Source of the DNA: Pseudomonas serboccidentalis | GTDB lineage: Bacteria > Pseudomonadota > Gammaproteobacteria > Pseudomonadales > Pseudomonadaceae | NCBI RefSeq assembly: GCF_028830055.1 | Contig: NZ_CP101655.1 | Span: 372,001 to 436,000, forward strand | Direction: 5' to 3' | Length of the DNA stretch: 64,000 bases | Shown here: one piece after another, positions 1 to 64,000 of the stretch | Layout: each line of letters begins with the position of its first letter | How positions within the stretch are numbered: position 1 is the first letter of the stretch | Program-made: the position numbers and the translations under genes | The notes under the pieces: generated by a model | Database searches by the model: none | What the model saw: the letters and a program-made list of their open reading frames with translations, nothing else | What the model was told of the DNA's origin: nothing

Positions 1-655
<655 letters not shown>

Positions 656-3600
656 ATGTTGATCCTGCGCGGCGCTCCTGCCCTTTCTGCCTTTCGCCAC
701 AGCAAACTCCTTGAGCAACTGAGCCAGAAGGTTCCAGCTGTCAGTGGCCTGTATGCTGAATTCGCTCACTTCGCCGAAGTCACCGGCGTCCTGACCGGCG
801 ACGAACAGCAGGTGCTTGCGCGCCTTCTGAAGTACGGCCCAAGCGTTCCGGTACAAGAGCCGACCGGCCGTCTGTTTCTGGTGTTGCCGCGTTTCGGCAC
901 CATCTCGCCATGGTCGAGCAAGGCCAGCGACATCGCCCGCAACTGCGGCCTGAGCAAGATCCAGCGCCTGGAGCGCGGTATCGCGTTCTACGTGGCCGGT
1001 CAGTTCAGCGACACCGAAGCCCAGCAAATCGCCGACGTGCTGCATGACCGCATGACCCAGATCGTGCTGGGCAATCTGGAGCAGGCCGCCGGTCTGTTCA
1101 GCCACGCCGAGCCGAAGCCGCTGACCGCGATCGACATCCTCGGTGGCGGCCGCGCCGCGCTGGAAAAGGCCAACACCGAGCTGGGCCTGGCCCTGGCCGA
1201 AGACGAGATCGACTACCTGGTCAACGCCTTCAACGGCCTCAAGCGCAACCCGCACGACATCGAACTGATGATGTTCGCCCAGGCCAACTCCGAGCACTGC
1301 CGCCACAAGATCTTCAACGCCAGTTGGGATATTGACGGCCAGAGCCAGGAAAAAAGCCTGTTCGGCATGATCAAGAACACCTATCAGATGCACAGCGAAG
1401 GCGTGCTGTCCGCTTATAAGGACAACGCTTCGGTGATCGTCGGCAACGTCGCCGGCCGCTTCTTCCCGGATCCGGAAACCCGCCAGTACGGCGCGGTGCA
1501 AGAGCCGGTGCACATTCTGATGAAGGTCGAGACCCACAACCACCCGACGGCGATTGCCCCGTTCCCGGGCGCCTCCACAGGTTCCGGTGGCGAGATCCGC
1601 GACGAAGGTGCAACCGGTCGTGGCGCCAAGCCAAAGGCCGGCCTGACCGGTTTCACCGTGTCCAACCTGCAGATCCCGGGCTTCGAACAGCCGTGGGAAG
1701 TGCCGTACGGCAAGCCTGAGCGCATCGTCACCGCGCTGGACATCATGATCGAGGGCCCGCTCGGCGGCGCCGCGTTCAACAACGAATTCGGCCGTCCGGC
1801 CCTGACCGGCTACTTCCGTACCTTCGAACAGTCGATCACCACCCCGCACGGCGACGAAGTTCGTGGTTACCACAAGCCGATCATGCTGGCTGGCGGCATG
1901 GGCAACATCCGCGAAGAACACGTCAAGAAAGGCGAGATCGTGGTCGGCTCCAAGCTGATCGTCCTCGGCGGCCCGGCGATGCTGATCGGTCTGGGCGGCG
2001 GCGCCGCTTCCTCCATGGCCACCGGCACGAGCTCGGCGGATCTGGACTTCGCTTCCGTTCAGCGTGAAAACCCTGAGATGGAGCGTCGTTGCCAGGAAGT
2101 CATCGACCGTTGCTGGCAGCTGGGCGACAAGAACCCGATCAGCTTCATCCACGACGTGGGTGCGGGCGGTCTGTCCAACGCCTTCCCGGAACTGGTCAAC
2201 GACGGCGACCGCGGTGGCCGTTTCGAACTGCGCAACATTCCCAACGACGAGCCGGGCATGGCCCCGCACGAAATCTGGTCCAACGAATCCCAGGAACGTT
2301 ACGTTCTGGCGGTCGGCCCGGCCGACTTCGAGCGCTTCAAGGCGATCTGCGAACGTGAGCGCTGCCCGTTCGCCGTGGTCGGCGAAGCCACTGCCGAGCC
2401 GCAACTGACCGTGACCGACAGCCACTTCGGCAACAACCCGGTGGACATGCCGCTGGAAGTGTTGCTGGGCAAGGCCCCGCGCATGCACCGTTCGGTGGTT
2501 CGTGAAGCAGAACTGGGCGATGACTTCGATCCGTCGAACCTCGACATCACCGAGTCCATCGAACGCGTTCTGCATCACCCGGCCGTGGCGAGCAAGAGCT
2601 TCCTGATCACCATTGGCGACCGCACCATCACCGGCCTCGTGGCCCGTGACCAGATGGTTGGCCCATGGCAGGTTCCGGTGGCCGACGTGGCCGTCACCGC
2701 TACCAGCTTCGACGTTTACACCGGTGAAGCGATGGCAATGGGCGAGCGTACGCCGCTGGCACTGCTGGACGCCCCGGCGTCGGGCCGCATGGCCATTGGC
2801 GAAACCCTGACCAACATCGCCGCTTCGCGCATCAACAAGATCTCCGACATCAAACTGTCGGCGAACTGGATGTCCGCCGCCGGTCACCCGGGTGAAGACG
2901 CACGTCTGTACGACACCGTGAAAGCGGTCGGTATGGAACTGTGCCCTGAGCTGGGCATCACCATCCCGGTGGGCAAGGACTCGATGTCCATGGCCACCCG
3001 CTGGAACGACAACGGCGAAGAAAAAACCGTGACCTCGCCGATGTCGCTGATCGTGACCGGTTTCGCCCCAGTGGCTGACGTGCGTCAGACCCTGACGCCG
3101 GAACTGCGCATGGACAAGGGCACCACCGACCTGATCCTGATCGACCTCGGTCGCGGCCAGAACCGCATGGGTGCCTCGATCCTTGCTCAGGTACACGGCA
3201 AGCTCGGCAAGCAGGCGCCGGACGTCGATGACGCCGAAGACCTGAAAGCCTTCTTCGCTGTCATTCAGGGCCTCAACGCCGACGGTCACCTGCTGGCTTA
3301 CCACGACCGTTCCGACGGTGGTCTGCTGACCTCCGTGGTGGAAATGGCCTTCGCCGGTCACTGCGGTCTGAGCCTGAACCTGGACAGCGTTGCCGAAAAC
3401 TCGGCAGAAATCGCTGCGATCCTGTTCAACGAAGAGCTGGGTGCGGTCATCCAGGTTCGTCAGGACGCCACCCCGGACATCCTCGCGCAGTTCAGCGCGG
3501 CCGGTCTGGGCGACTGCGTGTCGGTGATCGGTCAGCCGATCAACAACGGCCAGATCAACATCACCTTCAACGGTGACACCGTGTTCGAAGGCCAGCGTCG

Positions 3601-4552
3601 TCTGCTGCAACGTCAGTGGGCCGAGACCAGCTACCAGATCCAGCGTCTGCGCGACAACGCCGACTGCGCCGAGCAAGAGTTCGACGCGCTGCTGGAAGAA
3701 GACAACCCGGGCCTGAGCGTCAAGCTAAGCTACGACGTCAACCAGGACATCGCCGCGCCTTACATCAAGAAAGGCATCCGCCCACAGGTGGCCGTGCTGC
3801 GTGAGCAGGGCGTCAACGGTCAGGTGGAAATGGCGGCCGCATTCGACCGCGCCGGTTTCAACGCGATCGACGTGCACATGAGCGACATTCTGGCCGGCCG
3901 CGTCGACCTGAACGAGTTCAAAGGTCTGGTGGCGTGCGGTGGTTTCTCCTACGGCGACGTGCTCGGCGCCGGTGAGGGCTGGGCCAAGTCCGCGCTGTTC
4001 AACAGCCGCGCTCGCGATGCCTTCCAGGGCTTCTTCGAACGTAATGACAGCTTCACCCTCGGCGTGTGCAACGGTTGCCAGATGATGTCCAACCTGCACG
4101 AGCTGATCCCGGGCAGTGAGTTCTGGCCGCACTTCGTGCGCAACCGCTCCGAGCAGTTCGAAGCGCGTGTGGCGATGGTGCAGATCCAGGAATCGAACTC
4201 GATCTTCCTGCAGGGTATGGCCGGTTCGCGCATGCCGATCGCCATTGCTCACGGTGAAGGTCATGCCGAATTCTCCAGCGAAGAAGCACTGCTGGAAGCC
4301 GATCTGTCCGGTTGCGTGGCGATGCGTTTCGTCGACAACCACGGCAAGGTCACCGAAGCCTACCCGGCCAACCCGAACGGTTCGCCGCGCGGGATCACCG
4401 GTCTCACCAGCCGTGATGGCCGTGTGACGATCATGATGCCGCACCCGGAGCGTGTGTTCCGCGCCGTGCAGAACTCGTGGCGTTCGGAAGACTGGACCGA
4501 GGACGCTCCTTGGATGCGCATGTTCCGTAATGCGCGCGTCTGGGTGAACTAA
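656..4552 (+). CDS. purL: Phosphoribosylformylglycinamidine synthase (FGAR amidotransferase)
   Basis: This 1298-residue protein is the large single-chain PurL of proteobacteria. It converts FGAR, glutamine and ATP to FGAM, the fourth step of de novo purine synthesis, in the cytoplasm. The N-terminal third includes the linker region with [14 protein letters not shown] near residue 205. The central part carries two AIRS-like ATP-binding halves ([19 protein letters not shown] near 295, then [12 protein letters not shown] near 770). The C-terminal glutaminase domain has the nucleophile in [10 protein letters not shown] near residue 1137 and the His/Glu pair in PHPERVF near 1262. The start at 656 follows a weak GAGG site. 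The length is normal and no frame problem is seen. Confidence 0.98.
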
Positions 4553-4557
4553 GGCCT

Positions 4558-4869
4558 GTGTACAAGCTGGCGTTTTTTGTTCCTGACAGTCATGTCGAGG
4601 TGGTCAAAGGGGCTGTGTTCGCTGCGGGTGGTGGGCGGATCGGTGACTATGACCACTGTGCGTGGCAGGTGCTCGGTCTGGGCCAGTTTCGTCCGTTGGA
4701 CGGCAGTCAGCCGTTTATTGGGCAAGCAGGGCAGGTCGAGCAAGTTGAGGAATGGAAGGTTGAGCTTGTCGTTTGTGACGAGTTGATTCGTGATGTGGTG
4801 GCGGCTTTGAAGTTGAGCCACCCTTACGAGACGCCGGCTTATGAGGTGTGGCGGTTGGAAGATTTCTGA
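4558..4869 (+). CDS. Small NIF3-like (YqfO-type) protein
   Basis: This 103-residue protein starts with GTG five bases after the purL stop, so it is probably co-transcribed and translationally coupled with it. Its features (MYKLAFFVPDSHVEVVKGAVFAAGGGRIGDYDHCAW, split here by me as MYKLAFFVPDSHVE and GAGRIGDYDHCAW-like, and the ending LSHPYETPAYEVW) match the small standalone domain that is inserted in some NIF3/YqfO proteins, related to the CutA/PII fold. The HPYETPAYE motif near residue 85 is the family signature. The biochemical function is not established. It sits directly behind purL in other pseudomonads too, as far as I recall. Confidence 0.85.
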   Translation: MYKLAFFVPDSHVEVVKGAVFAAGGGRIGDYDHCAWQVLGLGQFRPLDGSQPFIGQAGQVEQVEEWKVELVVCDELIRDVVAALKLSHPYETPAYEVWRLEDF

Positions 4870-4886
4870 TAACCGCTTATTACAAG

Positions 4887-4922
4887 AAACCCGCAGATGA
4901 GTGATTGTCTGCGGGTTTTTTG
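4887..4922 (+). terminator. Rho-independent terminator behind purL and the NIF3-like gene
   Basis: An 11-base arm starting AAACCCGCAGA (4887-4897) is followed by a 10-base loop and its complement at 4908-4918, then a run of T. It ends the purL transcription unit. Confidence 0.85.
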
Positions 4923-4941
4923 TTGCCTGCGATTTGCTTTT

Positions 4942-4971
4942 CTGTAGGAGTGAGCCTGCTCGCGATGGCGC
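4942..4971. repeat. Single REP element (GAGCCTGCTCGCGA family)
   Basis: One copy of the TGTAGGAGTGAGCCTGCTCG palindrome without a partner in inverted orientation. Related copies occur at 18695, 27040, 42592 and 57070. Confidence 0.75.
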
Positions 4972-5024
4972 CCTGACAGACGACCATGCTCTGTCTGATT
5001 GAGTGAATATCCGTTTCTTCGGGT

Positions 5025-5330
5025 GCTGCGGCTGGCGGTTTCGCCCTTACGGCGACTCACTTTTTTTCAAACGCCAAAAAAAGTAAGCAAAAAACGCTTG
5101 CTCCTACGTACGGCCCGCTCGCTGGGGCTCGGGGTTTCTTCGCTCCGGGATCCATCCGGGCGCAGCGTCTACGGTTTGCTTCGCTGCACCTCCTCTCGCT
5201 GTGTTTGGCTGCGCCAAACGGTCGCTGCGCTCCCACGCCCGGATCAATCCCTCCACTCAGCCTTCCGACGTCGCCCGTGGATCAAGATCAAGAGCTGCAG
5301 CCGAGCTAACGCTCATCCTGTTGAGTGGTG
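5025..5330. repeat. Long dispersed intergenic repeat, non-coding
   Basis: This stretch has no credible gene. It contains the block GGCGACTCAC followed by T and A tracts (AAAAAAAGTAAGCAAAAAAC around 5075) and several short hairpins, for example GTTTGGC at 5203-5209 pairing with GCCAAAC at 5213-5219 and CCGG pairs around 5144-5160. I recognise this block as an intergenic repeat found many times in fluorescens-group and related Pseudomonas genomes; this is recall, not a search. Short open frames through it are artefacts of the repeat. Confidence 0.55.
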
Positions 5331-5359
5331 AGAGGCGGATGCGGTCTGCTGTTGATTTC

Positions 5360-5520
5360 TGTGGGAGCTGGTTTGCCAGCGATGGCGGCCTGACAGCCGA
5401 CCAATCTCTAGCTGATGCAGTACTCACCTGTAGGAGCTGCCGAAGGCTGCGATCTTTTGATCTTGCCTTTGATTGTGGAAAGCCAAAGTCAAAAGATCGC
5501 AGCCTTCGGCAGCTCCTACA
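5360..5520. repeat. REP singlet plus REPIN (copy A of a duplicated unit)
   Basis: A GTGGGAGCTGGTTTGCCAGC palindrome at 5361-5385 is followed about 45 bases later by a REPIN at 5429-5520: TGTAGGAGCTGCCGAAGGCT, a 30-base middle, and the same REP inverted. The 92 bases 5429-5520 are identical to 6367-6458, and the preceding singlet is similar to the one at 6299, so this is one half of a duplicated unit. Confidence 0.9.
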
Positions 5521-5583
5521 GGGAGATGTTTGTGTTTAAGGGTGTGTGGAATTGCCAGAACCTTCCCACAAGGTTTTCAGGTT

Positions 5584-5860
5584 GTCCGTCGGACGCTCGC
5601 TCTCTAGGCTTTGTCTGTCGCTGCCAATTCAGCGACCGGGCGTGAGATCCCCGGCTATTCATTTGGATACTTGTGCATATCCCTCCATAATCGCTGCCAG
5701 CTTAAACTGTCGCGATTCTCTATGGCGGCTGTGTGCGGGTGGACGAATGTCCTGCCGGGTTTATCCATACCGGTGATCTCACCCCGTACATGGCTGCCAC
5801 CTTTTCTCCGAGTGAGATCGGGAATAAGTGGCTCTCGCACTTATTAGAGGAAGTTGAAAC
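5584..5860 (+). promoter_or_regulatory. Structured 5' leader of the DUF6124 gene, candidate RNA switch
   Basis: The 280 bases before the gene hold nested inverted repeats. A 7-bp hairpin has stems 5617-5623 and 5630-5636. GTGAGATC at 5642-5649 plus CCGG at 5651-5654 pairs with CCGG at 5770-5773 and GATCTCAC at 5775-5782, with one internal mismatch. The same GATCTCAC can instead pair with a second GTGAGATC at 5812-5819. An 8-bp perfect hairpin (5823-5830 with 5838-5845) ends just before the ribosome binding site at 5846-5852. Bases 5758-5768 can pair with 5861-5871, which is the start codon and next codons (9 Watson-Crick and 2 G-U pairs). The start-masking helix can coexist with the second pairing but not, without a pseudoknot, with the first. 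The regulatory role is an inference. Confidence 0.5.
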
Positions 5861-6223
5861 ATGGATAAGCTAATCCCCGATCCACCCCCCGAAACCACCA
5901 CACCACTCGCCGAAGCCATCCGCGCCGAAGACCTCACCAAAAACCGCGAAGCCATCAAACGCGCCCTCGATTTCTACCTCAGCCCCGAACCACAAAAGCC
6001 ACGCCAACCGAGCACGATGTTCCTCGTCCACCCCGGCGTCGACACCGAAAGCCTGCTCGCCCACGCCTACGAATCGTTGGCCTCAGCAAACGCTATGGCC
6101 AGCAATTTCGCCAACGAACTCAACGGCCTGCAACGCAGCACGGCGTTGGCGATCCAGCAAATCGTCATGCTCGCCGAACTGTCGGTAAACCGGGCGCTGG
6201 ACCGGGTTGATCCACGGACCTGA
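5861..6223 (+). CDS. DUF6124 family protein (unknown function)
   Basis: A 120-residue soluble protein with a proline-rich start (MDKLIPDPPPETTTP), a helical middle (NREAIKRALDFYL) and the core SLLAHAYESLASANAMAS near residues 68-85, ending in a helix with MLAELSVNRALD. I recognise the pattern as DUF6124 (older labels DUF3077), a small family that pseudomonads carry in several copies. No catalytic residues, signal peptide or membrane segments are visible. The ribosome site AGAGGAAG at 5846-5853 fits the ATG. The gene is alone, behind an elaborate leader and between two identical REPINs, which suggests an accessory module rather than a housekeeping operon. Confidence 0.8.
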   Translation: MDKLIPDPPPETTTPLAEAIRAEDLTKNREAIKRALDFYLSPEPQKPRQPSTMFLVHPGVDTESLLAHAYESLASANAMASNFANELNGLQRSTALAIQQIVMLAELSVNRALDRVDPRT

Positions 6224-6241
6224 GCACCGCGTCATCGTTCA

Positions 6242-6327
6242 TCGCCAGCAGGCTGGCTCCCACACGTCGTGCACGATTTTGAGAACACTGCACAACCTGT
6301 GGGAGCCTGGCTTGCCAGCGATGGCGG
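6242..6327. repeat. REPIN of the TGTGGGAGCC...GCCAGCGATGGCG type
   Basis: Two inverted REPs (CGCCAGCAGGCTGGCTCCCA at 6243-6262 and GTGGGAGCCTGGCTTGCCAG at 6300-6319) face each other around a 35-base middle, immediately behind the DUF6124 gene. Confidence 0.8.
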
Positions 6328-6366
6328 TCTGCTAACCGACCTGATTCTTTAGGTTGATCGCTTGCA

Positions 6367-6458
6367 TGTAGGAGCTGCCGAAGGCTGCGATCTTTTGATC
6401 TTGCCTTTGATTGTGGAAAGCCAAAGTCAAAAGATCGCAGCCTTCGGCAGCTCCTACA
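6367..6458. repeat. REPIN, identical to 5429-5520 (copy B)
   Basis: All 92 bases match copy A. It lies 10 bases beyond the nagE stop codon on the other strand, so it may also act as a 3' end structure for the nag transcript. Confidence 0.92.
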
Positions 6459-6467
6459 GTGGACGGT

Positions 6468-8183
6468 TCAGACCTTGGCGCTGATTTCACTCCGGTTCAC
6501 CAACGCCTCAATCGCCCCACTCAAACCCGCCGCTTTCTCGCCAATCAACAAATGCCAGACCCCGCCTTCCAACTGACTGACGCCCTGACACCCCAAGTCT
6601 TTCAACCGAGCCTCGGACAAAACTTTGCCGTCCGCCAGTTGCAGACGAATACGGGTCAGGGCGATGCAGTCCAGTTGCAGTACATTCTCGCTACCACCCA
6701 GTGCTGTCAGCCATTGCTGGGCTTGCGGTGCAGTGACCAATGCAGCTTTCGATTCCTCTACGACCACCGCTGGCGCAGCCACCAACGCACGCCCCAACGC
6801 CGGCATCGCCAGGCGAATCTCATCAGCAATGCTGTCGGCCATCGGCCCGACCACCACCTGTAAACTGCCGCCCTTGCCCGGACGCACAACCGCCATCGCA
6901 CCCAGCGCTTTCAGATCGGCATCGGATGCTTTGTTGCGATCCACCATCTCCAGGCGCAGACGGGTCGTGCAGGCGCCGACGGTGACCAGGTTCTCGGCAC
7001 CGCCCAAGGCCTTGATGTACGCAGCCGCACGTTCGTTTTCTGTCAGCACCGATTTCTCGGCAGTGGCTACATCCTCACGCCCCGGCGTCTTCAGATTGAA
7101 ACGACGAATACAGAAATCAAACACCGCGTAATACACCACGGCGTAAGCCAGCCCGACCGGAATCACCAACCAGCCATTGGTCGAGCGTCCCCAGCCCAGC
7201 ACCATGTCGATGAACCCGCCCGAGAAGGTAAAGCCCAGATGGATGTTCAGCGCATTGGTGATCGCCATCGACAACCCGGTCAGCAACGCATGCAGCAGAA
7301 ACAGCAGCGGCGCTAAAAACATGAAGGCGAATTCGATGGGTTCGGTCACGCCGGTGAGGAACGATGTCAGCGCCATCGACAGGAAGATCCCGCCCATGAC
7401 CTTGCGGCGCTCTGGCAGGGCGTTGCGGTACATCGCCAGGCATGCAGCGGGCAGGCCGAAGATCATCATCGGGAACATGCCGGTCATGAACTGGCCGCCC
7501 TTCGGATCGCCGGCGAAGTAGCGCGACAGGTCGCCAGTGACCAGTGCGCCGGTGGTCGGGTCGGTGAAGTTGCCGAACACGAACCACGCCATGTTGTTGA
7601 GGATGTGGTGCAGGCCAGTCACGATCAGCAGGCGGTTGAACACGCCAAAGACGAAGGCACCGAGGCTGCCGCTTTCCATCATCAAGGCGCCGAAGCTGTT
7701 GATGCCGTGCTGGATCGGCGGCCAGATGTAGCCGAACACCACGCCCAGAGCGACCGCGGCAAAACCCGTAACGATCGGCACGAAGCGCCGGCCGCCGAAG
7801 AACGCCAGATACTCCGGCAGCTTGATGTCCTTGAAGCGGTTGTACAGCGCGCCGGCCATCAGGCCGCTGACGATCCCGGCGAGCATGCCCATGTTGATGC
7901 TCGCGTCGAGCACCTTGAGCGTGGAGATCATCACCAGATAACCGATCACCCCGGCCAGACCGGCGGTGCCGTTGTTGTCCTTGGCGAAACCGACGGCGAT
8001 GCCGATGGCGAAAATCATCGCCAGGTTGGCGAAGATCACTTGCCCGGCATCGTGGATGATCGCGATGTTCAGCAGGTCGGTGTCACCCAGACGCAGCAGC
8101 AGGCCGGCAATCGGCAGGATCGCGATTGGCAGCATCAGCGCACGGCCGAGGCGTTGCAGGCCTTCGATGAAGAGTTGATACAT
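6468..8183 (-). CDS. nagE: PTS N-acetylglucosamine transporter, IIC-IIB with a second degenerate IIB domain
   Basis: This 571-residue membrane protein imports and phosphorylates N-acetylglucosamine. Residues 1-365 form the glucose/GlcNAc-family IIC domain with about ten hydrophobic segments and motifs such as ITGLHHILNN-like VTGLHHILNNMAWF near 190 and GVTEPIEFAFMF near 280. A IIB domain follows at about 385-460 with the phosphorylated cysteine in GACTTRLRL. A second IIB-like repeat at about 490-565 (LTALGGSENVLQ) has DCIALTRIRL, where the cysteine is displaced from the TRxR motif, so it probably cannot be phosphorylated in the normal way. It is the last gene of the nag operon, 35 bases after nagF, which supplies IIA, HPr and EI. 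Confidence 0.93.
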   Translation of the reverse strand: MYQLFIEGLQRLGRALMLPIAILPIAGLLLRLGDTDLLNIAIIHDAGQVIFANLAMIFAIGIAVGFAKDNNGTAGLAGVIGYLVMISTLKVLDASINMGMLAGIVSGLMAGALYNRFKDIKLPEYLAFFGGRRFVPIVTGFAAVALGVVFGYIWPPIQHGINSFGALMMESGSLGAFVFGVFNRLLIVTGLHHILNNMAWFVFGNFTDPTTGALVTGDLSRYFAGDPKGGQFMTGMFPMMIFGLPAACLAMYRNALPERRKVMGGIFLSMALTSFLTGVTEPIEFAFMFLAPLLFLLHALLTGLSMAITNALNIHLGFTFSGGFIDMVLGWGRSTNGWLVIPVGLAYAVVYYAVFDFCIRRFNLKTPGREDVATAEKSVLTENERAAAYIKALGGAENLVTVGACTTRLRLEMVDRNKASDADLKALGAMAVVRPGKGGSLQVVVGPMADSIADEIRLAMPALGRALVAAPAVVVEESKAALVTAPQAQQWLTALGGSENVLQLDCIALTRIRLQLADGKVLSEARLKDLGCQGVSQLEGGVWHLLIGEKAAGLSGAIEALVNRSEISAKV

Positions 8184-8218
8184 GGTGGTTCTCCCTGCTC
8201 TTTATAGAGAGCTTGTTG

Positions 8219-10732
8219 TTAGTGCAGAGGCCAATGCTGGTGGCAGGCGAGGCGCACCGCAGCGGCGCTGTTCAGTTTGAGCAGGTCATGGCTGAGGCGT
8301 TGGCATTCGGCCTCGTGCAACTGGCGCACGCGGTCCTTGATTTCACCGATCTGCACCGGGCTGACCGACAGCTCCGTGACGCCCAGGCCGATCAGCACCG
8401 GCGTCGCCAGCGGATCGGAGGCGAGGGCACCGCAGACGCCGACCCAGCGCTTGTGCACCGCCGCGCCTGCGCAGGTCATGGCAATCAAACGCAGCAGCGC
8501 CGGGTGCAGGGCATCGACCCGGGCGGCGAGGCCGGCGTGGTCGCGGTCCATGGCCAGCGTGTATTGCGACAGATCGTTGGTGCCGATCGACAGGAAGTCG
8601 GCGTGTTCGGCCAGTTGCTCGGCTTGTAGCGCGGCGGCCGGGACTTCGATCATCACGCCGATTTCCGGGCGCTGGCTGATGTTCAGTTCCAGGCACAGCG
8701 CATCGACACGCTGACGGATGTGCAGCAGCTCATCGACCTCGGTGACCATCGGCAGCAGGATCCGGCAGCGTTGCAACGGGCTGACTTGCAGCAGCGCACG
8801 CAGTTGCTGATCGAGTATTTCCGGACGGGCCTGAGCCAGGCGAATGCCGCGCAAGCCGAGCACCGGGTTGGCTTCGGCGGGCAGCGGCAGGTAGTCGAGT
8901 TGTTTGTCGCCACCGACGTCGATGGTACGGATGATCACCGATTTGTCGCCCATCGCATCGAGCACGGCTTGATAGGCGCTGCGCTGTTCTTCAACGTCCG
9001 GCGCGGTCTGGCGATCAACGAACAGGAACTCGGTGCGCAGCAGGCCGACACCGTCGGCGCCGTTGGCAAACGCGTCCGCCGCCTCACCACTTGAGGCGAC
9101 GTTGGCGACCACTTCGATGGTCACGCCATTGCGCGTTTCTGCTGGCAGATGCGCTTTGGCTTGTTGCGCATCGCGACGTTGCTGGCGATCGATTTGCGCT
9201 TGCTGGACCTCGGCCAGGCGCTGAGCGCTCGGCGTCAGTTCAAGGCGACCGCCGTCAGCATCGAGCACCACCGATTGCCCTTGCGGCTGGTCGAGCAAAG
9301 CCGAACCCAACGCGACCATGCATGGCAGACCTTTGCCCCGCGCCAGAATCGCTACGTGCGATGTTGCGCCACCTTCGGCCATGCACAATCCGGCGACACC
9401 TTGGGCGCTGAGTTGCAGCAGATCAGAAGGGGTCAGTTCATGCGCAGCGACGATGGCGCCGGCCGGCACGTCGTAATGCCAGGCTTCGCCGAGCAGGGCG
9501 CGCAGCACCCGTTGCTTGAGGTCGCGCAGGTCATTGGCGCGCTCGGCCAACAGCGCGCTGCCGGTGTGTTGCAGCACCTCGCACTGCACATCGATCGACT
9601 GGCTCCAGGCGTGGGTTGCAGCAGTGCCTTTATCGATGGATTGCTGCGCGGCGTCGAGCAGGGCCGGGTCTTCGAGCAACGCCAGGTGCGCGGCGAAGAT
9701 CGCTTCTTCGTCGGCGCTCTTGTGCTTTTTCGCTTGGGTGAGGGTGGTGTGGATTTCGCTGCGAACCTGATTCAATGCCGACTCAAGAATCTGCTGCTGC
9801 CCCCGCGGATCATGATTGCCCGCATCCGCCGGCAGGCTGATCGCGTTCAGGCGAAACAGCGGCCCGCCGACCAGGCCCGGTGCGGCGCACACACCTTGCA
9901 GCACGCCTGCCTCGGCCGGGCGTTTGCGCGGTGCAGCGCTGACCGGTGCGGCGGCGTGATGATCCTCCGGCAGGGCGGTGGCCAATGCGCTGAGCAAGGC
10001 TTGCAGCGCGGCTTCGGCGTCAGGGCCCTGACAGCTGACTTGCACTTCATCCTGCTCGCCGATGGCCAGCCCCATCAGCCCGATCAGGCTGTTGCACGGT
10101 GCCGATTTACCAGCGAAGTGCAGTTGCGACTGGCTTTTGAAGCCTTGCGCGGTCTGACGAATCAGCGCCGCGGGACGCGCATGCAAGCCGCCGCGATGTG
10201 CGACCAGCACCTGCCCGTGCACCTGCGGGCCACCGACGGCTTCAGCGCTTGCCGCGGAACCTGAGAGCGCGACGATGTGCAGCAATGGCTCGCCGACTTT
10301 CACCGCCTTGAGGGTGATCGGGCGTACCTGGAAGTCCTGACTGTTGGTCAGGATCAACAGGCTGACCAGGCTTTTGCACTGCAGGCCGACCTTGTCCAGG
10401 TCGTAGTGCAGCAACGGCTGGCCCTTGCTGACGCGCGCGCCTTCCTTGACCAGCATCGAGAAGCCTTCGCCGTTCAGTTCAACGGTGTCGAGGCCCAGGT
10501 GCAGGAGGATTTCTGCGCCGTTGTCGGCGCGCACGGTCAGTGCATGGCCGGTGCGGGCGACATGGATGATCACGCCGGCGCAGGGCGAATACAGGGTGTC
10601 GTTCAACGGGTCGATGGCAATGCCATCGCCCATCGCGCCGCTGGCGAACACCGCGTCCGGGACTTTGGCGAGCGTGAGCACCGGGCCGCTGAGCGGGGCG
10701 CTGAGGGTCAGCTCTTTATTGTTGTTGTGCAT
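8219..10732 (-). CDS. nagF: Multi-domain PTS phosphotransferase IIA-HPr-EI for N-acetylglucosamine
   Basis: The 837 residues contain three PTS modules in order. The glucose-type IIA domain is at about 1-150 with its histidine in ILLHLGLDTVEL near residue 82. HPr is at about 170-255 with GLHARPAALIRQ. Enzyme I is at about 275-837 with the phosphohistidine in GGATSHVAILARGKGLPC near 465, the PEP-binding SIGTNDLSQYTLAMDRDH near 720 and the cysteine in GVCGALASDP near 780. Together with NagE it forms a complete private phosphorelay from PEP to N-acetylglucosamine. The start at 10732 opens with MHNNNKELTLSAPLSG. The 190-base gap to the upstream gene holds a REPIN. Confidence 0.95.
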   Translation of the reverse strand: MHNNNKELTLSAPLSGPVLTLAKVPDAVFASGAMGDGIAIDPLNDTLYSPCAGVIIHVARTGHALTVRADNGAEILLHLGLDTVELNGEGFSMLVKEGARVSKGQPLLHYDLDKVGLQCKSLVSLLILTNSQDFQVRPITLKAVKVGEPLLHIVALSGSAASAEAVGGPQVHGQVLVAHRGGLHARPAALIRQTAQGFKSQSQLHFAGKSAPCNSLIGLMGLAIGEQDEVQVSCQGPDAEAALQALLSALATALPEDHHAAAPVSAAPRKRPAEAGVLQGVCAAPGLVGGPLFRLNAISLPADAGNHDPRGQQQILESALNQVRSEIHTTLTQAKKHKSADEEAIFAAHLALLEDPALLDAAQQSIDKGTAATHAWSQSIDVQCEVLQHTGSALLAERANDLRDLKQRVLRALLGEAWHYDVPAGAIVAAHELTPSDLLQLSAQGVAGLCMAEGGATSHVAILARGKGLPCMVALGSALLDQPQGQSVVLDADGGRLELTPSAQRLAEVQQAQIDRQQRRDAQQAKAHLPAETRNGVTIEVVANVASSGEAADAFANGADGVGLLRTEFLFVDRQTAPDVEEQRSAYQAVLDAMGDKSVIIRTIDVGGDKQLDYLPLPAEANPVLGLRGIRLAQARPEILDQQLRALLQVSPLQRCRILLPMVTEVDELLHIRQRVDALCLELNISQRPEIGVMIEVPAAALQAEQLAEHADFLSIGTNDLSQYTLAMDRDHAGLAARVDALHPALLRLIAMTCAGAAVHKRWVGVCGALASDPLATPVLIGLGVTELSVSPVQIGEIKDRVRQLHEAECQRLSHDLLKLNSAAAVRLACHQHWPLH

Positions 10733-10771
10733 GGCTCGGTCTCATCGGTTAAATCTCGGTTCGGTGTCCCT

Positions 10772-10860
10772 GTGTAGGCGCTGCCGAAGGCTGCGATCTT
10801 TTGATCTTGTTTTTATGTGAATCAAAATCAAAAGATCACAGCCTGCGGCAGCTCCTACAG
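10772..10860. repeat. REPIN inside the nag operon
   Basis: A TGTAGGCGCTGCCGAAGGCT REP and its inverted partner face each other around a short AT-rich middle. It lies between the SIS deaminase gene and nagF, within a set of genes that are otherwise tightly packed on one strand. Confidence 0.85.
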
Positions 10861-10922
10861 GGTTGTGCATCAATCAACGGGTTTCACGTCCGCCGACAGG
10901 GTTGTGCATCGTTCAGCCGTTG

Positions 10923-11945
10923 TCAGTGTGTACGGGTCACTTTGCTCAGGTGGCGCGGCTGATCCGGGTCCATGCCCCGGGCCACGGCCAGGCCAGCGGC
11001 CATCACGTAGAAACTCTGGATCGCCAGGATCGGGTCGAGGGCCGGGTGTTCGGCGCGGGTCAGGGTCAGGTCGCGCTCGCTGACATCGTCCGGCGCGGCC
11101 AGTAGCACACGGGCGCCGCGTTGACGCATTTCCGCTGCCAGACTGATCAGTCCCGCCTGCTCGGCGCCGCGAGGCGCGAACACCAGCAGCGGGTAGTGCT
11201 CGTCAATCAGCGCCATTGGGCCGTGACGCACTTCGGCGCTGCTGAAAGCTTCGGCCTGAATCGCCGAGGTTTCCTTGAACTTCAGTGCGGCTTCCTGGGC
11301 GATGGCAAAACCGGCACCACGGCCGATGACCATCAGCCGTTCGCAATCGCGCAGCGCGTCGATGGCCGCGCTCCAGTCCTGCTTTGCCGCTTCGCGCAGG
11401 CCTTCGGGCAGGGCGTTGTGCGCTTCCAGCAGTTCGCTGTCTTCTTTCCAGTGCGCGATCAGCCGGGCGCTGGCGCTGAGGGTGGCGATAAAACTTTTGG
11501 TCGCGGCGACGCTGCTCTCAGTGCCGGCGAGCAGCGGCACGCTGAACTCACACGCAGCTTCCAATGGCGAATCGGCGGCGTTGACCATCGAAACACTGAG
11601 TGCGCCACGTTTACGCAACAGGCGCAGGCTGTTGACCAGATCCGGGCTCTGACCCGATTGCGAGAACGCAAACGCGACCTGACCGCTGACCTTCAACGGC
11701 GCCTGCTGCATGGTCACCACCGACATCGGCAACGACGCCACCGGCACGCCCAGTTGCTGCATGGTCAGGTAGGCGAAGTAGCTCGCCGCGTGGTCGGAGC
11801 TGCCACGTGCGACGGTCATCGCCACTTGCGGCGGCTGACGGCGCAGGCGCCCGGCGATCTCGATCATCTGCGGGTCGAGCTGTTGCAGTTGGGCTTGCAC
11901 GGCCTCGAACGAGGACAGCGCCTCTTCAAGCATTTTTGAAGTCAA
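10923..11945 (-). CDS. SIS-domain glucosamine-6-phosphate deaminase / isomerase-like protein (NagB-II type)
   Basis: The 340 residues form two SIS sugar-phosphate isomerase folds. The first has VARGSSDHAASYFAYL near 45 and AFSQSGQSPDLVNSL near 95. GTESSVAATKSFIATL follows near 140. The second SIS fold is at about 195-325. The ending DPDQPRHLSKVTRT resembles the tail of the GlmS isomerase half. It lacks the GlmS glutaminase domain. The position between nagA and nagF fits a deaminase that turns glucosamine-6-phosphate into fructose-6-phosphate and ammonia in place of classical NagB. Its start overlaps the nagA stop by 20 bases, implying coupling. The exact reaction is inferred from context. Confidence 0.85.
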   Translation of the reverse strand: MTSKMLEEALSSFEAVQAQLQQLDPQMIEIAGRLRRQPPQVAMTVARGSSDHAASYFAYLTMQQLGVPVASLPMSVVTMQQAPLKVSGQVAFAFSQSGQSPDLVNSLRLLRKRGALSVSMVNAADSPLEAACEFSVPLLAGTESSVAATKSFIATLSASARLIAHWKEDSELLEAHNALPEGLREAAKQDWSAAIDALRDCERLMVIGRGAGFAIAQEAALKFKETSAIQAEAFSSAEVRHGPMALIDEHYPLLVFAPRGAEQAGLISLAAEMRQRGARVLLAAPDDVSERDLTLTRAEHPALDPILAIQSFYVMAAGLAVARGMDPDQPRHLSKVTRTH

Positions 11946-13032
11946 TGTCTTCTCCTTCGACCATGACGGCGGTCAGTGTGAGTGAGCGATCCAGCCGCAC
12001 GCAGTCGGCCCAGGCCCCAGGTGCAAGGCGCCCGCGTTCGGTGATGCCGAGGTAGTCGGCGGGAAATTGCGACAGACGCTGCGAGGCCTCGGCGATCGGC
12101 AAACCGATCTTCACCAGGTTGCGCAGGGCCTGATCCATGGTCAGGGTGCTGCCGGCCAGCGTGCCGTCGGGCAGGCGCACGCCGCCCAGGCATTTGGTCA
12201 CGGTGTGGCTGCCAAGCTTGTATTCACCGTCGGGCATGCCGGCGGCAGCGGTCGAATCGGTGACGCAATACAGGCACGGGATCGAACGCAGGGCCACGCG
12301 GATCGCGCCGGGGTGCACGTGCAGCAAATCCGGGATCAGCTCGGCGAATTTGGCGTGGGCCAGTGCCGCGCCGACGATCCCCGGTTCGCGGTGATGCAGC
12401 GGGCTCATGGCGTTGTACAAATGGGTGAAGCTGGTGGCGCCGGCATCCAGGGCGGCGACGCCTTCTTCATAGCTGCCGAGGGTGTGGCCGATCTGCATGC
12501 GGATGCCGCGGCTGCTCAGTTCGCGGATCAATCCGTCGTGGCCGGCGATTTCCGGGGCGATGGTGATCACGCGGATCGGCGCCAGCGCCAGGTATTCCTC
12601 AACTTCGGCCATCAACGCGGTGTGGGCGAAATTTGGTTGTGCGCCGAGTTTGCCGGGATTGATGTACGGGCCTTCAAGATGCACGCCGAGTACCCGGGCG
12701 GCGCCTTTCGGACGCTGTTCGCAGAATGTTCCGACATCCTTCAGGACGCTGGAGATCTCGGCGCTCGGTGCGGTCATGGTGGTGGCCAGCAGCGAGGTGG
12801 TGCCGAAGCGTACATGGGTTTTGGTGATGGTTTCGAAGGCGCTGGCGCCTTCCATGATGTCTTTGCCGCCACCGCCGTGAACGTGCAGGTCGATGAAGCC
12901 CGGCAGCAGATACGGCAGGTCATTGTCGGCCGGATCGCAGGGTACACCTTCGATCGACACGACTTTGCCGTGTTCGTGGATCAGCCGGCCGCGAACCCAG
13001 CCGTGAGCGGTGAGGATGTTGTCTTCGGACAT
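11926..13032 (-). CDS. nagA: N-acetylglucosamine-6-phosphate deacetylase
   Basis: A 368-residue cytoplasmic metallo-hydrolase of the amidohydrolase family that removes acetate from GlcNAc-6-phosphate. Seen motifs are the metal-binding DLHVHGGGGKDIMEG near residue 48, the glutamate-containing HLEGPYINPGKLGAQ near 120, IGHTLGSYEEGVAALDAGA near 185, SFTHLYNAMSPLHHR near 205 and the catalytic aspartate in DSTAAAGMPDGEYKLG near 260. Length and motif spacing are normal. It is the second gene of the nag operon, 64 bases after nagR. Confidence 0.96.
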   Translation of the reverse strand: MSEDNILTAHGWVRGRLIHEHGKVVSIEGVPCDPADNDLPYLLPGFIDLHVHGGGGKDIMEGASAFETITKTHVRFGTTSLLATTMTAPSAEISSVLKDVGTFCEQRPKGAARVLGVHLEGPYINPGKLGAQPNFAHTALMAEVEEYLALAPIRVITIAPEIAGHDGLIRELSSRGIRMQIGHTLGSYEEGVAALDAGATSFTHLYNAMSPLHHREPGIVGAALAHAKFAELIPDLLHVHPGAIRVALRSIPCLYCVTDSTAAAGMPDGEYKLGSHTVTKCLGGVRLPDGTLAGSTLTMDQALRNLVKIGLPIAEASQRLSQFPADYLGITERGRLAPGAWADCVRLDRSLTLTAVMVEGEDIDFKNA

Positions 13033-13096
13033 TTCGGTTCTCGCTGTTTGACGGCTTCGCCCGTTTAGTGGCGCCGCTGTTTATCGACGCAGCTCT

Positions 13097-13828
13097 TTAT
13101 CTTCGAAGCTCTGCAACAAAGTCGTAGTAGTCGTTGCGGCAATAGGTGTCGGTGACTTCGATCGGCGTGTTGTCTTCCAGATAGCCGACCCGGGTCATCA
13201 GCAGCATCGCGGTGCCGGGGGCGATGCCGACCAGCGCGGCGAATTCGTCCGAGGCGTTGATCGCTTGAATGTGCTGCAGGGCGCGAACGATCGGTTTGCC
13301 GATGCCATCGAGGTATTCGTAGAGCGAATCGCCGACCAGTTGCGGCTTGGGCATGATCGAGGCGGGCAGGGTGCTCATCTCGATGGCCATCACGGTGTCA
13401 TCGGCTTTGCGCAGGCGCTTCATGCGCGCAACCTTGTCGTTCGGCGACAGGCTCAGGCGGATCAGTTCTTCGTGAGTCGGCAGGGTGATTTCGCGTTCCA
13501 GCCACTGCGAGCTGGGGACGAAACCCTTGAGGCGGAGCATTTCGCTGAAGCCCGAGAGGCGCGACAGCGGTTGTTCCAGGCGTGGTGTGATGAACGTGCC
13601 GGAACCTTGCAGGCGGCGGATCAGACCTTGATCAAGCAGCACTTCCAGCGCCTTGCGGGCGGTGACCCGGGAGATGCCCAGTTGCTCGCTGAGGTTGCGC
13701 TCGGACGGCATCGCCTGCTCCGCCTTCCACTGCCCGGCATGGATCGCCGATTCCAGATTGCGCGCCAGCTGCAGGTACAGCGGCGTCGGCTGAGAGTCAT
13801 CTGGGCGTAGGGCCTGGAGGTCGTTCAT
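13097..13828 (-). CDS. nagR: GntR/HutC-family repressor of the nag operon
   Basis: The 243-residue form starting MNDLQALRPDDSQ is chosen because GGAA sits nine bases before the ATG at 13828; an ATG at 13837 has that sequence directly against it. The N-terminal winged helix (about 20-85) includes MPSERNLSEQLGISRVTARK and the wing GLIRRLQGSGTF. The rest is a UTRA effector domain, with TMAIEM-like VMAIEMSTLPASIMP and the end IEVTDTYCRNDYYDFVAELRR. Members of this family bind amino-sugar phosphates. It leads the operon it is expected to control, also called nagQ in P. aeruginosa. Confidence 0.9.
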   Translation of the reverse strand: MNDLQALRPDDSQPTPLYLQLARNLESAIHAGQWKAEQAMPSERNLSEQLGISRVTARKALEVLLDQGLIRRLQGSGTFITPRLEQPLSRLSGFSEMLRLKGFVPSSQWLEREITLPTHEELIRLSLSPNDKVARMKRLRKADDTVMAIEMSTLPASIMPKPQLVGDSLYEYLDGIGKPIVRALQHIQAINASDEFAALVGIAPGTAMLLMTRVGYLEDNTPIEVTDTYCRNDYYDFVAELRR

Positions 13829-13997
13829 GTAGGTCATTTCCGACGCGAGTATAGGATTGTTGTGGCTCGCTTGTGGGACGGAAATTAATACCACTTGAAT
13901 ACCATGTCAACGCAGGGAAATGGCCGTTGGCCCAATGAAATGGCGGTTTCTTGAGATGGTTGTCTTGAGTGGTATTAAAGGTGGGCTTTAAAACGCG
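13829..13997 (-). promoter_or_regulatory. nag operon control region with candidate NagR operators
   Basis: TTAATACCACT at 13885-13895 is repeated as its perfect inverse, AGTGGTATTAA, at 13968-13978. A further ATACCA at 13899-13904 lies exactly 11 bases, one helical turn, from the ATACCA within the first site (13888-13893). TGGTAT/ATACCA half-sites fit the kind of operator bound by GntR/HutC repressors. No clear -35/-10 pair was identified. Confidence 0.45.
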
Positions 13998-14079
13998 AAA
14001 GATCGCAGCCTGCGGCAGCTCCTACAGTTGAGAGTGGTATCACCTCTGTAGGAGCTGCCGCAGGCTGCGATCTTTTGAT
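13998..14079. repeat. REPIN between the nag operon promoter and the L,D-transpeptidase gene
   Basis: AAGATCGCAGCCTGCGGCAG with its inverted partner at 14045-14079 (GTAGGAGCTGCCGCAGGCTG). The short middle happens to contain another TGGTAT at 14035-14040. Confidence 0.88.
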
Positions 14080-14111
14080 TTATTTTTTTGCAGGTGACCA
14101 GTGGTCAGGGA

Positions 14112-14627
14112 CTAGGGGCGAATCTCGATCATCGTACCGTCCGGTACCAGGCCCCAGACTTCGCGCATGTCCATGTTGCGCATGGCGATGCAGCCATCGG
14201 TCCAGTCCAGGGTGTGGAACAGGTTTTCCGGGGTTTCTTCCGAATCCGGCGTGCCGTGGATCATGATCATCCCGCCAGGCTCGACGCCTTCACGCCGGGC
14301 GCGCGCCGAATCGCTGATGTTCGGGTAGGAAATGTGCATCGCCAGGTTGAATTTGTCGCTGACCTTGCGCCAGTCGATCCAATAGAAGCCTTCCGGGGTG
14401 CGTTTGTCGCCTTCAATCAATTTCGGACCCTTTTTTGCGCCCTTGCCCAAGGAAATGCGGTAGGTCTTGATCGGCTTGCCGTCGGCGATCAACTGCAGTT
14501 GATGCGCCGATTTGAGCACCAGGATTTTTTCGATCAGTGGCGTATTCGACGGCGTCACGGTAGTCACGAAGGACGCTTGGGAGAGTGAGACGAACGACAG
14601 GCAAAACAGAGCAAGCAACCAGCGCAT
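14112..14627 (-). CDS. Periplasmic L,D-transpeptidase (YkuD domain)
   Basis: A 171-residue protein with a cleavable signal peptide (MRWLLALFCLSFVSLSQAS) and a YkuD domain at about 30-170. It shows the family motifs RISLGKGAKKGPK, GDKRTPEGFYWID, the histidine in MIMIHGTPDSEE and the nucleophile cysteine in DWTDGCIAMRNMDM near residue 148. Such enzymes make 3-3 cross-links or attach lipoproteins to peptidoglycan in the periplasm; which reaction applies here cannot be told. It stands alone between a REPIN and a REP singlet. Confidence 0.9.
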   Translation of the reverse strand: MRWLLALFCLSFVSLSQASFVTTVTPSNTPLIEKILVLKSAHQLQLIADGKPIKTYRISLGKGAKKGPKLIEGDKRTPEGFYWIDWRKVSDKFNLAMHISYPNISDSARARREGVEPGGMIMIHGTPDSEETPENLFHTLDWTDGCIAMRNMDMREVWGLVPDGTMIEIRP

Positions 14628-14660
14628 TGAAACAATTCCCCAAAATGACGCAATGTTAAG

Positions 14661-14697
14661 TGTAGGCGCTGCCGAAGGCTGCGATCTTTTGATCTTC
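14661..14697. repeat. Single REP element
   Basis: TGTAGGCGCTGCCGAAGGCT followed by GCGATCTTTTGATC, without an inverted partner nearby. Confidence 0.75.
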
Positions 14698-14709
14698 TGA
14701 TCTTTTAAG

Positions 14710-15261
14710 TCAGCTAATGGCAGCCTGCGCCAGCGGCGGTATCGATTCGGAGCGCACCGGGTAGGTTTCGGTGCGGCGGTCAGCGAAGAAGCATTCTAAG
14801 GTACGCCCCACCGTGCGGAAAGCCAGCTCGTCCCATGGAATGTCGGCTTCGTCGAATAGTTGCACCTCGAGGCTCTCGGGGCCGGCGGCAAAATCCAGGT
14901 CGGCCAGTTCGGCGCGAAAGAACACATGCACCTGGCTGATGTGCGGTACGTCGATCAACGTATAGATGCTCAGGTTGCGCACCCGTGCGCAGGCTTCCTC
15001 GGCGGTTTCGCGGGTCGCGGCCTGCTCGATGGTCTCGCCGTTTTCCATGAAACCGGCAGGCAGCGTCCAGTAACCGAGCCGGGGCTCGATGGCGCGGCGG
15101 CAGAGCAGCACTTTACTGCCCCAGGTCGCAACGCAACCGGCCACGATATTGGGGTTTTGATAGTGAATGGTCTGACAGCTGTCACAGACAAAACGCAGCC
15201 GCGAATCGCCTTCGGGAATGCGCTGGGTCACCGGGTTGCCGCACTGGCTGCAAAATTTCAT
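14710..15261 (-). CDS. Nudix hydrolase with an N-terminal zinc ribbon
   Basis: The start at 15261 gives 183 residues beginning MKFCSQCGNPVTQRIPEGD; a longer frame upstream has no domain match. Two CxxC pairs (CSQCGN at residue 4 and CDSCQT near 27) form a NudC-like zinc ribbon. The Nudix box is GFMENGETIEQAATRETAEE near 80, with the expected RE and EE residues. The protein probably hydrolyses a nucleoside diphosphate derivative; NADH pyrophosphatase-like activity is possible but the NudC SQPWPFP signature is absent. It is divergent from the next Nudix gene. Confidence 0.85.
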   Translation of the reverse strand: MKFCSQCGNPVTQRIPEGDSRLRFVCDSCQTIHYQNPNIVAGCVATWGSKVLLCRRAIEPRLGYWTLPAGFMENGETIEQAATRETAEEACARVRNLSIYTLIDVPHISQVHVFFRAELADLDFAAGPESLEVQLFDEADIPWDELAFRTVGRTLECFFADRRTETYPVRSESIPPLAQAAIS

Positions 15262-15407
15262 GCTGGGGTTCCTGAATGCTGCGCCTATCTTGGCGTGCAG
15301 CGGTGTCGGTCGGCAAGTTGTCGTTTCGCGACATGGCCTGGCGAGGGGCTTGGGCGGCTGCCATGATTGGTGCATGATGCAGGGTAAGGCACAGATCGAG
15401 AACACTC

Positions 15408-16007
15408 ATGCTGGACGAGCTACTGCATAGGGTAAGCAACCACACACCGCGCACGCTGGAGACCGATAAACGTTTCCCCGAGGCTGCTGTTCTGGTGCCG
15501 ATCACCCGCAGTGACGAACCCGAGCTGGTACTGACCCTGCGCGCCAGCGGCCTCTCGACCCATGGCGGCGAAGTGGCCTTTCCCGGCGGACGCCGCGATC
15601 CGGAAGACCCTGACCTGATTTTCACCGCCCTGCGCGAAGCCGAAGAAGAAATCGGCCTGCCACCGGGGCTGGTCGAGGTGATTGGTCCGCTCAGCCCGCT
15701 GATTTCGCTGCATGGCATCAAGGTCACGCCTTATGTCGGGGTGATACCTGATTTCGTCGAATACCTGGCCAACGATGCCGAGATCGCTGCGGTATTCAAC
15801 GTACCGCTGGAATTCTTCCGCAAAGACCCGCGTGAACACACGCACCGTATCGATTATCAGGGCCGCAGCTGGTATGTGCCGAGTTATCGTTACGGTGAAT
15901 TCAAGATCTGGGGGCTGACGGCGATCATGATCGTCGAGTTGATCAATCTGCTCTATGACGAACAGATCAGCCTGCACCATCCCCCCAAAAGCTATATCAA
16001 TACCTGA
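15408..16007 (+). CDS. CoA pyrophosphatase-type Nudix hydrolase
   Basis: The 199 residues carry the Nudix box [20 protein letters not shown] continuing EEIGL at about 58-82, preceded by [11 protein letters not shown], the pattern of the UPF0035/CoA diphosphatase subgroup that cleaves coenzyme A to phosphopantetheine and adenosine bisphosphate. It is followed closely by the carbonic anhydrase gene and probably heads that small operon. Substrate specificity is inferred from the subgroup. Confidence 0.85.
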
Positions 16008-16054
16008 AGCCATCGTTCGAATGGCCCGTCATCGTGAGCCCTGAGGAAAACAAG

Positions 16055-16579
16055 ATGAAATACCGCCTGGGCGACGCCCGCGTCGATACCCATCCGCAAA
16101 GCTGGGTTGCGCCCAATGCCGTGCTGGTGGGCAAGGTCAAACTGGAAGAGGGCGCCAACGTCTGGTTCAACGCCGTGCTGCGTGGCGACAACGAACTGAT
16201 CCTGATCGGCAAGAACAGCAACGTTCAGGACGGCACGGTGATGCACACCGACATGGGCTATCCGCTGACCATCGGCACCGGCGTGACCATCGGTCATAAC
16301 GCCATGTTGCATGGCTGCACCGTCGGCGATTACAGCCTGATCGGCATCAACGCGGTGATCCTCAATGGCGCAAAGATCGGCAAGAACTGCATCATCGGCG
16401 CCAATTCGCTGATCGGCGAAGGCAAGGAAATCCCCGATGGCTCGCTGGTCATGGGCTCGCCGGGCAAGGTCGTGCGTGAACTGACCGAGCCGCAGAAGAA
16501 GATGCTCGAAGCCAGCGCCGCGCACTATGTGCATAACTCGCAGCGTTACGCGCGGGATCTGGTAGAGCAAGAAGAATGA
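16055..16579 (+). CDS. Gamma-class carbonic anhydrase family protein
   Basis: I take the ATG at 16055, eight bases behind GAGGA, giving 174 residues; a GTG at 16034 would add seven. The protein is a left-handed beta-helix of hexapeptide repeats ([20 protein letters not shown], then [20 protein letters not shown]). Zinc-ligand histidines are seen in [16 protein letters not shown], at the positions expected for the YrdA/CaiE group. Many such proteins lack measured anhydrase activity. Its TGA overlaps the next start as ATGA. Confidence 0.9.
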
Positions 16580-16791
16580 ACACACCCGAAAGACCGGTCG
16601 CCTCGCCGTGCGTGAGCATTTGTGCGCTGGATGAGGATGACATCTGCACCGGCTGCCAGCGCACTGTGGAAGAGATCACCCGTTGGAGCCGCATGAGCAA
16701 CGACGAGCGACGTGTGGTGCTCGGGTTGTGTCATGAGCGGGCGAAGGCGAGTGGATTGATCTGGATGATTGGGGCGACCCCGAACAAGTAG
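16576..16791 (+). CDS. DUF1289 family small cysteine protein
   Basis: A 71-residue protein with four conserved cysteines in [20 protein letters not shown] and the typical follow-up [15 protein letters not shown]. The cysteine spacing suggests a metal or Fe-S site. It overlaps the carbonic anhydrase gene by four bases and is therefore translationally coupled to it. The function of DUF1289 is unknown. Confidence 0.88.
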
Positions 16792-16800
16792 CGAAGAGCA

Positions 16801-16880
16801 AAAAGATCGCAGCCTGCGGCAGCTCCTGCATTTGGAGTGCGTTCTCCTGTAGGAGCTACCGCAGGCTGCGATCTTTTGAT
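16801..16880. repeat. REPIN
   Basis: AAGATCGCAGCCTGCGGCAG and the inverted REP from 16847, separated by about 20 bases. One arm has diverged slightly (GAGCTACCGC for GAGCTGCCGC). Confidence 0.85.
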
Positions 16881-16928
16881 TCTGCTTTGGCTGAAGTAAC
16901 CTGTGCGCCAATCTGACAGGTCGCTCCC

Positions 16929-17396
16929 ATGATTTTCCTCATCGCCTACATCAGCAGCGTCGTGCTGATCAACTTCGCCTTCTCCACCGCGCCACACCTG
17001 GACATCATCTGGTCGGCCTGGGGCGGGTTGGTGTTCGTATTGCGCGATATGGTGCAGACCCGTTTCGGTCACGGTGCCATCGTGGCAATGCTGGTCGCGC
17101 TGGTTCTGTCCTACGTTACGTCCGATCCGTCCATCGCCCTGGCCAGCGCCACGGCGTTCGCGATCTCCGAATGCATCGACTGGCTGGTGTTCAGCGTCAC
17201 CAAACGTCCGTTGCGTGACCGTTTGTGGATCAGCTCGGCGCTGAGCATTCCCATCGATACCTTCATCTTCTTCGGCATGATCGACCTGATGACGCCACCG
17301 GTGATCATCACCGCGCTGGCCTCGAAGTTCGCCGGCGTGACCGCTGTTTGGCTGATCATGGCCTGGCGCGAGCGCAAACAGGCTGTCGCCAGCTGA
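16929..17396 (+). CDS. VUT-family membrane transporter (queuosine-precursor-transporter-like)
   Basis: A 155-residue integral membrane protein with about five hydrophobic segments. The pattern (FSTAPHLDIIWSAWGGLVFV, LRDMVQTRFGHGA, ASATAFAISECIDWLVFSVT) is that of the VUT/QPTR group, which takes up queuosine precursors, although it is shorter than the typical YhhQ. The location just upstream of purT is conserved in Pseudomonas as I recall it. Substrate is uncertain. Confidence 0.75.
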   Translation: MIFLIAYISSVVLINFAFSTAPHLDIIWSAWGGLVFVLRDMVQTRFGHGAIVAMLVALVLSYVTSDPSIALASATAFAISECIDWLVFSVTKRPLRDRLWISSALSIPIDTFIFFGMIDLMTPPVIITALASKFAGVTAVWLIMAWRERKQAVAS

Positions 17397-17496
17397 AGCC
17401 AAACCCTCGGGTTCATGTAAAATGCCGCGCTTTCTCCCCATGGAAAGCGCGTCTGGCGTTGCTTTCCTCGATGATCCGCTTCTTTGAGGACCTGAG

Positions 17497-18678
17497 ATGA
17501 CCCGTATCGGAACTCCATTGTCGCCGACCGCGACCCGCGTATTGCTGTGTGGCTGTGGTGAGTTGGGCAAGGAAGTGGTGATCGAGCTGCAACGCCTGGG
17601 CGTTGAAGTGATTGCCGTCGATCGTTACGCCAACGCGCCGGCCATGCAGGTTGCCCACCGCAGCCATGTGATCAACATGCTCGACGGCGCCGCGCTGCGT
17701 GCGGTGATCGAAGCCGAGAAGCCGCACTTCATCGTGCCGGAAATCGAAGCGATCGCCACCGCCACCCTGGTCGAGCTGGAAGCCGAAGGCTTCACCGTGA
17801 TCCCGACCGCCCGTGCCGCGCAACTGACCATGAACCGTGAAGGCATCCGTCGTCTGGCTGCTGAAGAGCTGGACCTGCCGACCTCGCCGTACCACTTTGC
17901 CGACACCTTCGAGGACTACAGCAAAGCCGTTCAGGACCTGGGCTTCCCGTGCGTAGTCAAGCCAGTGATGAGTTCTTCTGGCAAAGGCCAGAGCCTGCTG
18001 CGCAGCGTCGATGACGTGCAGAAGGCCTGGGATTACGCGCAAGAAGGCGGTCGCGCCGGCAAGGGCCGGGTGATCATCGAAGGCTTCATCGATTTCGACT
18101 ACGAAATCACCCTGCTGACCGTGCGCCACATCGGTGGCACCACGTTCTGCGCACCGGTCGGTCACCGTCAGGAGAAGGGCGACTATCAGGAGTCCTGGCA
18201 GCCGCAAGCCATGAGCCCGATTGCCCTGGCGGAGTCCGAGCGCGTGGCCAAAGCCGTGACCGAGGCCCTGGGTGGCCGTGGTCTGTTCGGCGTCGAGTTG
18301 TTCATCAAGGGTGATCAGGTGTGGTTCAGCGAAGTCTCGCCGCGCCCGCACGACACCGGTCTAGTGACTCTGATTTCCCAGGATCTGTCGCAGTTCGCGC
18401 TGCATGCCCGCGCCATTCTCGGTCTGCCGGTGCCGCTGATCCGTCAGTTCGGCCCGTCGGCTTCGGCGGTGATTCTGGTGGAAGGGCAATCGACCCAGAC
18501 CGCCTTCGCCAACCTCGGTGCCGCACTGAGCGAGCCGGATACGGCGTTGCGTCTGTTCGGCAAGCCTGAAGTCAACGGTCAGCGCCGTATGGGCGTGGCC
18601 TTGGCGCGGGATGAGTCGATCGAGGCTGCGCGTGCCAAGGCGACCCGCGCTGCTCAGGCGGTTGTTGTAGAGCTGTAA
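17497..18678 (+). CDS. purT: Formate-dependent phosphoribosylglycinamide formyltransferase 2
   Basis: A 393-residue ATP-grasp enzyme that formylates GAR with formate and ATP, an alternative to PurN in purine synthesis. It shows the N-terminal nucleotide-binding [20 protein letters not shown], the ATP-grasp loop [14 protein letters not shown] near 158, the ligand-binding [16 protein letters not shown] near 195 and [20 protein letters not shown] with [12 protein letters not shown] near 280-300. GAGGA lies eight bases before the ATG. It appears to be a single gene. Confidence 0.97.
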
Positions 18679-18694
18679 ACCGAGGCGCCCCTAT

Positions 18695-18757
18695 TGCGAG
18701 CAGGCTCACTCCTACAATTGGAATGCGTTCCCCGTAGGAGTGAGCCTGCTCGCGATT
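18695..18757. repeat. REPIN of the GCGAGCAGGCTC family
   Basis: TTGCGAGCAGGCTCACTCCT and the inverted copy GTAGGAGTGAGCCTGCTCGC form a compact palindrome between the converging ends of purT and the MFS gene, where it may act as a bidirectional 3' structure. Confidence 0.85.
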
Positions 18758-18764
18758 CGCTCTG

Positions 18765-20081
18765 TCAGGCAATCTGATTCAGATCGTTATTCCTCGTTTC
18801 CTTCAGGCACAGCACTGCAATCAGGCTGAGCACCGCCGCCCCCGACACATACCCGCCGACATAACTCAAACCGCCCATCGCCACCAGTTTCTGCGCAAAG
18901 AACGGTGCCGCCGAGGCGCCGACGATCCCACCCAGGTTGTAAGCGGCCGATGCCCCGGTATAGCGCACATGGGTCGGAAAAAGCTCCGGCAGCAGCGCAC
19001 CCATGGGCGCAAACGTCACGCCCATCAAGAACAGCTCGATGCACAGGAACAGCGCCACGCCCCAGGTCGAACCCTGTGTCAGCAACGGCTCCATCAGGAA
19101 TCCGGACAGAATCGCCAGCACCCCGCCAATGATCAGCACCGGTTTGCGCCCGTAACGGTCGCTGGCCCAGGCGGACAACGGTGTCGCTGCGGCCATGAAC
19201 AGTACGGCAAAGCACAGCAATCCAAGGAACGTCTCACGGCTGTAGCCGAGGGTGGACACGCCGTAGCTCAGGGAAAATACCGTCGAGATGTAAAACAGCG
19301 CATAGCACACCACCATTGCCGCCGCGCCGAGCAGGGTTGGCGCCCAGTATTGGCTGAACAGCTCGACCAGCGGCACTTTCACCCGCTCCTGACGGGCAAT
19401 GGCGTTGGCGAAGACCGGGGTTTCGTGGAGCTTGAGGCGCACGTACAGGCCGACCATCACCAGTGCCGCGCTGAGCAGAAACGGAATCCGCCAGCCCCAA
19501 CTGCGGAACTGTTCGTCGTTGAGGGTCATGGCCAGGGTCAGGAACAGCCCGTTGGCCGCGAGAAAACCGATCGACGGGCCAAGTTGCGGGAACATGCCGA
19601 ACCACGCCCGCTTGCCCTTGGGTGCGTTTTCCGTGGCCAGCAGCGCCGCGCCACCCCATTCGCCGCCCAGGCCCAGACCTTGTCCGAAGCGCAACACGCA
19701 CAAGAGGATCGGCGCCCAGGCCCCGATGCTGTCGTAACCCGGCAGCACGCCAATCAGCGTGGTACACACGCCCATCAGCAACAGCGAGGCGACCAAGGTC
19801 GATTTGCGCCCGATGCGGTCACCGAAATGGCCGAACAACGCCGAACCCAGCGGTCGGGCGAGGAAGGCGATGCCGAAGGTGAGAAATGCCGAAAGCATCT
19901 GCGCGGTGCCGGAAGTCTGCGGGAAGAATACCGGCCCGATCACCAGCGCGGCGGCGGTGGCATACACGTAGAAATCGTAGAACTCGATGGCAGTGCCGAT
20001 GAAACTCGCCGTTGCCACACGGGTGGCGGAGTTGGTCGGCTGGGCAGGCGTGGTGGCGCTGTAAGCGGTACTGGTCGTCAT
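18765..20081 (-). CDS. MFS transporter, metabolite:H+ symporter type
   Basis: The start at 20081 (MTTSTAYSATTPAQPTNS) has AGGGA eight bases before it and gives 438 residues. Twelve hydrophobic segments are apparent. The MFS loop 2-3 signature LFGHFGDRIGRKSTLV near 90 and the later ASDRYGRKPVLIIGG near 310 are clear, and the start of the domain (ATASFIGTAIEFYDFYVYAT) places it in the MHS group with ShiA, ProP and KgtP. Those carry dicarboxylates, osmolytes or shikimate with protons. The substrate cannot be read from sequence. Confidence 0.88.
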   Translation of the reverse strand: MTTSTAYSATTPAQPTNSATRVATASFIGTAIEFYDFYVYATAAALVIGPVFFPQTSGTAQMLSAFLTFGIAFLARPLGSALFGHFGDRIGRKSTLVASLLLMGVCTTLIGVLPGYDSIGAWAPILLCVLRFGQGLGLGGEWGGAALLATENAPKGKRAWFGMFPQLGPSIGFLAANGLFLTLAMTLNDEQFRSWGWRIPFLLSAALVMVGLYVRLKLHETPVFANAIARQERVKVPLVELFSQYWAPTLLGAAAMVVCYALFYISTVFSLSYGVSTLGYSRETFLGLLCFAVLFMAAATPLSAWASDRYGRKPVLIIGGVLAILSGFLMEPLLTQGSTWGVALFLCIELFLMGVTFAPMGALLPELFPTHVRYTGASAAYNLGGIVGASAAPFFAQKLVAMGGLSYVGGYVSGAAVLSLIAVLCLKETRNNDLNQIA

Positions 20082-20102
20082 GCGGTGATCCCTGACAGTC
20101 AT

Positions 20103-20472
20103 GAGCTCCGTTGGAGCGAATTATTATGGTCGAGCACCCAGGGATGTGGGATGAGGCGCGGTCGCTGTTTCGAGTAGGAACAGTCGCCGGGATGATGCGG
20201 AAATAGCCGAAGCCGTAGGCGTGCGGGTAAGCACAAGGCCAGGCGGTGCTTGGGTAAGCGGTTCGATTATAGGAAGGGGGCTAACGAATGAACAAGCGCT
20301 AAAAAGGAGGCGAGGGCATGGCTTTTGTGGCGAGGGGGCTTGCCCCCGTTGCACTGCGCAGCAGTGCCGACGCTTCAATCAAAATATCTCGGCTAACGCT
20401 TTGTTTAGGCAAATGCGACTGCTGCGCAGCCAAACGGGGGCAAGCCCCTCGCCACAGGGAATGGTGAAGGCT
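20103..20472. repeat. Intergenic region with a GGGGGCTTGCCCCC-type REPIN
   Basis: The REPIN occupies 20326-20458: TGTGGCGAGGGGGCTTGCCC at the left and its inverted partner GGGGCAAGCCCCTCGCCACA at the right, about 90 bases apart, with secondary GCGCAGCAGT/ACTGCTGCGC pairing inside. The bases from 20103 to 20325 show no gene and no clear signal. Confidence 0.75.
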
Positions 20473-21705
20473 TTAGATGATGGCCGGCACCGAAGTGGTA
20501 TGCCAGATCAACACCTTGCTCACCCGGTTCTCCTCGGTCTCGAGAATCTCCAGCCGGTATCGCCCGATCTTCAGGCACACCGCGCTTTCTGGAATGGTCT
20601 CCAGCGCTTCGGTCACCAGGCCGTTGAGGGTTTTCGGCCCGTCGCTGGGCAGGTGCCAGCCCAGGCATTTATTCAGTTCGCGAATCGACGCGGTACCGTC
20701 GATCACCATGCGCCCGTCAGCCTGTGGGTGGATGTGCGGGTTGTCGAGGCTGTGCTCGCTTTCGAATTCGCCGACGATTTCTTCGAGAATGTCTTCCAGA
20801 GTGACGATGCCCAGCACCTCACCGTACTCGTCCACCACCATGCCCAAGCGGCGCTGCTGTTTGTGGAAATTCAGCAGTTGCAGCTGCAGTGGCGTGCTTT
20901 CCGGAACGAAATACGGTTCGTAGCTGGCAGCCAGCAGCGCTTCGCGGGTCAGCTTGTCATCGTTGAGCAGATGGCGGATTTGCCGGGTGTTGAGCACCGC
21001 TTCGACCTGGTTGATGTCGCTGTGGAACACCGGCAGGCGCGTGCGCTTGTTGTGGCGCAGTTGTTCGATGATTTCTTCGATCGAGTCATCGAGATTGATG
21101 CCGTCGACATCGCTGCGCGGCACCAGAATGTCATTGACCGTGATGTTGTCCAGCGCGTGGATCCCCGAAACCGGGTGCGTGCGGGACGGATGTTCCGGGT
21201 CATCGTGGCGATCGGCAGGCTCTTCGTCTTCGCTCTGCTGCACCACTTGGGCCTTGCGGGCGAAGGGACGCAGCAGCAAGCCGCTGATGCTGCTCAGCAG
21301 CCAGGCCAGCGGGTAAAGGATTTTCAGCGGTACGGCCAGCAGGGTATTGCCGAAGGACAGCACGGCGTCTGGATAGCGATGGGCAACGGTGCGCGGGAAG
21401 TAATCGGCAAACACCAGCAACACGGCAGCGGCGCCGAGGCAGGCTACCCACGGGCCGTTTTCTTCGCACAGGAAGATCGCCAGCAGCGTGGCGATGACCA
21501 CTGCGAGGGCGCGGCACAGGGTGTTGCAGAGAATCAGGCTGTCGAGCGGGAAGCTCAGCTTCGCCAGTGGTTTATCGCTGGCGCGCGACGCGGCGCGCTG
21601 CGCGAGCAGGTGCTGCTGCGCGATTTCGACGGCGGTAAACAGCCCCGACCATAAAATCAGCAGGACAAATACCGCGAGCATCGGCCCTATGGGCAAACCG
21701 TCCAT
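20473..21705 (-). CDS. HlyC/CorC-family membrane protein (CNNM domain plus CBS pair)
   Basis: The 410-residue protein has an N-terminal DUF21/CNNM membrane domain with about four hydrophobic segments to residue 150, a CBS pair at about 195-315 (VNDILVPRSDVDGINLDD, then GIVTLEDILEEIVGEFESEH) and a CorC-HlyC C-terminal domain. The family is linked with magnesium or cobalt handling and efflux. MFVLLILWSG-like AVFVLLILWSGLFTAVEIA and QQHLLAQRAASRA fit the CNNM start. It is followed, upstream in transcription, by the CcsA-like gene and may be its operon partner. Confidence 0.88.
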   Translation of the reverse strand: MDGLPIGPMLAVFVLLILWSGLFTAVEIAQQHLLAQRAASRASDKPLAKLSFPLDSLILCNTLCRALAVVIATLLAIFLCEENGPWVACLGAAAVLLVFADYFPRTVAHRYPDAVLSFGNTLLAVPLKILYPLAWLLSSISGLLLRPFARKAQVVQQSEDEEPADRHDDPEHPSRTHPVSGIHALDNITVNDILVPRSDVDGINLDDSIEEIIEQLRHNKRTRLPVFHSDINQVEAVLNTRQIRHLLNDDKLTREALLAASYEPYFVPESTPLQLQLLNFHKQQRRLGMVVDEYGEVLGIVTLEDILEEIVGEFESEHSLDNPHIHPQADGRMVIDGTASIRELNKCLGWHLPSDGPKTLNGLVTEALETIPESAVCLKIGRYRLEILETEENRVSKVLIWHTTSVPAII

Positions 21706-21717
21706 TTATGCCGCCCG

Positions 21718-22530
21718 TCAGATGTGCAGGATGTATTCACGAACCAGTTTGCTGCCGAAATACGCCAACATCAGCAGGCAGAAACCGGCGAGGGTCCAGC
21801 GAATCGCCTTGTGACCACGCCAGCCGAGGCGATTACGGCCCCACAACAGCACGCTGAACACCACCCACGCCAGGCACGCCAGCAGGGTCTTGTGCACCAG
21901 ATGCTGGGCGAACAGGTTCTCGACGAACAGCCAGCCGGAGATCAGCGACAGCGACAGCAGCGTCCAGCCGGCCCAGAGAAAGCCGAACAGCAGGCTTTCC
22001 ATGGTTTGCAGCGGCGGGAAGTTCTTGATCAGCCCGGACGGGTGCTTGTGCTTGAGCTGGTGATCCTGCACCAGCAGCAGCAAGGCCTGGAACACCGCGA
22101 TGGTGAACATGCCGTAGGCCAGGATCGACAGCAGGATATGGGCGAGGATGCCCGGCTCTTCGTCGATGATCTGCACCGTGCCGGCCGGCGCGAACTGCGC
22201 CAGCAGCACCGTCGCGGCGCCCAGCGGGAACAGCAGCACCAGCAGGTTTTCCACCGGGATCCGCGAGCAGGCCAGCAATGTAAGGGCAATGACCGCTGCG
22301 GCAATCAGGCTGGCGGCGCTGAAGAAGTCCAGGCCCAGGCCGATCGGCGTCAGCAGGTGGGTGAGCAGGCTGGCGCTGTGGGCCAGCACGGCAAGGATGC
22401 CGAGCGTAACCAGCAGGCGCTTGTTCGCCTTGGCGCCGGAGGCCAGACGGGTGCCCTGATAAAGGGTCGCAGCGGCATAAAGAAGAGCGGCGGCGAGCGT
22501 GGTCAGCAAACTGGGTGACAAGGGGAGCAT
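21718..22530 (-). CDS. CcsA-family inner membrane protein (YpjD-like)
   Basis: The start at 22530 (MLPLSPSLLTTLAAALLYAA), behind an AGGA, gives 270 residues; the longer frame adds a segment without hydrophobic or domain character. About eight hydrophobic segments are seen. The motif HILLSILAYGMFTIAVFQAL near 140 and the tryptophan-rich LFGFLWAGWTLLSLS resemble the WWD region of cytochrome c assembly proteins, as in E. coli YpjD. Its role is not settled. It is divergent from ffh and ends 12 bases before the CorC-like start. Confidence 0.85.
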   Translation of the reverse strand: MLPLSPSLLTTLAAALLYAAATLYQGTRLASGAKANKRLLVTLGILAVLAHSASLLTHLLTPIGLGLDFFSAASLIAAAVIALTLLACSRIPVENLLVLLFPLGAATVLLAQFAPAGTVQIIDEEPGILAHILLSILAYGMFTIAVFQALLLLVQDHQLKHKHPSGLIKNFPPLQTMESLLFGFLWAGWTLLSLSLISGWLFVENLFAQHLVHKTLLACLAWVVFSVLLWGRNRLGWRGHKAIRWTLAGFCLLMLAYFGSKLVREYILHI

Positions 22531-22725
22531 AAATCCTGTTAGGCAGGCCCGAAAGGCGCTGAGTTTGGCATAGAACCGCCACACCACGAAAGTGCGAGGT
22601 GTCCGCCCGACGCAGTCTTCGCTATAATCCGCGACCTGCCCACGCCGCAGGCTCGCCGAGCACATGTTGAATCCGGTCTGGGCCGCCATTATCCCGGTCT
22701 ACACAGGGCCTGAAAGGATCGCGCA

Positions 22726-24102
22726 ATGTTTGAAAACTTAACCGACCGTCTCTCGCAGACGCTGCGCCATGTCACCGGCAAGGCGAAGCTGACTGAAGAC
22801 AATATCAAAGACACCCTGCGTGAAGTGCGCATGGCGTTGCTCGAAGCCGACGTCGCCCTGCCGGTGGTCAAGGACTTCGTCAACTCGGTCAAGGAGCGCG
22901 CTGTCGGCACCGAGGTGTCGCGCAGCCTGACGCCGGGCCAGGCATTCGTGAAGATCGTCCAGGCCGAACTCGAAAGCCTGATGGGCGCGGCCAACGAAGA
23001 CCTGAACCTGAGCGCCGTGCCGCCTGCCGTTGTGCTGATGGCGGGTTTGCAGGGTGCCGGTAAAACCACCACCGCCGGCAAACTGGCGCGCTTCCTTAAA
23101 GAGCGCAAGAAGAAGTCGGTGATGGTCGTATCGGCGGACGTTTACCGTCCGGCCGCGATCAAGCAGCTGGAAACCCTGGCCAACGACATCGGCGTGACGT
23201 TCTTCCCGTCCGACCTGAGCCAGAAGCCGGTCGACATCGCCAACGCGGCTATTAAAGAAGCAAAACTGAAATTCATCGACGTGGTCATCGTCGACACCGC
23301 CGGTCGTCTGCACATCGACGAAGAGATGATGGGCGAGATCAAGGCATTGCATGCCGCGATCAACCCGGTCGAAACCCTGTTCGTGGTTGATGCCATGACC
23401 GGCCAGGACGCCGCCAACACGGCCAAGGCCTTCGGCGATGCACTGCCGCTGACCGGTGTGATCCTGACCAAGGTCGACGGCGACGCCCGTGGCGGTGCCG
23501 CACTGTCGGTACGTGCAATCACCGGCAAGCCGATCAAGTTCATCGGTATGGGTGAGAAGAGCGAAGCGCTCGAGCCTTTCCACCCTGAGCGTATCGCTTC
23601 GCGGATCCTCGGCATGGGCGACGTGCTCAGCCTGATCGAACAGGCCGAAGCGACCCTCGACAAGGACAAGGCCGATAAACTGGCCAAGAAGCTGAAGAAG
23701 GGTAAGGGCTTCGACCTCGAAGACTTCCGCGATCAGTTGCAACAGATGAAGAACATGGGTGGCCTCGGCGGCCTCATGGACAAACTGCCGAGCATCGGCG
23801 GCGTCAACCTGTCGCAGATGGGCAATGCCCAGAATGCGGCAGAGAAGCAGTTCAAGCAGATGGAAGCCATCATCAACTCCATGACCCCGGCCGAGCGCCG
23901 CGACCCTGAGCTGATCAGCGGTTCGCGCAAGCGCCGGATCGCCATGGGTTCCGGCACCCAGGTGCAGGACATCGGTCGCTTGATCAAGCAGCACAAGCAG
24001 ATGCAGAAGATGATGAAGAAATTCTCCGCCAAAGGCGGTATGGCAAAAATGATGCGCGGCATGGGCGGTATGTTGCCCGGCGGCGGCATGCCAAAGATGT
24101 GA
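22726..24102 (+). CDS. ffh: Signal recognition particle protein Ffh (SRP54)
   Basis: A 458-residue SRP GTPase. The N domain (1-90) is followed by the G domain with GLQGAGKTTTAGKLARFL at 107, DVYRPAAIKQL, the G3 region VIVDTAGRLHIDEEMM near 187 and TKVDGDARGGAALS near 248. The M domain from about 295 is methionine-rich and ends in the glycine/methionine tail MRGMGGMLPGGGMPKM. It binds 4.5S RNA and signal sequences to target membrane proteins. The RNA gene itself is not in this window. Confidence 0.98.
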   Translation: MFENLTDRLSQTLRHVTGKAKLTEDNIKDTLREVRMALLEADVALPVVKDFVNSVKERAVGTEVSRSLTPGQAFVKIVQAELESLMGAANEDLNLSAVPPAVVLMAGLQGAGKTTTAGKLARFLKERKKKSVMVVSADVYRPAAIKQLETLANDIGVTFFPSDLSQKPVDIANAAIKEAKLKFIDVVIVDTAGRLHIDEEMMGEIKALHAAINPVETLFVVDAMTGQDAANTAKAFGDALPLTGVILTKVDGDARGGAALSVRAITGKPIKFIGMGEKSEALEPFHPERIASRILGMGDVLSLIEQAEATLDKDKADKLAKKLKKGKGFDLEDFRDQLQQMKNMGGLGGLMDKLPSIGGVNLSQMGNAQNAAEKQFKQMEAIINSMTPAERRDPELISGSRKRRIAMGSGTQVQDIGRLIKQHKQMQKMMKKFSAKGGMAKMMRGMGGMLPGGGMPKM

Positions 24103-24103
24103 G

Positions 24104-24261
24104 GTGTCCCCTCTCGCCCATTCTGCTCACTTATGGCGGCGCCTGATGCCCTCATGCTGCGTTGCTGTTCCTCGCCATAGCGGGCAATGACTCGTTGCGG
24201 CGCCTTGCTTGAGGGCATCAGTCACTCGCCAAAAGTGAGCGAAATGGGTGAGACAGGACAC
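24104..24261. repeat. 158-bp imperfect palindrome directly behind ffh
   Basis: The left end GTGTCC at 24104-24109 mirrors GGACAC at 24256-24261. Continuing inward, TCTC, CCCATT, GCTCACTT and GGCG have inverted partners, and CTGATGCCCTCA at 24143-24154 is a perfect inverse of TGAGGGCATCAG at 24210-24221. Each arm is about 50 bases, with scattered mismatches and a 55-base centre. No T-tract follows, so it is not a classical terminator. It could be a MITE-like insertion, a dispersed repeat, or an RNA stability element. Confidence 0.6.
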
Positions 24262-24412
24262 AAAGACTTCGCCGGTCGTCGCACCGGCGCAGACCCCGCA
24301 AGGACGCGGGATCAACAGCAAACCCGCACTCGGCGGGAGCTGACTGGCCGTTTTCATCGACGGCTCTATATGCAAATCCGCACGGCATGCCATAGGCGCC
24401 GGAAAAAGTCAT

Positions 24413-24440
24413 TTGCAAAAGTCCGGATATTCCTTAGAAT
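24413..24440 (+). promoter_or_regulatory. Probable sigma-70 promoter of the rpsP operon
   Basis: TTGCAA at 24413-24418 and TAGAAT at 24435-24440 are separated by 16 bases, and the transcript would begin about 65 bases before rpsP. A GC-rich stretch CGGCCTTTCGGGC follows the -10 box, as is common for stringently controlled ribosomal promoters. Confidence 0.6.
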
Positions 24441-24512
24441 ATGCGGCCTTTCGGGCACCCATGCCCGCTGTGCATTTAGATTTGCAGCACCGACTACAGG
24501 AACGATGTTCAC

Positions 24513-24764
24513 ATGCTAACAATCCGTCTTGCCCTTGGCGGCTCCAAAAAGCGCCCGTTTTACCACCTGACCGTAACCGACTCGCGTAACCCGCGTGACG
24601 GCTCCCACAAAGAACAGGTTGGCTTCTTCAACCCTGTTGCCCGTGGTCAGGAAATCCGTCTGTCCGTGAACCAAGAGCGCGTAGCCTACTGGCTGAGCGT
24701 TGGTGCACAGCCTTCTGAGCGTGTTGCTCAGTTGCTGAAGGAATCTGCCAAGGCTGCAGCCTGA
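24513..24764 (+). CDS. rpsP: Small ribosomal subunit protein bS16
   Basis: The 83-residue protein has the bS16 signature at its start ([20 protein letters not shown]) and [19 protein letters not shown] in the middle. It is needed for 30S assembly. It is the first gene of the classical rpsP-rimM-trmD-rplS operon. Confidence 0.98.
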
Positions 24765-24769
24765 GCAGT

Positions 24770-25306
24770 ATGAGCGCGACGCCAGAAAAAGCTGATGACC
24801 TGATCGTTGTCGGCAAGATTTTTTCGGTTCACGGCGTTCGCGGCGAGGTGAAGGTCTTTTCCTTTACCGATCCGATTGAAAACCTGTTGGACTACCGCAA
24901 CTGGACGCTTCGGCGCGAAGGCGTGGTGAAACAGGTCGAGCTGGTCAGCGGCCGATCCACTCAAAAGGATCTGGTTGCCAAGCTCAAAGGCCTCGATGAT
25001 CGCGATGAAGCCCGTCTTCTGAGCGGTTATGAGATTTGCATCTCGCGAAGCCTTTTGCCCAACCTGACAGGCGACGAGTACTACTGGTACCAGTTGCAGG
25101 GTCTGAGCGTCATCAACCAGGACGAGCAATTGTTCGGCAAGGTTGATCACCTGTTGGAGACCGGCGCGAACGATGTATTGGTGGTCAAGCCCTGCGCGGG
25201 CAGCCTGGATGATCGCGAGCGGTTGTTGCCCTACACAGAGCAATGCGTGCTGGCAATTGACCTGGATGCAGGCGTGATGAGGGTGGAATGGGACGCGGAC
25301 TTCTAA
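24770..25306 (+). CDS. rimM: Ribosome maturation factor RimM
   Basis: A 178-residue 30S maturation factor that binds uS19. The N-terminal RimM domain has DDLIVVGKIFSVHGVRGEV at about 8-26, followed by a PRC barrel with DEYYWYQLQGLSVINQDEQL near 100. It begins five bases after rpsP, which implies coupled translation. Confidence 0.97.
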   Translation: MSATPEKADDLIVVGKIFSVHGVRGEVKVFSFTDPIENLLDYRNWTLRREGVVKQVELVSGRSTQKDLVAKLKGLDDRDEARLLSGYEICISRSLLPNLTGDEYYWYQLQGLSVINQDEQLFGKVDHLLETGANDVLVVKPCAGSLDDRERLLPYTEQCVLAIDLDAGVMRVEWDADF

Positions 25307-25309
25307 GCA

Positions 25310-26062
25310 ATGGCCAGCCTGCGCGTAGACGTCATTACGCTGTTCCCCGAGATGTTCTCGGCCATCAGTGAGTACGGCATTACCAGTCGTGCGGTCAAAC
25401 AGGGGCTGTTGCAGCTGACCTGTTGGAATCCGCGGGATTACACGACGGATCGGCATCACACTGTGGACGATCGCCCGTTTGGCGGTGGTCCGGGCATGGT
25501 GATGAAGATCAAGCCCCTGGAAGATGCTCTGGTTCAGGCCAAGGCAGCAGCCGGGGAGGCGGCGAAGGTGATTTACCTGTCCCCCCAAGGCCGTCAACTG
25601 ACTCAGTCGGCGGTACGCGAGTTGGCAAAATCGGATGCATTGATCCTGATTGCCGGCCGCTATGAAGGCATTGACGAGCGCTTTATTGAGGCTCATGTCG
25701 ATGAAGAGTGGTCGATTGGTGACTATGTACTGTCTGGCGGCGAGCTGCCGGCCATGGTCATGATCGATGCGGTTACACGACTGCTGCCTGGAGCTTTAGG
25801 GCATGCGGATTCCGCTGAGGAAGATTCCTTTACGGATGGTCTGCTGGATTGCCCGCACTACACCCGACCTGAGGTGTATGCGGATCAGCGTGTTCCCGAC
25901 GTGTTGCTAAGTGGCAATCACGCGCATATCCGGCGTTGGCGTTTACAGCAGTCCCTTGGTCGGACCTATGAACGACGCGCCGATCTTCTGGAAAGCCGCT
26001 CGCTTTCTGGAGAAGAGAAGAAGCTGCTCGAGGAATACATCCGCGAGCGGGACGATAGTTAA
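25310..26062 (+). CDS. trmD: tRNA (guanine-N1-)-methyltransferase
   Basis: A 250-residue SPOUT methyltransferase that makes m1G37 in tRNAs to keep the reading frame. Motifs seen are [17 protein letters not shown] [15 protein letters not shown] at the start, [20 protein letters not shown] near 50, [11 protein letters not shown] near 88, [13 protein letters not shown] near 112 and [20 protein letters not shown] near 135, the knotted AdoMet site. It starts three bases after rimM. Confidence 0.98.
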
Positions 26063-26107
26063 CAACGTATCGATGGTAGATCAGTTGATTTACCTTAGGA
26101 GCACAGC

Positions 26108-26458
26108 ATGACCAACAAAATCATCCTTGCACTCGAAGCAGAGCAGATGACCAAAGAAATCCCTACCTTTGCCCCGGGCGACACCATTGTCGTTCAGGTG
26201 AAAGTGAAGGAAGGCGATCGTTCCCGTCTGCAAGCGTTCGAAGGCGTTGTAATCGCCAAGCGTAACCGCGGCGTGAACAGTGCGTTCACCGTTCGTAAAA
26301 TCTCCAACGGTGTTGGCGTAGAACGTACTTTCCAGACCTACTCCCCGCAGATCGACAGCATGGCTGTTAAACGTCGCGGTGACGTACGTAAAGCCAAGCT
26401 GTACTACCTGCGCGACCTGTCGGGTAAAGCAGCTCGCATCAAGGAAAAACTGGCTTAA
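26108..26458 (+). CDS. rplS: Large ribosomal subunit protein bL19
   Basis: The 116-residue protein shows the bL19 hallmarks [37 protein letters not shown] and [20 protein letters not shown]. It sits at the 30S-50S interface. A TAGGAG ribosome site lies just upstream, and it closes the operon in front of a strong terminator. Confidence 0.98.
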
Positions 26459-26476
26459 GTCCAGCTTCCGATGCAG

Positions 26477-26505
26477 AAAAAAGCAGCCTACGGGCTGCTT
26501 TTTTG
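26477..26505 (+). terminator. Rho-independent terminator of the rpsP-rplS operon
   Basis: AAAAAAGCAGCC, a three-base loop and GGGCTGCTTTTTT form a strong stem with T-tract; the A-tract on the left makes it potentially bidirectional. Confidence 0.9.
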
Positions 26506-26530
26506 TTGCCTGCCATTTACCGCCTTCAAC

Positions 26531-26565
26531 CTGTAGGAGCTGCCGAAGGCTGCGATCTTTTGATG
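26531..26565. repeat. Single REP element
   Basis: CTGTAGGAGCTGCCGAAGGC followed by TGCGATCTTTTGATG, unpaired, between rplS and the thioesterase gene. Confidence 0.8.
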
Positions 26566-26605
26566 TGGCTTTGCCCGGCGCCCGAATATACGAGCAGTAA
26601 TCTTC

Positions 26606-27019
26606 ATGACCACCCGTGACCAGGAAATCGAACGCCGCACCGAACTCTCGGTGACCCGCGTGACCAAAGCCGTCTTCCCGCCGACCACCAACCACCACAA
26701 CACCTTGTTCGGCGGCACCGCGCTGGCGTGGATGGACGAAGTGTCGTTCATTACTGCAACACGTTTCTGTCGCCTGCCGCTGGTGACGGTGTCCACCGAC
26801 CGCATCGACTTCAATCACGCGATCCCGGCCGGCTCGATCGTCGAGTTGGTGGGGCGGGTGATCAAGGTGGGTAACACCAGCCTCAAGGTCGAGGTGGAAG
26901 TGTTCGTCGAGAGCATGAGCTGTGACGGTCGCGAGAAGGCGATCCACGGACAGTTCAGCTTTGTGGCGATTGATGATGACAAACGACCGGTGCCGGTGTT
27001 GCCAGGGTTTGCAGTCTGA
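26606..27019 (+). CDS. Acyl-CoA thioesterase (YciA-like hotdog)
   Basis: A 137-residue single hotdog-fold protein with HHNTLFGGTALAWMDEVSF near residue 32 and TDRIDFNHAIPAGSIVELVG near 70, the active-site regions of the YciA/BACH acyl-CoA thioesterases that hydrolyse short to medium acyl-CoAs in the cytoplasm. It probably acts as a hexamer, as the family does. It is a single gene flanked by REPs. Confidence 0.88.
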   Translation: MTTRDQEIERRTELSVTRVTKAVFPPTTNHHNTLFGGTALAWMDEVSFITATRFCRLPLVTVSTDRIDFNHAIPAGSIVELVGRVIKVGNTSLKVEVEVFVESMSCDGREKAIHGQFSFVAIDDDKRPVPVLPGFAV

Positions 27020-27037
27020 TACAGGGCCGAGTCGCGC

Positions 27038-27131
27038 CATTCGCGAGCAGGCTCGCTCCTACAGTGATCTGGGTGAACACAAATTTGTGTCCGGCACAGA
27101 ACCTGTGGGAGCGAGCCTGCTCGCGAAGGCG
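27038..27131. repeat. REPIN of the CGAGCAGGCTCG family
   Basis: CATTCGCGAGCAGGCTCGCT and GGGAGCGAGCCTGCTCGCGA face each other across about 45 bases, between the converging thioesterase and antiporter genes. GCGCC flanks the pair on the outer right side and GTCGCGCC on the left. Confidence 0.85.
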
Positions 27132-27136
27132 CCAGA

Positions 27137-28945
27137 TCAAACGCCGCTGATCTCAGGCTGAATCAACGCCAGCAGCGTCCACCCCGATCCCGGTTTCACC
27201 GTAGTCTCCGGCGTCACCACATGCACCCAGCCACTGTCATCACGCATGAACAGCAATGTGGCGCGATTGCCATGTAGCGCGCGGTAATCATCCCAACCGA
27301 ACCCGTCCGTCAGCGTCGTACTGTACAACTCGGCGCCCTGGCCCATCTGGCTGGCCAGTTTCGCGTAGGTGAGAGCATCGCTGCCCAGCTGATTGCCCCG
27401 GTGCTCAAGGCTCGCGCGGTGCTTGTCGCTGCGACGGCTTTCATGCCCGCTGGCCAGACCAAACAGGCGCTGATGACCGAAGTCGTGGCGAAAGCGCATC
27501 GCCGCCAGCGTATTGAGTTCGCCCGACGGCGACAGTGCCAGCAGGTGCCCCAGCCCGACCAGGTCCAGATGCGCATCCGCATGCTGCGAGGCCGGGTTGC
27601 CGAAATACGTCGGCAAACCTTCCATGCGCGCGGCGCGGATGTTCTCCCAGCTCGAATCGGTCAGCAGCACCCGGCTGCCCAGTTGTTGCAGTGATTTGCC
27701 CAGCGCCCGCGCCGGGCCGTTGGCGCCGACAATCAGGAAACCGCTGGGCGCCGGTTCCGCCACGTTCAGCAGGCGGGCCAGTGGCCGAGCGGTTGCGCTC
27801 TGCAGAACCACCGTGCCGATGATCACTGCGAACGTCAGTGGCACCAGCAGCAGGGCGCCTTCGTGCCCGGCCTCATCCAGGCGAATCGCGAAAATCGCCG
27901 ACACCGCTGCCGCCACGATCCCGCGCGGGGCGATCCAGCACAGTAGGGCGCGTTCACGCCAGTTCAGACTGGAGCCGGCGGTACTCAGCAAGACGTTCAG
28001 CGGGCGGGCGATCAGTTGAATCACCAACAACAGAATCAGCACCAGTGGCCCGAGGCCGATCAGCGCATTCAGATCCAGGCGCGCCGCGAGCAGAATGAAC
28101 AGCCCGGAAATCAGCAGCACGCTGAGGTTTTCCTTGAAGTGCAGAATGTGCCGCACATCCACGCCCTTCATGTTCGCCAGCCACATGCCCATCAGCGTCA
28201 CCGCGAGCAGGCCGGACTCGTGCATCACCTCGTTGGACGCAATGAAAATCCCCAGCACTGCCGCCAGCGAGGCGAGGTTGTGCAGATATTCCGGCAACCA
28301 CTGACGGCGGATGATGGTGCCCAGTACCCAGCCACCGACGATGCCGAACACGCTGCCGCAGAGAATCACGCCACCGAAGGTCAGTAGACTTTGTTTGAGC
28401 CCGTGGCCCTCGCCGCTGGCGATGATGAAGCTGTAGACCACCACCGCGAGCAGGGCACCGATCGGGTCGATGACGATGCCTTCCCAGCGCAGAATGTTGG
28501 CAATCGACGCTTTCGGCCGCACCACCCGCAGCATCGGCACGATCACGGTCGGGCCGGTCACCAGCGTCAGGCTGCCGAAGAGGATCGCGAGCAGCCAGTC
28601 GAAACCGAGCAAGAAATGCGTTGCGACGGCGATCACCACCCAGGTGACGAGGGCGCCGAGGGTTACCAGGCGATGCACGACGCTGCCGATCTCGCGCCAC
28701 TCGGACAGATGCAGGGTCAGGCTGCCCTCGAACAGGATCAACGCCACCGCCAGCGAGACCAGCGGCATCAGCAGCGGACCGAACATTTCCTGCGGATCAA
28801 GCCAGCCCAGAATCGGGCCGGCGAGAATACCGGTCAGCAACAGAAACAGAATCGCCGGCAGCTTCAAGCGCCACGCCAGCCATTGGCAACCCAGCGCCGC
28901 GGCGCCGATCCCGCCAAATGCCAAGAGAATTTGCTGCTCGTTCAT
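27137..28945 (-). CDS. CPA-type cation:proton antiporter with a C-terminal nucleotide-binding domain
   Basis: A 602-residue protein. Residues 1-390 carry about twelve membrane segments with the Na+/H+ exchanger pattern (LTGILAGPILGWLDPQE, LFEGSLTLHLSEW, GSLTLVTGPTVIVPMLR and WEGIVIDPIGALLAVVVYSF). The tail from about 400 is a TrkA-N/RCK-like Rossmann fold (GFLIVGANGPARALGKSLQQ and SRVLLTDSSWENIRAARMEG). It exchanges Na+ or K+ for protons at the inner membrane; the ion is not determinable here. Confidence 0.88.
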   Translation of the reverse strand: MNEQQILLAFGGIGAAALGCQWLAWRLKLPAILFLLLTGILAGPILGWLDPQEMFGPLLMPLVSLAVALILFEGSLTLHLSEWREIGSVVHRLVTLGALVTWVVIAVATHFLLGFDWLLAILFGSLTLVTGPTVIVPMLRVVRPKASIANILRWEGIVIDPIGALLAVVVYSFIIASGEGHGLKQSLLTFGGVILCGSVFGIVGGWVLGTIIRRQWLPEYLHNLASLAAVLGIFIASNEVMHESGLLAVTLMGMWLANMKGVDVRHILHFKENLSVLLISGLFILLAARLDLNALIGLGPLVLILLLVIQLIARPLNVLLSTAGSSLNWRERALLCWIAPRGIVAAAVSAIFAIRLDEAGHEGALLLVPLTFAVIIGTVVLQSATARPLARLLNVAEPAPSGFLIVGANGPARALGKSLQQLGSRVLLTDSSWENIRAARMEGLPTYFGNPASQHADAHLDLVGLGHLLALSPSGELNTLAAMRFRHDFGHQRLFGLASGHESRRSDKHRASLEHRGNQLGSDALTYAKLASQMGQGAELYSTTLTDGFGWDDYRALHGNRATLLFMRDDSGWVHVVTPETTVKPGSGWTLLALIQPEISGV

Positions 28946-29053
28946 TGATGCTCCCTGTTCCTTGAAATTGCGGGCTATGAAAGACTAGCGTCCATTCCTA
29001 CAGTTCACTCTACATTTGCGCGCCGTCCCTGAGGCTGCGTGTCTTGAGCGCCC

Positions 29054-29950
29054 ATGCCTGCCATCGACCATCCGCTGATTGATCAATTCCTCGACGCCCT
29101 GTGGCTGGAAAAAGGCCTGTCCGACAACACCCGCGGTGCCTACCGCAGCGACCTGGCGCTGTTCAACGGCTGGCTGCAGGAGAAGAACCTGGAGTTGATC
29201 AATGCCGGTCGCGAGTTGATCCTCGATCATCTGGCCTGGCGTCTGGAGCAGAACTACAAGCCGCGCTCCACCGCCCGATTTCTCTCCGGGGTGCGTGGCT
29301 TTTATCGCTATCTGTTGCGGGAAAAGCTGATTACGGTCGATCCGACCTTGCGCGTCGACATGCCGCAATTGGGTCGGCCGCTGCCCAAATCCCTGTCGGA
29401 AGCTGACGTCGAGGCGCTGCTCAAGGCACCGGATCTGAGCGAAGCCATCGGCCAGCGTGATCGCGCCATGCTTGAAGTGCTGTACGCCTGTGGTCTGCGG
29501 GTGACCGAACTGGTGAGCCTGACGCTGGAGCAGGTCAACCTGCGTCAGGGTGTGCTGCGGGTGATGGGCAAGGGCAGCAAGGAACGGCTGGTGCCGATGG
29601 GCGAGGAAGCGATTGTCTGGGTCGAGCGCTATATGCGCGATGGCCGCAGCGAGCTGCTGGGCGGGCGTCCCAGTGATGTGCTGTTCCCCAGCCAGCGCGG
29701 TGAACAGATGACCCGCCAGACCTTCTGGCACCGTATCAAGCATTGGACCAAGGTCGCCGGGATCGGCAAAACGCTGTCGCCGCACACTTTGCGCCATGCG
29801 TTTGCCACGCACCTGCTCAACCACGGCGCGGATTTGCGGGTGGTGCAGATGCTGCTTGGGCACAGTGATTTGTCGACCACGCAGATTTACACCCATGTGG
29901 CGCGGGCACGGTTGCAGGACCTGCATGCCAAACACCACCCTAGAGGCTGA
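29054..29950 (+). CDS. xerD: Site-specific tyrosine recombinase XerD
   Basis: A 298-residue recombinase that, with XerC, resolves chromosome dimers at dif. The N-terminal SAM-like domain includes LWLEKGLSDNTRGAYRSDL. The catalytic domain shows the arginine in YACGLRVTELVSLTLEQ near 147, the H-R pair in SPHTLRHAFATHLLNHG near 245 and the H/Y pair in LLGHSDLSTTQIYTHV with the nucleophilic tyrosine near 281. dsbC follows downstream after a REPIN, as in other pseudomonads. No dif site is visible in this window. Confidence 0.96.
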   Translation: MPAIDHPLIDQFLDALWLEKGLSDNTRGAYRSDLALFNGWLQEKNLELINAGRELILDHLAWRLEQNYKPRSTARFLSGVRGFYRYLLREKLITVDPTLRVDMPQLGRPLPKSLSEADVEALLKAPDLSEAIGQRDRAMLEVLYACGLRVTELVSLTLEQVNLRQGVLRVMGKGSKERLVPMGEEAIVWVERYMRDGRSELLGGRPSDVLFPSQRGEQMTRQTFWHRIKHWTKVAGIGKTLSPHTLRHAFATHLLNHGADLRVVQMLLGHSDLSTTQIYTHVARARLQDLHAKHHPRG

Positions 29951-29959
29951 ACCAAATCC

Positions 29960-30048
29960 CTGTAGGAGCTGCCGAAGGCTGCGATCTTTTGATCGTGCTT
30001 GTGATTTCAAAAAAAAGTCAAAGGATCGCAGCCTTCGGCAGCTCCTAC
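29960..30048. repeat. REPIN between xerD and dsbC
   Basis: TGTAGGAGCTGCCGAAGGCT and the inverted AGCCTTCGGCAGCTCCTAC, 25 to 30 bases apart. One G replaces A in the inner arm (AAAGGATCGC). Confidence 0.85.
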
Positions 30049-30184
30049 CTGTCTTGTGTCAGGCGCATTCGGCCCTGCGGGCCTTATGTGTTAGGCTTTG
30101 CCGGTTTGCACGATGGACGGTTATGACCCGGTGTTCCGGCACGGGCGTTCTGACCGTTTCATTTGTCCGCCTTCAGGAGTTCTC

Positions 30185-30916
30185 ATGCGTCTGACCCAGA
30201 TTTTCGCCGCCGCAGCCATTGCGTTGGTCAGCACCTTTGCCGTCGCCGATGACGCGGCCGACAAAGCCATTCGTCAAAGCCTGGAAAAACTCGAACTCGA
30301 GGTTCCGGTAGAAAGCATCAGCGCCAGCCCGTTGCCGGGCATGTATGAAGTCAAGCTCAAGGGCAGCCGTGTGCTGTACGCCAGCGCCGACGGCCAGTAC
30401 ATCGTTCAGGGTTACCTGTTCCAGCTCAAGGACGGCAAACCGGTCAACCTGACCGAGAAGACCGAGCGCCTTGGCATCTCCAAACTGATCAACGCCATTC
30501 CGGTGGCCGAAACCGTGGTCTATCCGGCCGTGGGCGAGACCAAATCGCACATCACCGTGTTCACCGACACCACCTGCCCGTACTGCCACAAGCTGCACGC
30601 CGAAGTGCCTGAGCTGAACAAGCGTGGCATCGAAGTGCGTTATGTTGCGTTCCCGCGTCAGGGCCTCGGTTCGCCGGGTGACGAGCAACTGCAAGCCGTG
30701 TGGTGCTCGACCGACAAGAAAGCCGCCATGGACAAGATGGTCGATGGCAAGGAAATCAAGGCCGCCAAGTGCGCGAACCCGGTTTCCAAACAGTTCGCCC
30801 TCGGTCAGTCGATCGGCGTGAACGGCACACCGGCCATCGTTTTGGCCGACGGACAAGTCATTCCGGGCTACCAGCCGGCGCCACAAGTCGCCAAACTGGC
30901 ACTGGGCGCCAAGTAA
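30185..30916 (+). CDS. dsbC: Periplasmic thiol:disulfide interchange protein (disulfide isomerase)
   Basis: The ATG at 30185, behind CAGGAG, gives 243 residues starting with a signal peptide (MRLTQIFAAAAIALVSTFAVA). An N-terminal dimerisation domain is followed by a thioredoxin domain with the active site TTCPYCHKLHAEVPELN near residue 123 and the cis-proline segment GVNGTPAIVLADG near 215. A second cysteine pair (AVWCSTDKKA and AAKCANP) is the structural disulfide of DsbC. The enzyme corrects wrong disulfides in the periplasm. Confidence 0.95.
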   Translation: MRLTQIFAAAAIALVSTFAVADDAADKAIRQSLEKLELEVPVESISASPLPGMYEVKLKGSRVLYASADGQYIVQGYLFQLKDGKPVNLTEKTERLGISKLINAIPVAETVVYPAVGETKSHITVFTDTTCPYCHKLHAEVPELNKRGIEVRYVAFPRQGLGSPGDEQLQAVWCSTDKKAAMDKMVDGKEIKAAKCANPVSKQFALGQSIGVNGTPAIVLADGQVIPGYQPAPQVAKLALGAK

Positions 30917-31007
30917 TTCGCATCGTCACGGTCAGCCTTGACGATCATGGTCCGGCAGCAACATCGCCGGGCCATTAATAGAGAGCCGCGAGCACGCGGT
31001 TGTTTTC

Positions 31008-31028
31008 CGGCCGACCTTGCGTCGGCCG
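31008..31028 (+). other. Hairpin between dsbC and hom
   Basis: CGGCCGAC at 31008-31015 pairs perfectly with GTCGGCCG at 31021-31028 around CTTGC. Only three T follow, so it is a weak terminator at most. It ends 18 bases before the hom start and could influence hom translation. Confidence 0.4.
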
Positions 31029-31046
31029 TTTCATGGGGAGTTCACA

Positions 31047-32351
31047 GTGAATCCGGTCAAAGTAGGCATCTGTGGGTTAGGGACCGTCGGTGGCGGTACC
31101 TTCAACGTACTTCAGCGCAACGCCGAGGAAATTGCTCGTCGTGCCGGGCGTGGGATCGAAGTGGCACAAATTGCCATGCGCACGCCAAAGCCTCAGTTCC
31201 AGACGACCGGTATTGCGATTACCAACGATGTCTTCGAAGTGGCCACGAACCCTGAGATCGACATCGTCATAGAGCTGATGGGCGGCTACACCGTTGCCCG
31301 CGAGCTGGTACTCAAGGCCATCGAGAATGGCAAGCATGTGGTCACCGCGAACAAGGCACTGATTGCCGTTCACGGTAATGAGATTTTCGCCAAGGCACGC
31401 GAGAAAGGCGTGATCGTGGCATTCGAAGCGGCTGTGGCCGGCGGCATTCCGGTGATCAAGGCGATCCGTGAAGGCCTGTCCGCCAACCGCATCAACTGGG
31501 TCGCCGGGATCATCAACGGCACCGGTAACTTCATTCTCACCGAAATGCGCGAGAAGGGTCGCACCTTCGAAGACGTGCTGGCCGAAGCGCAGGCGCTGGG
31601 CTACGCCGAAGCCGATCCGACCTTCGACGTCGAAGGCATCGACGCGGCGCACAAGCTGACGATTCTGGCTTCGATCGCGTTCGGCATTCCGCTGCAATTC
31701 GACAAGGCTTACACCGAAGGCATCACCAAACTGACCACCGCCGACGTGAACTACGCCGAAGCGCTGGGCTACCGCATCAAGCACCTCGGTGTGGCCCGCA
31801 GCACTGCGGCCGGTATCGAATTGCGCGTACACCCGACGCTGATTCCGGCCGATCGTCTGATCGCCAACGTCAACGGCGTGATGAACGCGGTGATGGTCAA
31901 CGGTGACGCCGCGGGTTCGACGCTGTTCTACGGCGCCGGCGCCGGCATGGAGCCGACCGCTTCGTCGGTGATCGCCGACCTGGTGGACGTGGTTCGCGCG
32001 ATGACCTCCGATCCGGAAAACCGCGTGCCGCACCTGGCCTTCCAACCCGACTCGCTGTCGGCCCATCCGATCCTGCCGATCGAAGCCTGCGAAAGCGCCT
32101 ACTACCTGCGCATTCAGGCCAAGGACCATCCGGGCGTACTGGCTCAGGTGGCGAGCATCCTCTCGGAGCGTGGCATCAACATCGAGTCGATCATGCAGAA
32201 GGAAGTCGAAGAGCACGATGGCCTGGTGCCGATGATCCTGCTGACCCATCGCGTGGTCGAGCAGCGCATCAACGATGCGATCACCGCCCTCGAAGCGCTG
32301 GCCGGCGTCAATGGTCCGGTTGTGCGGATCCGCGTCGAACACTTGAATTAA
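31047..32351 (+). CDS. hom: Homoserine dehydrogenase
   Basis: The start is taken as the GTG at 31047 behind GGGGAG, giving 434 residues; an upstream ATG in frame adds ten residues without homology. The Rossmann motif VGICGLGTVGGGTFNVL opens the protein, with ANKALIAVHGNEIF and the catalytic region EAAVAGGIPVIKAIREGLS near 130. The C-terminal ACT domain (RIQAKDHPGVLAQVASILSE near 355) is expected to bind threonine for feedback inhibition. It reduces aspartate semialdehyde to homoserine. thrC follows after 105 bases. Confidence 0.97.
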   Translation: MNPVKVGICGLGTVGGGTFNVLQRNAEEIARRAGRGIEVAQIAMRTPKPQFQTTGIAITNDVFEVATNPEIDIVIELMGGYTVARELVLKAIENGKHVVTANKALIAVHGNEIFAKAREKGVIVAFEAAVAGGIPVIKAIREGLSANRINWVAGIINGTGNFILTEMREKGRTFEDVLAEAQALGYAEADPTFDVEGIDAAHKLTILASIAFGIPLQFDKAYTEGITKLTTADVNYAEALGYRIKHLGVARSTAAGIELRVHPTLIPADRLIANVNGVMNAVMVNGDAAGSTLFYGAGAGMEPTASSVIADLVDVVRAMTSDPENRVPHLAFQPDSLSAHPILPIEACESAYYLRIQAKDHPGVLAQVASILSERGINIESIMQKEVEEHDGLVPMILLTHRVVEQRINDAITALEALAGVNGPVVRIRVEHLN

Positions 32352-32456
32352 CAGCAGCGGCAAGTTTCCAGCTTCAAGCTGCAAGTAAAAGCAGAGCCGC
32401 TTTTCACTTGTAGCTTGTAGCTCACAGCTTGTAGCTCAAACCGAAGGTTTGCCCTC

Positions 32457-33866
32457 ATGCGTTATATCAGTACCCGCGGCCAGGCACCGGCCCTGAATTT
32501 CGAAGATGTCCTGCTGGCCGGTCTCGCCACCGACGGCGGTTTGTACGTCCCGGAAAACCTGCCACGTTTCACCCAGGAAGAAATCGCTTCCTGGGCCGGC
32601 CTGCCGTATCACGAGCTGGCTTTCCGCGTCATGCGCCCGTTTGTCACCGGCAGCATTCCTGACGCCGATTTCAAAAAAATCCTCGAAGAAACCTACGGCG
32701 TGTTCTCGCACAGCGCCGTTGCGCCGCTGCGTCAGTTGAATGGCAATGAATGGGTCATGGAGCTGTTCCACGGCCCGACCCTGGCGTTCAAGGACTTCGC
32801 CCTGCAATTGCTCGGTCGTCTGCTCGACTATGTGCTGGAAAAGCGCGGCGAGCGCGTGGTGATCGTCGGCGCCACCTCCGGTGACACCGGTTCGGCCGCC
32901 ATCGAAGGCTGCAAGCATTGCGAAAACGTCGACATCTTCATCCTGCACCCGCACAACCGTGTGTCCGAGGTGCAGCGTCGGCAGATGACCACCATTCTCG
33001 GCGAGAACATCCACAACATCGCCATCGAAGGCAACTTCGATGACTGCCAGGAAATGGTCAAGGCGAGCTTCGCCGACCAGAGCTTCCTCAAGGGCACGCG
33101 CCTGGTCGCGGTCAATTCGATCAACTGGGCGCGGATCATGGCCCAGATCGTCTACTACTTCCACGCAGCCCTGCAGTTGGGCGGCCCGGCGCGTTCGGTG
33201 GCGTTCTCGGTACCGACCGGCAACTTCGGCGACATCTTCGCTGGTTACCTGGCGCGCAACATGGGCCTGCCGATCAACCAGTTGATCGTCGCCACCAACC
33301 GCAACGACATCCTGCACCGCTTCATGAGCGGCAACCAGTACGTCAAGGAAACCCTGCACGCCACGCTGTCGCCGTCGATGGACATCATGGTCTCGTCGAA
33401 CTTCGAACGCCTGCTGTTCGACCTGCACGGTCGCAACGGTGCCGCGATTGCCGGGCTGATGGACTCGTTCAAGCAGGGCGGTGGTTTCAGCGTCGAACAA
33501 GAGCGCTGGACCGAAGCCCGCAAGCTGTTCGACTCGCTGGCCGTGGATGACGCGCAAACCTGCGAAACCATCGCCGAAGTCTACGAGCAGTGCGGTGAAG
33601 TGCTGGATCCGCACACTGCCATCGGCGTGCGTGCTGCCCGCGAATGCCGACGCAGCCTGGACATCCCGATGGTGATCCTGGGCACCGCACATCCGGTGAA
33701 ATTCCCGGATGCCGTGGAGAAAGCGGGTGTAGGAAAAGCTCTCGAACTGCCTGCACATCTTTCTGATTTGTTTGAGCGAAACGAGCGCTGCACCGTTCTG
33801 CCAAATGAGCTCAAAGCCGTACAGGCCTTTGTCAGCCAGCATGGCAACCGCGGCAAGCCGCTCTAA
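32457..33866 (+). CDS. thrC: Threonine synthase
   Basis: A 469-residue PLP enzyme that converts O-phosphohomoserine to threonine. The start MRYISTRGQAPALNFEDVLL is typical, the PLP lysine lies in GPTLAFKDFALQLLGR near 107, and GATSGDTGSAAIEG near 138 binds phosphate. The length fits the proteobacterial long form. The 105 bases before it contain imperfect tandem copies of AGCTTGTAGCT, common spacer sequence in pseudomonads. Confidence 0.97.
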   Translation: MRYISTRGQAPALNFEDVLLAGLATDGGLYVPENLPRFTQEEIASWAGLPYHELAFRVMRPFVTGSIPDADFKKILEETYGVFSHSAVAPLRQLNGNEWVMELFHGPTLAFKDFALQLLGRLLDYVLEKRGERVVIVGATSGDTGSAAIEGCKHCENVDIFILHPHNRVSEVQRRQMTTILGENIHNIAIEGNFDDCQEMVKASFADQSFLKGTRLVAVNSINWARIMAQIVYYFHAALQLGGPARSVAFSVPTGNFGDIFAGYLARNMGLPINQLIVATNRNDILHRFMSGNQYVKETLHATLSPSMDIMVSSNFERLLFDLHGRNGAAIAGLMDSFKQGGGFSVEQERWTEARKLFDSLAVDDAQTCETIAEVYEQCGEVLDPHTAIGVRAARECRRSLDIPMVILGTAHPVKFPDAVEKAGVGKALELPAHLSDLFERNERCTVLPNELKAVQAFVSQHGNRGKPL

Positions 33867-33889
33867 GCCGAAAAAGCTGTCACATTTTG

Positions 33890-33917
33890 AAGCCCGTCTC
33901 TTGACGGGCTTTTTTGT
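33890..33917 (+). terminator. Rho-independent terminator behind thrC
   Basis: AAGCCCGTC, a short TCTT loop and GACGGGCTT followed by TTTT form a typical terminator of the hom-thrC unit. Confidence 0.88.
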
Positions 33918-33985
33918 TTCTGCTGCCACACTGCTCGGGTTTTCGCCCATGAAGGACGGGTGAGTCGATCACGAAGGAAGTGGCA

Positions 33986-35359
33986 ATGCTGTTTGAACGA
34001 GCAATTAAACCGGCCCTGGGCTGGTTCCTGTTGTTGTGCCTGAGTGGATTCGTTCGCGGGGGCATGGCGGCACAAATGGTGCTGCACGAACAGGTGCAGG
34101 CACAGAAGATTGAGTTGATTGAGCTGGACGAGCGAGAGCGGCGCTGGATACGTGACAACCCCAGCGTGACGGTCGCTTCGGTGCAATATCCCTTGTACCT
34201 GTTCCAGGACGAACACGGTCACTGGACAGGCTTGAACATTGATGTGCTCAAACGCATCAGTGCCATGACCGGTTTGCAGTTTGTGCACGAGGAATCGTTT
34301 TCCACCGATCAGATGCTGGAGCGCCTGCAAAGTGGCGCGGCGGATCTGAGTACGACCCTGGCGATGAATGACCAGCGCAAAGCGTTCCTGGATTTCAGTC
34401 ACGCGTTTGGCGGTGCAGGCTGGGTGTTCGTCGGACGCAAGGACGAGCCGGCGATCCAGTCTCTGGAACAACTGGTCAAACGGGTATTGGTATTACCTGC
34501 AAGGCACGCGCTGGAGGACGCTGTCCGGCGCGAATATCCGTCAATCGAGGTGCTTTCGGTCAAGACGTATGCCGAGGCGCGGGCGCTGGTTGAAAGCGGT
34601 GAGGCCTATGCCACCATTGAAAATGAAATCGGTGCGCAGCTGTTTCCTTCCGGCTTGCTCAAGGTCGGCGCGTTGGTGGAAGGGCGTTGGGAAGCCGATC
34701 ACCTGGCTGTGCGCAAGGGTATGCCCGAACTGGTCAGTATCCTGAACAAGGCACTGGGCGCCTTTCCCGCCGCAGAGTTACGTGCCATCCGAGTGAAGTG
34801 GCTGGGCGGTGTTGCTCCGCCGGCGCCGCTTTCGCTGTGGGACGAAGTCGTCGGTTGGGGCTGCTGGGGCATGGGGGGGCTGGGGGCCTTCGGGCTGCTG
34901 TCGCTGGTCTGGAACCGGCGGCTGACCGCCGTCATCCGGCAACGGTGCGAAGCGGAAAAACACTTGGGCGACCAACTGGCCTTTCAGCACGCGTTGATCG
35001 ATGCGATGCCTGATCCGGTCTTCGTTCGCGACCTGCAAGGCCGCCTGGTGATGTGCAATCGCAGCTACGAAGAAGCGCTTTCGATCCGGTTCGAGCAGGT
35101 GCAGGGGCGGCTGCTGTTCGAAGTCGATGCGCTGCCCGAAGCCACTGCACGGATGCTGCACGACGAGTTCATGGTGCAGATGCACACGCGCAAGGCCCGT
35201 TTCAGCAAACGTCAGTTGGCGTTCAAAAGCGGCCCCAAAGCGATCTACCAGTGGACCGTACCGTTTTACAGCGCCGACGGACAATTGCGTGGCCTGCTCG
35301 GTGGCTGGACCGACATCAGCCAGCGCCGCACGGAAAGCGGCTGCCAATGTCCGCACTGA
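33986..35359 (+). CDS. BvgS/EvgS-like sensor lacking its kinase half (VFT-TM-PAS only)
   Basis: The ATG at 33986 follows AGGAAG and yields 457 residues. A signal-like hydrophobic start (to about residue 28) precedes one Venus-flytrap SBP_bac_3 domain at about 50-265 (SVTVASVQYPLYLFQDEHGH, GLNIDVLKRISAMTGLQF, AADLSTTLAMNDQRKAFLDF). A membrane segment lies near 285-310 (WGMGGLGAFGLLSLVW), then a PAS domain at about 330-448 that ends LGGWTDISQRR. In unorthodox sensors of this family that motif is followed by HisKA, ATPase, receiver and Hpt domains. Here eight more residues (TESGCQCPH-like tail) precede a stop. The protein has no visible output module, so it is either a truncated gene or a sensor working through a partner. 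Confidence 0.75.
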   Translation: MLFERAIKPALGWFLLLCLSGFVRGGMAAQMVLHEQVQAQKIELIELDERERRWIRDNPSVTVASVQYPLYLFQDEHGHWTGLNIDVLKRISAMTGLQFVHEESFSTDQMLERLQSGAADLSTTLAMNDQRKAFLDFSHAFGGAGWVFVGRKDEPAIQSLEQLVKRVLVLPARHALEDAVRREYPSIEVLSVKTYAEARALVESGEAYATIENEIGAQLFPSGLLKVGALVEGRWEADHLAVRKGMPELVSILNKALGAFPAAELRAIRVKWLGGVAPPAPLSLWDEVVGWGCWGMGGLGAFGLLSLVWNRRLTAVIRQRCEAEKHLGDQLAFQHALIDAMPDPVFVRDLQGRLVMCNRSYEEALSIRFEQVQGRLLFEVDALPEATARMLHDEFMVQMHTRKARFSKRQLAFKSGPKAIYQWTVPFYSADGQLRGLLGGWTDISQRRTESGCQCPH

Positions 35360-35476
35360 AGATGGGAAATGTCCTATAGGACGCGACGCCTTTTCCGATG
35401 GGAGGCTGAGGACGGCTCCCCTAGAGTGAACGGCCCATGCGGCAAGAGTCCGCCACCGCCGTTTCCGAGGTCGTCG

Positions 35477-35884
35477 ATGCGCTCGCTAAAAGTCCTGATT
35501 CTTGAACCCAATCCGTTCCAACTGATGGCGTTGCATCAGATGCTCAATGCCATCGGCATCTACGACGTGCTCACCGCGCCGACAGGGTCCTCGGCGCTGG
35601 TTTCCCTGGGCCATCGCGGTGCAGTGGATATTGCGATCTGCGATCCGCAGCTCAAGGGTGGCGATGGAATGGCGCTGATCCACCACTTGGCGGCACAGCG
35701 CCAGGCTCGCGGGCTGATTCTGCTGGGGCCGGTGGCCGCCGGCCTGCTGACGGATCTTGAACACTTGCTGCAGGGACGTGAGCCGATGTTGCTGGGGCGC
35801 CTGCATACGCCGGTCTCGGCAGTATTGATGAGAGGCCTGCTGGACGCCTATCTGGCGGCCACGCGTACGCCGCTCATCGCCTGA
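35477..35884 (+). CDS. Stand-alone degenerate response-regulator receiver protein
   Basis: The ATG at 35477 is six bases behind GAGG and gives 135 residues. The fold pattern is that of a CheY-like receiver: LKVLILEPNPFQLMALHQML, then a probable phosphoacceptor aspartate in DIAICDPQLKGGDGMAL near residue 54, and GLILLGPV in place of the usual threonine region. The acidic pair at the end of the first strand is replaced by EP, and the conserved lysine-proline is HTP. No DNA-binding or enzymatic domain follows. It lies 117 bases behind the beheaded sensor and may be the remains of its partner. Confidence 0.7.
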   Translation: MRSLKVLILEPNPFQLMALHQMLNAIGIYDVLTAPTGSSALVSLGHRGAVDIAICDPQLKGGDGMALIHHLAAQRQARGLILLGPVAAGLLTDLEHLLQGREPMLLGRLHTPVSAVLMRGLLDAYLAATRTPLIA

Positions 35885-36047
35885 ACAGCACCGATATTTT
35901 TCTGTCATCTTCAGCGTGCATGCTCTGACAGACCGGTAACTGCTCAGGGAGGAGCCCGGTATTCAGAACTTTCTTCTCGGGCCGGTGGTCATTTATTGTG
36001 AACACGCCCCAGGCACAATGTTTTCGGACTATTGAGTGGAGATCGAG

Positions 36048-36329
36048 ATGGAAAGTATCAGTCTATTGCTCGGTGAGGCTCTGAGCCCGTATCAGGTGAC
36101 GTTGACCCCTTGTGGTGCCCACGGCGAATGCCTGGTGACCCTCAAGAACAGCAACGGCGCCCTCGTGGTGGAGCGCGAATTCAATCAGGCGCAGTTGACC
36201 GACAAACGCCTGCTGACAGACGTCGTTGACGGTTTGCACCGCGACGTCCTGATCGCCGAAGGGCGACTGGAGCCGTGTGTCATCGCGGCCTTGCGCAATG
36301 CGGCGCTGGATAAGCGCGCGGCCCTGTAA
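36048..36329 (+). CDS. DUF3509 family protein
   Basis: The ATG at 36048 has GGAG six bases upstream; a GTG at 36036 is less likely. The 93-residue protein (MESISLLLGEALSPYQVTLT, with VTLKNSNGALVVEREFNQAQ and LLTDVVDGLHRDVLIAEGRL) matches DUF3509, a family found almost only in Pseudomonas, present in several copies per genome. No function is known. It is transcribed alone, with a possible small RNA and terminator behind it. Confidence 0.85.
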   Translation: MESISLLLGEALSPYQVTLTPCGAHGECLVTLKNSNGALVVEREFNQAQLTDKRLLTDVVDGLHRDVLIAEGRLEPCVIAALRNAALDKRAAL

Positions 36330-36359
36330 AGATGAAATATTTTTTGTGGGAACCTTCCT

Positions 36360-36495
36360 GCATCCCCATCAGTCAGACCCCATAACAGCAGGATCAAGCA
36401 TTGTGCTCCGGTGCTTGTCGCTTGCTGCTACGGGTCTTTATACAGGCCACGTTTAACCCCGAGTCGTCTCCCCACTTCTCGGGGTTTCTTTTTGC
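36360..36495 (+). ncRNA. Possible small RNA ending in a strong terminator
   Basis: The terminator AACCCCGAG (36455-36463) with CTCGGGGTT (36478-36486) and a T-rich tail lies 125 bases beyond the DUF3509 stop. The preceding GC-variable stretch contains short self-complementary words (CAGCAGGATC/GCTGCT and GCTCCGGTGC) but no reading frame. TTGTCG at 36415-36420 and TTATAC at 36438-36443, 17 bases apart, could also be a promoter for a very short transcript. It may simply be the 3' UTR of DUF3509. RgsA-type sRNA identity crossed my mind but I cannot confirm it. Confidence 0.3.
36455..36493 (+). terminator. Rho-independent terminator behind DUF3509
   Basis: A nine-base stem AACCCCGAG/CTCGGGGTT with a 14-base loop and the tail TCTTTTTG. 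It reads as a terminator only on the plus strand and ends before the converging gene's stop codon at 36505. Confidence 0.8.
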
Positions 36496-36504
36496 CTGCA
36501 GGTT

Positions 36505-37464
36505 TTACGGCGCGGTCTGTTGCTCGAAAAATATCCGTGCCTGCTCGAGATAATCGCTGCGCATGCCCGGGTCCAGCCAGTCGGCGTAGAGCCGGTTCAG
36601 GTGCTCATGGGGCAGGGTACGCAGCAGTTGGTTGATCTCGCTGATGGCTTGCCGACCTTCGGCAGTGTCAGAGCAGCCGACGTATCCCGACAGGTACTTG
36701 CCTGTGCCCTGGATCGGATAGAACACCAATTCATCTTCGGCAATTTGCGCCTGATGGGCCTGGTAGCGGATTTCGGGCCAATAGCCCAAAACCACCTGCA
36801 GACGGCCCAGGCGCTGCATCGACAGCAGGCTGCTCAGGGCATCGTTGCCGTAATGCGGCGTCAACGCACCGCCGGGGGCCTGCTTGAGCAGAGTGTCGAG
36901 AAACTCGCCGTAACTGCGTTCTGCGACGACTCCGACCTTGATTTCGCCGTTGGCCAGAAATGCCGTCAGATCGACTTCGCCATCGATCAGGTACGGTGCC
37001 AGTACGTCGCGATCCTTCTGACGCACCACCAGTCCATTACTGACAGCGCGAAACGCCGGGATGGAGAACGCGATCCATTGCGTGCGCTCCTTGCTCCAGA
37101 TCAGCGAGGGATCGCAGGTAAAGGACGGCTCGTGCAGCATCTGCATGCCCCGGGCGCGGTTGACCCGCATCAGCGTGTGTTCGTATTGCGGCATGCCGGC
37201 AATCAGCATCGGCATCAGTTGATCAATGACACCCTGGCCCTTTTTCGGGCCTTCGAAAATGGTCAGCGGCGGCAGGTCGCGCAGTAACCAGGTCAAGGTC
37301 GGTTTGGCCTGGGCCCAGGCCGGCAGGGTCAGCAGAAACAATAAGCCGAACAGCCGCCACGTCCACCAGTGGTGGGCGCGGTTGGCGTCCGATGTCTGCC
37401 GAGGTTTCAGCTTAAATGGCTCCGTCTGCGCGCAAGTGGGCGATCTGCTGTTCGTCATAGCCAA
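36505..37464 (-). CDS. Periplasmic solute-binding-like protein (TIGR02285-like)
   Basis: The 319 residues begin with a long polar N-terminus before the hydrophobic signal (RLFGLLFLLTLPAWAQAKP near 37-55); no better start exists because the frame has no later ATG or GTG before the signal. The rest resembles SBP_bac_3-type proteins without a cognate ABC transporter (WLLRDLPPLTIFEGPKKGQG, KERTQWIAFSIPAFRAVSNG, GYVGCSDTAEGRQAISEINQ). I recall the pattern as family TIGR02285. It overlaps the end of the CoA-transferase gene by 53 bases. The ligand is unknown. Confidence 0.75.
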   Translation of the reverse strand: MAMTNSRSPTCAQTEPFKLKPRQTSDANRAHHWWTWRLFGLLFLLTLPAWAQAKPTLTWLLRDLPPLTIFEGPKKGQGVIDQLMPMLIAGMPQYEHTLMRVNRARGMQMLHEPSFTCDPSLIWSKERTQWIAFSIPAFRAVSNGLVVRQKDRDVLAPYLIDGEVDLTAFLANGEIKVGVVAERSYGEFLDTLLKQAPGGALTPHYGNDALSSLLSMQRLGRLQVVLGYWPEIRYQAHQAQIAEDELVFYPIQGTGKYLSGYVGCSDTAEGRQAISEINQLLRTLPHEHLNRLYADWLDPGMRSDYLEQARIFFEQQTAP

Positions 37465-38611
37465 GATCGCTTAGAACCTGCGCATTGTGTTCACCGAGCT
37501 GCGGCCCGACCCATTCGGACGTACCCGGTGTCTCAGAGAGTTTCGGCACGATGCCCGGCATCTTGAAGGGCTTGCCGTCCGGCAGTTTGGCCTGCAGGAA
37601 CATCTCCCGCGCCAGGTACTGCGGATCGCTGAACATGTCTTCGGCGCTGAAGATCCGGCTGGCCGGCACTTCTGCCTGGTTCAGCAGGTCGAGCACGCTT
37701 TGCAGCGGCAGCGAGTTGACCCACCGATCAATCACCCCATACAACTCGTCACGGCGACTGTCGCGCCCGTCGTTGCTCGCCAGCGCCGGGTCGTTGGCCA
37801 GATCCTCGCGGCCGATGATCAGCATGAAACGCTTGAAAATCGCGTCGCCATTGGCACCGATCTGCACATGCTTGCCGTCGGCGCTGGTGTGGATCGAGGA
37901 CGGCGTGATGCCCGGCATGATGTTGCCGGTGCGCTCGCGGATGAAGCCGAACACGTCGAACTCCGGGACCATGCTTTCCATCATCGCGAAGATCGCTTCG
38001 TAGAGCGCCACATCGACCACTTGGCCGAGCCCGCCATTCACTTCGCGATGACGCAGCGCCATCAACGCGCCAATCACGCCCCACAGCGCGGCAATCGAGT
38101 CGCCGATGGAAATTCCGGTGCGCACCGGTGGCCGGTCTTCGAAACCGGTGATGTAGCGCAAGCCGCCCATGGACTCGCCGACCGCACCGAAGCCCGGTTG
38201 ATCTTTCATCGGTCCGGTCTGGCCGAAGCCCGAGAGGCGTACCATCACCAGTTTCGGGTTCAGCGCGTGCAGGGTTTCCCAGCTCAGCCCGAGTTTTTCC
38301 AGCACGCCAGGACGGAAGTTCTCGATCAGGATGTCGGCTTCGCCGAGGAGTTTTTTCAGGATCGCCAGGCCATCGGGGTGCTTGAGGTTCAGCGTCAGCG
38401 ACTTTTTGTTGCGCGCCTGAACGAACCACCACAACGAGGTGCCTTCATACAATTTACGCCACTTGCGCAGCGGGTCGCCGCCGTCGGGCGATTCGATCTT
38501 GATCACTTCGGCACCGAACTCGCCGCAAATGCGCGAGGCAAACGGCCCGGCAATCAACGTACCCAATTCAATGACTTTCACACCGCTGAGCGGTTTGTTG
38601 GCGAACGGCAT
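37412..38611 (-). CDS. CaiB/BaiF-family CoA-transferase
   Basis: A 399-residue class III CoA-transferase. It shows the family start LSGVKVIELGTLIAGPFASR, the CoA-binding ENFRPGVLEKLGLSWETL near 97 and the catalytic aspartate in GISIGDSIAALWGVIGALMA near 170. Such enzymes move CoA between carboxylic acids, for example succinyl-CoA to a dicarboxylate or carnitine-like acceptor. AGGA precedes the ATG. Nothing in the neighbourhood identifies the acceptor; the overlapping periplasmic protein gene downstream may be only loosely related. Confidence 0.9.
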   Translation of the reverse strand: MPFANKPLSGVKVIELGTLIAGPFASRICGEFGAEVIKIESPDGGDPLRKWRKLYEGTSLWWFVQARNKKSLTLNLKHPDGLAILKKLLGEADILIENFRPGVLEKLGLSWETLHALNPKLVMVRLSGFGQTGPMKDQPGFGAVGESMGGLRYITGFEDRPPVRTGISIGDSIAALWGVIGALMALRHREVNGGLGQVVDVALYEAIFAMMESMVPEFDVFGFIRERTGNIMPGITPSSIHTSADGKHVQIGANGDAIFKRFMLIIGREDLANDPALASNDGRDSRRDELYGVIDRWVNSLPLQSVLDLLNQAEVPASRIFSAEDMFSDPQYLAREMFLQAKLPDGKPFKMPGIVPKLSETPGTSEWVGPQLGEHNAQVLSDLGYDEQQIAHLRADGAI

Positions 38612-38757
38612 ACTGAATCCTGTAGGACAAGGCTGTGCGGATACAGCGTTTTAACATAGCCGACTGTCAGACGCCGCAGGTTGATCGCCATCAATTCGAT
38701 GATTGCCTACCGCATCGGTTAGACTTGCCGACTTTCCTCGTATCAAGAAGCCCGTTC

Positions 38758-39300
38758 ATGGCCCAGCCGTCCACTACCTATAAATTCGAACTGAACCTCA
38801 CCGACCTCGACCGCAGCGTCTACGAGAGCGTCAAGCAGACCATCGCCCGTCACCCTTCGGAAACCGAAGAGCGCATGACCGTGCGGCTGCTGGCCTACGC
38901 CCTCTGGTACAACGAACTGCTGTCGTTTGGCCGTGGTCTGTCGGACGTGGATGAACCTGCGCTGTGGGAAAAAAGCCTGGATGACCGCGTCCTGCACTGG
39001 ATCGAAGTCGGCCAGCCGGACGCCGATCGTCTGACCTGGTGCTCGCGTCGCACCGAACGCACCAGCCTGCTGGCCTACGGCAGCCTGCGTGTGTGGGAAG
39101 GCAAAGTGGTGCCGGTGGCGAAGAACCTGAAAAACGTCAACATCGCCGCCGTGCCGCAAGAAGTGCTGGAAACCCTGGCCAAGGACATGCCCCGCGTCAT
39201 CAAGTGGGACGTGATGATCAGCGAAGGCACGATCTTCGTCACCGACGACCGTGGTCAGCACGAAGTCCAACTGGAATGGCTGGCAGGCGAACGCGGCTAA
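38758..39300 (+). CDS. yaeQ: YaeQ family protein
   Basis: The ATG at 38758 gives 180 residues beginning MAQPSTTYKFELNLTDLDRS; the frame upstream of it has no homology. Family marks are RHPSETEERMTVRLLAYALW and LWEKSLDDRVLHWIEVGQPD. YaeQ has a PD-(D/E)xK nuclease-like fold. The E. coli homologue was once linked to RfaH suppression, but the function is unclear. It precedes recJ on the same strand with a 54-base gap. Confidence 0.92.
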   Translation: MAQPSTTYKFELNLTDLDRSVYESVKQTIARHPSETEERMTVRLLAYALWYNELLSFGRGLSDVDEPALWEKSLDDRVLHWIEVGQPDADRLTWCSRRTERTSLLAYGSLRVWEGKVVPVAKNLKNVNIAAVPQEVLETLAKDMPRVIKWDVMISEGTIFVTDDRGQHEVQLEWLAGERG

Positions 39301-39354
39301 TCCCGCGTCGCGACTGATTAATCCCACGTATTCAAGAGAAGTTTCCGTTACCCC

Positions 39355-41064
39355 ATGCGTATTGATCCTCGACCGTTGCCTGCCACTCTGCCGTTTCTCG
39401 GTGACCTGCCACCGCTGTTGACCCGTTTATACGCGGCGCGGGGCGTGCAGTCCGAGGCGGAGCTGGATAAAAGCCTGGCGCGGCTGATTCCGTTCCAGCA
39501 GCTCAAAGGCATCGAGGCGGCGGTGGATCTGCTGGTGACGGCGCTGGAGCAGCGCCAGCGGATCCTGATCGTCGGTGACTTCGACGCCGATGGCGCGACG
39601 GCCAGTACGGTCGGCGTGCTTGGCTTGCGTCTGCTGGGCGCAGCACATGTCGATTATCTGGTGCCGAACCGCTTCGAATACGGCTACGGCCTGACCCCGG
39701 AAATCGTCGAAGTCGCGCTGAGCCGCGAGCCGCAGTTGCTGATCACCGTCGACAACGGCATCTCCAGCGTCGAGGGCGTGGCAGCGGCGAAAAAGGCCGG
39801 GCTCAAGGTGTTGATCACCGACCACCACTTGCCCGGCGATGAGCTGCCACAGGCTGATGCGCTGGTCAATCCGAACCAGCCAGGCTGCGCATTCCCGAGC
39901 AAGGCGCTGGCCGGGGTCGGGGTGATTTTCTACGTGTTGATGGCCTTGCGCGCGCGTCTGCGCAGCCTTGGCTGGTACGAGAGCAAACCACAACCGAACA
40001 TTGGCGAACTGCTGGATCTGGTGGCGTTGGGCAGCGTCGCCGACGTGGTGCCGCTGGACGCCAACAACCGGATTCTGGTGCATCAGGGGCTGGAGCGGAT
40101 TCGCGCCGGGCGTGCACGGCCGGGGATCAAGGCGATTCTCGAAGTCGCCAAGCGTGATGCGGCGCGTATCACCTCCACGGATCTGGGCTTTATTGTCGGC
40201 CCGCGCCTGAATGCGGCGGGGCGCCTGGACGACATGAGCCTGGGTATCGAATGCCTGCTGACCGCCGACGCCAATCTGGCGCGGGAAATGGCCGCGCAAC
40301 TGGACGGCATGAACCAGGATCGCAAATCCATCGAGCAGGGGATGCAGCGTGAGGCGCTGGCCCAGCTCAAGGACTTGCCGATGGAATCGATGCCGTTCGG
40401 CCTGTGCCTGTTCGATCCCGAGTGGCACCAGGGCGTGATCGGCATTCTTGCGTCGCGGATGAAAGAGCGTTATTTCCGCCCGACTATTGCCTTTGCCGAT
40501 GCCGGTGACGGTTTGCTCAAGGGCTCGGGACGTTCGGTGCAGGGCTTCCACATTCGTGATGCCCTGAGCGTGGTGGCCGCGCAGCATCCGAATCTGATCG
40601 CCAAGTACGGTGGACACGCCATGGCGGCCGGCCTGACCTTGCCGCAGGAGAATTTTCCTCTTTTCGCCGAAGCATTCGACGCCGAAGTGCGTAGGCAACT
40701 TCGTGAGGAAGACCTTACCGGGCGCATGCTGTCGGACGGCACGCTGGCGGTCGAGGAATTCCACCTCGAACTGGCCCGCGCCCTGCGTCACGCCGGGCCG
40801 TGGGGGCAACACTTCCCCGAGCCGCTGTTCCATGGCGTGTTCCAGTTGGTCGAGCAGCGCGTGGTGGGCGAGCGGCACCTGAAAGTGGTGCTGAAAAGCG
40901 AGTGCGGCTCAGTGAAGCTCGACGGCATCGCCTTCGGCATCGACCGTGATGTCTGGCCGAACCCGACCATCCAGTGGGTTGAACTGGCTTATAAGCTCGA
41001 CGTCAACGAGTTTCGGGGCAATGAGACGGTGCAGTTGATGATTGCCCACATCGAACCGCGTTGA
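39355..41064 (+). CDS. recJ: Single-strand-specific 5'-3' exonuclease RecJ
   Basis: A 569-residue DHH phosphoesterase used in RecFOR recombination and mismatch repair. The motifs are in order: LIVGDFDADGATASTVGVLG near residue 66, ITVDNGISSVEGVAAAKKAG near 133, LITDHHLPGDELPQADALVN near 155, the later VALGSVADVVPLDANNR near 222, and the DHHA1 motif AKYGGHAMAAGLTLPQENF near 420. Then follows the RecJ OB region. No strong Shine-Dalgarno site precedes the ATG. Confidence 0.97.
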   Translation: MRIDPRPLPATLPFLGDLPPLLTRLYAARGVQSEAELDKSLARLIPFQQLKGIEAAVDLLVTALEQRQRILIVGDFDADGATASTVGVLGLRLLGAAHVDYLVPNRFEYGYGLTPEIVEVALSREPQLLITVDNGISSVEGVAAAKKAGLKVLITDHHLPGDELPQADALVNPNQPGCAFPSKALAGVGVIFYVLMALRARLRSLGWYESKPQPNIGELLDLVALGSVADVVPLDANNRILVHQGLERIRAGRARPGIKAILEVAKRDAARITSTDLGFIVGPRLNAAGRLDDMSLGIECLLTADANLAREMAAQLDGMNQDRKSIEQGMQREALAQLKDLPMESMPFGLCLFDPEWHQGVIGILASRMKERYFRPTIAFADAGDGLLKGSGRSVQGFHIRDALSVVAAQHPNLIAKYGGHAMAAGLTLPQENFPLFAEAFDAEVRRQLREEDLTGRMLSDGTLAVEEFHLELARALRHAGPWGQHFPEPLFHGVFQLVEQRVVGERHLKVVLKSECGSVKLDGIAFGIDRDVWPNPTIQWVELAYKLDVNEFRGNETVQLMIAHIEPR

Positions 41065-41088
41065 TCGGTTAAAACATTTCGAACAACT

Positions 41089-41201
41089 CTGTGGCGAGGG
41101 GGCTTGCCCCCGTTCCAGTGCGCAGCCCTGGCGGGTTCCTGCTTCTCTGAAAAGCCGGGGCCGCTTCGCAGCCCAACGGGGGCAAGCCCCCTCGCCACAG
41201 G
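41089..41201. repeat. REPIN of the GGGGGCTTGCCCCC family
   Basis: CTGTGGCGAGGGGGCTTGCC and the inverse GGGGCAAGCCCCCTCGCCAC face each other across about 60 bases with GCAGCC/GGCTGCG secondary pairing. Same type as the element at 20326. Confidence 0.88.
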
Positions 41202-41396
41202 TTATCGGGCCAGCAAAGTTTGCTTGAACCCTCCCTCATCCCCGGTTGTCGACTAGGCTCTAAGCACTGCTTGATTGGCCTTGTGACGTCTTGTCGAATG
41301 TTTTGCCCGCGGGGGCGGGTGCTGCACCGTTTCCTGTCACTCGTCGACTTTTCAAACAGAACCCTGGAGCCTGCCCACTGATTTGAGAGGTGCCCC

Positions 41397-42503
41397 ATGA
41401 GTCTGCTGCTCGAACCCTTTATCCTTCGCCAACTGACCCTGCCCAACCGCATCGCCGTCTCGCCGATGTGCCAGTACTCCAGCGTCGACGGACTGGCCAA
41501 TGACTGGCATCTGGTGCACCTGGGCAGCCGTGCGGTGGGCGGCGCCGGCCTGGTTTTCACAGAGGCCACGGCGGTCACGGCCGACGGGCGGATCACCGCC
41601 GAAGACCTCGGTTTGTGGAACGACGAACAGATCGAACCGCTGCAACGCATCACCCGTTTCATCACCGCCCAGGGCGCTGTCGCCGGCATCCAGCTGGCCC
41701 ACGCCGGGCGCAAGGCCAGCACCCATCGGCCGTGGCTCGGCAAACATGGCAGCGTCAAACCGGAGGATGGCGGCTGGACCCCGGTCGGGCCATCGCCGAT
41801 TGCCTTCGACCCGCAACACACGCAACCGAAACAGCTCGATGAAGCGCAGATCGGCGAAGTCATTCAAGCCTTCGTCGCCGCAGCCAAGCGTGCGCTGACG
41901 GCAGGTTTCAGTGTGGTCGAGGTGCATGCCGCCCACGGCTATCTGCTGCATCAGTTTCTGTCACCGTTGAGTAACCAGCGCCGCGATCAATACGGTGGCT
42001 CGTTCGAAAACCGTATTCGACTGGTGCTGCAAATCACCGAGGCCGTTCGCGAGGTCTGGCCGCAAGAGTTGCCGGTGTTCGTCAGGGTGTCAGCAACCGA
42101 TTGGGTTGAAGACGGCTGGAACCCGGATGAAACCGTGGAGCTGGCGCGTCGCCTCAAGGCATTGGGGGTGGATCTGATCGACGTCTCGTCCGGTGGCACC
42201 GCCGCCAACGCCGAGATTCCCGTTGGGCCGGGCTACCAGACACGGTTCGCCGAACGGGTACGCAAGGAGTCAGGCATCGCCACCGGCACCGTCGGCATGA
42301 TTACCGAGCCGGCACAGGCTGAGCATATTCTGCGCACCTGTCAGGCTGACATCATCTTCCTCGCCCGCGAGCTGCTGCGCGACCCGTACTGGCCGCTGCA
42401 CGCCGACGATGATCTGGGCGGGCGCAAAGCAGTGTGGCCAGCGCAATATCAGCGCGCGACCCATCGTGATCAGCCGATTCATGAGTCTGATCTGCGCGAT
42501 TGA
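41397..42503 (+). CDS. NADH:flavin oxidoreductase of the old yellow enzyme family (YqjM/XenA-like)
   Basis: A 368-residue FMN TIM-barrel ene-reductase. It has the redox-sensing cysteine in RIAVSPMCQYSSVDG near residue 26, QLAHAGRKASTHRPW near 103, the histidine pair region VEVHAAHGYLLHQFLSPLSN near 178 and RRDQYGGSFENRIRLVLQI. These features belong to the thermophilic-like/YqjM subgroup, which reduces activated C=C bonds and nitro compounds with NAD(P)H. GAGAGGTG precedes the ATG. It stands alone with its own terminator. Confidence 0.9.
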   Translation: MSLLLEPFILRQLTLPNRIAVSPMCQYSSVDGLANDWHLVHLGSRAVGGAGLVFTEATAVTADGRITAEDLGLWNDEQIEPLQRITRFITAQGAVAGIQLAHAGRKASTHRPWLGKHGSVKPEDGGWTPVGPSPIAFDPQHTQPKQLDEAQIGEVIQAFVAAAKRALTAGFSVVEVHAAHGYLLHQFLSPLSNQRRDQYGGSFENRIRLVLQITEAVREVWPQELPVFVRVSATDWVEDGWNPDETVELARRLKALGVDLIDVSSGGTAANAEIPVGPGYQTRFAERVRKESGIATGTVGMITEPAQAEHILRTCQADIIFLARELLRDPYWPLHADDDLGGRKAVWPAQYQRATHRDQPIHESDLRD

Positions 42504-42522
42504 GTGAATCTTTGAAATGCAG

Positions 42523-42557
42523 AAGCCCCAGCCAGTGATGGCTGGGGCTTTTTTTCT
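42523..42557 (+). terminator. Rho-independent terminator behind the oxidoreductase gene
   Basis: AAGCCCCAGCCA, a five-base loop and TGGCTGGGGCTT with a following T-tract. Confidence 0.9.
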
Positions 42558-42591
42558 GGTTGGTGTTTTTGTGCTGACTGGGCGGACGCTA

Positions 42592-42681
42592 TCGCGAGCA
42601 GGCTCACTCCTACAGGGGTATCTGTCGTTCACAAAATGAGTGTTCGACACCGATCAACTGTAGGAGTGAGCCTGCTCGCGA
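42592..42681. repeat. REPIN of the CGAGCAGGCTC family
   Basis: ATCGCGAGCAGGCTCACTCC and GTAGGAGTGAGCCTGCTCGC face each other across about 45 bases, between converging genes. Confidence 0.87.
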
Positions 42682-42709
42682 TGAGGCCCAATCAGACGCT
42701 GGAGAATCA

Positions 42710-44338
42710 TCAAGGGTATTTGCGCTTGTCCGGCGCCGGCGGGAAGTACTGGTACAACCAGGTCTCGCTCAACGTGCGGTCATTGGTGCGGATGAACAAG
42801 CGCAGCTCCACCGGATCGACGCTGTCGTTGGTCGGATACCAGTCGAACAGGATCCGGTAACCCTTGATGTCATCGAGCACCAGCACGCTGAAGTCCTGCA
42901 CCTTGCCGTTGGAGCAGGTGACCACCGGTTCGATCCCGGTGCCCTGCGGCAGGCGATCCAGGCCGCCCCCGGTGAAGTCCACGGCAAAACGACGGGCCCA
43001 GACCGGCGGGTAATGCTCGCCCGGTGCCCAGCCTTCGACGAAGCCACCCATGCCTGAACGGGTCGCATGCACTCGCGCCAGCGGCGTGCCGACGGGGGGC
43101 AGGGCGCTCCAATAAAGCTTGTAGCCGTAGTTCAGCGAATCGCCGGCAGCCACTGGTTTTTTCGGGGTCCAGAACGCCACGATGTTATCGAGGGTCTCGC
43201 CGGTGGTCGGAATTTCCAGCAGATCGATAGAGCCTTCGCCCCACGCGGTGGTCGGTTCGACCCACAGGCTCGGGCGCTTGCTGTACCAGTCGACGGTGTC
43301 CTGATAGTTGGCGAACTCGTGGTCGGTCTGCACCAGGCCGAAACCCTTCGGATCAGTGTCGGCGAACGCATTGAACTGCAGGGTCGCCGGGTTGTTCAGC
43401 GGACGGCAGATCCACTCGCCATTGCCACGCCACATCGCCAGGCGATCGGAGTCGTGGATCTGCGGGTGGATGGTGTCGCACATGCGGCGTTCGTGGGTGC
43501 CGCAGCTGAACATGCTGGTCATCGGCGCGATGCCCAGTTGTTCAATGGCGGTACGCGCGTTGATGTGGGCGTCGATCTCCATCACCACGCGTTCGGCCTG
43601 GCAATCGATGTCGAAGCGGTACGCGCCGGTGGCGCTCGGTGAGTCGAGCAGGGCGTAGACCACAAAACGAGTGGCGTTCTGCTCCGGAGTCTCGAACCAG
43701 AATTTGGTGAAGTCAGGGAATTCTTCGCGCTTCTTCGCGTAAGTGTCGACCGCCAGACCACGGGCCGAGAGGCCATATTGGCCAGTGGCGTCCACCGCGC
43801 GGAAGTAGCTGGCGCCGAGGAACGACACCACGTCATGACGATCCAGTTCCGGTGCCTTGAACAGCTTGAAGCCAGCAAAACCCAGGTCGCCCTTGAGCTG
43901 CTGGGTGTCGACCGAGGTGTTTTCGTAGTTGAACAGCGTCGGGCGGAAATGCACCTCGCGGGCGGTACGGGTCTTGGGATCGACGCTGTACATGCGCACC
44001 GGCTGCCGGAAACCCATGCCGACGTGGAAGAACTGCACGTCCAGCTGCCCCTTGTTCTCTTTCCACAGCGAATGGTCGCCGTCGTAGCGAATCGCATTGA
44101 AGTTCTGCGGGGTCATGGTCGCCAGGGTCGGCGGCAGCACCTGTTTGGTGTCCTGATAGGCCGAGCCGGCCAATTGCTTGGCCTGGCGCTTGAGCGCTTC
44201 GAAGTCGAAGGCCTGGGCCTCGCCATCAGCGGCGCCACCATTGGCTGCCCAGGCACGGGCGGCCAGCAGGCCGGAAGCCGAGAGACCGGTGTAAGCCGCA
44301 ATGGCCATCGACGCTTTGAGCAAATTTCTGCGGTGCAT
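42710..44338 (-). CDS. opgD: Glucan biosynthesis protein D
   Basis: The start at 44338 gives 542 residues with a twin-arginine signal ([20 protein letters not shown]), so the protein is exported by Tat to the periplasm. The OpgG/OpgD domain covers nearly all the rest ([15 protein letters not shown], then [12 protein letters not shown] and [18 protein letters not shown], later [20 protein letters not shown]). OpgD shapes osmoregulated periplasmic glucans. A longer frame starting at 44380 would bury the signal behind 14 extra residues and is rejected. The gene stands alone. Confidence 0.95.
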
Positions 44339-44732
44339 AAATACAACCTGTCGTGAGCAATCCCGCGCCTTTCCTGGCACGTGCTGGATCAGAAATTACG
44401 GTTCGGACAAGCCTTCGGCCAAACGCAACGGACTATAAACAGATGCCCGCTAGCTTAAACGGTTCGCTCGCGTTGCAAAATTCGTTGATAGCACAGTGAC
44501 AGAGTGTCAATGAAACAAGACATGTCGGTAAATTTTCCGACGGCACGTTCTGATTTACAGGGCATATCTGCTTTTCTCGACTAATTACTCTAAAAACAGC
44601 TTTTCAGCGCCGATTAACTTCCTATTCTATGGGCATGGCCGGCGCGACCGGCAGGGCACAGGCGCTGCTGTAAGGGGCAGGGCGATGTGGTGATCAAGCA
44701 ATTCTTTGAAGTATTAGAGAAGGACATCGTCC
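44339..44732. promoter_or_regulatory. Divergent intergenic region opgD / small protein gene
   Basis: No gene is visible in 394 bases, and the part from 44400 to 44640 is clearly richer in A and T than the flanks. For the small gene, TTTTCA at 44601-44606 and TATTCT at 44623-44628 are 16 bases apart and might be a promoter. GTCGG and CCGAC at about 44524-44541 form a short hairpin around an AT-rich loop. Confidence 0.3.
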
Positions 44733-44918
44733 ATGGCAAAAGTACAAGGCATCACCGAAATGCTCGGCATCTTCCCCTGCCTGAGCGTCGGACGCAGAAG
44801 GCGTCGGTTGAGCTCTGATGAATTGAAGCTGGTGGAGCGCTATCGCGAGTTGTCGGAAAGTGACCGGATCGCGATGCGGTATCTGGTGGATGCGATGCGC
44901 AGTGTTTCCAGGTTTTAA
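44733..44918 (+). CDS. Small basic helical protein of unknown function
   Basis: A 61-residue frame with AAGGA nine bases before the ATG. It has a hydrophobic start (VQGITEMLGIFPCLSV), an arginine run (GRRRRRL) and a C-terminal helix LKLVERYRELSESDRIAMRY that resembles the tail segment of XRE-type regulators. There is no complete DNA-binding domain. I believe similar peptides occur in other Pseudomonas, but this is from memory. The coding quality looks real: the third positions are GC-rich. Confidence 0.6.
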   Translation: MAKVQGITEMLGIFPCLSVGRRRRRLSSDELKLVERYRELSESDRIAMRYLVDAMRSVSRF

Positions 44919-44930
44919 CGGCGCGAAAGA

Positions 44931-45040
44931 CTGTGGCGAGGGAGCTTGTCGAATCGTCCCGCTGGACTGCGCAGCAGTCCCCTGATTTTTGCACAGGGGC
45001 CGCTGCGCGACCCTGCGGGAGCAAGCTCCCTCGCCACAGG
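44931..45040. repeat. REPIN of the GGCGAGGGAGCTTG family
   Basis: CTGTGGCGAGGGAGCTTGTC and the inverse GGGAGCAAGCTCCCTCGCCA lie at the two ends, with GGACTGCGCAGCAGTCC forming an internal hairpin. It lies just upstream of the truncated phosphoribosyltransferase gene and may mark the breakpoint. Confidence 0.8.
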
Positions 45041-45161
45041 TTGACCCACGCCTGCTGTTGCCAATGCAGCAGGGGCACGGTGGCGCCAGCCCAGTTCACC
45101 GAACTCAGGCTTGGTCGCTGCTCGACAGGTATTGCGTTGGTTTCGCGCAACATCGGAATGA

Positions 45162-45425
45162 CCTAGGCTGCCGGTTTTCTCGGATTTGCTTCGAAAAGCG
45201 GCCACGGGAAAGTCGCTCAAGGATCTGTATTCCAAAGCAGGCAAGGTTGCTGCGATTGGAGACAGTTTCAGCGTCAATGATGAAATCACCACGGATGGGC
45301 GCTGGAATGTTTTGGTTGTGGATGATTTGTTTGATAGTGGGGCGTCGATGGACGCGGCCTGCGCTGTTTTGCGTAAATATCCAAAGGTAGGGAAGATTTA
45401 CGTAGCAGCGCTAACTTGGAAGTGA
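45162..45425 (+). pseudogene. 3' fragment of a phosphoribosyltransferase gene (ComF/PRT type)
   Basis: The open frame after a stop at 45159-45161 encodes about 87 residues (from a possible TTG at 45186: 79). It matches only the second half of a type I PRTase: SDLLRKAATGKSLKDLYSKA, then the PRPP-binding loop VLVVDDLFDSGASMDAACAV and the end KIYVAALTWK. The N-terminal half, which should hold the start of the fold, is absent, and no start codon with a ribosome site is seen. The adjoining REPIN ends 120 bases upstream. It is most simply a truncated gene, although a short protein from TTG cannot be excluded. It abuts the SLOG gene with five bases between. Confidence 0.65.
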
Positions 45426-45430
45426 ACTCA

Positions 45431-45988
45431 ATGACGACTGTATTTATTGCCGGCTCTATCAACATCAAGAACCTTGATCCGAAGGTTAAAGAGCGTATCA
45501 ATAATATCGTTGCGTCTGATTTTGAGGTGGTGGTGGGTGATGCAGGGGGGGCCGATACCTCCATTCAGGAGTACCTGTTGAGCCTCGAACGATCCAGAAC
45601 CACGGTGTTCTGCAGTGGTTCAACGCCGCGGAATAACCTTGGGCAGTGGCCCGCCAGAACAGTCGACTCCAAGCATTCCAAAGGGTCGAGAGCCTTCTTC
45701 ACTGAGAAAGACGTCGTCATGGCTGAAGCGGCTGACTACGGCTTGATGATCTGGGATGCAAAGAGCACCGGCACGCTCAGCAACGTCATAGAACTGTTAT
45801 CGAGAAAGAAGAAGTCGCTTGTCTTCGTCAACAAGGAAAAGGAATTCAAAGTGGTTGGAGACGTCAGTCAGCTCGAAGAGTTGATTGCATTCATGTCCGA
45901 TCACGCCAAGCAAAAAGCCAACGAAAAAATCAGGTTGTTCGATCGTATCTCTTTGCTGAAGCACGATCAGGCAGAGCTTTCTTTTTGA
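45431..45988 (+). CDS. SLOG-domain Rossmann-like protein, possible defence/nucleotide-signalling component
   Basis: The ATG at 45431 has GGAAG eight bases upstream and gives 185 residues; a TTG at 45416 overlaps the previous gene and is less likely. The pattern is that of the SLOG superfamily (relatives of DprA, LOG and DUF2493): a first strand TTVFIAGSINIKNLD, the glycine motif EVVVGDAGGADTSIQEYL near residue 37 and YGLMIWDAKSTGTLSNVIEL near 105. A lysine-rich helical tail follows. The domain binds nucleotide-like ligands. The DNA is visibly poorer in GC than the neighbours, which suggests transfer. A PRTase next to a SLOG protein recalls predicted nucleotide-centred conflict systems; the actual function is unknown. 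Confidence 0.7.
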   Translation: MTTVFIAGSINIKNLDPKVKERINNIVASDFEVVVGDAGGADTSIQEYLLSLERSRTTVFCSGSTPRNNLGQWPARTVDSKHSKGSRAFFTEKDVVMAEAADYGLMIWDAKSTGTLSNVIELLSRKKKSLVFVNKEKEFKVVGDVSQLEELIAFMSDHAKQKANEKIRLFDRISLLKHDQAELSF

Positions 45989-46010
45989 TGATTTTGTTCG
46001 ACTTTACTGA

Positions 46011-46037
46011 ACCCCGGCACCTTGTCGGGGCCGGGGT
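46011..46037. other. Inverted repeat between converging genes
   Basis: ACCCCGGC pairs with GCCGGGGT around CACCTTGTCGG. The run of A lies on the plus-strand 3' side, so neither strand has the T-tract of a classical terminator. Confidence 0.4.
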
Positions 46038-46048
46038 CAAAAAAACGC

Positions 46049-47533
46049 TTAGCGACTCACCTTCCACGCATCCCCAGCCGGCGCCTTGCCATGGTCATAC
46101 GGCTTGCCAATCCACATATAAACCAAGCCCAACCCAATCACGATCGCGGTGCTCAACACCATCGCATAGTTCACGTACCACGCCGCATCCGGCGTACGCG
46201 GCCAGGCCATGTTGATGATGGCGCCAACGCCGTACACCAGCGCGCCGATGTTCACCGGCCAGCCCCACGCGCCGAGGGTGAACTTGCCGCTGGGTTTCCA
46301 GCCTTTGCTGCGGGCGTAGAGGGCGGCCAGGACGATCATCTGGAACGCGAGGTAGATGCCGATGGCGGCGAAGCTGACGATGGTGGCCACGGCGTCCTGC
46401 AGGAAGAAGCCGAGGGCGATGATCAGCGCGGGCAGGACGCCGGAGACGAACAGTGCGGCAACCGGCACTTGGGTGGTAGGAGAAATCTTTTTCAGCAGTC
46501 GGCTGCCGATGACCATTTCGTCGCGAGCGTAGGAGTACAGCAGACGGCTCGCTGCGGCCTGTAGGCTGATGACGCAGGAGATGAAGGAAATCATCACCAC
46601 GCCCATCACCACTTTCGAGCCAATCGGACCGAAGGCGTTGTTGAGGATGGTGGTGACCGGGTCCTTGTCGGTGCCGTTGATCACCGCTTGCATGTCCGGC
46701 ACGGCGAGGATCAGCGCCAGGCAGGCGAACATCGCCGCAATGCCGCCGATGTAGATGGTCATGCGCATGGCCACCGGGATTTTTGCGCTCGGGTTCGGGG
46801 TTTCTTCGGCGACATCACCGCAAGCCTCGAAGCCGTAGTAGAGGAACATCCCCGCCAGCGAGGCGGTGAGGAAGGCCGGCAGGTACGAGCCGTCGACGCT
46901 GATGTCGAAGGTGTTGAACAGCACGCTCAGCGGTTGGTGACGTTCGAAGATCAGCAGGTAAACGCCGACGATCACCGCGCCGACCAGTTCGCAGAGAAAG
47001 CCGAACATGGCAATGCGCGCCAGCACTTGGGTACCGCTCAGATTGACCAGCGTGGCGAACAGGGTCAGCACCAGGGCGATGACGATGTTGGTGTTGTTGC
47101 TCGGCTCGAAGCCCATCATGGCCGCAAGGTACGGGCCGGCGCCGACGGCCACCGCCGCGATGGTGACGCACAGGGCGATGGAGTAGATCCAGCCGACCAT
47201 CCATGCCCACTTCTTGCCCACCAAACGCCGCGCCCACGGATAGACGCCGCCGGAAATCGGGAACTGCGAAACCACTTCGCCGAAGATCAGGCACACCAGC
47301 AACTGGCCGCAACCGACCAGTAAATAGGCCCAGAACATCGGTGGCCCGCCAGCGGCGAGGCACAGGCCGAACAGGGTATAAACCCCGACGACCGGTGACA
47401 GATAAGTGAAGCCCAAGGCGAAGTTTTCCCACAGGCTCATACTGCGGTTGAAGTTCGAGGTGTAGCCCAGTTTGCGCAGTTGTTCGGCATCGCTGTCGGC
47501 AACAGCGGCGGAGAGATCGGGTGAGGCACTCAT
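46049..47533 (-). CDS. APC-family amino acid/polyamine permease
   Basis: A 494-residue transporter with about twelve membrane segments. The start resembles GABA/amino-acid permeases of the APC superfamily (LGYTSNFNRSMSLWENFALG and FTYLSPVVGVYTLFG), and FGEVVSQFPISGGVYPWARR near 90 plus FEACGDVAEETPNPSAKIP near 245 are the family loops. It is the last gene of the leftward polyamine-type cluster, separated from the dehydrogenase by a REPIN. A role in taking up a polyamine, GABA or amino acid is inferred from this position. Confidence 0.87.
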   Translation of the reverse strand: MSASPDLSAAVADSDAEQLRKLGYTSNFNRSMSLWENFALGFTYLSPVVGVYTLFGLCLAAGGPPMFWAYLLVGCGQLLVCLIFGEVVSQFPISGGVYPWARRLVGKKWAWMVGWIYSIALCVTIAAVAVGAGPYLAAMMGFEPSNNTNIVIALVLTLFATLVNLSGTQVLARIAMFGFLCELVGAVIVGVYLLIFERHQPLSVLFNTFDISVDGSYLPAFLTASLAGMFLYYGFEACGDVAEETPNPSAKIPVAMRMTIYIGGIAAMFACLALILAVPDMQAVINGTDKDPVTTILNNAFGPIGSKVVMGVVMISFISCVISLQAAASRLLYSYARDEMVIGSRLLKKISPTTQVPVAALFVSGVLPALIIALGFFLQDAVATIVSFAAIGIYLAFQMIVLAALYARSKGWKPSGKFTLGAWGWPVNIGALVYGVGAIINMAWPRTPDAAWYVNYAMVLSTAIVIGLGLVYMWIGKPYDHGKAPAGDAWKVSR

Positions 47534-47676
47534 GTGTGGTTGCTCCGTGAAATCGGCAGATTTCGGATGGCCGAGGCCGTGGCGGGGCTTTTCGGGCGCC
47601 GCCCGGGTCGGTAGTTATTGTTTTGGTTTCGGTGACGCCTGGTGCTGAATCGCCGACATCATCCGTGTGTCGCGGA

Positions 47677-47754
47677 AAAGATCGCAGCCTGCGGCAGCTC
47701 CTACATGATGGACGCCACTCTCCTGTAGGAGCTGCCGCAGGCTGCGATCTTTTC
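47677..47754. repeat. REPIN between permease and aldehyde dehydrogenase genes
   Basis: AAGATCGCAGCCTGCGGCAG and the inverse from 47723 (GTAGGAGCTGCCGCAGGCTG), about 20 bases apart. Confidence 0.87.
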
Positions 47755-47758
47755 GCTG

Positions 47759-49183
47759 TTAATGCTTGAACATCACATGCCGAACCGTGGTGTAGTCCTC
47801 CAGCCCGTACATGGACATGTCCTTGCCGTAGCCGGACAATTTCTGACCGCCATGGGGCATTTCGCTGACGAGCATGAAGTGTGTGTTCACCCAGGTGCAG
47901 CCGTACTGCAAACGGGCAGACAGGCGATGGGCGCGTCCTACATCCGCCGTCCACACCGAGGAGGCGAGCCCGTAGTCCGAATCGTTGGCCCACTCCAGCG
48001 CCTGTGCTTCATCGGTGAATTGAGTCACCGACACCACCGGCCCGAACACTTCGCGGCGGACGATCTCGTCGTCCTGCTGCGCGTCGGCCAGCACCGTCGG
48101 TTCGAAGAAGAAACCGTTGCCTTCAACAGCCTTGCCGCCGGTGATCAAACGGATGTGCGGCTGGGCCACGGCGCGCTCGACGAACCCGGCGACACGGTCG
48201 CGGTGCTGCGCCGTAATCAGCGGCCCCAGTTCGGTGGACGGATCATCCTGCAAGCCGTACTTGATGCTGCTGACCGCCGCACCGAGCTTCTCGACGAACG
48301 TGTCGTAGATGCCTTGCTGCGCGTAGATGCGGCACGCGGCGGTGCAGTCCTGGCCGGCGTTGTAGAAACCAAAGGTGCGAATACCTTCCACCGCCGCATC
48401 GATATCGGCGTCGTCGAAGATGATCACCGGCGCCTTGCCGCCCAGCTCCATGTGCATGCGTTTGACGCTGTCGGCGGTGCTGGAAATGATGTTCGAACCG
48501 GTGGCGATCGAGCCGGTCAGCGAGACCATGCGCACTTTCGGATGCGTGACCAGCGGGCTGCCCACGGTAGGACCGCGACCAAACACCAGATTGAGCACGC
48601 CGGCCGGGAAGATTTCCGACGCCAGTTCGGCCAGACGCAACGCGGTCAGCGGGGTCTGTTCCGACGGCTTGAGTACCACGGTATTACCGGCGGCCAGTGC
48701 CGGGGCGATTTTCCAGGCGACCATCATCAGCGGGTAGTTCCACGGCGCGATGGAGGCGATCACGCCTACCGGGTCGCGGCGAATCATCGAGGTGTGGCCG
48801 GGCAGGTATTCGCCACCGGCCGAGCCGCTCATGCAACGGCTGGCACCGGCGAAGAAACGGAACACGTCGGCGATTGCCGGGATCTCGTCGTTGAGCGCGG
48901 CGCTGTAGGGTTTGCCGCAGTTGGCGGATTCGAGTTTGGCCAGCTCCTCGCCATGGGCTTCGATGGCGTCGGCGAGTTTGAGCAGCAGCAACGAGCGGTC
49001 TTTCGGCGTGGTTTGCGACCACGCAGCGAAGGCGTTGTCCGCGGCGCGCACGGCGGCATCGACCTGGGCTTCGCTGGCTTCGTTGATCTCCACCAACACT
49101 TCGCCAAGCGAAGGGTTGAGCACCGGTTGGGCGGGGCCTTCGCCGTTGACCAGTTGGCCGTTGATCAGGAGTTTGGTTTGCAT
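47759..49183 (-). CDS. Aldehyde dehydrogenase, gamma-aminobutyraldehyde type (PatD/YdcW-like)
   Basis: The start at 49183 has GAGGA eight bases upstream and gives 474 residues ([20 protein letters not shown]), the length of E. coli PatD. Seen are [20 protein letters not shown] near 150, the NAD+-binding and glutamate region [20 protein letters not shown] near 250 and the nucleophile cysteine in [18 protein letters not shown] near 286. It probably oxidises 4-aminobutanal to GABA in putrescine breakdown. Its paralogue lies at 53539, on the other side of the ABC genes. The end, TVRHVMFKH, is typical. Confidence 0.9.
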
Positions 49184-49231
49184 GGTTTTGTCCTCACTAA
49201 CACTTTTATTGTTCTGCCGAAACCGAACCCA

Positions 49232-49315
49232 TGTAGGAGCTGCCGAAGGCTGCGATCTTTTGATCTTGATCTTCAAAGCAACATCAAAAGATCGCAGCCT
49301 TCGGCAGCTCCTACA
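49232..49315. repeat. REPIN between the ABC permease and aldehyde dehydrogenase genes
   Basis: TGTAGGAGCTGCCGAAGGCT and its inverse face each other across about 20 bases. Confidence 0.9.
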
Positions 49316-49344
49316 GGGATTCGGTTTGTTCAGTGGTTATTCGG

Positions 49345-50172
49345 TTATTTGCCGCCGCTGCCCGCGACACTTTCGCCACCGCGCGTCAGGTAATACGCGC
49401 CGAGAATCGGCAGCATGGTCACCATCATCACCAGCATGGCGACGACGTTGGTTACCGGCACATCCCGTGGGCGGCTGAGTTGATTGAGCAGCCACAACGG
49501 CAACGTGCGCTCATGCCCGGCGGTGAACGTGGTAACGATGATCTCGTCGAACGACAGTGCAAACGCCAGCATGCCGCCCGCGAGCAAGGCCGACCCGAGG
49601 TTCGGCAGGATGATGTAGCGGAAGGTCTGCCAGCCGTCGGCGCCGAGATCCATCGACGCCTCGATCAGGCTGTGCGACGTGCGGCGCAGGCGGGCGATGA
49701 CGTTGTTGTAGACGATCACCACACAGAAGGTCGCGTGGCCGACAATGATGGTGAACATCCCCGGCTCGATCCCCAGCGTCTTGAACGTCGCCAGCAGGGC
49801 GATCCCGGTGATGATCCCCGGCAACGCAATCGGCAGGATCAGCATCAGCGAAATGCCCTGTTTGCCGAAGAAGTCTCGGCGGTACAACGCGGCCGAAGCC
49901 AGCGTGCCGAGCACCATCGCGATCAACGTGGCGATGGCGGCAATCTGCAGCGACAGCTTGATCGCTTCCAGCACGTCCGGCCGCGAAAACGCCACGCTGA
50001 ACCAGTGAAGCGTGAAGCCCTTCGGTGGAAAGCTGAACGCGGCCTCTTCGGTGTTGAAGGCGTAAAGGAAGATGATCAGGATCGGAAAGTGCAGAAACAC
50101 CAACCCGCCCCAGGCTGCGATCTTTAATCCGAGGGACGCTTTTTCCCCCTGCTTTTCTGAATTAGAGCGCAT
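49345..50172 (-). CDS. Polyamine-type ABC transporter permease (PotC/YdcV-like)
   Basis: A 275-residue membrane protein with six hydrophobic segments and the ABC permease EAA loop [20 protein letters not shown] near 180. The start of the mature region ([20 protein letters not shown]) and the loop [13 protein letters not shown] are typical of PotC/YdcV. It overlaps the upstream permease gene by 11 bases, indicating coupled synthesis of the two subunits. Confidence 0.92.
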
Positions 50173-51097
50173 CGAAGGCCCCCAGTCGTTTGACGATGGA
50201 CAGGTAAACCGCGATCAACACAATCGGCACCAACGTAAACGCTGCGGCCATTGGCATATTGCCGATCGCACCTTGCTGCGCATAAACCATGCTGCCGACG
50301 AAGTAGCCCGGCGGGCCGACCAGTTGCGGCACGATGAAGTCGCCCAGGGTCAGCGAAAAAGTGAAGATCGAGCCCGCCGCAATGCCGGGAATCGACAGCG
50401 GCAGAATCACCTGCATGAAGGTCTGGCGCGGCTTCGCGCCCAAGTCGGCGGAGGCCTGCAACAGTGACGGCGGCAGGCGTTCCAGCGACGCCTGGATCGG
50501 CAAAATCATGAACGGCAGCCAGATATAGACGAACACCATGAAGCGGCCCAGGTGCGAGGTCGACAAGGTGCTGCCGCCGACCCCGGGAATCCCCAGAATG
50601 AACTGCAACACCGGCTCCAGCCCCAGATGCTGCACGAACCACTGCGCCACGCCGCCCTTGGCCAGCAGCAACGTCCACGCGTAGGCCTTGACGATGTAAC
50701 TGGCCCACATCGGCATCATCACCGCGATGTAGAAAAACGCCTTGGTCTTGCCGGTGGTGTAGCGCGCCATGTAGTAGGCAATCGGGAACGCGACAATGGC
50801 GCTGGCGATGGACACGACGATGGCCATGCTCAGCGTGCGCAGGATGATGTCGAAGTTCGACGGTTGGAACAGCGCGGCAAAGTTGGCCAGGGTCAGGTCG
50901 GGGGTGACCGCCATGGTGAAGTCGTCGAAGGTGTAGAAACCCTGCCACAACAGCACCAGCAATGAGCCGAGATAGATTGCGCCGAACCACAGCAGTGGCG
51001 GCACCAGCAGCAGCGACAGGTACAGGTTCGGTTTGCGGTAGAGCAGGTTGGAAAACCGGCGCAAGGGCGGCGCTTGAGTCATCGCGAGCGTGCTCAT
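50162..51097 (-). CDS. Polyamine-type ABC transporter permease (PotB/YdcU-like)
   Basis: The ATG at 51097 lies one base after the TGA of the ATPase gene and gives 311 residues; an upstream ATG at 51124 would lie inside the ATPase gene. Six membrane segments are seen, and the EAA loop [20 protein letters not shown] lies near 215. [20 protein letters not shown] resembles the PotB periplasmic loop. It pairs with the next permease in the inner-membrane channel. Confidence 0.92.
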
Positions 51098-51098
51098 C

Positions 51099-52136
51099 TC
51101 ACACCCCGCCGGCAACGGTGTCATGCAGCGCGATCATCGCTTCCCGCGCCCAGCGTGCGCTCAGGCGCTGGCCGGTCTGGTGCTGCGCGCTGCTGTCGAT
51201 CCACTGATTGTTGGCGTGGCTGATGCTCAGGGTCTGGCCGTTTTCCAGCTTCAGTTCATAACGCGTGGCGCTGCCCTGATATTGAATGTCGTGGAGCAGG
51301 CCGCTGACCTCGATCTCGTGGCTGGCCAGCGGGCCTTCGGCGAAACGCACGTGTTCCGGACGGATCGAAAACGGCTGCGGGTGACCGCTGAGCTGGCGCG
51401 CCAGATCGCCACGGATCACGTTCGAGGTGCCGACGAATTCGGCGACGAAGGTGGTGGTCGGTTTCATGTACAGATTGCGCGGGGTATCGACCTGTTCGAT
51501 GCGGCCCTTGTTGAATACGGCCACGCGGTCGGACATCGACAGCGCTTCAGTTTGATCGTGGGTGACGAAGATGAAGGTGATGCCGAGCTGGCGTTGCAGC
51601 TTCTTCAGTTCGCTTTGCATCTGTTCGCGAAGCTTGAGGTCGAGGGCGCCGAGCGGTTCATCGAGCAACAGCACGCGCGGACGATTGACCAAGGCTCGGG
51701 CCAGAGCCACGCGCTGGCGCTGACCGCCGGACAATTGCACCGGTTTGCGTGCGCCGTAACCGCCGAGGGCGACCATGTCCAACGCCTCTTCGGCGCGTTT
51801 GTGGCGCTCGGTTTTGCTCACCCCTTTGACCTTCAAGCCGTAAGCGACGTTGTCCAGCACGTTCATGTGCGGGAACAGCGCGTAGTCCTGGAATACGGTG
51901 TTTACATCGCGTTGATACGGCGGCAGGCCGGCCGCTTCGGCGCCGTGGATGCGGATCGATCCGGCGCTTGGTTGTTCGAACCCGGCGATCAGGCGCAGGC
52001 AGGTGGTTTTGCCCGAGCCGGAAGGGCCGAGCATGGAAAAGAACTCGCCGTCCTGGATATCGATGGAAACCCGGTCAACGGCCTTCACTTCGCCGAACTG
52101 CCGGGAAACGTTGGTGAACTGGACTGCAAGCGTCAT
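51099..52136 (-). CDS. Polyamine-type ABC transporter ATPase (PotA/YdcT-like)
   Basis: A 345-residue ATPase with Walker A LGPSGSGKTTCLRLIAGFE near 37, signature LSGGQRQRVALARALVNRP near 137, Walker B VLLLDEPLGALDLKLREQ near 157 and the H-loop FIFVTHDQTEAL. A TOBE domain from about 260 completes the PotA architecture. It energises import through the two permeases encoded next. A REPIN separates it from the binding-protein gene. Confidence 0.95.
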   Translation of the reverse strand: MTLAVQFTNVSRQFGEVKAVDRVSIDIQDGEFFSMLGPSGSGKTTCLRLIAGFEQPSAGSIRIHGAEAAGLPPYQRDVNTVFQDYALFPHMNVLDNVAYGLKVKGVSKTERHKRAEEALDMVALGGYGARKPVQLSGGQRQRVALARALVNRPRVLLLDEPLGALDLKLREQMQSELKKLQRQLGITFIFVTHDQTEALSMSDRVAVFNKGRIEQVDTPRNLYMKPTTTFVAEFVGTSNVIRGDLARQLSGHPQPFSIRPEHVRFAEGPLASHEIEVSGLLHDIQYQGSATRYELKLENGQTLSISHANNQWIDSSAQHQTGQRLSARWAREAMIALHDTVAGGV

Positions 52137-52189
52137 GGTGCGGTGCTCCGGTAAAGCAGGCTTTCAAAGAATGATCAGGTGTCGCGTCG

Positions 52190-52294
52190 AAAAGATCGCA
52201 GCCTTCGGCAGCTCCTACAGGATGTGTGCCGGACGCTGAATTTTCGGTGCTCGCGGTCGGTGTAGGAGCTGCCGAAGGCTGCGATCTTTTGATC
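52190..52294. repeat. REPIN between the binding-protein and ATPase genes
   Basis: AAGATCGCAGCCTTCGGCAG and TGTAGGAGCTGCCGAAGGCT face each other across about 40 bases. The position matches the malE-malF type of REP placement known from enterobacteria. Confidence 0.9.
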
Positions 52295-52304
52295 TTGAAG
52301 GGGC

Positions 52305-53456
52305 TTAACGGCCGCCCATGATCGCGATGTAGTCCTGGGTCCAGCGGCTGTACGGCACGAACTTGCCGCCTTCAGCCTGCGGGGTTTTCCAGAAGGCGAT
52401 CTTGTCGAACTGGTCGAAACCGTTGGTCTTGCAGCCCTCGGCACCGAGCAGTTCGCTCTCCTTGCACGCCGCCGGCACGGCCGGCAACGAGCCGAACCAC
52501 GCGGCTACATCGCCCTGGACTTTCGGTTTCAGCGACCAGTCCATCCACTTGTACGCGCAGTTCGGGTGCTTGGCTTCGGCGTGCAGCATGGTGGTGTCGG
52601 CCCAGCCGGTGGCGCCTTCTTTCGGAATGGTCGACGCGATCGGCTGCTTTTCGTTGATCAGGCCGTTGACCTGATACGGCCAGGCGCTGGACGCGACCAC
52701 GCCTTCGTTCTTGAAGTCGCTCATCTGCACTGTGGTGTCGTGCCAGTAGCGGTGGATCAGCGGCTGCTGCTGGCGCAACAGCTCAAGCACGGCTTTGTAC
52801 TGATCTTCGGTGAGCTGGTACGGATCCTTGATCCCCAGCTCAGGCTTGGCGCTCTTCAGGTACAGCGCTGCATCGGCGATGTAGATCGGCCCGTCATACG
52901 CCTGCACACGGCCCTTGTTCGGCTTGCCGTCAGGCAGGTTCTGCGCGTCGAACAGCACGTTCCAGCTGGTCGGCGGCGTCTTGAACACGTTGGTGTTATA
53001 CATCAGCACGTTCGGGCCCCACTGGTACGGGGTGCCGTAGGTCTGCTTGTTGACCACGTACCACGGCGCATCTTTCAGGCGCGGGTCGAGGGTGTTCCAG
53101 TTCGGGATCAACGCGGTGTTGATCGGTTGCACGCGCTTGCCGACGATCAACCGCAGCGAGGCATCGCCCGACGCGGTCACCAGGTCGTAACCGCCCTTGG
53201 CCATCAGGCTGACCATTTCGTCGGAGGTGGCAGCCGTCTTGACGTTGACCTTGCAGCCGGTTTCCTTCTCGAAACCGCTCACCCAGTCGTAGGCCTTGTC
53301 GCTCTCGCCACGTTCGATGTAGCCCGGCCAGGCCACGATATCCAGCTGCCCCTCGCCGGCGCCGACGGCTTTCAGCGGCTCGGCGGCTTGCAAACTGGCG
53401 CTGGCCAGCAGGGCCGTGGTGATTGCACTGAACAGTGCGGTCTTGTGCACGAACAT
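52305..53456 (-). CDS. Polyamine-type periplasmic binding protein (YdcS/PotD-like)
   Basis: A 383-residue extracellular binding protein with a signal peptide (MFVHKTALFSAITTALLASA then SLQA). GQLDIVAWPGYIERGESDKA near 37 and YGTPYQWGPNVLMYNTNVFK near 143 are characteristic of the YdcS subgroup of spermidine/putrescine binding proteins. SD GAGGG lies eight bases before the ATG. It is the first ABC gene after the dehydrogenase and the expected substrate receptor. Whether it prefers putrescine, spermidine or a related amine is not readable. Confidence 0.9.
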   Translation of the reverse strand: MFVHKTALFSAITTALLASASLQAAEPLKAVGAGEGQLDIVAWPGYIERGESDKAYDWVSGFEKETGCKVNVKTAATSDEMVSLMAKGGYDLVTASGDASLRLIVGKRVQPINTALIPNWNTLDPRLKDAPWYVVNKQTYGTPYQWGPNVLMYNTNVFKTPPTSWNVLFDAQNLPDGKPNKGRVQAYDGPIYIADAALYLKSAKPELGIKDPYQLTEDQYKAVLELLRQQQPLIHRYWHDTTVQMSDFKNEGVVASSAWPYQVNGLINEKQPIASTIPKEGATGWADTTMLHAEAKHPNCAYKWMDWSLKPKVQGDVAAWFGSLPAVPAACKESELLGAEGCKTNGFDQFDKIAFWKTPQAEGGKFVPYSRWTQDYIAIMGGR

Positions 53457-53538
53457 GGTTGAACCCTCTTCTTTAAATTATGGTCGGGGCAGTTGTGAAC
53501 GCGGTGAAGCATGCCGTTTAGGCTTGTTATTAGCGTAG

Positions 53539-55026
53539 TCAGAGATGCTGGCCGTGGCGGGCCATGATGTGCCGCACCACGCTGTAGTCCTGCAGCGAAT
53601 CACTGGATAAGTCTTTGCCGTATCCGGAGCGTTTCAGCCCGCCGTGGGGCATTTCGCTGACCAGCATGAAATGGCTGTTGATCCAGGTGCAGCCGTACTG
53701 CAAACGGGCGGCGACCTGCATCGCTTTGTCCAGATTCTGCGTCCACACCGACGAGGCCAGGCCGTATTCGGAGTCGTTGGCCCAGTCCACCGCTTGCGCG
53801 AGTTCGTCGAAGCGAGTCACGGTCACCACCGGGCCGAACACTTCGCGCTGGACGATTTCATCGCTCTGTTTGCAACCGGCCAGCAGCGTCGGTTGATAGA
53901 AGAAGCCAGCGCCGGAATGCACCGCCGCGCCGGTCACCCGCTCGATGTGCGGCTGGCCGAGGGCACGTTCGACGAAACTGGCAACGCGGTCGCGCTGGCG
54001 GGTACTGATCAGCGGGCCGATCTCGTTGTCGGCGTCGCGTTTGCCGGCGAAGCGCAGGCTGCTGACGGCGGCGCCGAGTTCGGCAACCAGTTTGTCGTGA
54101 ATCCCGGCCTGCGCGTAGATCCGGCACGCGGCGGTGCAGTCCTGCCCGGCGTTGTAGTAACCGTAGGTGCGTACGCCTTCAACCACCGCCTGAATGTCTG
54201 CATCGTTGCAGACGATCACCGGGGCCTTGCCGCCGAGTTCCAAGTGCGTACGTTTGAGGGTTTTCGCCGCGGCCTGGAGGATCTTCTGCCCGGTGACGAT
54301 ATCGCCGGTCAGCGAGACCATACGCACCTTGGCGTGGCCCACCAGATGGCTGCCGACGCCTTCGCCACCGCCGCAGATGATGTTGATCACCCCGCGTGGC
54401 AGGATCTCGGCCAGTGCGGGCGCCAGTGCGAGGATCGACAGCGGCGTGTGCTCTGAAGGTTTGAACACCAGCGTGTTGCCGGCGGCGAGGGCCGGGGCGA
54501 TTTTCCACGCGGCCATCATGATCGGGTAGTTCCACGGCGCAATCGATGCCACCACACCAATCGGATCGCGGCGCACCATGCTGGTGTAGCCCGGCAGGTA
54601 TTCGCCACTGAGCTGGCCGGTCTGGCAGCGCACGGCACCCGCAAAGAAGCGGAATACGTCGACGGTGGCGCTCAGATCGTCCTGACGCGCCAGGTGCAGT
54701 GGCTTGCCGCAGTTAAGCGCTTCGAGGCGGGCGAGGTGGTCGGCGTGTTTTTCAACAGCATTGGCGATGTCCAGCAGCAGGTTCGAGCGTTGCTGCGGCG
54801 TGGTCCGTGACCATTCGGCAAAGGCGCGGTGGGCGGCGAGGATCGCGCTTTCGACCTGCTCGGTACTGGCCTCGGCGATGTGCGTGAGGATCTCGCCGGT
54901 GGCCGGGTTGAGGATCGGCTCGACAAAACCTTGCCCGGCGACCAGTTCGCCGTCGATCAACAACGCGGTACACATCGGGGTCTGCACGCCAGCCATTTTC
55001 CGCGATCTCTTTTCTTGTGTGGTCAT
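53539..55026 (-). CDS. Second aldehyde dehydrogenase of the gamma-aminobutyraldehyde type
   Basis: A 495-residue paralogue of the enzyme at 47759. It has [20 protein letters not shown] near 168, [20 protein letters not shown] near 268 and the cysteine in [19 protein letters not shown] near 304. The ATG at 55026 has GGGAG behind it; later starts at 54996 or 54975 (MCTALLIDGELVAGQG) would match the PatD length better but have no ribosome site. It is the first structural gene behind the LysR gene. Two related dehydrogenases around one transporter suggest activity on different amino-aldehydes. Confidence 0.88.
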   Translation of the reverse strand: MTTQEKRSRKMAGVQTPMCTALLIDGELVAGQGFVEPILNPATGEILTHIAEASTEQVESAILAAHRAFAEWSRTTPQQRSNLLLDIANAVEKHADHLARLEALNCGKPLHLARQDDLSATVDVFRFFAGAVRCQTGQLSGEYLPGYTSMVRRDPIGVVASIAPWNYPIMMAAWKIAPALAAGNTLVFKPSEHTPLSILALAPALAEILPRGVINIICGGGEGVGSHLVGHAKVRMVSLTGDIVTGQKILQAAAKTLKRTHLELGGKAPVIVCNDADIQAVVEGVRTYGYYNAGQDCTAACRIYAQAGIHDKLVAELGAAVSSLRFAGKRDADNEIGPLISTRQRDRVASFVERALGQPHIERVTGAAVHSGAGFFYQPTLLAGCKQSDEIVQREVFGPVVTVTRFDELAQAVDWANDSEYGLASSVWTQNLDKAMQVAARLQYGCTWINSHFMLVSEMPHGGLKRSGYGKDLSSDSLQDYSVVRHIMARHGQHL

Positions 55027-55126
55027 TGTTGCTCCCGTGCCCGGGAGCCGACCGTCTTATAGATGCAGCAAGACTAGTGCGCGGCTCCGAGGTCGACAAA
55101 TTCTAAATACTGAAGGTGGCATTCGA

Positions 55127-56041
55127 TTAAATAGATGGCTTGCGTCCGCCGTGCGGCTGCTCGCGGGCCACGGTCAGGAACGGGTCGACCAGTGCCGGTC
55201 GCGCGGTGCCACGGCGCCAGGCCAGGCCGACGTCGAGGGTCTGGTTGAGGTCGGCAATCGGCCGCGCTTCGATGATGTCGCCCTCCAGTGACCACGGGCG
55301 ATAGGTCATGTCCGGCTGGATCGACACCCCCAGACCCGCCGCGACCAGGCTTCGTACCGCTTCGGTTGAGGCAGTGCGCAACGTGATCTTCGGCTGCAGT
55401 CCGGCGCCGCGCCACAGGCGTTGGGCGTTGCGATCCATTTCGTCGACGTTCAGTTGAATCAGCGGTTCGCGGGCGACATCGGCGAGGTTGATGCTGTCGT
55501 GCTCCAGCAGCGGATGCTGGGCCGGCAGCCACAAACGGTGCGGCGAGTGGGTCAGTACTTCGGTCTGCAAGGCGTGGCGGTCTTCGAGGTTGGACAGGAT
55601 CAACACACCGACATCGATCTCGCCGCTGACCAGCAAATGCTCGATGTAAGGCCGTTCGTCTTCCATCACGCGGATCTCGACGTTGGGATAGGCGCGCTGG
55701 AATCGTGTGAGCAAATCGGCGAGGTAATAACCGGCGACCAGACTGGTCACGCCGACGATCAACTGCCCGGCAACCTGATCGGTGCTCTGTTGCAGGCTGC
55801 GTTTGGCGTTGTCCACGGTCGCCAGAATCAGGTGCGCCTGGCGCAGGAATTGGTGCCCCTGATGCGTCAGAGTCATGCCCTTGGCGTGGCGGCTGAACAG
55901 GCTGACGCCGATTTCCTCTTCCAGTTGCTGGATCGCCAGGGTCAGGGTCGATTGGGAAATGAACGCGGTTTGCGCGGCGGCGGAAATCGAGCCGGTCTCG
56001 GCCACGGCGATGAAGTGACGAATCTGACGCAGGGTCATCAT
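55127..56041 (-). CDS. LysR-family transcriptional regulator
   Basis: The start at 56041 (MMTLRQIRHFIAVAETGS) fits the family and gives 304 residues; a frame from 56137 adds 32 residues with no domain. The winged helix at 1-62 has SISAAAQTAFISQSTLTLAI and QQLEEEIGVSLFSRHAKGMT. The effector domain at about 90-295 is standard (LIVGVTSLVAGYYLADLLTR). It lies upstream of, and in the same direction as, the dehydrogenase and ABC genes and probably controls them. No T-N11-A box was convincingly found in the 100-base gap. Confidence 0.9.
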   Translation of the reverse strand: MMTLRQIRHFIAVAETGSISAAAQTAFISQSTLTLAIQQLEEEIGVSLFSRHAKGMTLTHQGHQFLRQAHLILATVDNAKRSLQQSTDQVAGQLIVGVTSLVAGYYLADLLTRFQRAYPNVEIRVMEDERPYIEHLLVSGEIDVGVLILSNLEDRHALQTEVLTHSPHRLWLPAQHPLLEHDSINLADVAREPLIQLNVDEMDRNAQRLWRGAGLQPKITLRTASTEAVRSLVAAGLGVSIQPDMTYRPWSLEGDIIEARPIADLNQTLDVGLAWRRGTARPALVDPFLTVAREQPHGGRKPSI

Positions 56042-56218
56042 GAGGGGTGTACCCAGTGGGCGGTTTTTATCGATTGGTCTGAGTGTATATCTCTTTTCAC
56101 GAAGGCCACGCGCGTACTGAGCAACATCTGGAAGCACACTCGCGGGCCGGACCGGGGCACTTTCGAACTAGGCTGAGGGCCTGATAGATCCGGATAACCC
56201 CTGTTTTGGAGGCGGAAC

Positions 56219-56941
56219 ATGAACACCCGTGGATTGCTCGATCAACTACTCAAGTCCGGCCAGGATCTGTTGCAGAACAAGGCTGGCGGGGCGCAGAACA
56301 AATCGGCGGCTGGCGGGCTGGGCGGGTTGCTCGGCGGCTCTTCAGGCTCCGGTGCGCTGGGTGGCCTGCTCTCGGGGGCGGGCGGTGGTGCTTTGGCTGC
56401 GGGGGCGATGGGCCTGCTGCTCGGCAGTAAAAAGGCGCGCAGGGTCGGCGGCAAAGTCGCGGTCTACGGCGGCCTCGCTGCACTCGGTGTGTTGGCTTAC
56501 AAGGCCTACGGCAACTGGAACGCGCAAAAGGGCACGGCACCGCAAAACGAACCGCAGACACTCGACCGTTTGCCGCCCGCGCAAGCCGAGCAGCACAGCC
56601 AGGCGATTCTCAAGGCACTGGTCGCCGCCGCCAAGGCCGACGGCCACATCGATGATCGCGAGCGCCAGTTGATCGAGGGCGAATTCACCAAACTCGACAA
56701 CGACCAGGAGCTGCAACACTGGCTGCACGCCGAACTCAACAAGCCCCTCGACCCTGCCGACGTCGCCCGCGCCGCGAGTACGCCGGAGATGGCGGCGGAG
56801 ATGTACATCGCCAGTGTGATGCTGGTGGATGAGGAGAGCTTTATGGAGAAGGCGTATCTGGAGGAATTGGCGAAGCAGTTGAAGCTGGAGCCGGGGTTGA
56901 AGGTGGAGCTGGAGAAACAGGTGCGCATGGCATCGCAATAG
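56219..56941 (+). CDS. TerB-like DUF533 protein
   Basis: A 240-residue protein. The first 65 residues are very glycine-rich (GGLGGLLGGSSGSGALGGLL), then a hydrophobic stretch with VYGGLAALGVLAYKAYGNW near 80-100. The C-terminal half is a TerB-type helical domain (KALVAAAKADGHIDDRERQL near 137 with the acidic metal-binding pattern). It resembles E. coli YebE (DUF533), a probable inner-membrane or periplasm-facing protein of unknown function. Confidence 0.87.
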   Translation: MNTRGLLDQLLKSGQDLLQNKAGGAQNKSAAGGLGGLLGGSSGSGALGGLLSGAGGGALAAGAMGLLLGSKKARRVGGKVAVYGGLAALGVLAYKAYGNWNAQKGTAPQNEPQTLDRLPPAQAEQHSQAILKALVAAAKADGHIDDRERQLIEGEFTKLDNDQELQHWLHAELNKPLDPADVARAASTPEMAAEMYIASVMLVDEESFMEKAYLEELAKQLKLEPGLKVELEKQVRMASQ

Positions 56942-56965
56942 AACCGCCTGAACACGCGGTACTTA

Positions 56966-57044
56966 TGTAAGCGCTGCGGCACGCTGCGATCTTTTGATTT
57001 TTAAAGCCAACATCAAAAAGATCGCAGCGTGCCGCAGCGCCTAC
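56966..57044. repeat. Divergent REPIN variant
   Basis: GTAAGCGCTGCGGCACGCTG and its inverse CAGCGTGCCGCAGCGCCTAC form a REPIN with a core (GCGGCACGC) unlike the GCCGAAGGC of the main family in this window, while the outer GATCTTTTGAT part is shared. Confidence 0.8.
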
Positions 57045-57311
57045 AAGGTTTTGGGCCAGACGCCGAAATTTGTAGGAACGAGCCTGCTCGCGATTGCGTT
57101 TTCAGCCTCGCAACAACAGCGATGACCGATCCATCGCCCCTTTTTGCCATTTCATCACTGGCACGCCAACCCCGGATTGACGGACAGTCCCACCTCAGAA
57201 CCTCCCGGCCTTGCGCGCTCGGCAGGCCCGAGGGTTAAAAAGCGTCTTATAAATGAGACACCTCCCTCGGCTATACTCCCCCGCATTTCGACTTAGGCAC
57301 GAGGACTCACT
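57045..57311 (+). promoter_or_regulatory. Region upstream of wspA with a REP and a possible promoter
   Basis: A single REP (GTAGGAACGAGCCTGCTCGC) lies at 57071-57090. The rest has no gene. CTATACT at 57271-57277 is a good -10, close to the sigma-S type, with no strong -35. GAGGA lies six bases before the GTG start of wspA. Confidence 0.4.
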
Positions 57312-58934
57312 GTGAAGAACTGGACGTTGCGCCAACGCATTTTGGCGAGCTTTGCGGTGATTATCGCCATCATGCTGCTGATGGTCGTCGTTTCGTATTC
57401 ACGCTTGCTGAAGATCGAGACCAGTGAAAACAGCGTCCGTGACGACGCGGTTCCCGGCGTCTATTACAGCTCGATGATTCGCGGTGCCTGGGTCGACAGC
57501 TACCTGCAGACTCAGGAACTGCTCGGGCTGAAGGAAGGGCAGGGCATCAGCAGCGAAGATGCGGCGGACTACAAGGCGTTCGAGAACCGTCTGCAAGAGC
57601 AGATGGCCAACTATCGCAACACCGTGACCACCGACGAAGATCGAATCGAGTTCGCTGCGTTCGAGAAGTATCACGATACCTACATGCAGATTCAGGATCA
57701 GGTACTTGATCTGCACAAGCGCAATCTGGAAGCCGAGGCGGTCAAGCTGTTCACCGAGAAGCTGACCCCGGCCTGGTATGCAGGTCGTATGAAACTCAAC
57801 GACATCATCGGTGAGAACAAGAAGGTGGCCGATCAGGCCATGGCCAACATCGACGAGGCGGTCGCGGCGGCCAAAGTCAGTATGTTCGTCTCGCTGCTGG
57901 TGGCCGTGCTGGCGGCCGGTGCCTGTGGCTTGCTGCTGATGCGCGCAATCATGGCGCCGATGAACCGCATCGTGGAGATCCTCGAAATCATGCGTACCGG
58001 CGACTTGAGCAGCCGTCTGAATCTGGACCGCAAGGACGAGTTCGGTGCGGTGGAAACCGGCTTCAACGACATGATGACCGAGCTGACCTCGCTGGTGTCC
58101 CAGGCCCAGCGCTCGTCGGTGCAGGTGACCACCTCGGTGACCGAGATCGCCGCCACCTCCAAGCAGCAACAGGCCACCGCCACCGAAACCGCCGCCACCA
58201 CCACCGAAATCGGTGCGACCTCGCGTGAAATCGCCGCCACGTCGCGGGACCTGGTGCGCACCATGACCGAAGTGTCCACCGCTGCCGATCAGGCTTCGGT
58301 GCTCGCCGGCTCCGGCCAGCAAGGTCTGGCGCGCATGGAGGACACCATGCACTCGGTGATGGGCGCGGCCGATCTGGTCAACGCCAAACTGGCGATCCTC
58401 AACGAGAAGGCCGGCAACATCAATCAGGTGGTGGTGACCATCGTCAAGGTTGCCGACCAGACCAACCTGCTGTCGCTCAACGCCGCCATCGAGGCCGAGA
58501 AGGCCGGTGAATACGGCCGCGGTTTTGCCGTGGTCGCGACCGAAGTGCGGCGTCTGGCGGACCAGACCGCCGTCGCCACTTACGACATCGAGCAGATGGT
58601 TCGCGAGATCCAGTCGGCAGTGTCTGCCGGCGTGATGGGCATGGACAAGTTCTCCGAAGAAGTGCGCCGAGGCATGGCCGAGGTGCAGCAGGTCGGCGAG
58701 CAGTTGTCGCAGATCATCCATCAGGTACAGGCGCTGGCGCCGCGGGTGTTGATGGTCAACGAAGGCATGCAGGCCCAGGCCACCGGTGCCGAGCAGATCA
58801 ACCATGCGCTGGTGCAGTTGGGCGACGCCAGCAGCCAGACCGTCGAGTCGCTGCGTCAGGCCAGTTTCGCCATTGACGAACTGAGCCAGGTGGCCGTCGG
58901 GCTGCGCAGCGGCGTTTCGCGATTCAAAGTCTGA
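57312..58934 (+). CDS. wspA: Surface-sensing methyl-accepting chemoreceptor WspA
   Basis: A 540-residue MCP starting at GTG. The first membrane segment is at about 10-30 (FAVIIAIMLLMVVVSYS), a helical periplasmic domain runs to 190, and the second membrane segment is at 192-215. A HAMP follows (MRAIMAPMNRIVEILEIM). The signalling tip is ADQTNLLSLNAAIEAEKAGE then YGRGFAVVATEVRRLADQTA near 385-415. Repeated AATSREIAATSRDL heptads mark the methylation helices. In this pathway the receptor forms lateral clusters on surface contact and drives WspE to phosphorylate WspR, raising c-di-GMP. It overlaps wspB by one base. Confidence 0.95.
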   Translation: MKNWTLRQRILASFAVIIAIMLLMVVVSYSRLLKIETSENSVRDDAVPGVYYSSMIRGAWVDSYLQTQELLGLKEGQGISSEDAADYKAFENRLQEQMANYRNTVTTDEDRIEFAAFEKYHDTYMQIQDQVLDLHKRNLEAEAVKLFTEKLTPAWYAGRMKLNDIIGENKKVADQAMANIDEAVAAAKVSMFVSLLVAVLAAGACGLLLMRAIMAPMNRIVEILEIMRTGDLSSRLNLDRKDEFGAVETGFNDMMTELTSLVSQAQRSSVQVTTSVTEIAATSKQQQATATETAATTTEIGATSREIAATSRDLVRTMTEVSTAADQASVLAGSGQQGLARMEDTMHSVMGAADLVNAKLAILNEKAGNINQVVVTIVKVADQTNLLSLNAAIEAEKAGEYGRGFAVVATEVRRLADQTAVATYDIEQMVREIQSAVSAGVMGMDKFSEEVRRGMAEVQQVGEQLSQIIHQVQALAPRVLMVNEGMQAQATGAEQINHALVQLGDASSQTVESLRQASFAIDELSQVAVGLRSGVSRFKV

Positions 58935-59452
58935 TGAGCGAAATCACCGCCAAACGCAGCGCCGCGCCGGTGGCGAAGCAGGCGTTGTTCCTGCTGTTTC
59001 GCATCGGTAGCGAGCGCTACGCCTTGCTCGCCACCGAAGTGGCCGAAGTCTTGCCGCGCCTGCCGTTGAAGCCGATCGCCCAGGCACCCGAGTGGGTGGC
59101 CGGGGTGTTCGCCTATCGCGCAGCAGTGGTGCCGGCGATCGACCTCAGTGCGCTGACCTTCGGCAAACCGGCCGAGGCGCGCACCAGCACCCGGCTGGTG
59201 CTGGTGCATTACCGTCCGGATGAACAGCAGCCGCCGCGCTGGCTGGGATTGATCCTTGAGCAGGCGACCGACACCCTGCGCTGCAACCCCGAAGATTTTC
59301 AGCCTTATGGCCTGGACAATCGCCAGGCGCCGTACCTCGGTCCGGTGCGTGAAGATGCCCAAGGGCTGGTGCAGTGGGTGCGGGTCAACGACCTGCTGGA
59401 TGACGCCGTGCGCAGCCTGCTGTTCCCGGCGCCGCTTGAGGCGCAGCCATGA
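58934..59452 (+). CDS. wspB: CheW-like scaffold protein WspB
   Basis: A 172-residue CheW-domain protein (FLLFRIGSERYALLATEVAE near 18 and AGVFAYRAAVVPAIDLSAL near 55). It couples WspA to the kinase WspE. The start overlaps the wspA stop and its stop overlaps wspC by four bases. Confidence 0.93.
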   Translation: MSEITAKRSAAPVAKQALFLLFRIGSERYALLATEVAEVLPRLPLKPIAQAPEWVAGVFAYRAAVVPAIDLSALTFGKPAEARTSTRLVLVHYRPDEQQPPRWLGLILEQATDTLRCNPEDFQPYGLDNRQAPYLGPVREDAQGLVQWVRVNDLLDDAVRSLLFPAPLEAQP

Positions 59453-60729
59453 GCAGCGACCAACGTTTTTTCGATTTCCTCAAGGAACGCATCGGGCTGG
59501 ATGTCACCTCGGTCGGGCCGGCGATCATCGAGCGGGCGGTGCGTCAGCGCACGACGCTGTCGCAAGCGGCGCACAGCGATGAATACTGGCAATTGCTGCA
59601 AGTCTCGCGGGACGAGCAGCAGGCGCTGATCGAAGCGGTGATCGTTCCCGAAACCTGGTTTTTCCGTTACCCGGAATCCTTCGCCACCCTGGGTAAACTG
59701 GCGTGCAAGCGGCTGGTCGAACTGAACAACATGCGCGCGTTGCGCATCCTCAGCCTGCCGTGCTCCACCGGTGAAGAACCCTATTCGATTGCCATGGCCT
59801 TGCTCGATGCCGGGCTCAAACCGCATCAGTTCAAGGTCGACGGCATGGACGTCAGCCCGCTGTCGGTGGACAAGGCGCGGCGGGCGCTGTACGGCAAGAA
59901 CTCGTTCCGTGGTCAGGATCTGGACTTTCGCGAGCGCCATTTCAGCGCGGAACAGGATGGGCATCGCGTCAACGAAACGGTGCGCGAGCAGGTGCGCCTG
60001 CACGTCGGCAACGTGCTGGATCCGACGCTGCTGGCCGGCGAGCCACCGTTCGACTTTGTCTTCTGTCGCAACTTGCTGATCTATTTCGATCAGCCGACTC
60101 AGCAGCAGGTTTTCGCCGTACTCAAGCGCCTGACCCACATGGACGGGGTGCTGTTCATCGGTCCCGCGGAGGGCGGTCTGCTCGGGCGTCTGGGCATGCG
60201 TTCGATCGGCATCCCGCAGTCGTTTGCCTTCAGTCGACACGCTGAGCCGCTGCCCGACCCCGTGGCACTGCCGACGCCCACCCCCTTGCCAGTGCGTCAG
60301 CCGTTGCGCAGTCCGCCACCGCCACCGCCACCGCCGGTGCGCCAGCGCCCGTTCGCCAACGTTGCGCCGCTGCCTGTCAGCAGCAAAAGCGCCAACCCGG
60401 ACGCCGCCACCCTACTGGCCAACATCGCTGCGCTGGCCAACGAAGGCAAAAGCGCCGAGGCCCGCGCGGCGTGCGAACAGTACCTGCGCAGCCACGAACC
60501 GGTGGCTCAGGTGTTCTACTGGCTCGGCCTGCTCAGCGATGTTGCCGGCTCCGCGCTCGAAGCCCAGAGCTATTACCGCAAGGCCTTGTACCTTGAACCG
60601 CAACACCCCGAAGCGTTGATGCACCTGGCCGCGTTGCTCCAGGCCCAAGGTGACAGCGCCGGTGCCAGACGATTGCAGGAACGCGCCGCGCGCAGCGGGC
60701 GCACCGCCGACAGTGAGCGTAAACGATGA
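59449..60729 (+). CDS. wspC: CheR-type methyltransferase with TPR tail, WspC
   Basis: A 426-residue protein. CheR N-terminal and SAM domains occupy about 1-270 (PETWFFRYPESFATLG near 66, SLPCSTGEEPYSIAMALLDA near 102 and FDFVFCRNLLIYFDQPTQQ near 203). A proline-rich linker (LRSPPPPPPPPVRQRP) leads to a TPR-like region at about 320-415 (VFYWLGLLSDVAGSALEAQS). It methylates glutamates of WspA and so sets receptor sensitivity against WspF. Confidence 0.93.
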   Translation: MSSDQRFFDFLKERIGLDVTSVGPAIIERAVRQRTTLSQAAHSDEYWQLLQVSRDEQQALIEAVIVPETWFFRYPESFATLGKLACKRLVELNNMRALRILSLPCSTGEEPYSIAMALLDAGLKPHQFKVDGMDVSPLSVDKARRALYGKNSFRGQDLDFRERHFSAEQDGHRVNETVREQVRLHVGNVLDPTLLAGEPPFDFVFCRNLLIYFDQPTQQQVFAVLKRLTHMDGVLFIGPAEGGLLGRLGMRSIGIPQSFAFSRHAEPLPDPVALPTPTPLPVRQPLRSPPPPPPPPVRQRPFANVAPLPVSSKSANPDAATLLANIAALANEGKSAEARAACEQYLRSHEPVAQVFYWLGLLSDVAGSALEAQSYYRKALYLEPQHPEALMHLAALLQAQGDSAGARRLQERAARSGRTADSERKR

Positions 60730-61421
60730 TCCCGTCCGACACCTTGAACGTCACCCGCGAAGACGCCCGGGCCATCGATGATTGCTGGAACCGCATCGGC
60801 ATTCACGGCGACAAGTCGTGCCCATTGCTGGCCGAACATATTCATTGCCGCAACTGCGCGGTGTATTCCGCCGCTGCCACGCGCCTGCTCGACCGTTATG
60901 CGTTGCAGCAGGACGAGCGCGATCCGGTCGCCGTGGCGGTTGAAAGTGACGTTAAAACCCGTTCGCTGCTGATGTTCCGCCTCGGCGAAGAATGGCTGGG
61001 GCTGGCCACCCGCAGTCTGGTGGAGGTGGCGCCGCTGCACGCGATTCACTCGTTGCCGCACCAGCGCTCGCGGGCCTTGCTCGGCGTGGCGAACGTGCGC
61101 GGGGCGTTGGTGGCGTGTCTGTCGCTGGTCGAACTGCTCGACCTCGATAGCAACGCCGCACCGGCCACTGGCGCGCGGATCATGCCGCGCATGCTGATCA
61201 TCGCCGCCCACGGCGGACCGGTAGTGGTGCCGGTGGACGAGGTCGACGGTATCCATGCCATTGACGAACGAATTCTCGACGCCGCGTCCCGTGCCGGCGG
61301 TGAGCACAACAGCACGGCCAGCGCCAAATACACCCGTGGCGTCCTGCAGTTCCGGGGACGCAGCCTGCGTTGGCTGGATGAAGAACAGTTGTTGTCCGCC
61401 GTGACCCGGAGCCTCACATGA
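60726..61421 (+). CDS. wspD: Second CheW-like protein WspD
   Basis: A 231-residue protein with an N-terminal extension containing cysteines (DKSCPLLAEHIHCRNCAVYS near 30-50) and a C-terminal CheW domain (LLMFRLGEEWLGLATRSLVE and LLGVANVRGALVACLSLVEL). The cysteine pattern suggests a metal site but is not proven. The gene overlaps its neighbours by four bases on both sides. Confidence 0.92.
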   Translation: MIPSDTLNVTREDARAIDDCWNRIGIHGDKSCPLLAEHIHCRNCAVYSAAATRLLDRYALQQDERDPVAVAVESDVKTRSLLMFRLGEEWLGLATRSLVEVAPLHAIHSLPHQRSRALLGVANVRGALVACLSLVELLDLDSNAAPATGARIMPRMLIIAAHGGPVVVPVDEVDGIHAIDERILDAASRAGGEHNSTASAKYTRGVLQFRGRSLRWLDEEQLLSAVTRSLT

Positions 61422-63712
61422 CCCCCGAGCAAATGCGCGACGCCTCGCTGCTGGAGCTGTTCAGCCTCGAAGCCGAGGCCCAGACCCAGGTGCTCAGCAG
61501 CGGGCTGCTGGCGCTGGAGCGCAACCCGACCCAGGCCGATCAACTGGAGTCGTGCATGCGCGCGGCGCACTCACTCAAGGGCGCGGCGCGGATCGTCGGC
61601 ATCGACAGCGGCGTCAGCGTCGCCCATGTGATGGAGGATTGCCTGGTCAGCGCCCAGGAAGGGCGGCTGTTGCTGCGCCCCGAACACATCGATGCGTTGT
61701 TGCAAGGCACCGATCTGCTGATGCGCATCGCCACGCCGGCCAATGCCCCGCAAGCGACGGACATCGAGGCGTATGTGGCGTTGATGGGGCGTCTGCTCGA
61801 CCCTTCGGCACCGCCCGCTATGGCGCCGCCGCCCATGGCCGAGTTGCAGATGCCGGCGCCTGCACCGATTGAAACCCCGTCGCCAATGCCTGTGCCGGCG
61901 GTCGATATGCCGCTGGAAATCTCCGACCCGGCACCGCGCAAGAACAAGCGCACCACCGAAGGTGGCGAGCGCGTGCTGCGGGTCACCGCCGAACGCCTGA
62001 ACAGCCTGCTCGATCTGTCGAGCAAATCGCTGGTCGAAACCCAGCGCCTCAAGCCGCATCTGGCGACCATGCAGCGCCTCAAACGCATGCAGAACAACGG
62101 CCTGCGGGCGCTGGAAAGCCTCAATGTGCATCTCAAGGAACATGCGCTGAGCCTCGAAGCCCAGGAAGCCCTTGAAGATGCGCGACGCCTGCTGGCCGAG
62201 TCCCAGCAGTTGCTCGCGGAGAAAAACGCCGAACTGGACGAGTTCGCCTGGCAAGCCAGTCAGCGCGCGCAAGTGCTCTACGACACCGCGCTGGCCTGCC
62301 GCATGCGGCCGTTCGCCGATGTGCTCACCGGTCAGGTGCGCATGGTGCGGGATTTGGGGCGCAGCCTCGGCAAACAGGTGCGACTGGAGATCGAAGGCGA
62401 AAAAACTCAAGTCGATCGCGATGTGCTGGAAAAGCTCGAAGCGCCGCTGACCCATCTGCTGCGCAACGCGGTCGACCACGGTATCGAGACCCCGGAGCAA
62501 CGCTTGCTCAAGGGCAAGTCCGAAGAGGGCCTGATCCGCCTGCGCGCCTCGCACCAGGCCGGTTTGCTGGTGCTGGAACTGAGTGATGACGGCAATGGCG
62601 TGGATCTGGAAAAGGTCCGCCGCAGCATTGTCGAGCGTCAGCTGTCGCCGGCCGAAACCGCAGCTCAGTTGAGCGAAGAAGAACTGCTGACATTCCTGTT
62701 CCTGCCGGGCTTCAGCCTGCGCGACACGGTCACCGAAGTGTCCGGGCGTGGCGTCGGACTCGATGCGGTGCAGCACATGGTGCGGCAGTTGCGCGGCGCG
62801 GTGGTGCTTGAGCAAACGGCGGGTGAGGGCAGTCGCTTTCATCTTGAAGTGCCGCTGACCCTGTCGGTGGTGCGCAGTCTGGTGGTGGAAGTCGGCGACG
62901 AGGCCTATGCGTTCCCGCTGGCGCACATCGAGCGCATGTGCGATCTGCAACCGCAGGACATCGTGCAGGTCGAGGGCCGCCAGCATTTCTGGCATGAAGG
63001 CCGGCACGTCGGGCTGGTTGCGGCCAGTCAGCTGTTGAATCGCCCGGCCAGCCAGAGCAGCGACGAAACCCTCAAGGTTGTGGTGATCCGCGAGCGCGAC
63101 GCGATCTACGGCGTGGCGGTCGAGCGTTTTGTCGGCGAGCGCACGCTGGTGGTGCTGCCGCTGGATGAGCGACTGGGCAAGATTCAGGACATTTCTGCCG
63201 GGGCGTTGCTTGACGACGGTTCGGTGGTGCTGATCGTCGATGTCGAAGACATGCTGCGCTCGGTGGACAAACTGCTCAATACCGGGCGTCTGGAACGCAT
63301 CGCGCGTCACGGCAATCAGGCCGCCGAAGTGGCGCGCAAACGGATTCTGGTGGTCGACGATTCGCTCACCGTGCGCGAGCTGCAACGCAAGCTGCTGCTC
63401 AATCGCGGCTATGACGTGGCGGTCGCGGTGGACGGCATGGACGGCTGGAACGCGTTGCGTTCGGAGGACTTCGATTTGCTGATCACCGACATCGACATGC
63501 CACGCATGGACGGCATCGAACTGGTCACCCTGCTGCGCCGCGACAACCGCCTGCAATCGCTGCCGGTGATGGTGGTCTCGTACAAGGATCGTGAAGAGGA
63601 CCGCCGTCGTGGACTGGACGCCGGCGCGGACTATTATTTAGCCAAGGCCAGTTTTCATGACGACGCCCTGCTTGATGCAGTGGTTGAGCTCATTGGAGGA
63701 GCGCGGGCATGA
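61418..63712 (+). CDS. wspE: Hybrid CheA-CheY kinase WspE
   Basis: A 764-residue kinase. The Hpt domain holds His51 in [15 protein letters not shown] proline-rich linker (about 130-180) leads to the dimerisation and ATPase region ([19 protein letters not shown] near 347, [14 protein letters not shown] and [20 protein letters not shown] near 440). A CheW-like domain at about 475-610 is followed by a receiver from about 640 with its aspartate in [17 protein letters not shown]. It phosphorylates the diguanylate cyclase WspR (outside the window) and WspF. Confidence 0.95.
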
Positions 63713-64000
63713 AAATCGCAATCGTCAACGACATGCCCCTGGCGGTGGAGGCGCTGCGCCGTGCGCTGGCCTTCGAACCGGCGCATCAGGTGGTCTGGGT
63801 CGCCAGAAATGGCGCCGAGGCGGTGCAACTGTGCGCCGAAAATACCCCGGACCTGATCCTGATGGACTTGATCATGCCGGTGATGGACGGCGTCGAGGCC
63901 ACCCGGCGGATCATGGCCGAGAGCCCGTGCGCTATCGTCATCGTCACGGTCGACCGCCAACAGAATGTGCACCGGGTGTTCGAAGCCATGGGCCACGGCG
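63709..64000 (+). CDS. wspF: CheB-type methylesterase WspF, N-terminal part (runs off the right edge)
   Basis: The ATG overlaps the wspE stop as ATGA. The 97 codons present encode a receiver domain with [20 protein letters not shown], where asparagine replaces the first acidic residue as is usual in WspF, and the phosphoacceptor Asp53 in [14 protein letters not shown]. The methylesterase domain lies outside. Loss of WspF locks the pathway on and causes wrinkly-spreader forms in P. fluorescens. Confidence 0.93.

Follow-up and report, generated by a model that had tools for sequence, protein, structure and literature searches.

The leader of the DUF6124 gene in the window (the stretch of 64,000 nucleotides of Pseudomonas serboccidentalis DNA that was analyzed) contains several segments complementary to one another and to the start of the gene, and the question is what kind of RNA they form and what it does to the gene. 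The original prediction took the leader for a switch with two states, one masking and the other exposing the start codon, and the pairings on which it was built can be read in the sequence. GATCTCAC at 5775-5782 pairs with GTGAGATC at 5642-5649, a pairing extended by CCGG 5651-5654 and CCGG 5770-5773 to 12 pairs with one mismatch, and it is also complementary to a second copy of GTGAGATC at 5812-5819; 5758-5768 (GGTTTATCCAT) and 5861-5871 (ATGGATAAGCT) form 9 Watson-Crick and 2 G-U pairs; and a perfect 8-bp hairpin (5823-5830 with 5838-5845) stands directly before AGAGGAAG (5846-5853). Also as predicted, the pairing with the second copy is nested within the start-codon helix, whereas the pairing with the first crosses it. 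When 5584-5871 was shuffled 4000 times with its dinucleotides preserved, an 8-mer of any sequence with two partners arose in 4 shuffles, a helix of 11 bp with no more than 2 G-U pairs on the last 11 nucleotides in 2, and a perfect 8-bp hairpin (loop 3-10, any position) in 88; the two-partner 8-mer and the start-codon helix are far above chance, and the hairpin, mildly so, is weaker evidence. The complementarity to the start region supports the view that the leader RNA is able to mask the DUF6124 start codon, and in the homologous leaders examined such pairings are maintained through matched changes.

The proposal that these parts make up an undescribed cis-acting riboswitch was wrong. Rfam gives a C4 antisense RNA at 5718-5804 (E 1e-9) and an a1/b1 element at 5604-5657 (E 4.3e-11), which are the sole matches in the window over the gathering score, and no riboswitch family of Rfam matched; a new riboswitch class was rejected because Rfam accounts for the element. 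The leader is very probably a C4 antisense-RNA cassette as known from phages P1 and P7, in which GATCTCAC corresponds to a' and the two copies of GTGAGATC to a1 and a2, b' being the segment that masks the start and b2 the region around the start codon (Table 1); in its CCGG extension, the a1 pairing makes use of stem P3 of C4 itself, through the 3' arm. With respect to the features that characterize RF01695, the score lies over the curated cut-off, and in the minimum free energy structure of the isolated RNA (5724-5801; −42.4 kcal/mol, z −4.8) b' is in a loop and a' is single-stranded. An a1/b1 element lies upstream, although b1 itself is weak, and downstream lie a2 and b2, with which a' and b' can pair; GG at 5724-5725 sits where the RNase P cut that gives the ∼77-nucleotide RNA is expected. 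When P1 was scored with the same Rfam models, C4 gave 68.8 bits and c4-a1b1 51.0 bits.

Table 1. Features of the C4-DUF6124 unit (positions in the 64,000-nucleotide window)
Feature	Position	Strand	Remarks
Palindromic repeat, left flank of unit	5429-5521	.	93 nt
Candidate promoter 1 (TTGTCC 5582-5587, 17 nt, TAGGCT 5605-5610)	5582-5610	+	by eye
c4-a1b1 target element (RF03163)	5604-5657	+	54.8 bits, gathering 46.7; hairpin 5617-5636 inside
a1 (GTGAGATC), complement of a'	5642-5649	+	CCGG 5651-5654 prolongs pairing into P3 arm
b1 (TGGATA), short b' complement	5664-5669	+	−6.6 kcal/mol, weak here, rank 9/23
Candidate promoter 2 (TGGATA, 16 nt, CATAAT)	5664-5691	+	scan 9/12
C4 antisense RNA (RF01695)	5718-5804	+	62.4 bits, gathering 45
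Predicted mature C4 RNA, 78 nt	5724-5801	+	ends by analogy with P1 annotation
b' loop of stem P3, putative locus barcode	5759-5769	+	complementarity tests
a' (GATCTCAC)	5775-5782	+	unpaired in C4 fold
a2 (GTGAGATC), a' target	5812-5819	+	−13.3 kcal/mol, rank 1/23
8-bp hairpin, 7-nt loop, upstream of ribosome-binding site	5823-5845	+	arms 5823-5830 / 5838-5845
Shine-Dalgarno region (AGAGGAAG)	5846-5853	+	by eye
b2, start codon and next codons, b' target	5861-5871	+	−12.7 kcal/mol
DUF6124 gene, 120 aa	5861-6223	+	PF19619, 89.9 bits, cut-off 27
Palindromic repeat, right flank of unit	6367-6459	.	93 nt

Of the two candidate promoters, the first fits the consensus poorly and received no call in the promoter scan, and it shows only small changes across nine orthologous leaders (second box TAGGCT or TAGTCT). 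The scan called one site, candidate promoter 2, against a mean of 0.4 in shuffles; in ten leaders its second box is CATAAT in six and GATAAT in four, and the first box is lost in the four GATAAT leaders. The 8-bp hairpin is shorter or missing in the orthologues (alignment, by eye). The repeats that bracket the unit are 100% identical in sequence comparison, with arms 93% complementary, and we take them to be REPIN-like, possibly REPIN elements; the half-site of the repeat occurs in 16 copies across the window when up to 3 mismatches are allowed. A similarity to Rfam isrK that stays under the cut-off of 50 is seen at 5617-5672 (22.3 bits) and also in a P1 segment (L296 331-412; 35.1 bits), and the c4-a1b1 and isrK families may have a common hairpin design.

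In P1 and P7, C4 is processed out of the transcript and acts on a2 and b2 as a separate RNA. The Pseudomonas cassette shares with the immI C4 of these phages the fold, the strand, and the order a1-b1-C4-a2-b2-start (the P1 record is annotated in the order a1, b1, C4 of 77 nucleotides, a2, b2, icd start), and its predicted mature length is 78 nucleotides as against 77 in P1. However, the Pseudomonas C4 is chromosomal and present in 23 copies in the window's genome, the target is a lone DUF6124 gene rather than icd-ant, b2 lies on the start codon instead of upstream of it, and the uncut leader is predicted to be bistable, unlike that of P1. The icd and ant genes found downstream of C4 in immI are absent, the downstream gene being DUF6124, and protein comparison detected no similarity between DUF6124 and Icd; the locus therefore contains a C4 RNA but is not an immI operon. 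The accessible parts of the literature include a summary of the c4 RNA of P1/P7 in a 2025 review (PMC12197685), and both C4 and c4-a1b1 appear in the list of motifs computed by Weinberg 2010 (PMC2864571).

The window's genome (G000; 5,997,322 bases) contains 23 C4 matches over the cut-off, 20 DUF6124 matches, and 24 c4-a1b1 matches, 12 of them over the cut-off. Two relatives, G036 and G049, contain 41 and 52 C4 matches over the cut-off, and the three genomes together make up a set of 116 loci, from which three sub-cut-off G049 matches were dropped. Within Pseudomonas, with up to 61 candidates scored per genome, C4 matched at E 0.001 in at least 54 of 59 genomes and over the cut-off in at least 53, with 10 or more matches in at least 37, whereas in the rest of the class, with up to 15 candidates scored per genome, it was found in at least 17 of 273 genomes, with 1-6 each among the matches listed; in the genomes sampled and the matches listed, expansion on such a scale was found only in Pseudomonas. 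DUF6124 itself was found in 3 of 244 genomes of the order, every one a Pseudomonas. In the 116-locus set DUF6124 follows C4 within 700 nucleotides at 85 loci, DUF3077 within 1100 nucleotides at 11, and neither at 20, and C4 stands in front of 87 of the 99 DUF6124 matches of the three genomes; the two generally occur as a pair. Among the 20 downstream frames left over, twelve were aligned; with identities of 21-78% to the first one, they appear from their sequences to form a third small family. A profile comparison of this family with DUF6124 gave no link.

Some individual loci deserve mention. At L028 (locus c08) a DUF3077 gene (104.9 bits) has its own C4, with b' on the start codon, and its protein matches phrog_36471, a PHROG of unknown function (E 1.3e-11). 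The gene L045 (G000 2584492-2584686), without a C4, matches both DUF6124 (69.5 bits) and DUF3077 (26.8 bits), a double match that hints at a relationship between the two families. By eye, L046 (G000 near 3824092) is an a1b1 element fused to the tail of a DUF6124-like frame and L047 (G000 near 3350781) an a1b1 element with a truncated C4; these remnants would be signs of the birth and decay of such units.

The predicted structure of the DUF6124 protein consists of three helices (pLDDT 78, pTM 0.46), and the model had no match in the PDB with E under 0.65, so that no function follows from the fold. The protein had no match in PHROGs or PADLOC, and the DUF3077 protein matches two PHROGs, both without an assigned function. 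When phage records were searched with the window's protein, a single one of 50,697 matched (75% of the query length, 47.8% identity), and the plasmid search gave no match. The literature searched yielded no dedicated study of either family, with a single mention, of DUF3077: in its accessible text, the frame of a Pseudomonas putida DUF3077 pseudogene is restored by a single-base insertion in furfural-evolved strains (PMC9630843), which is a possible lead to a phenotype.

The many copies allow each C4 to be compared with its own and with foreign leaders. All pairing energies are two-strand predictions that take no account of accessibility, and loci with broken downstream frames were kept in. 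The target for b' was the segment 24-64 nucleotides after C4, with the coding sequence at 64-104 as a positional control and 5000 permutations. The cognate and foreign means for b' with b2 were −12.6 and −5.4 kcal/mol in G000 (n = 23), −12.9 and −5.8 kcal/mol in G036 (n = 41), and −10.9 and −5.2 kcal/mol in G049 (n = 52), with 0 of 5000 permutations reaching the observed value in each genome, and the control segment gave no signal in any of the three. By b' alone, the locus's own b2 ranked first at 21/23, 30/41, and 30/52 loci, respectively; the G000 tests differ in the cut points of b' and of the target window, and three versions placed the own b2 first at 18, 20, and 21 of the 23 loci, no permutation reaching the cognate mean. 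The b' loops are distinct at 23/23, 40/41, and 52/52 loci, and there are 17, 30, and 38 distinct a' sequences. As a set, a' is also specific for a2 (z −8.5, −13.1, and −15.2), but a' alone was rejected as the barcode, its own a2 ranking first at few loci (4/23, 14/41, and 12/52). Pairing of the C4 3' arm with a conserved box after a2 was likewise rejected, being strong on average but weakly locus-specific (z −2.5, −1.5, and −3.4).

When the a and b energies were summed, the cognate was the best target for 19/23, 38/41, and 42/52 C4 RNAs in G000, G036, and G049. Viewed from the target side, the cognate C4 scored best in 20/23, 34/41, and 33/52 cases, and 7/506, 11/1640, and 72/2652 foreign pairs came within 1 kcal/mol. 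The window's C4 has a cognate sum of −21.4, as against −18.5 for its next-best target, locus 23. With positions taken from the picked start codon, b2 falls in the Shine-Dalgarno region at 90 of the 116 loci, including 7 weak cases, and coincides with the start codon at 5, the window's included, of which at least 2 have a doubtful start pick; it extends beyond the start at 8 and lies elsewhere at 4, and 9 have no picked start. The 8-locus class "SD through start" includes loci whose start picks are probably wrong. By these complementarities, the b' loop looks like a private barcode for each locus.

The same relationship can be followed at a single site. Nine Pseudomonas records (L215, L216, L217, L219, L220, L221, L226, L227, and L233) have the cassette at the same place as the window, between the gene that ends at 4552, presumably purL by reading of its product, and the gene at 6468-8183; L155 and L241 adjoin the same downstream gene, and their examined sequence contains no purL. 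The ten genomes have four barcode forms in three classes, and in the alignment the window's b' pairs with the start codon, whereas the other forms pair with the Shine-Dalgarno region. The mean for b' with b2 is −10.3 within the same class and −6.5 between classes, although the window's b' still reaches −8.7 on five others, in which the start codons are similar. The contrast between classes for b1 (−11.9 versus −9.8) is not clean, and in the class of L217 it is absent. In a wider set of 29 window-like leaders with 17 distinct barcodes, b' gave −10.5 with its own downstream segment as against −7.3 with others (0 of 5000 permutations), and the own target ranked first for 8 of the 17.

The behavior of the uncut leader bears on what remains of the two-state proposal. 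The minimum-energy fold of the full leader in the window lacks C4 and has a cis pairing of b' and b2 in its place. Across the 116 loci, the uncut leader is expected to fold chiefly into the C4 stem at 52 (9/23 in G000, 21/41 in G036, and 22/52 in G049), a1 and b1 pairing with C4 in the leaders without a dominant C4 stem, and this stem is dominant in one (L216) of the nine orthologues. In G000 the C4 fold costs 2.97 kcal/mol with the cognate leader versus 0.78 kcal/mol with foreign ones (18/23 loci, p 7e-4); in G036, where the first 30 loci were used, the values are 2.08 and 0.82 kcal/mol (23/30, p 9e-4). Exchanging the downstream part for a foreign one had no clear effect on the cost (p 0.54 and 0.48). 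Adding the P3 arm strengthens the a1 pairing by 6.6-7.4 kcal/mol and the a2 pairing by 3.1-3.3 kcal/mol. The cost imposed by the cognate leader and the extension of a1 into the P3 arm suggest that a1/b1 may serve as a release in cis in Pseudomonas, as judged from model energies on a long RNA. The two-state idea is sustained in part, in that the a1/b1 leader of the same locus disfavors C4 folding in silico more than foreign leaders do, but the relatives do not support the exchange of a' between a1 and a2 as the core on and off states.

The sequence elements, the fold in silico, the match to Rfam and P1, the controlled locus-specific complementarity, and the matched change of barcode at one site are all observed, and a mechanism can be proposed on the pattern of the phages; transcription, C4 processing, repression, and competition in cis at the DUF6124 locus are steps that we infer. 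A single transcript would begin upstream of a1/b1 and run through C4 into DUF6124, and the C4 segment would fold on itself and be excised as an RNA of ∼78 nucleotides, which would then bind the DUF6124 mRNA leader twice, a' on a2 and b' on b2. Since b2 here consists of the start codon and codons 2-4, ribosome binding would be blocked, and DUF6124 would stay off until C4 runs short; repression of translation is deduced from this position of b2. The a1/b1 element would be a second, upstream partner that holds a' and b' in the uncut transcript and competes with C4 folding, and transcripts from promoter 1 would contain it, whereas those from promoter 2 would not. As the b' loops differ from locus to locus and for the most part fit the b2 of the same locus best, the 23 locks would be largely independent.

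Other readings of the cassette have to be set against this one. The uncut transcript might itself switch between a fold with C4 formed and the start free and another with C4 bound by a1/b1 or b2, any role in trans being secondary or absent. The predicted bistability of the precursor, the greater cost imposed on the C4 fold by its own upstream leader than by foreign ones, and the larger contribution of the P3 arm to the a1 than to the a2 pairing all speak for such a cis switch. However, for an RNA of 280 nucleotides the model error is large enough to cover differences of 1-3 kcal/mol, the C4 fold dominates in the uncut P1 leader (cost 0.2), the alternative predicted for the window is b'-b2 in cis rather than a1-a', the pairing of the C4 3' arm with the box after a2 is weakly locus-specific, and C4 of P1/P7 is known as a separate RNA that is cut out; we regard this reading as rather unlikely.

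That C4 chiefly regulates other genes in trans, with DUF6124 as a passenger, is improbable. The accessible text on the C4-like sRNAs of Acinetobacter baumannii raises the possibility that they have adapted to bacterial targets or to incoming phage (PMC5320573), but among the C4 loci of the three Pseudomonas genomes most C4 RNAs score best on their cognate leader, and C4 is kept ahead of most DUF6124 matches (87/99). More improbable still is a decaying phage remnant with no present function, for which the remnants L046 and L047 (by eye) in the same genome and the broken downstream frames at some loci might be cited; the matched change of barcode at the orthologous site, the intact DUF6124 reading frame in the window, the 10 or more C4 matches in at least 37 of 59 Pseudomonas genomes, and the phage match to the window's protein in 1 of 50,697 records all argue against it.

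A close bacterial precedent comes from A. baumannii, for which the accessible parts of the report describe 21 related C4-like sRNAs (Group 1) in one genome, with RNA-seq backing for cutting at GGW (PMC5320573). The presence of numerous C4-like RNAs in a single genome is common to Group 1 and the window's genome; however, those parts of the report assign no cognate downstream target, whereas a cognate neighbor gene is present at most of the Pseudomonas loci, and they name a' as the variable part that gives specificity, changes in b' also being mentioned, whereas b' is distinct at every locus of the window's genome (PMC5320573). C4 terms were not found in two published A. baumannii interactome studies, and no paper linking C4 to DUF6124 or DUF3077, or describing barcode-specific sets of C4 in Pseudomonas, was found in the literature searched, in which subscription journals are sparsely represented. 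In type I toxin-antitoxin systems a small gene is held off by an antisense RNA of the same locus, in multiple independent copies. The C4-DUF6124 units may be likened to these, by analogy, in their small gene, same-locus antisense RNA, and multiple independent copies, but the C4 antisense RNA is on the same strand, within the leader.

The C4 core is of a known kind, and it is its setting, an expansion of putative antisense locks with private barcodes, that makes it a notable variant. It is possible, though we put it forward tentatively, that in Pseudomonas a phage C4 lock has grown into tens of separate same-strand locks throughout the genome, each with a private b' and its own release, in which a1/b1 would pair with C4 in the uncut transcript and prevent its formation, and each on one small DUF6124/DUF3077-type target, with a role like that of type I toxin-antitoxin or immunity systems. 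If this combined reading of lock and release is true, the cell would have a choice of producing either the lock or the protein. The matched change of barcode at the orthologous site offers a direct way to test whether an RNA lock and its target coevolve. If borne out, the findings would provide 23 (52 in a relative) natural translation locks of the same design per genome, mostly without crosstalk, and with them a natural experiment on the divergence of antisense specificity and a source of orthogonal RNA regulators; they would also give a first handle on the DUF6124 and DUF3077 families and a candidate role for the a1/b1 element.
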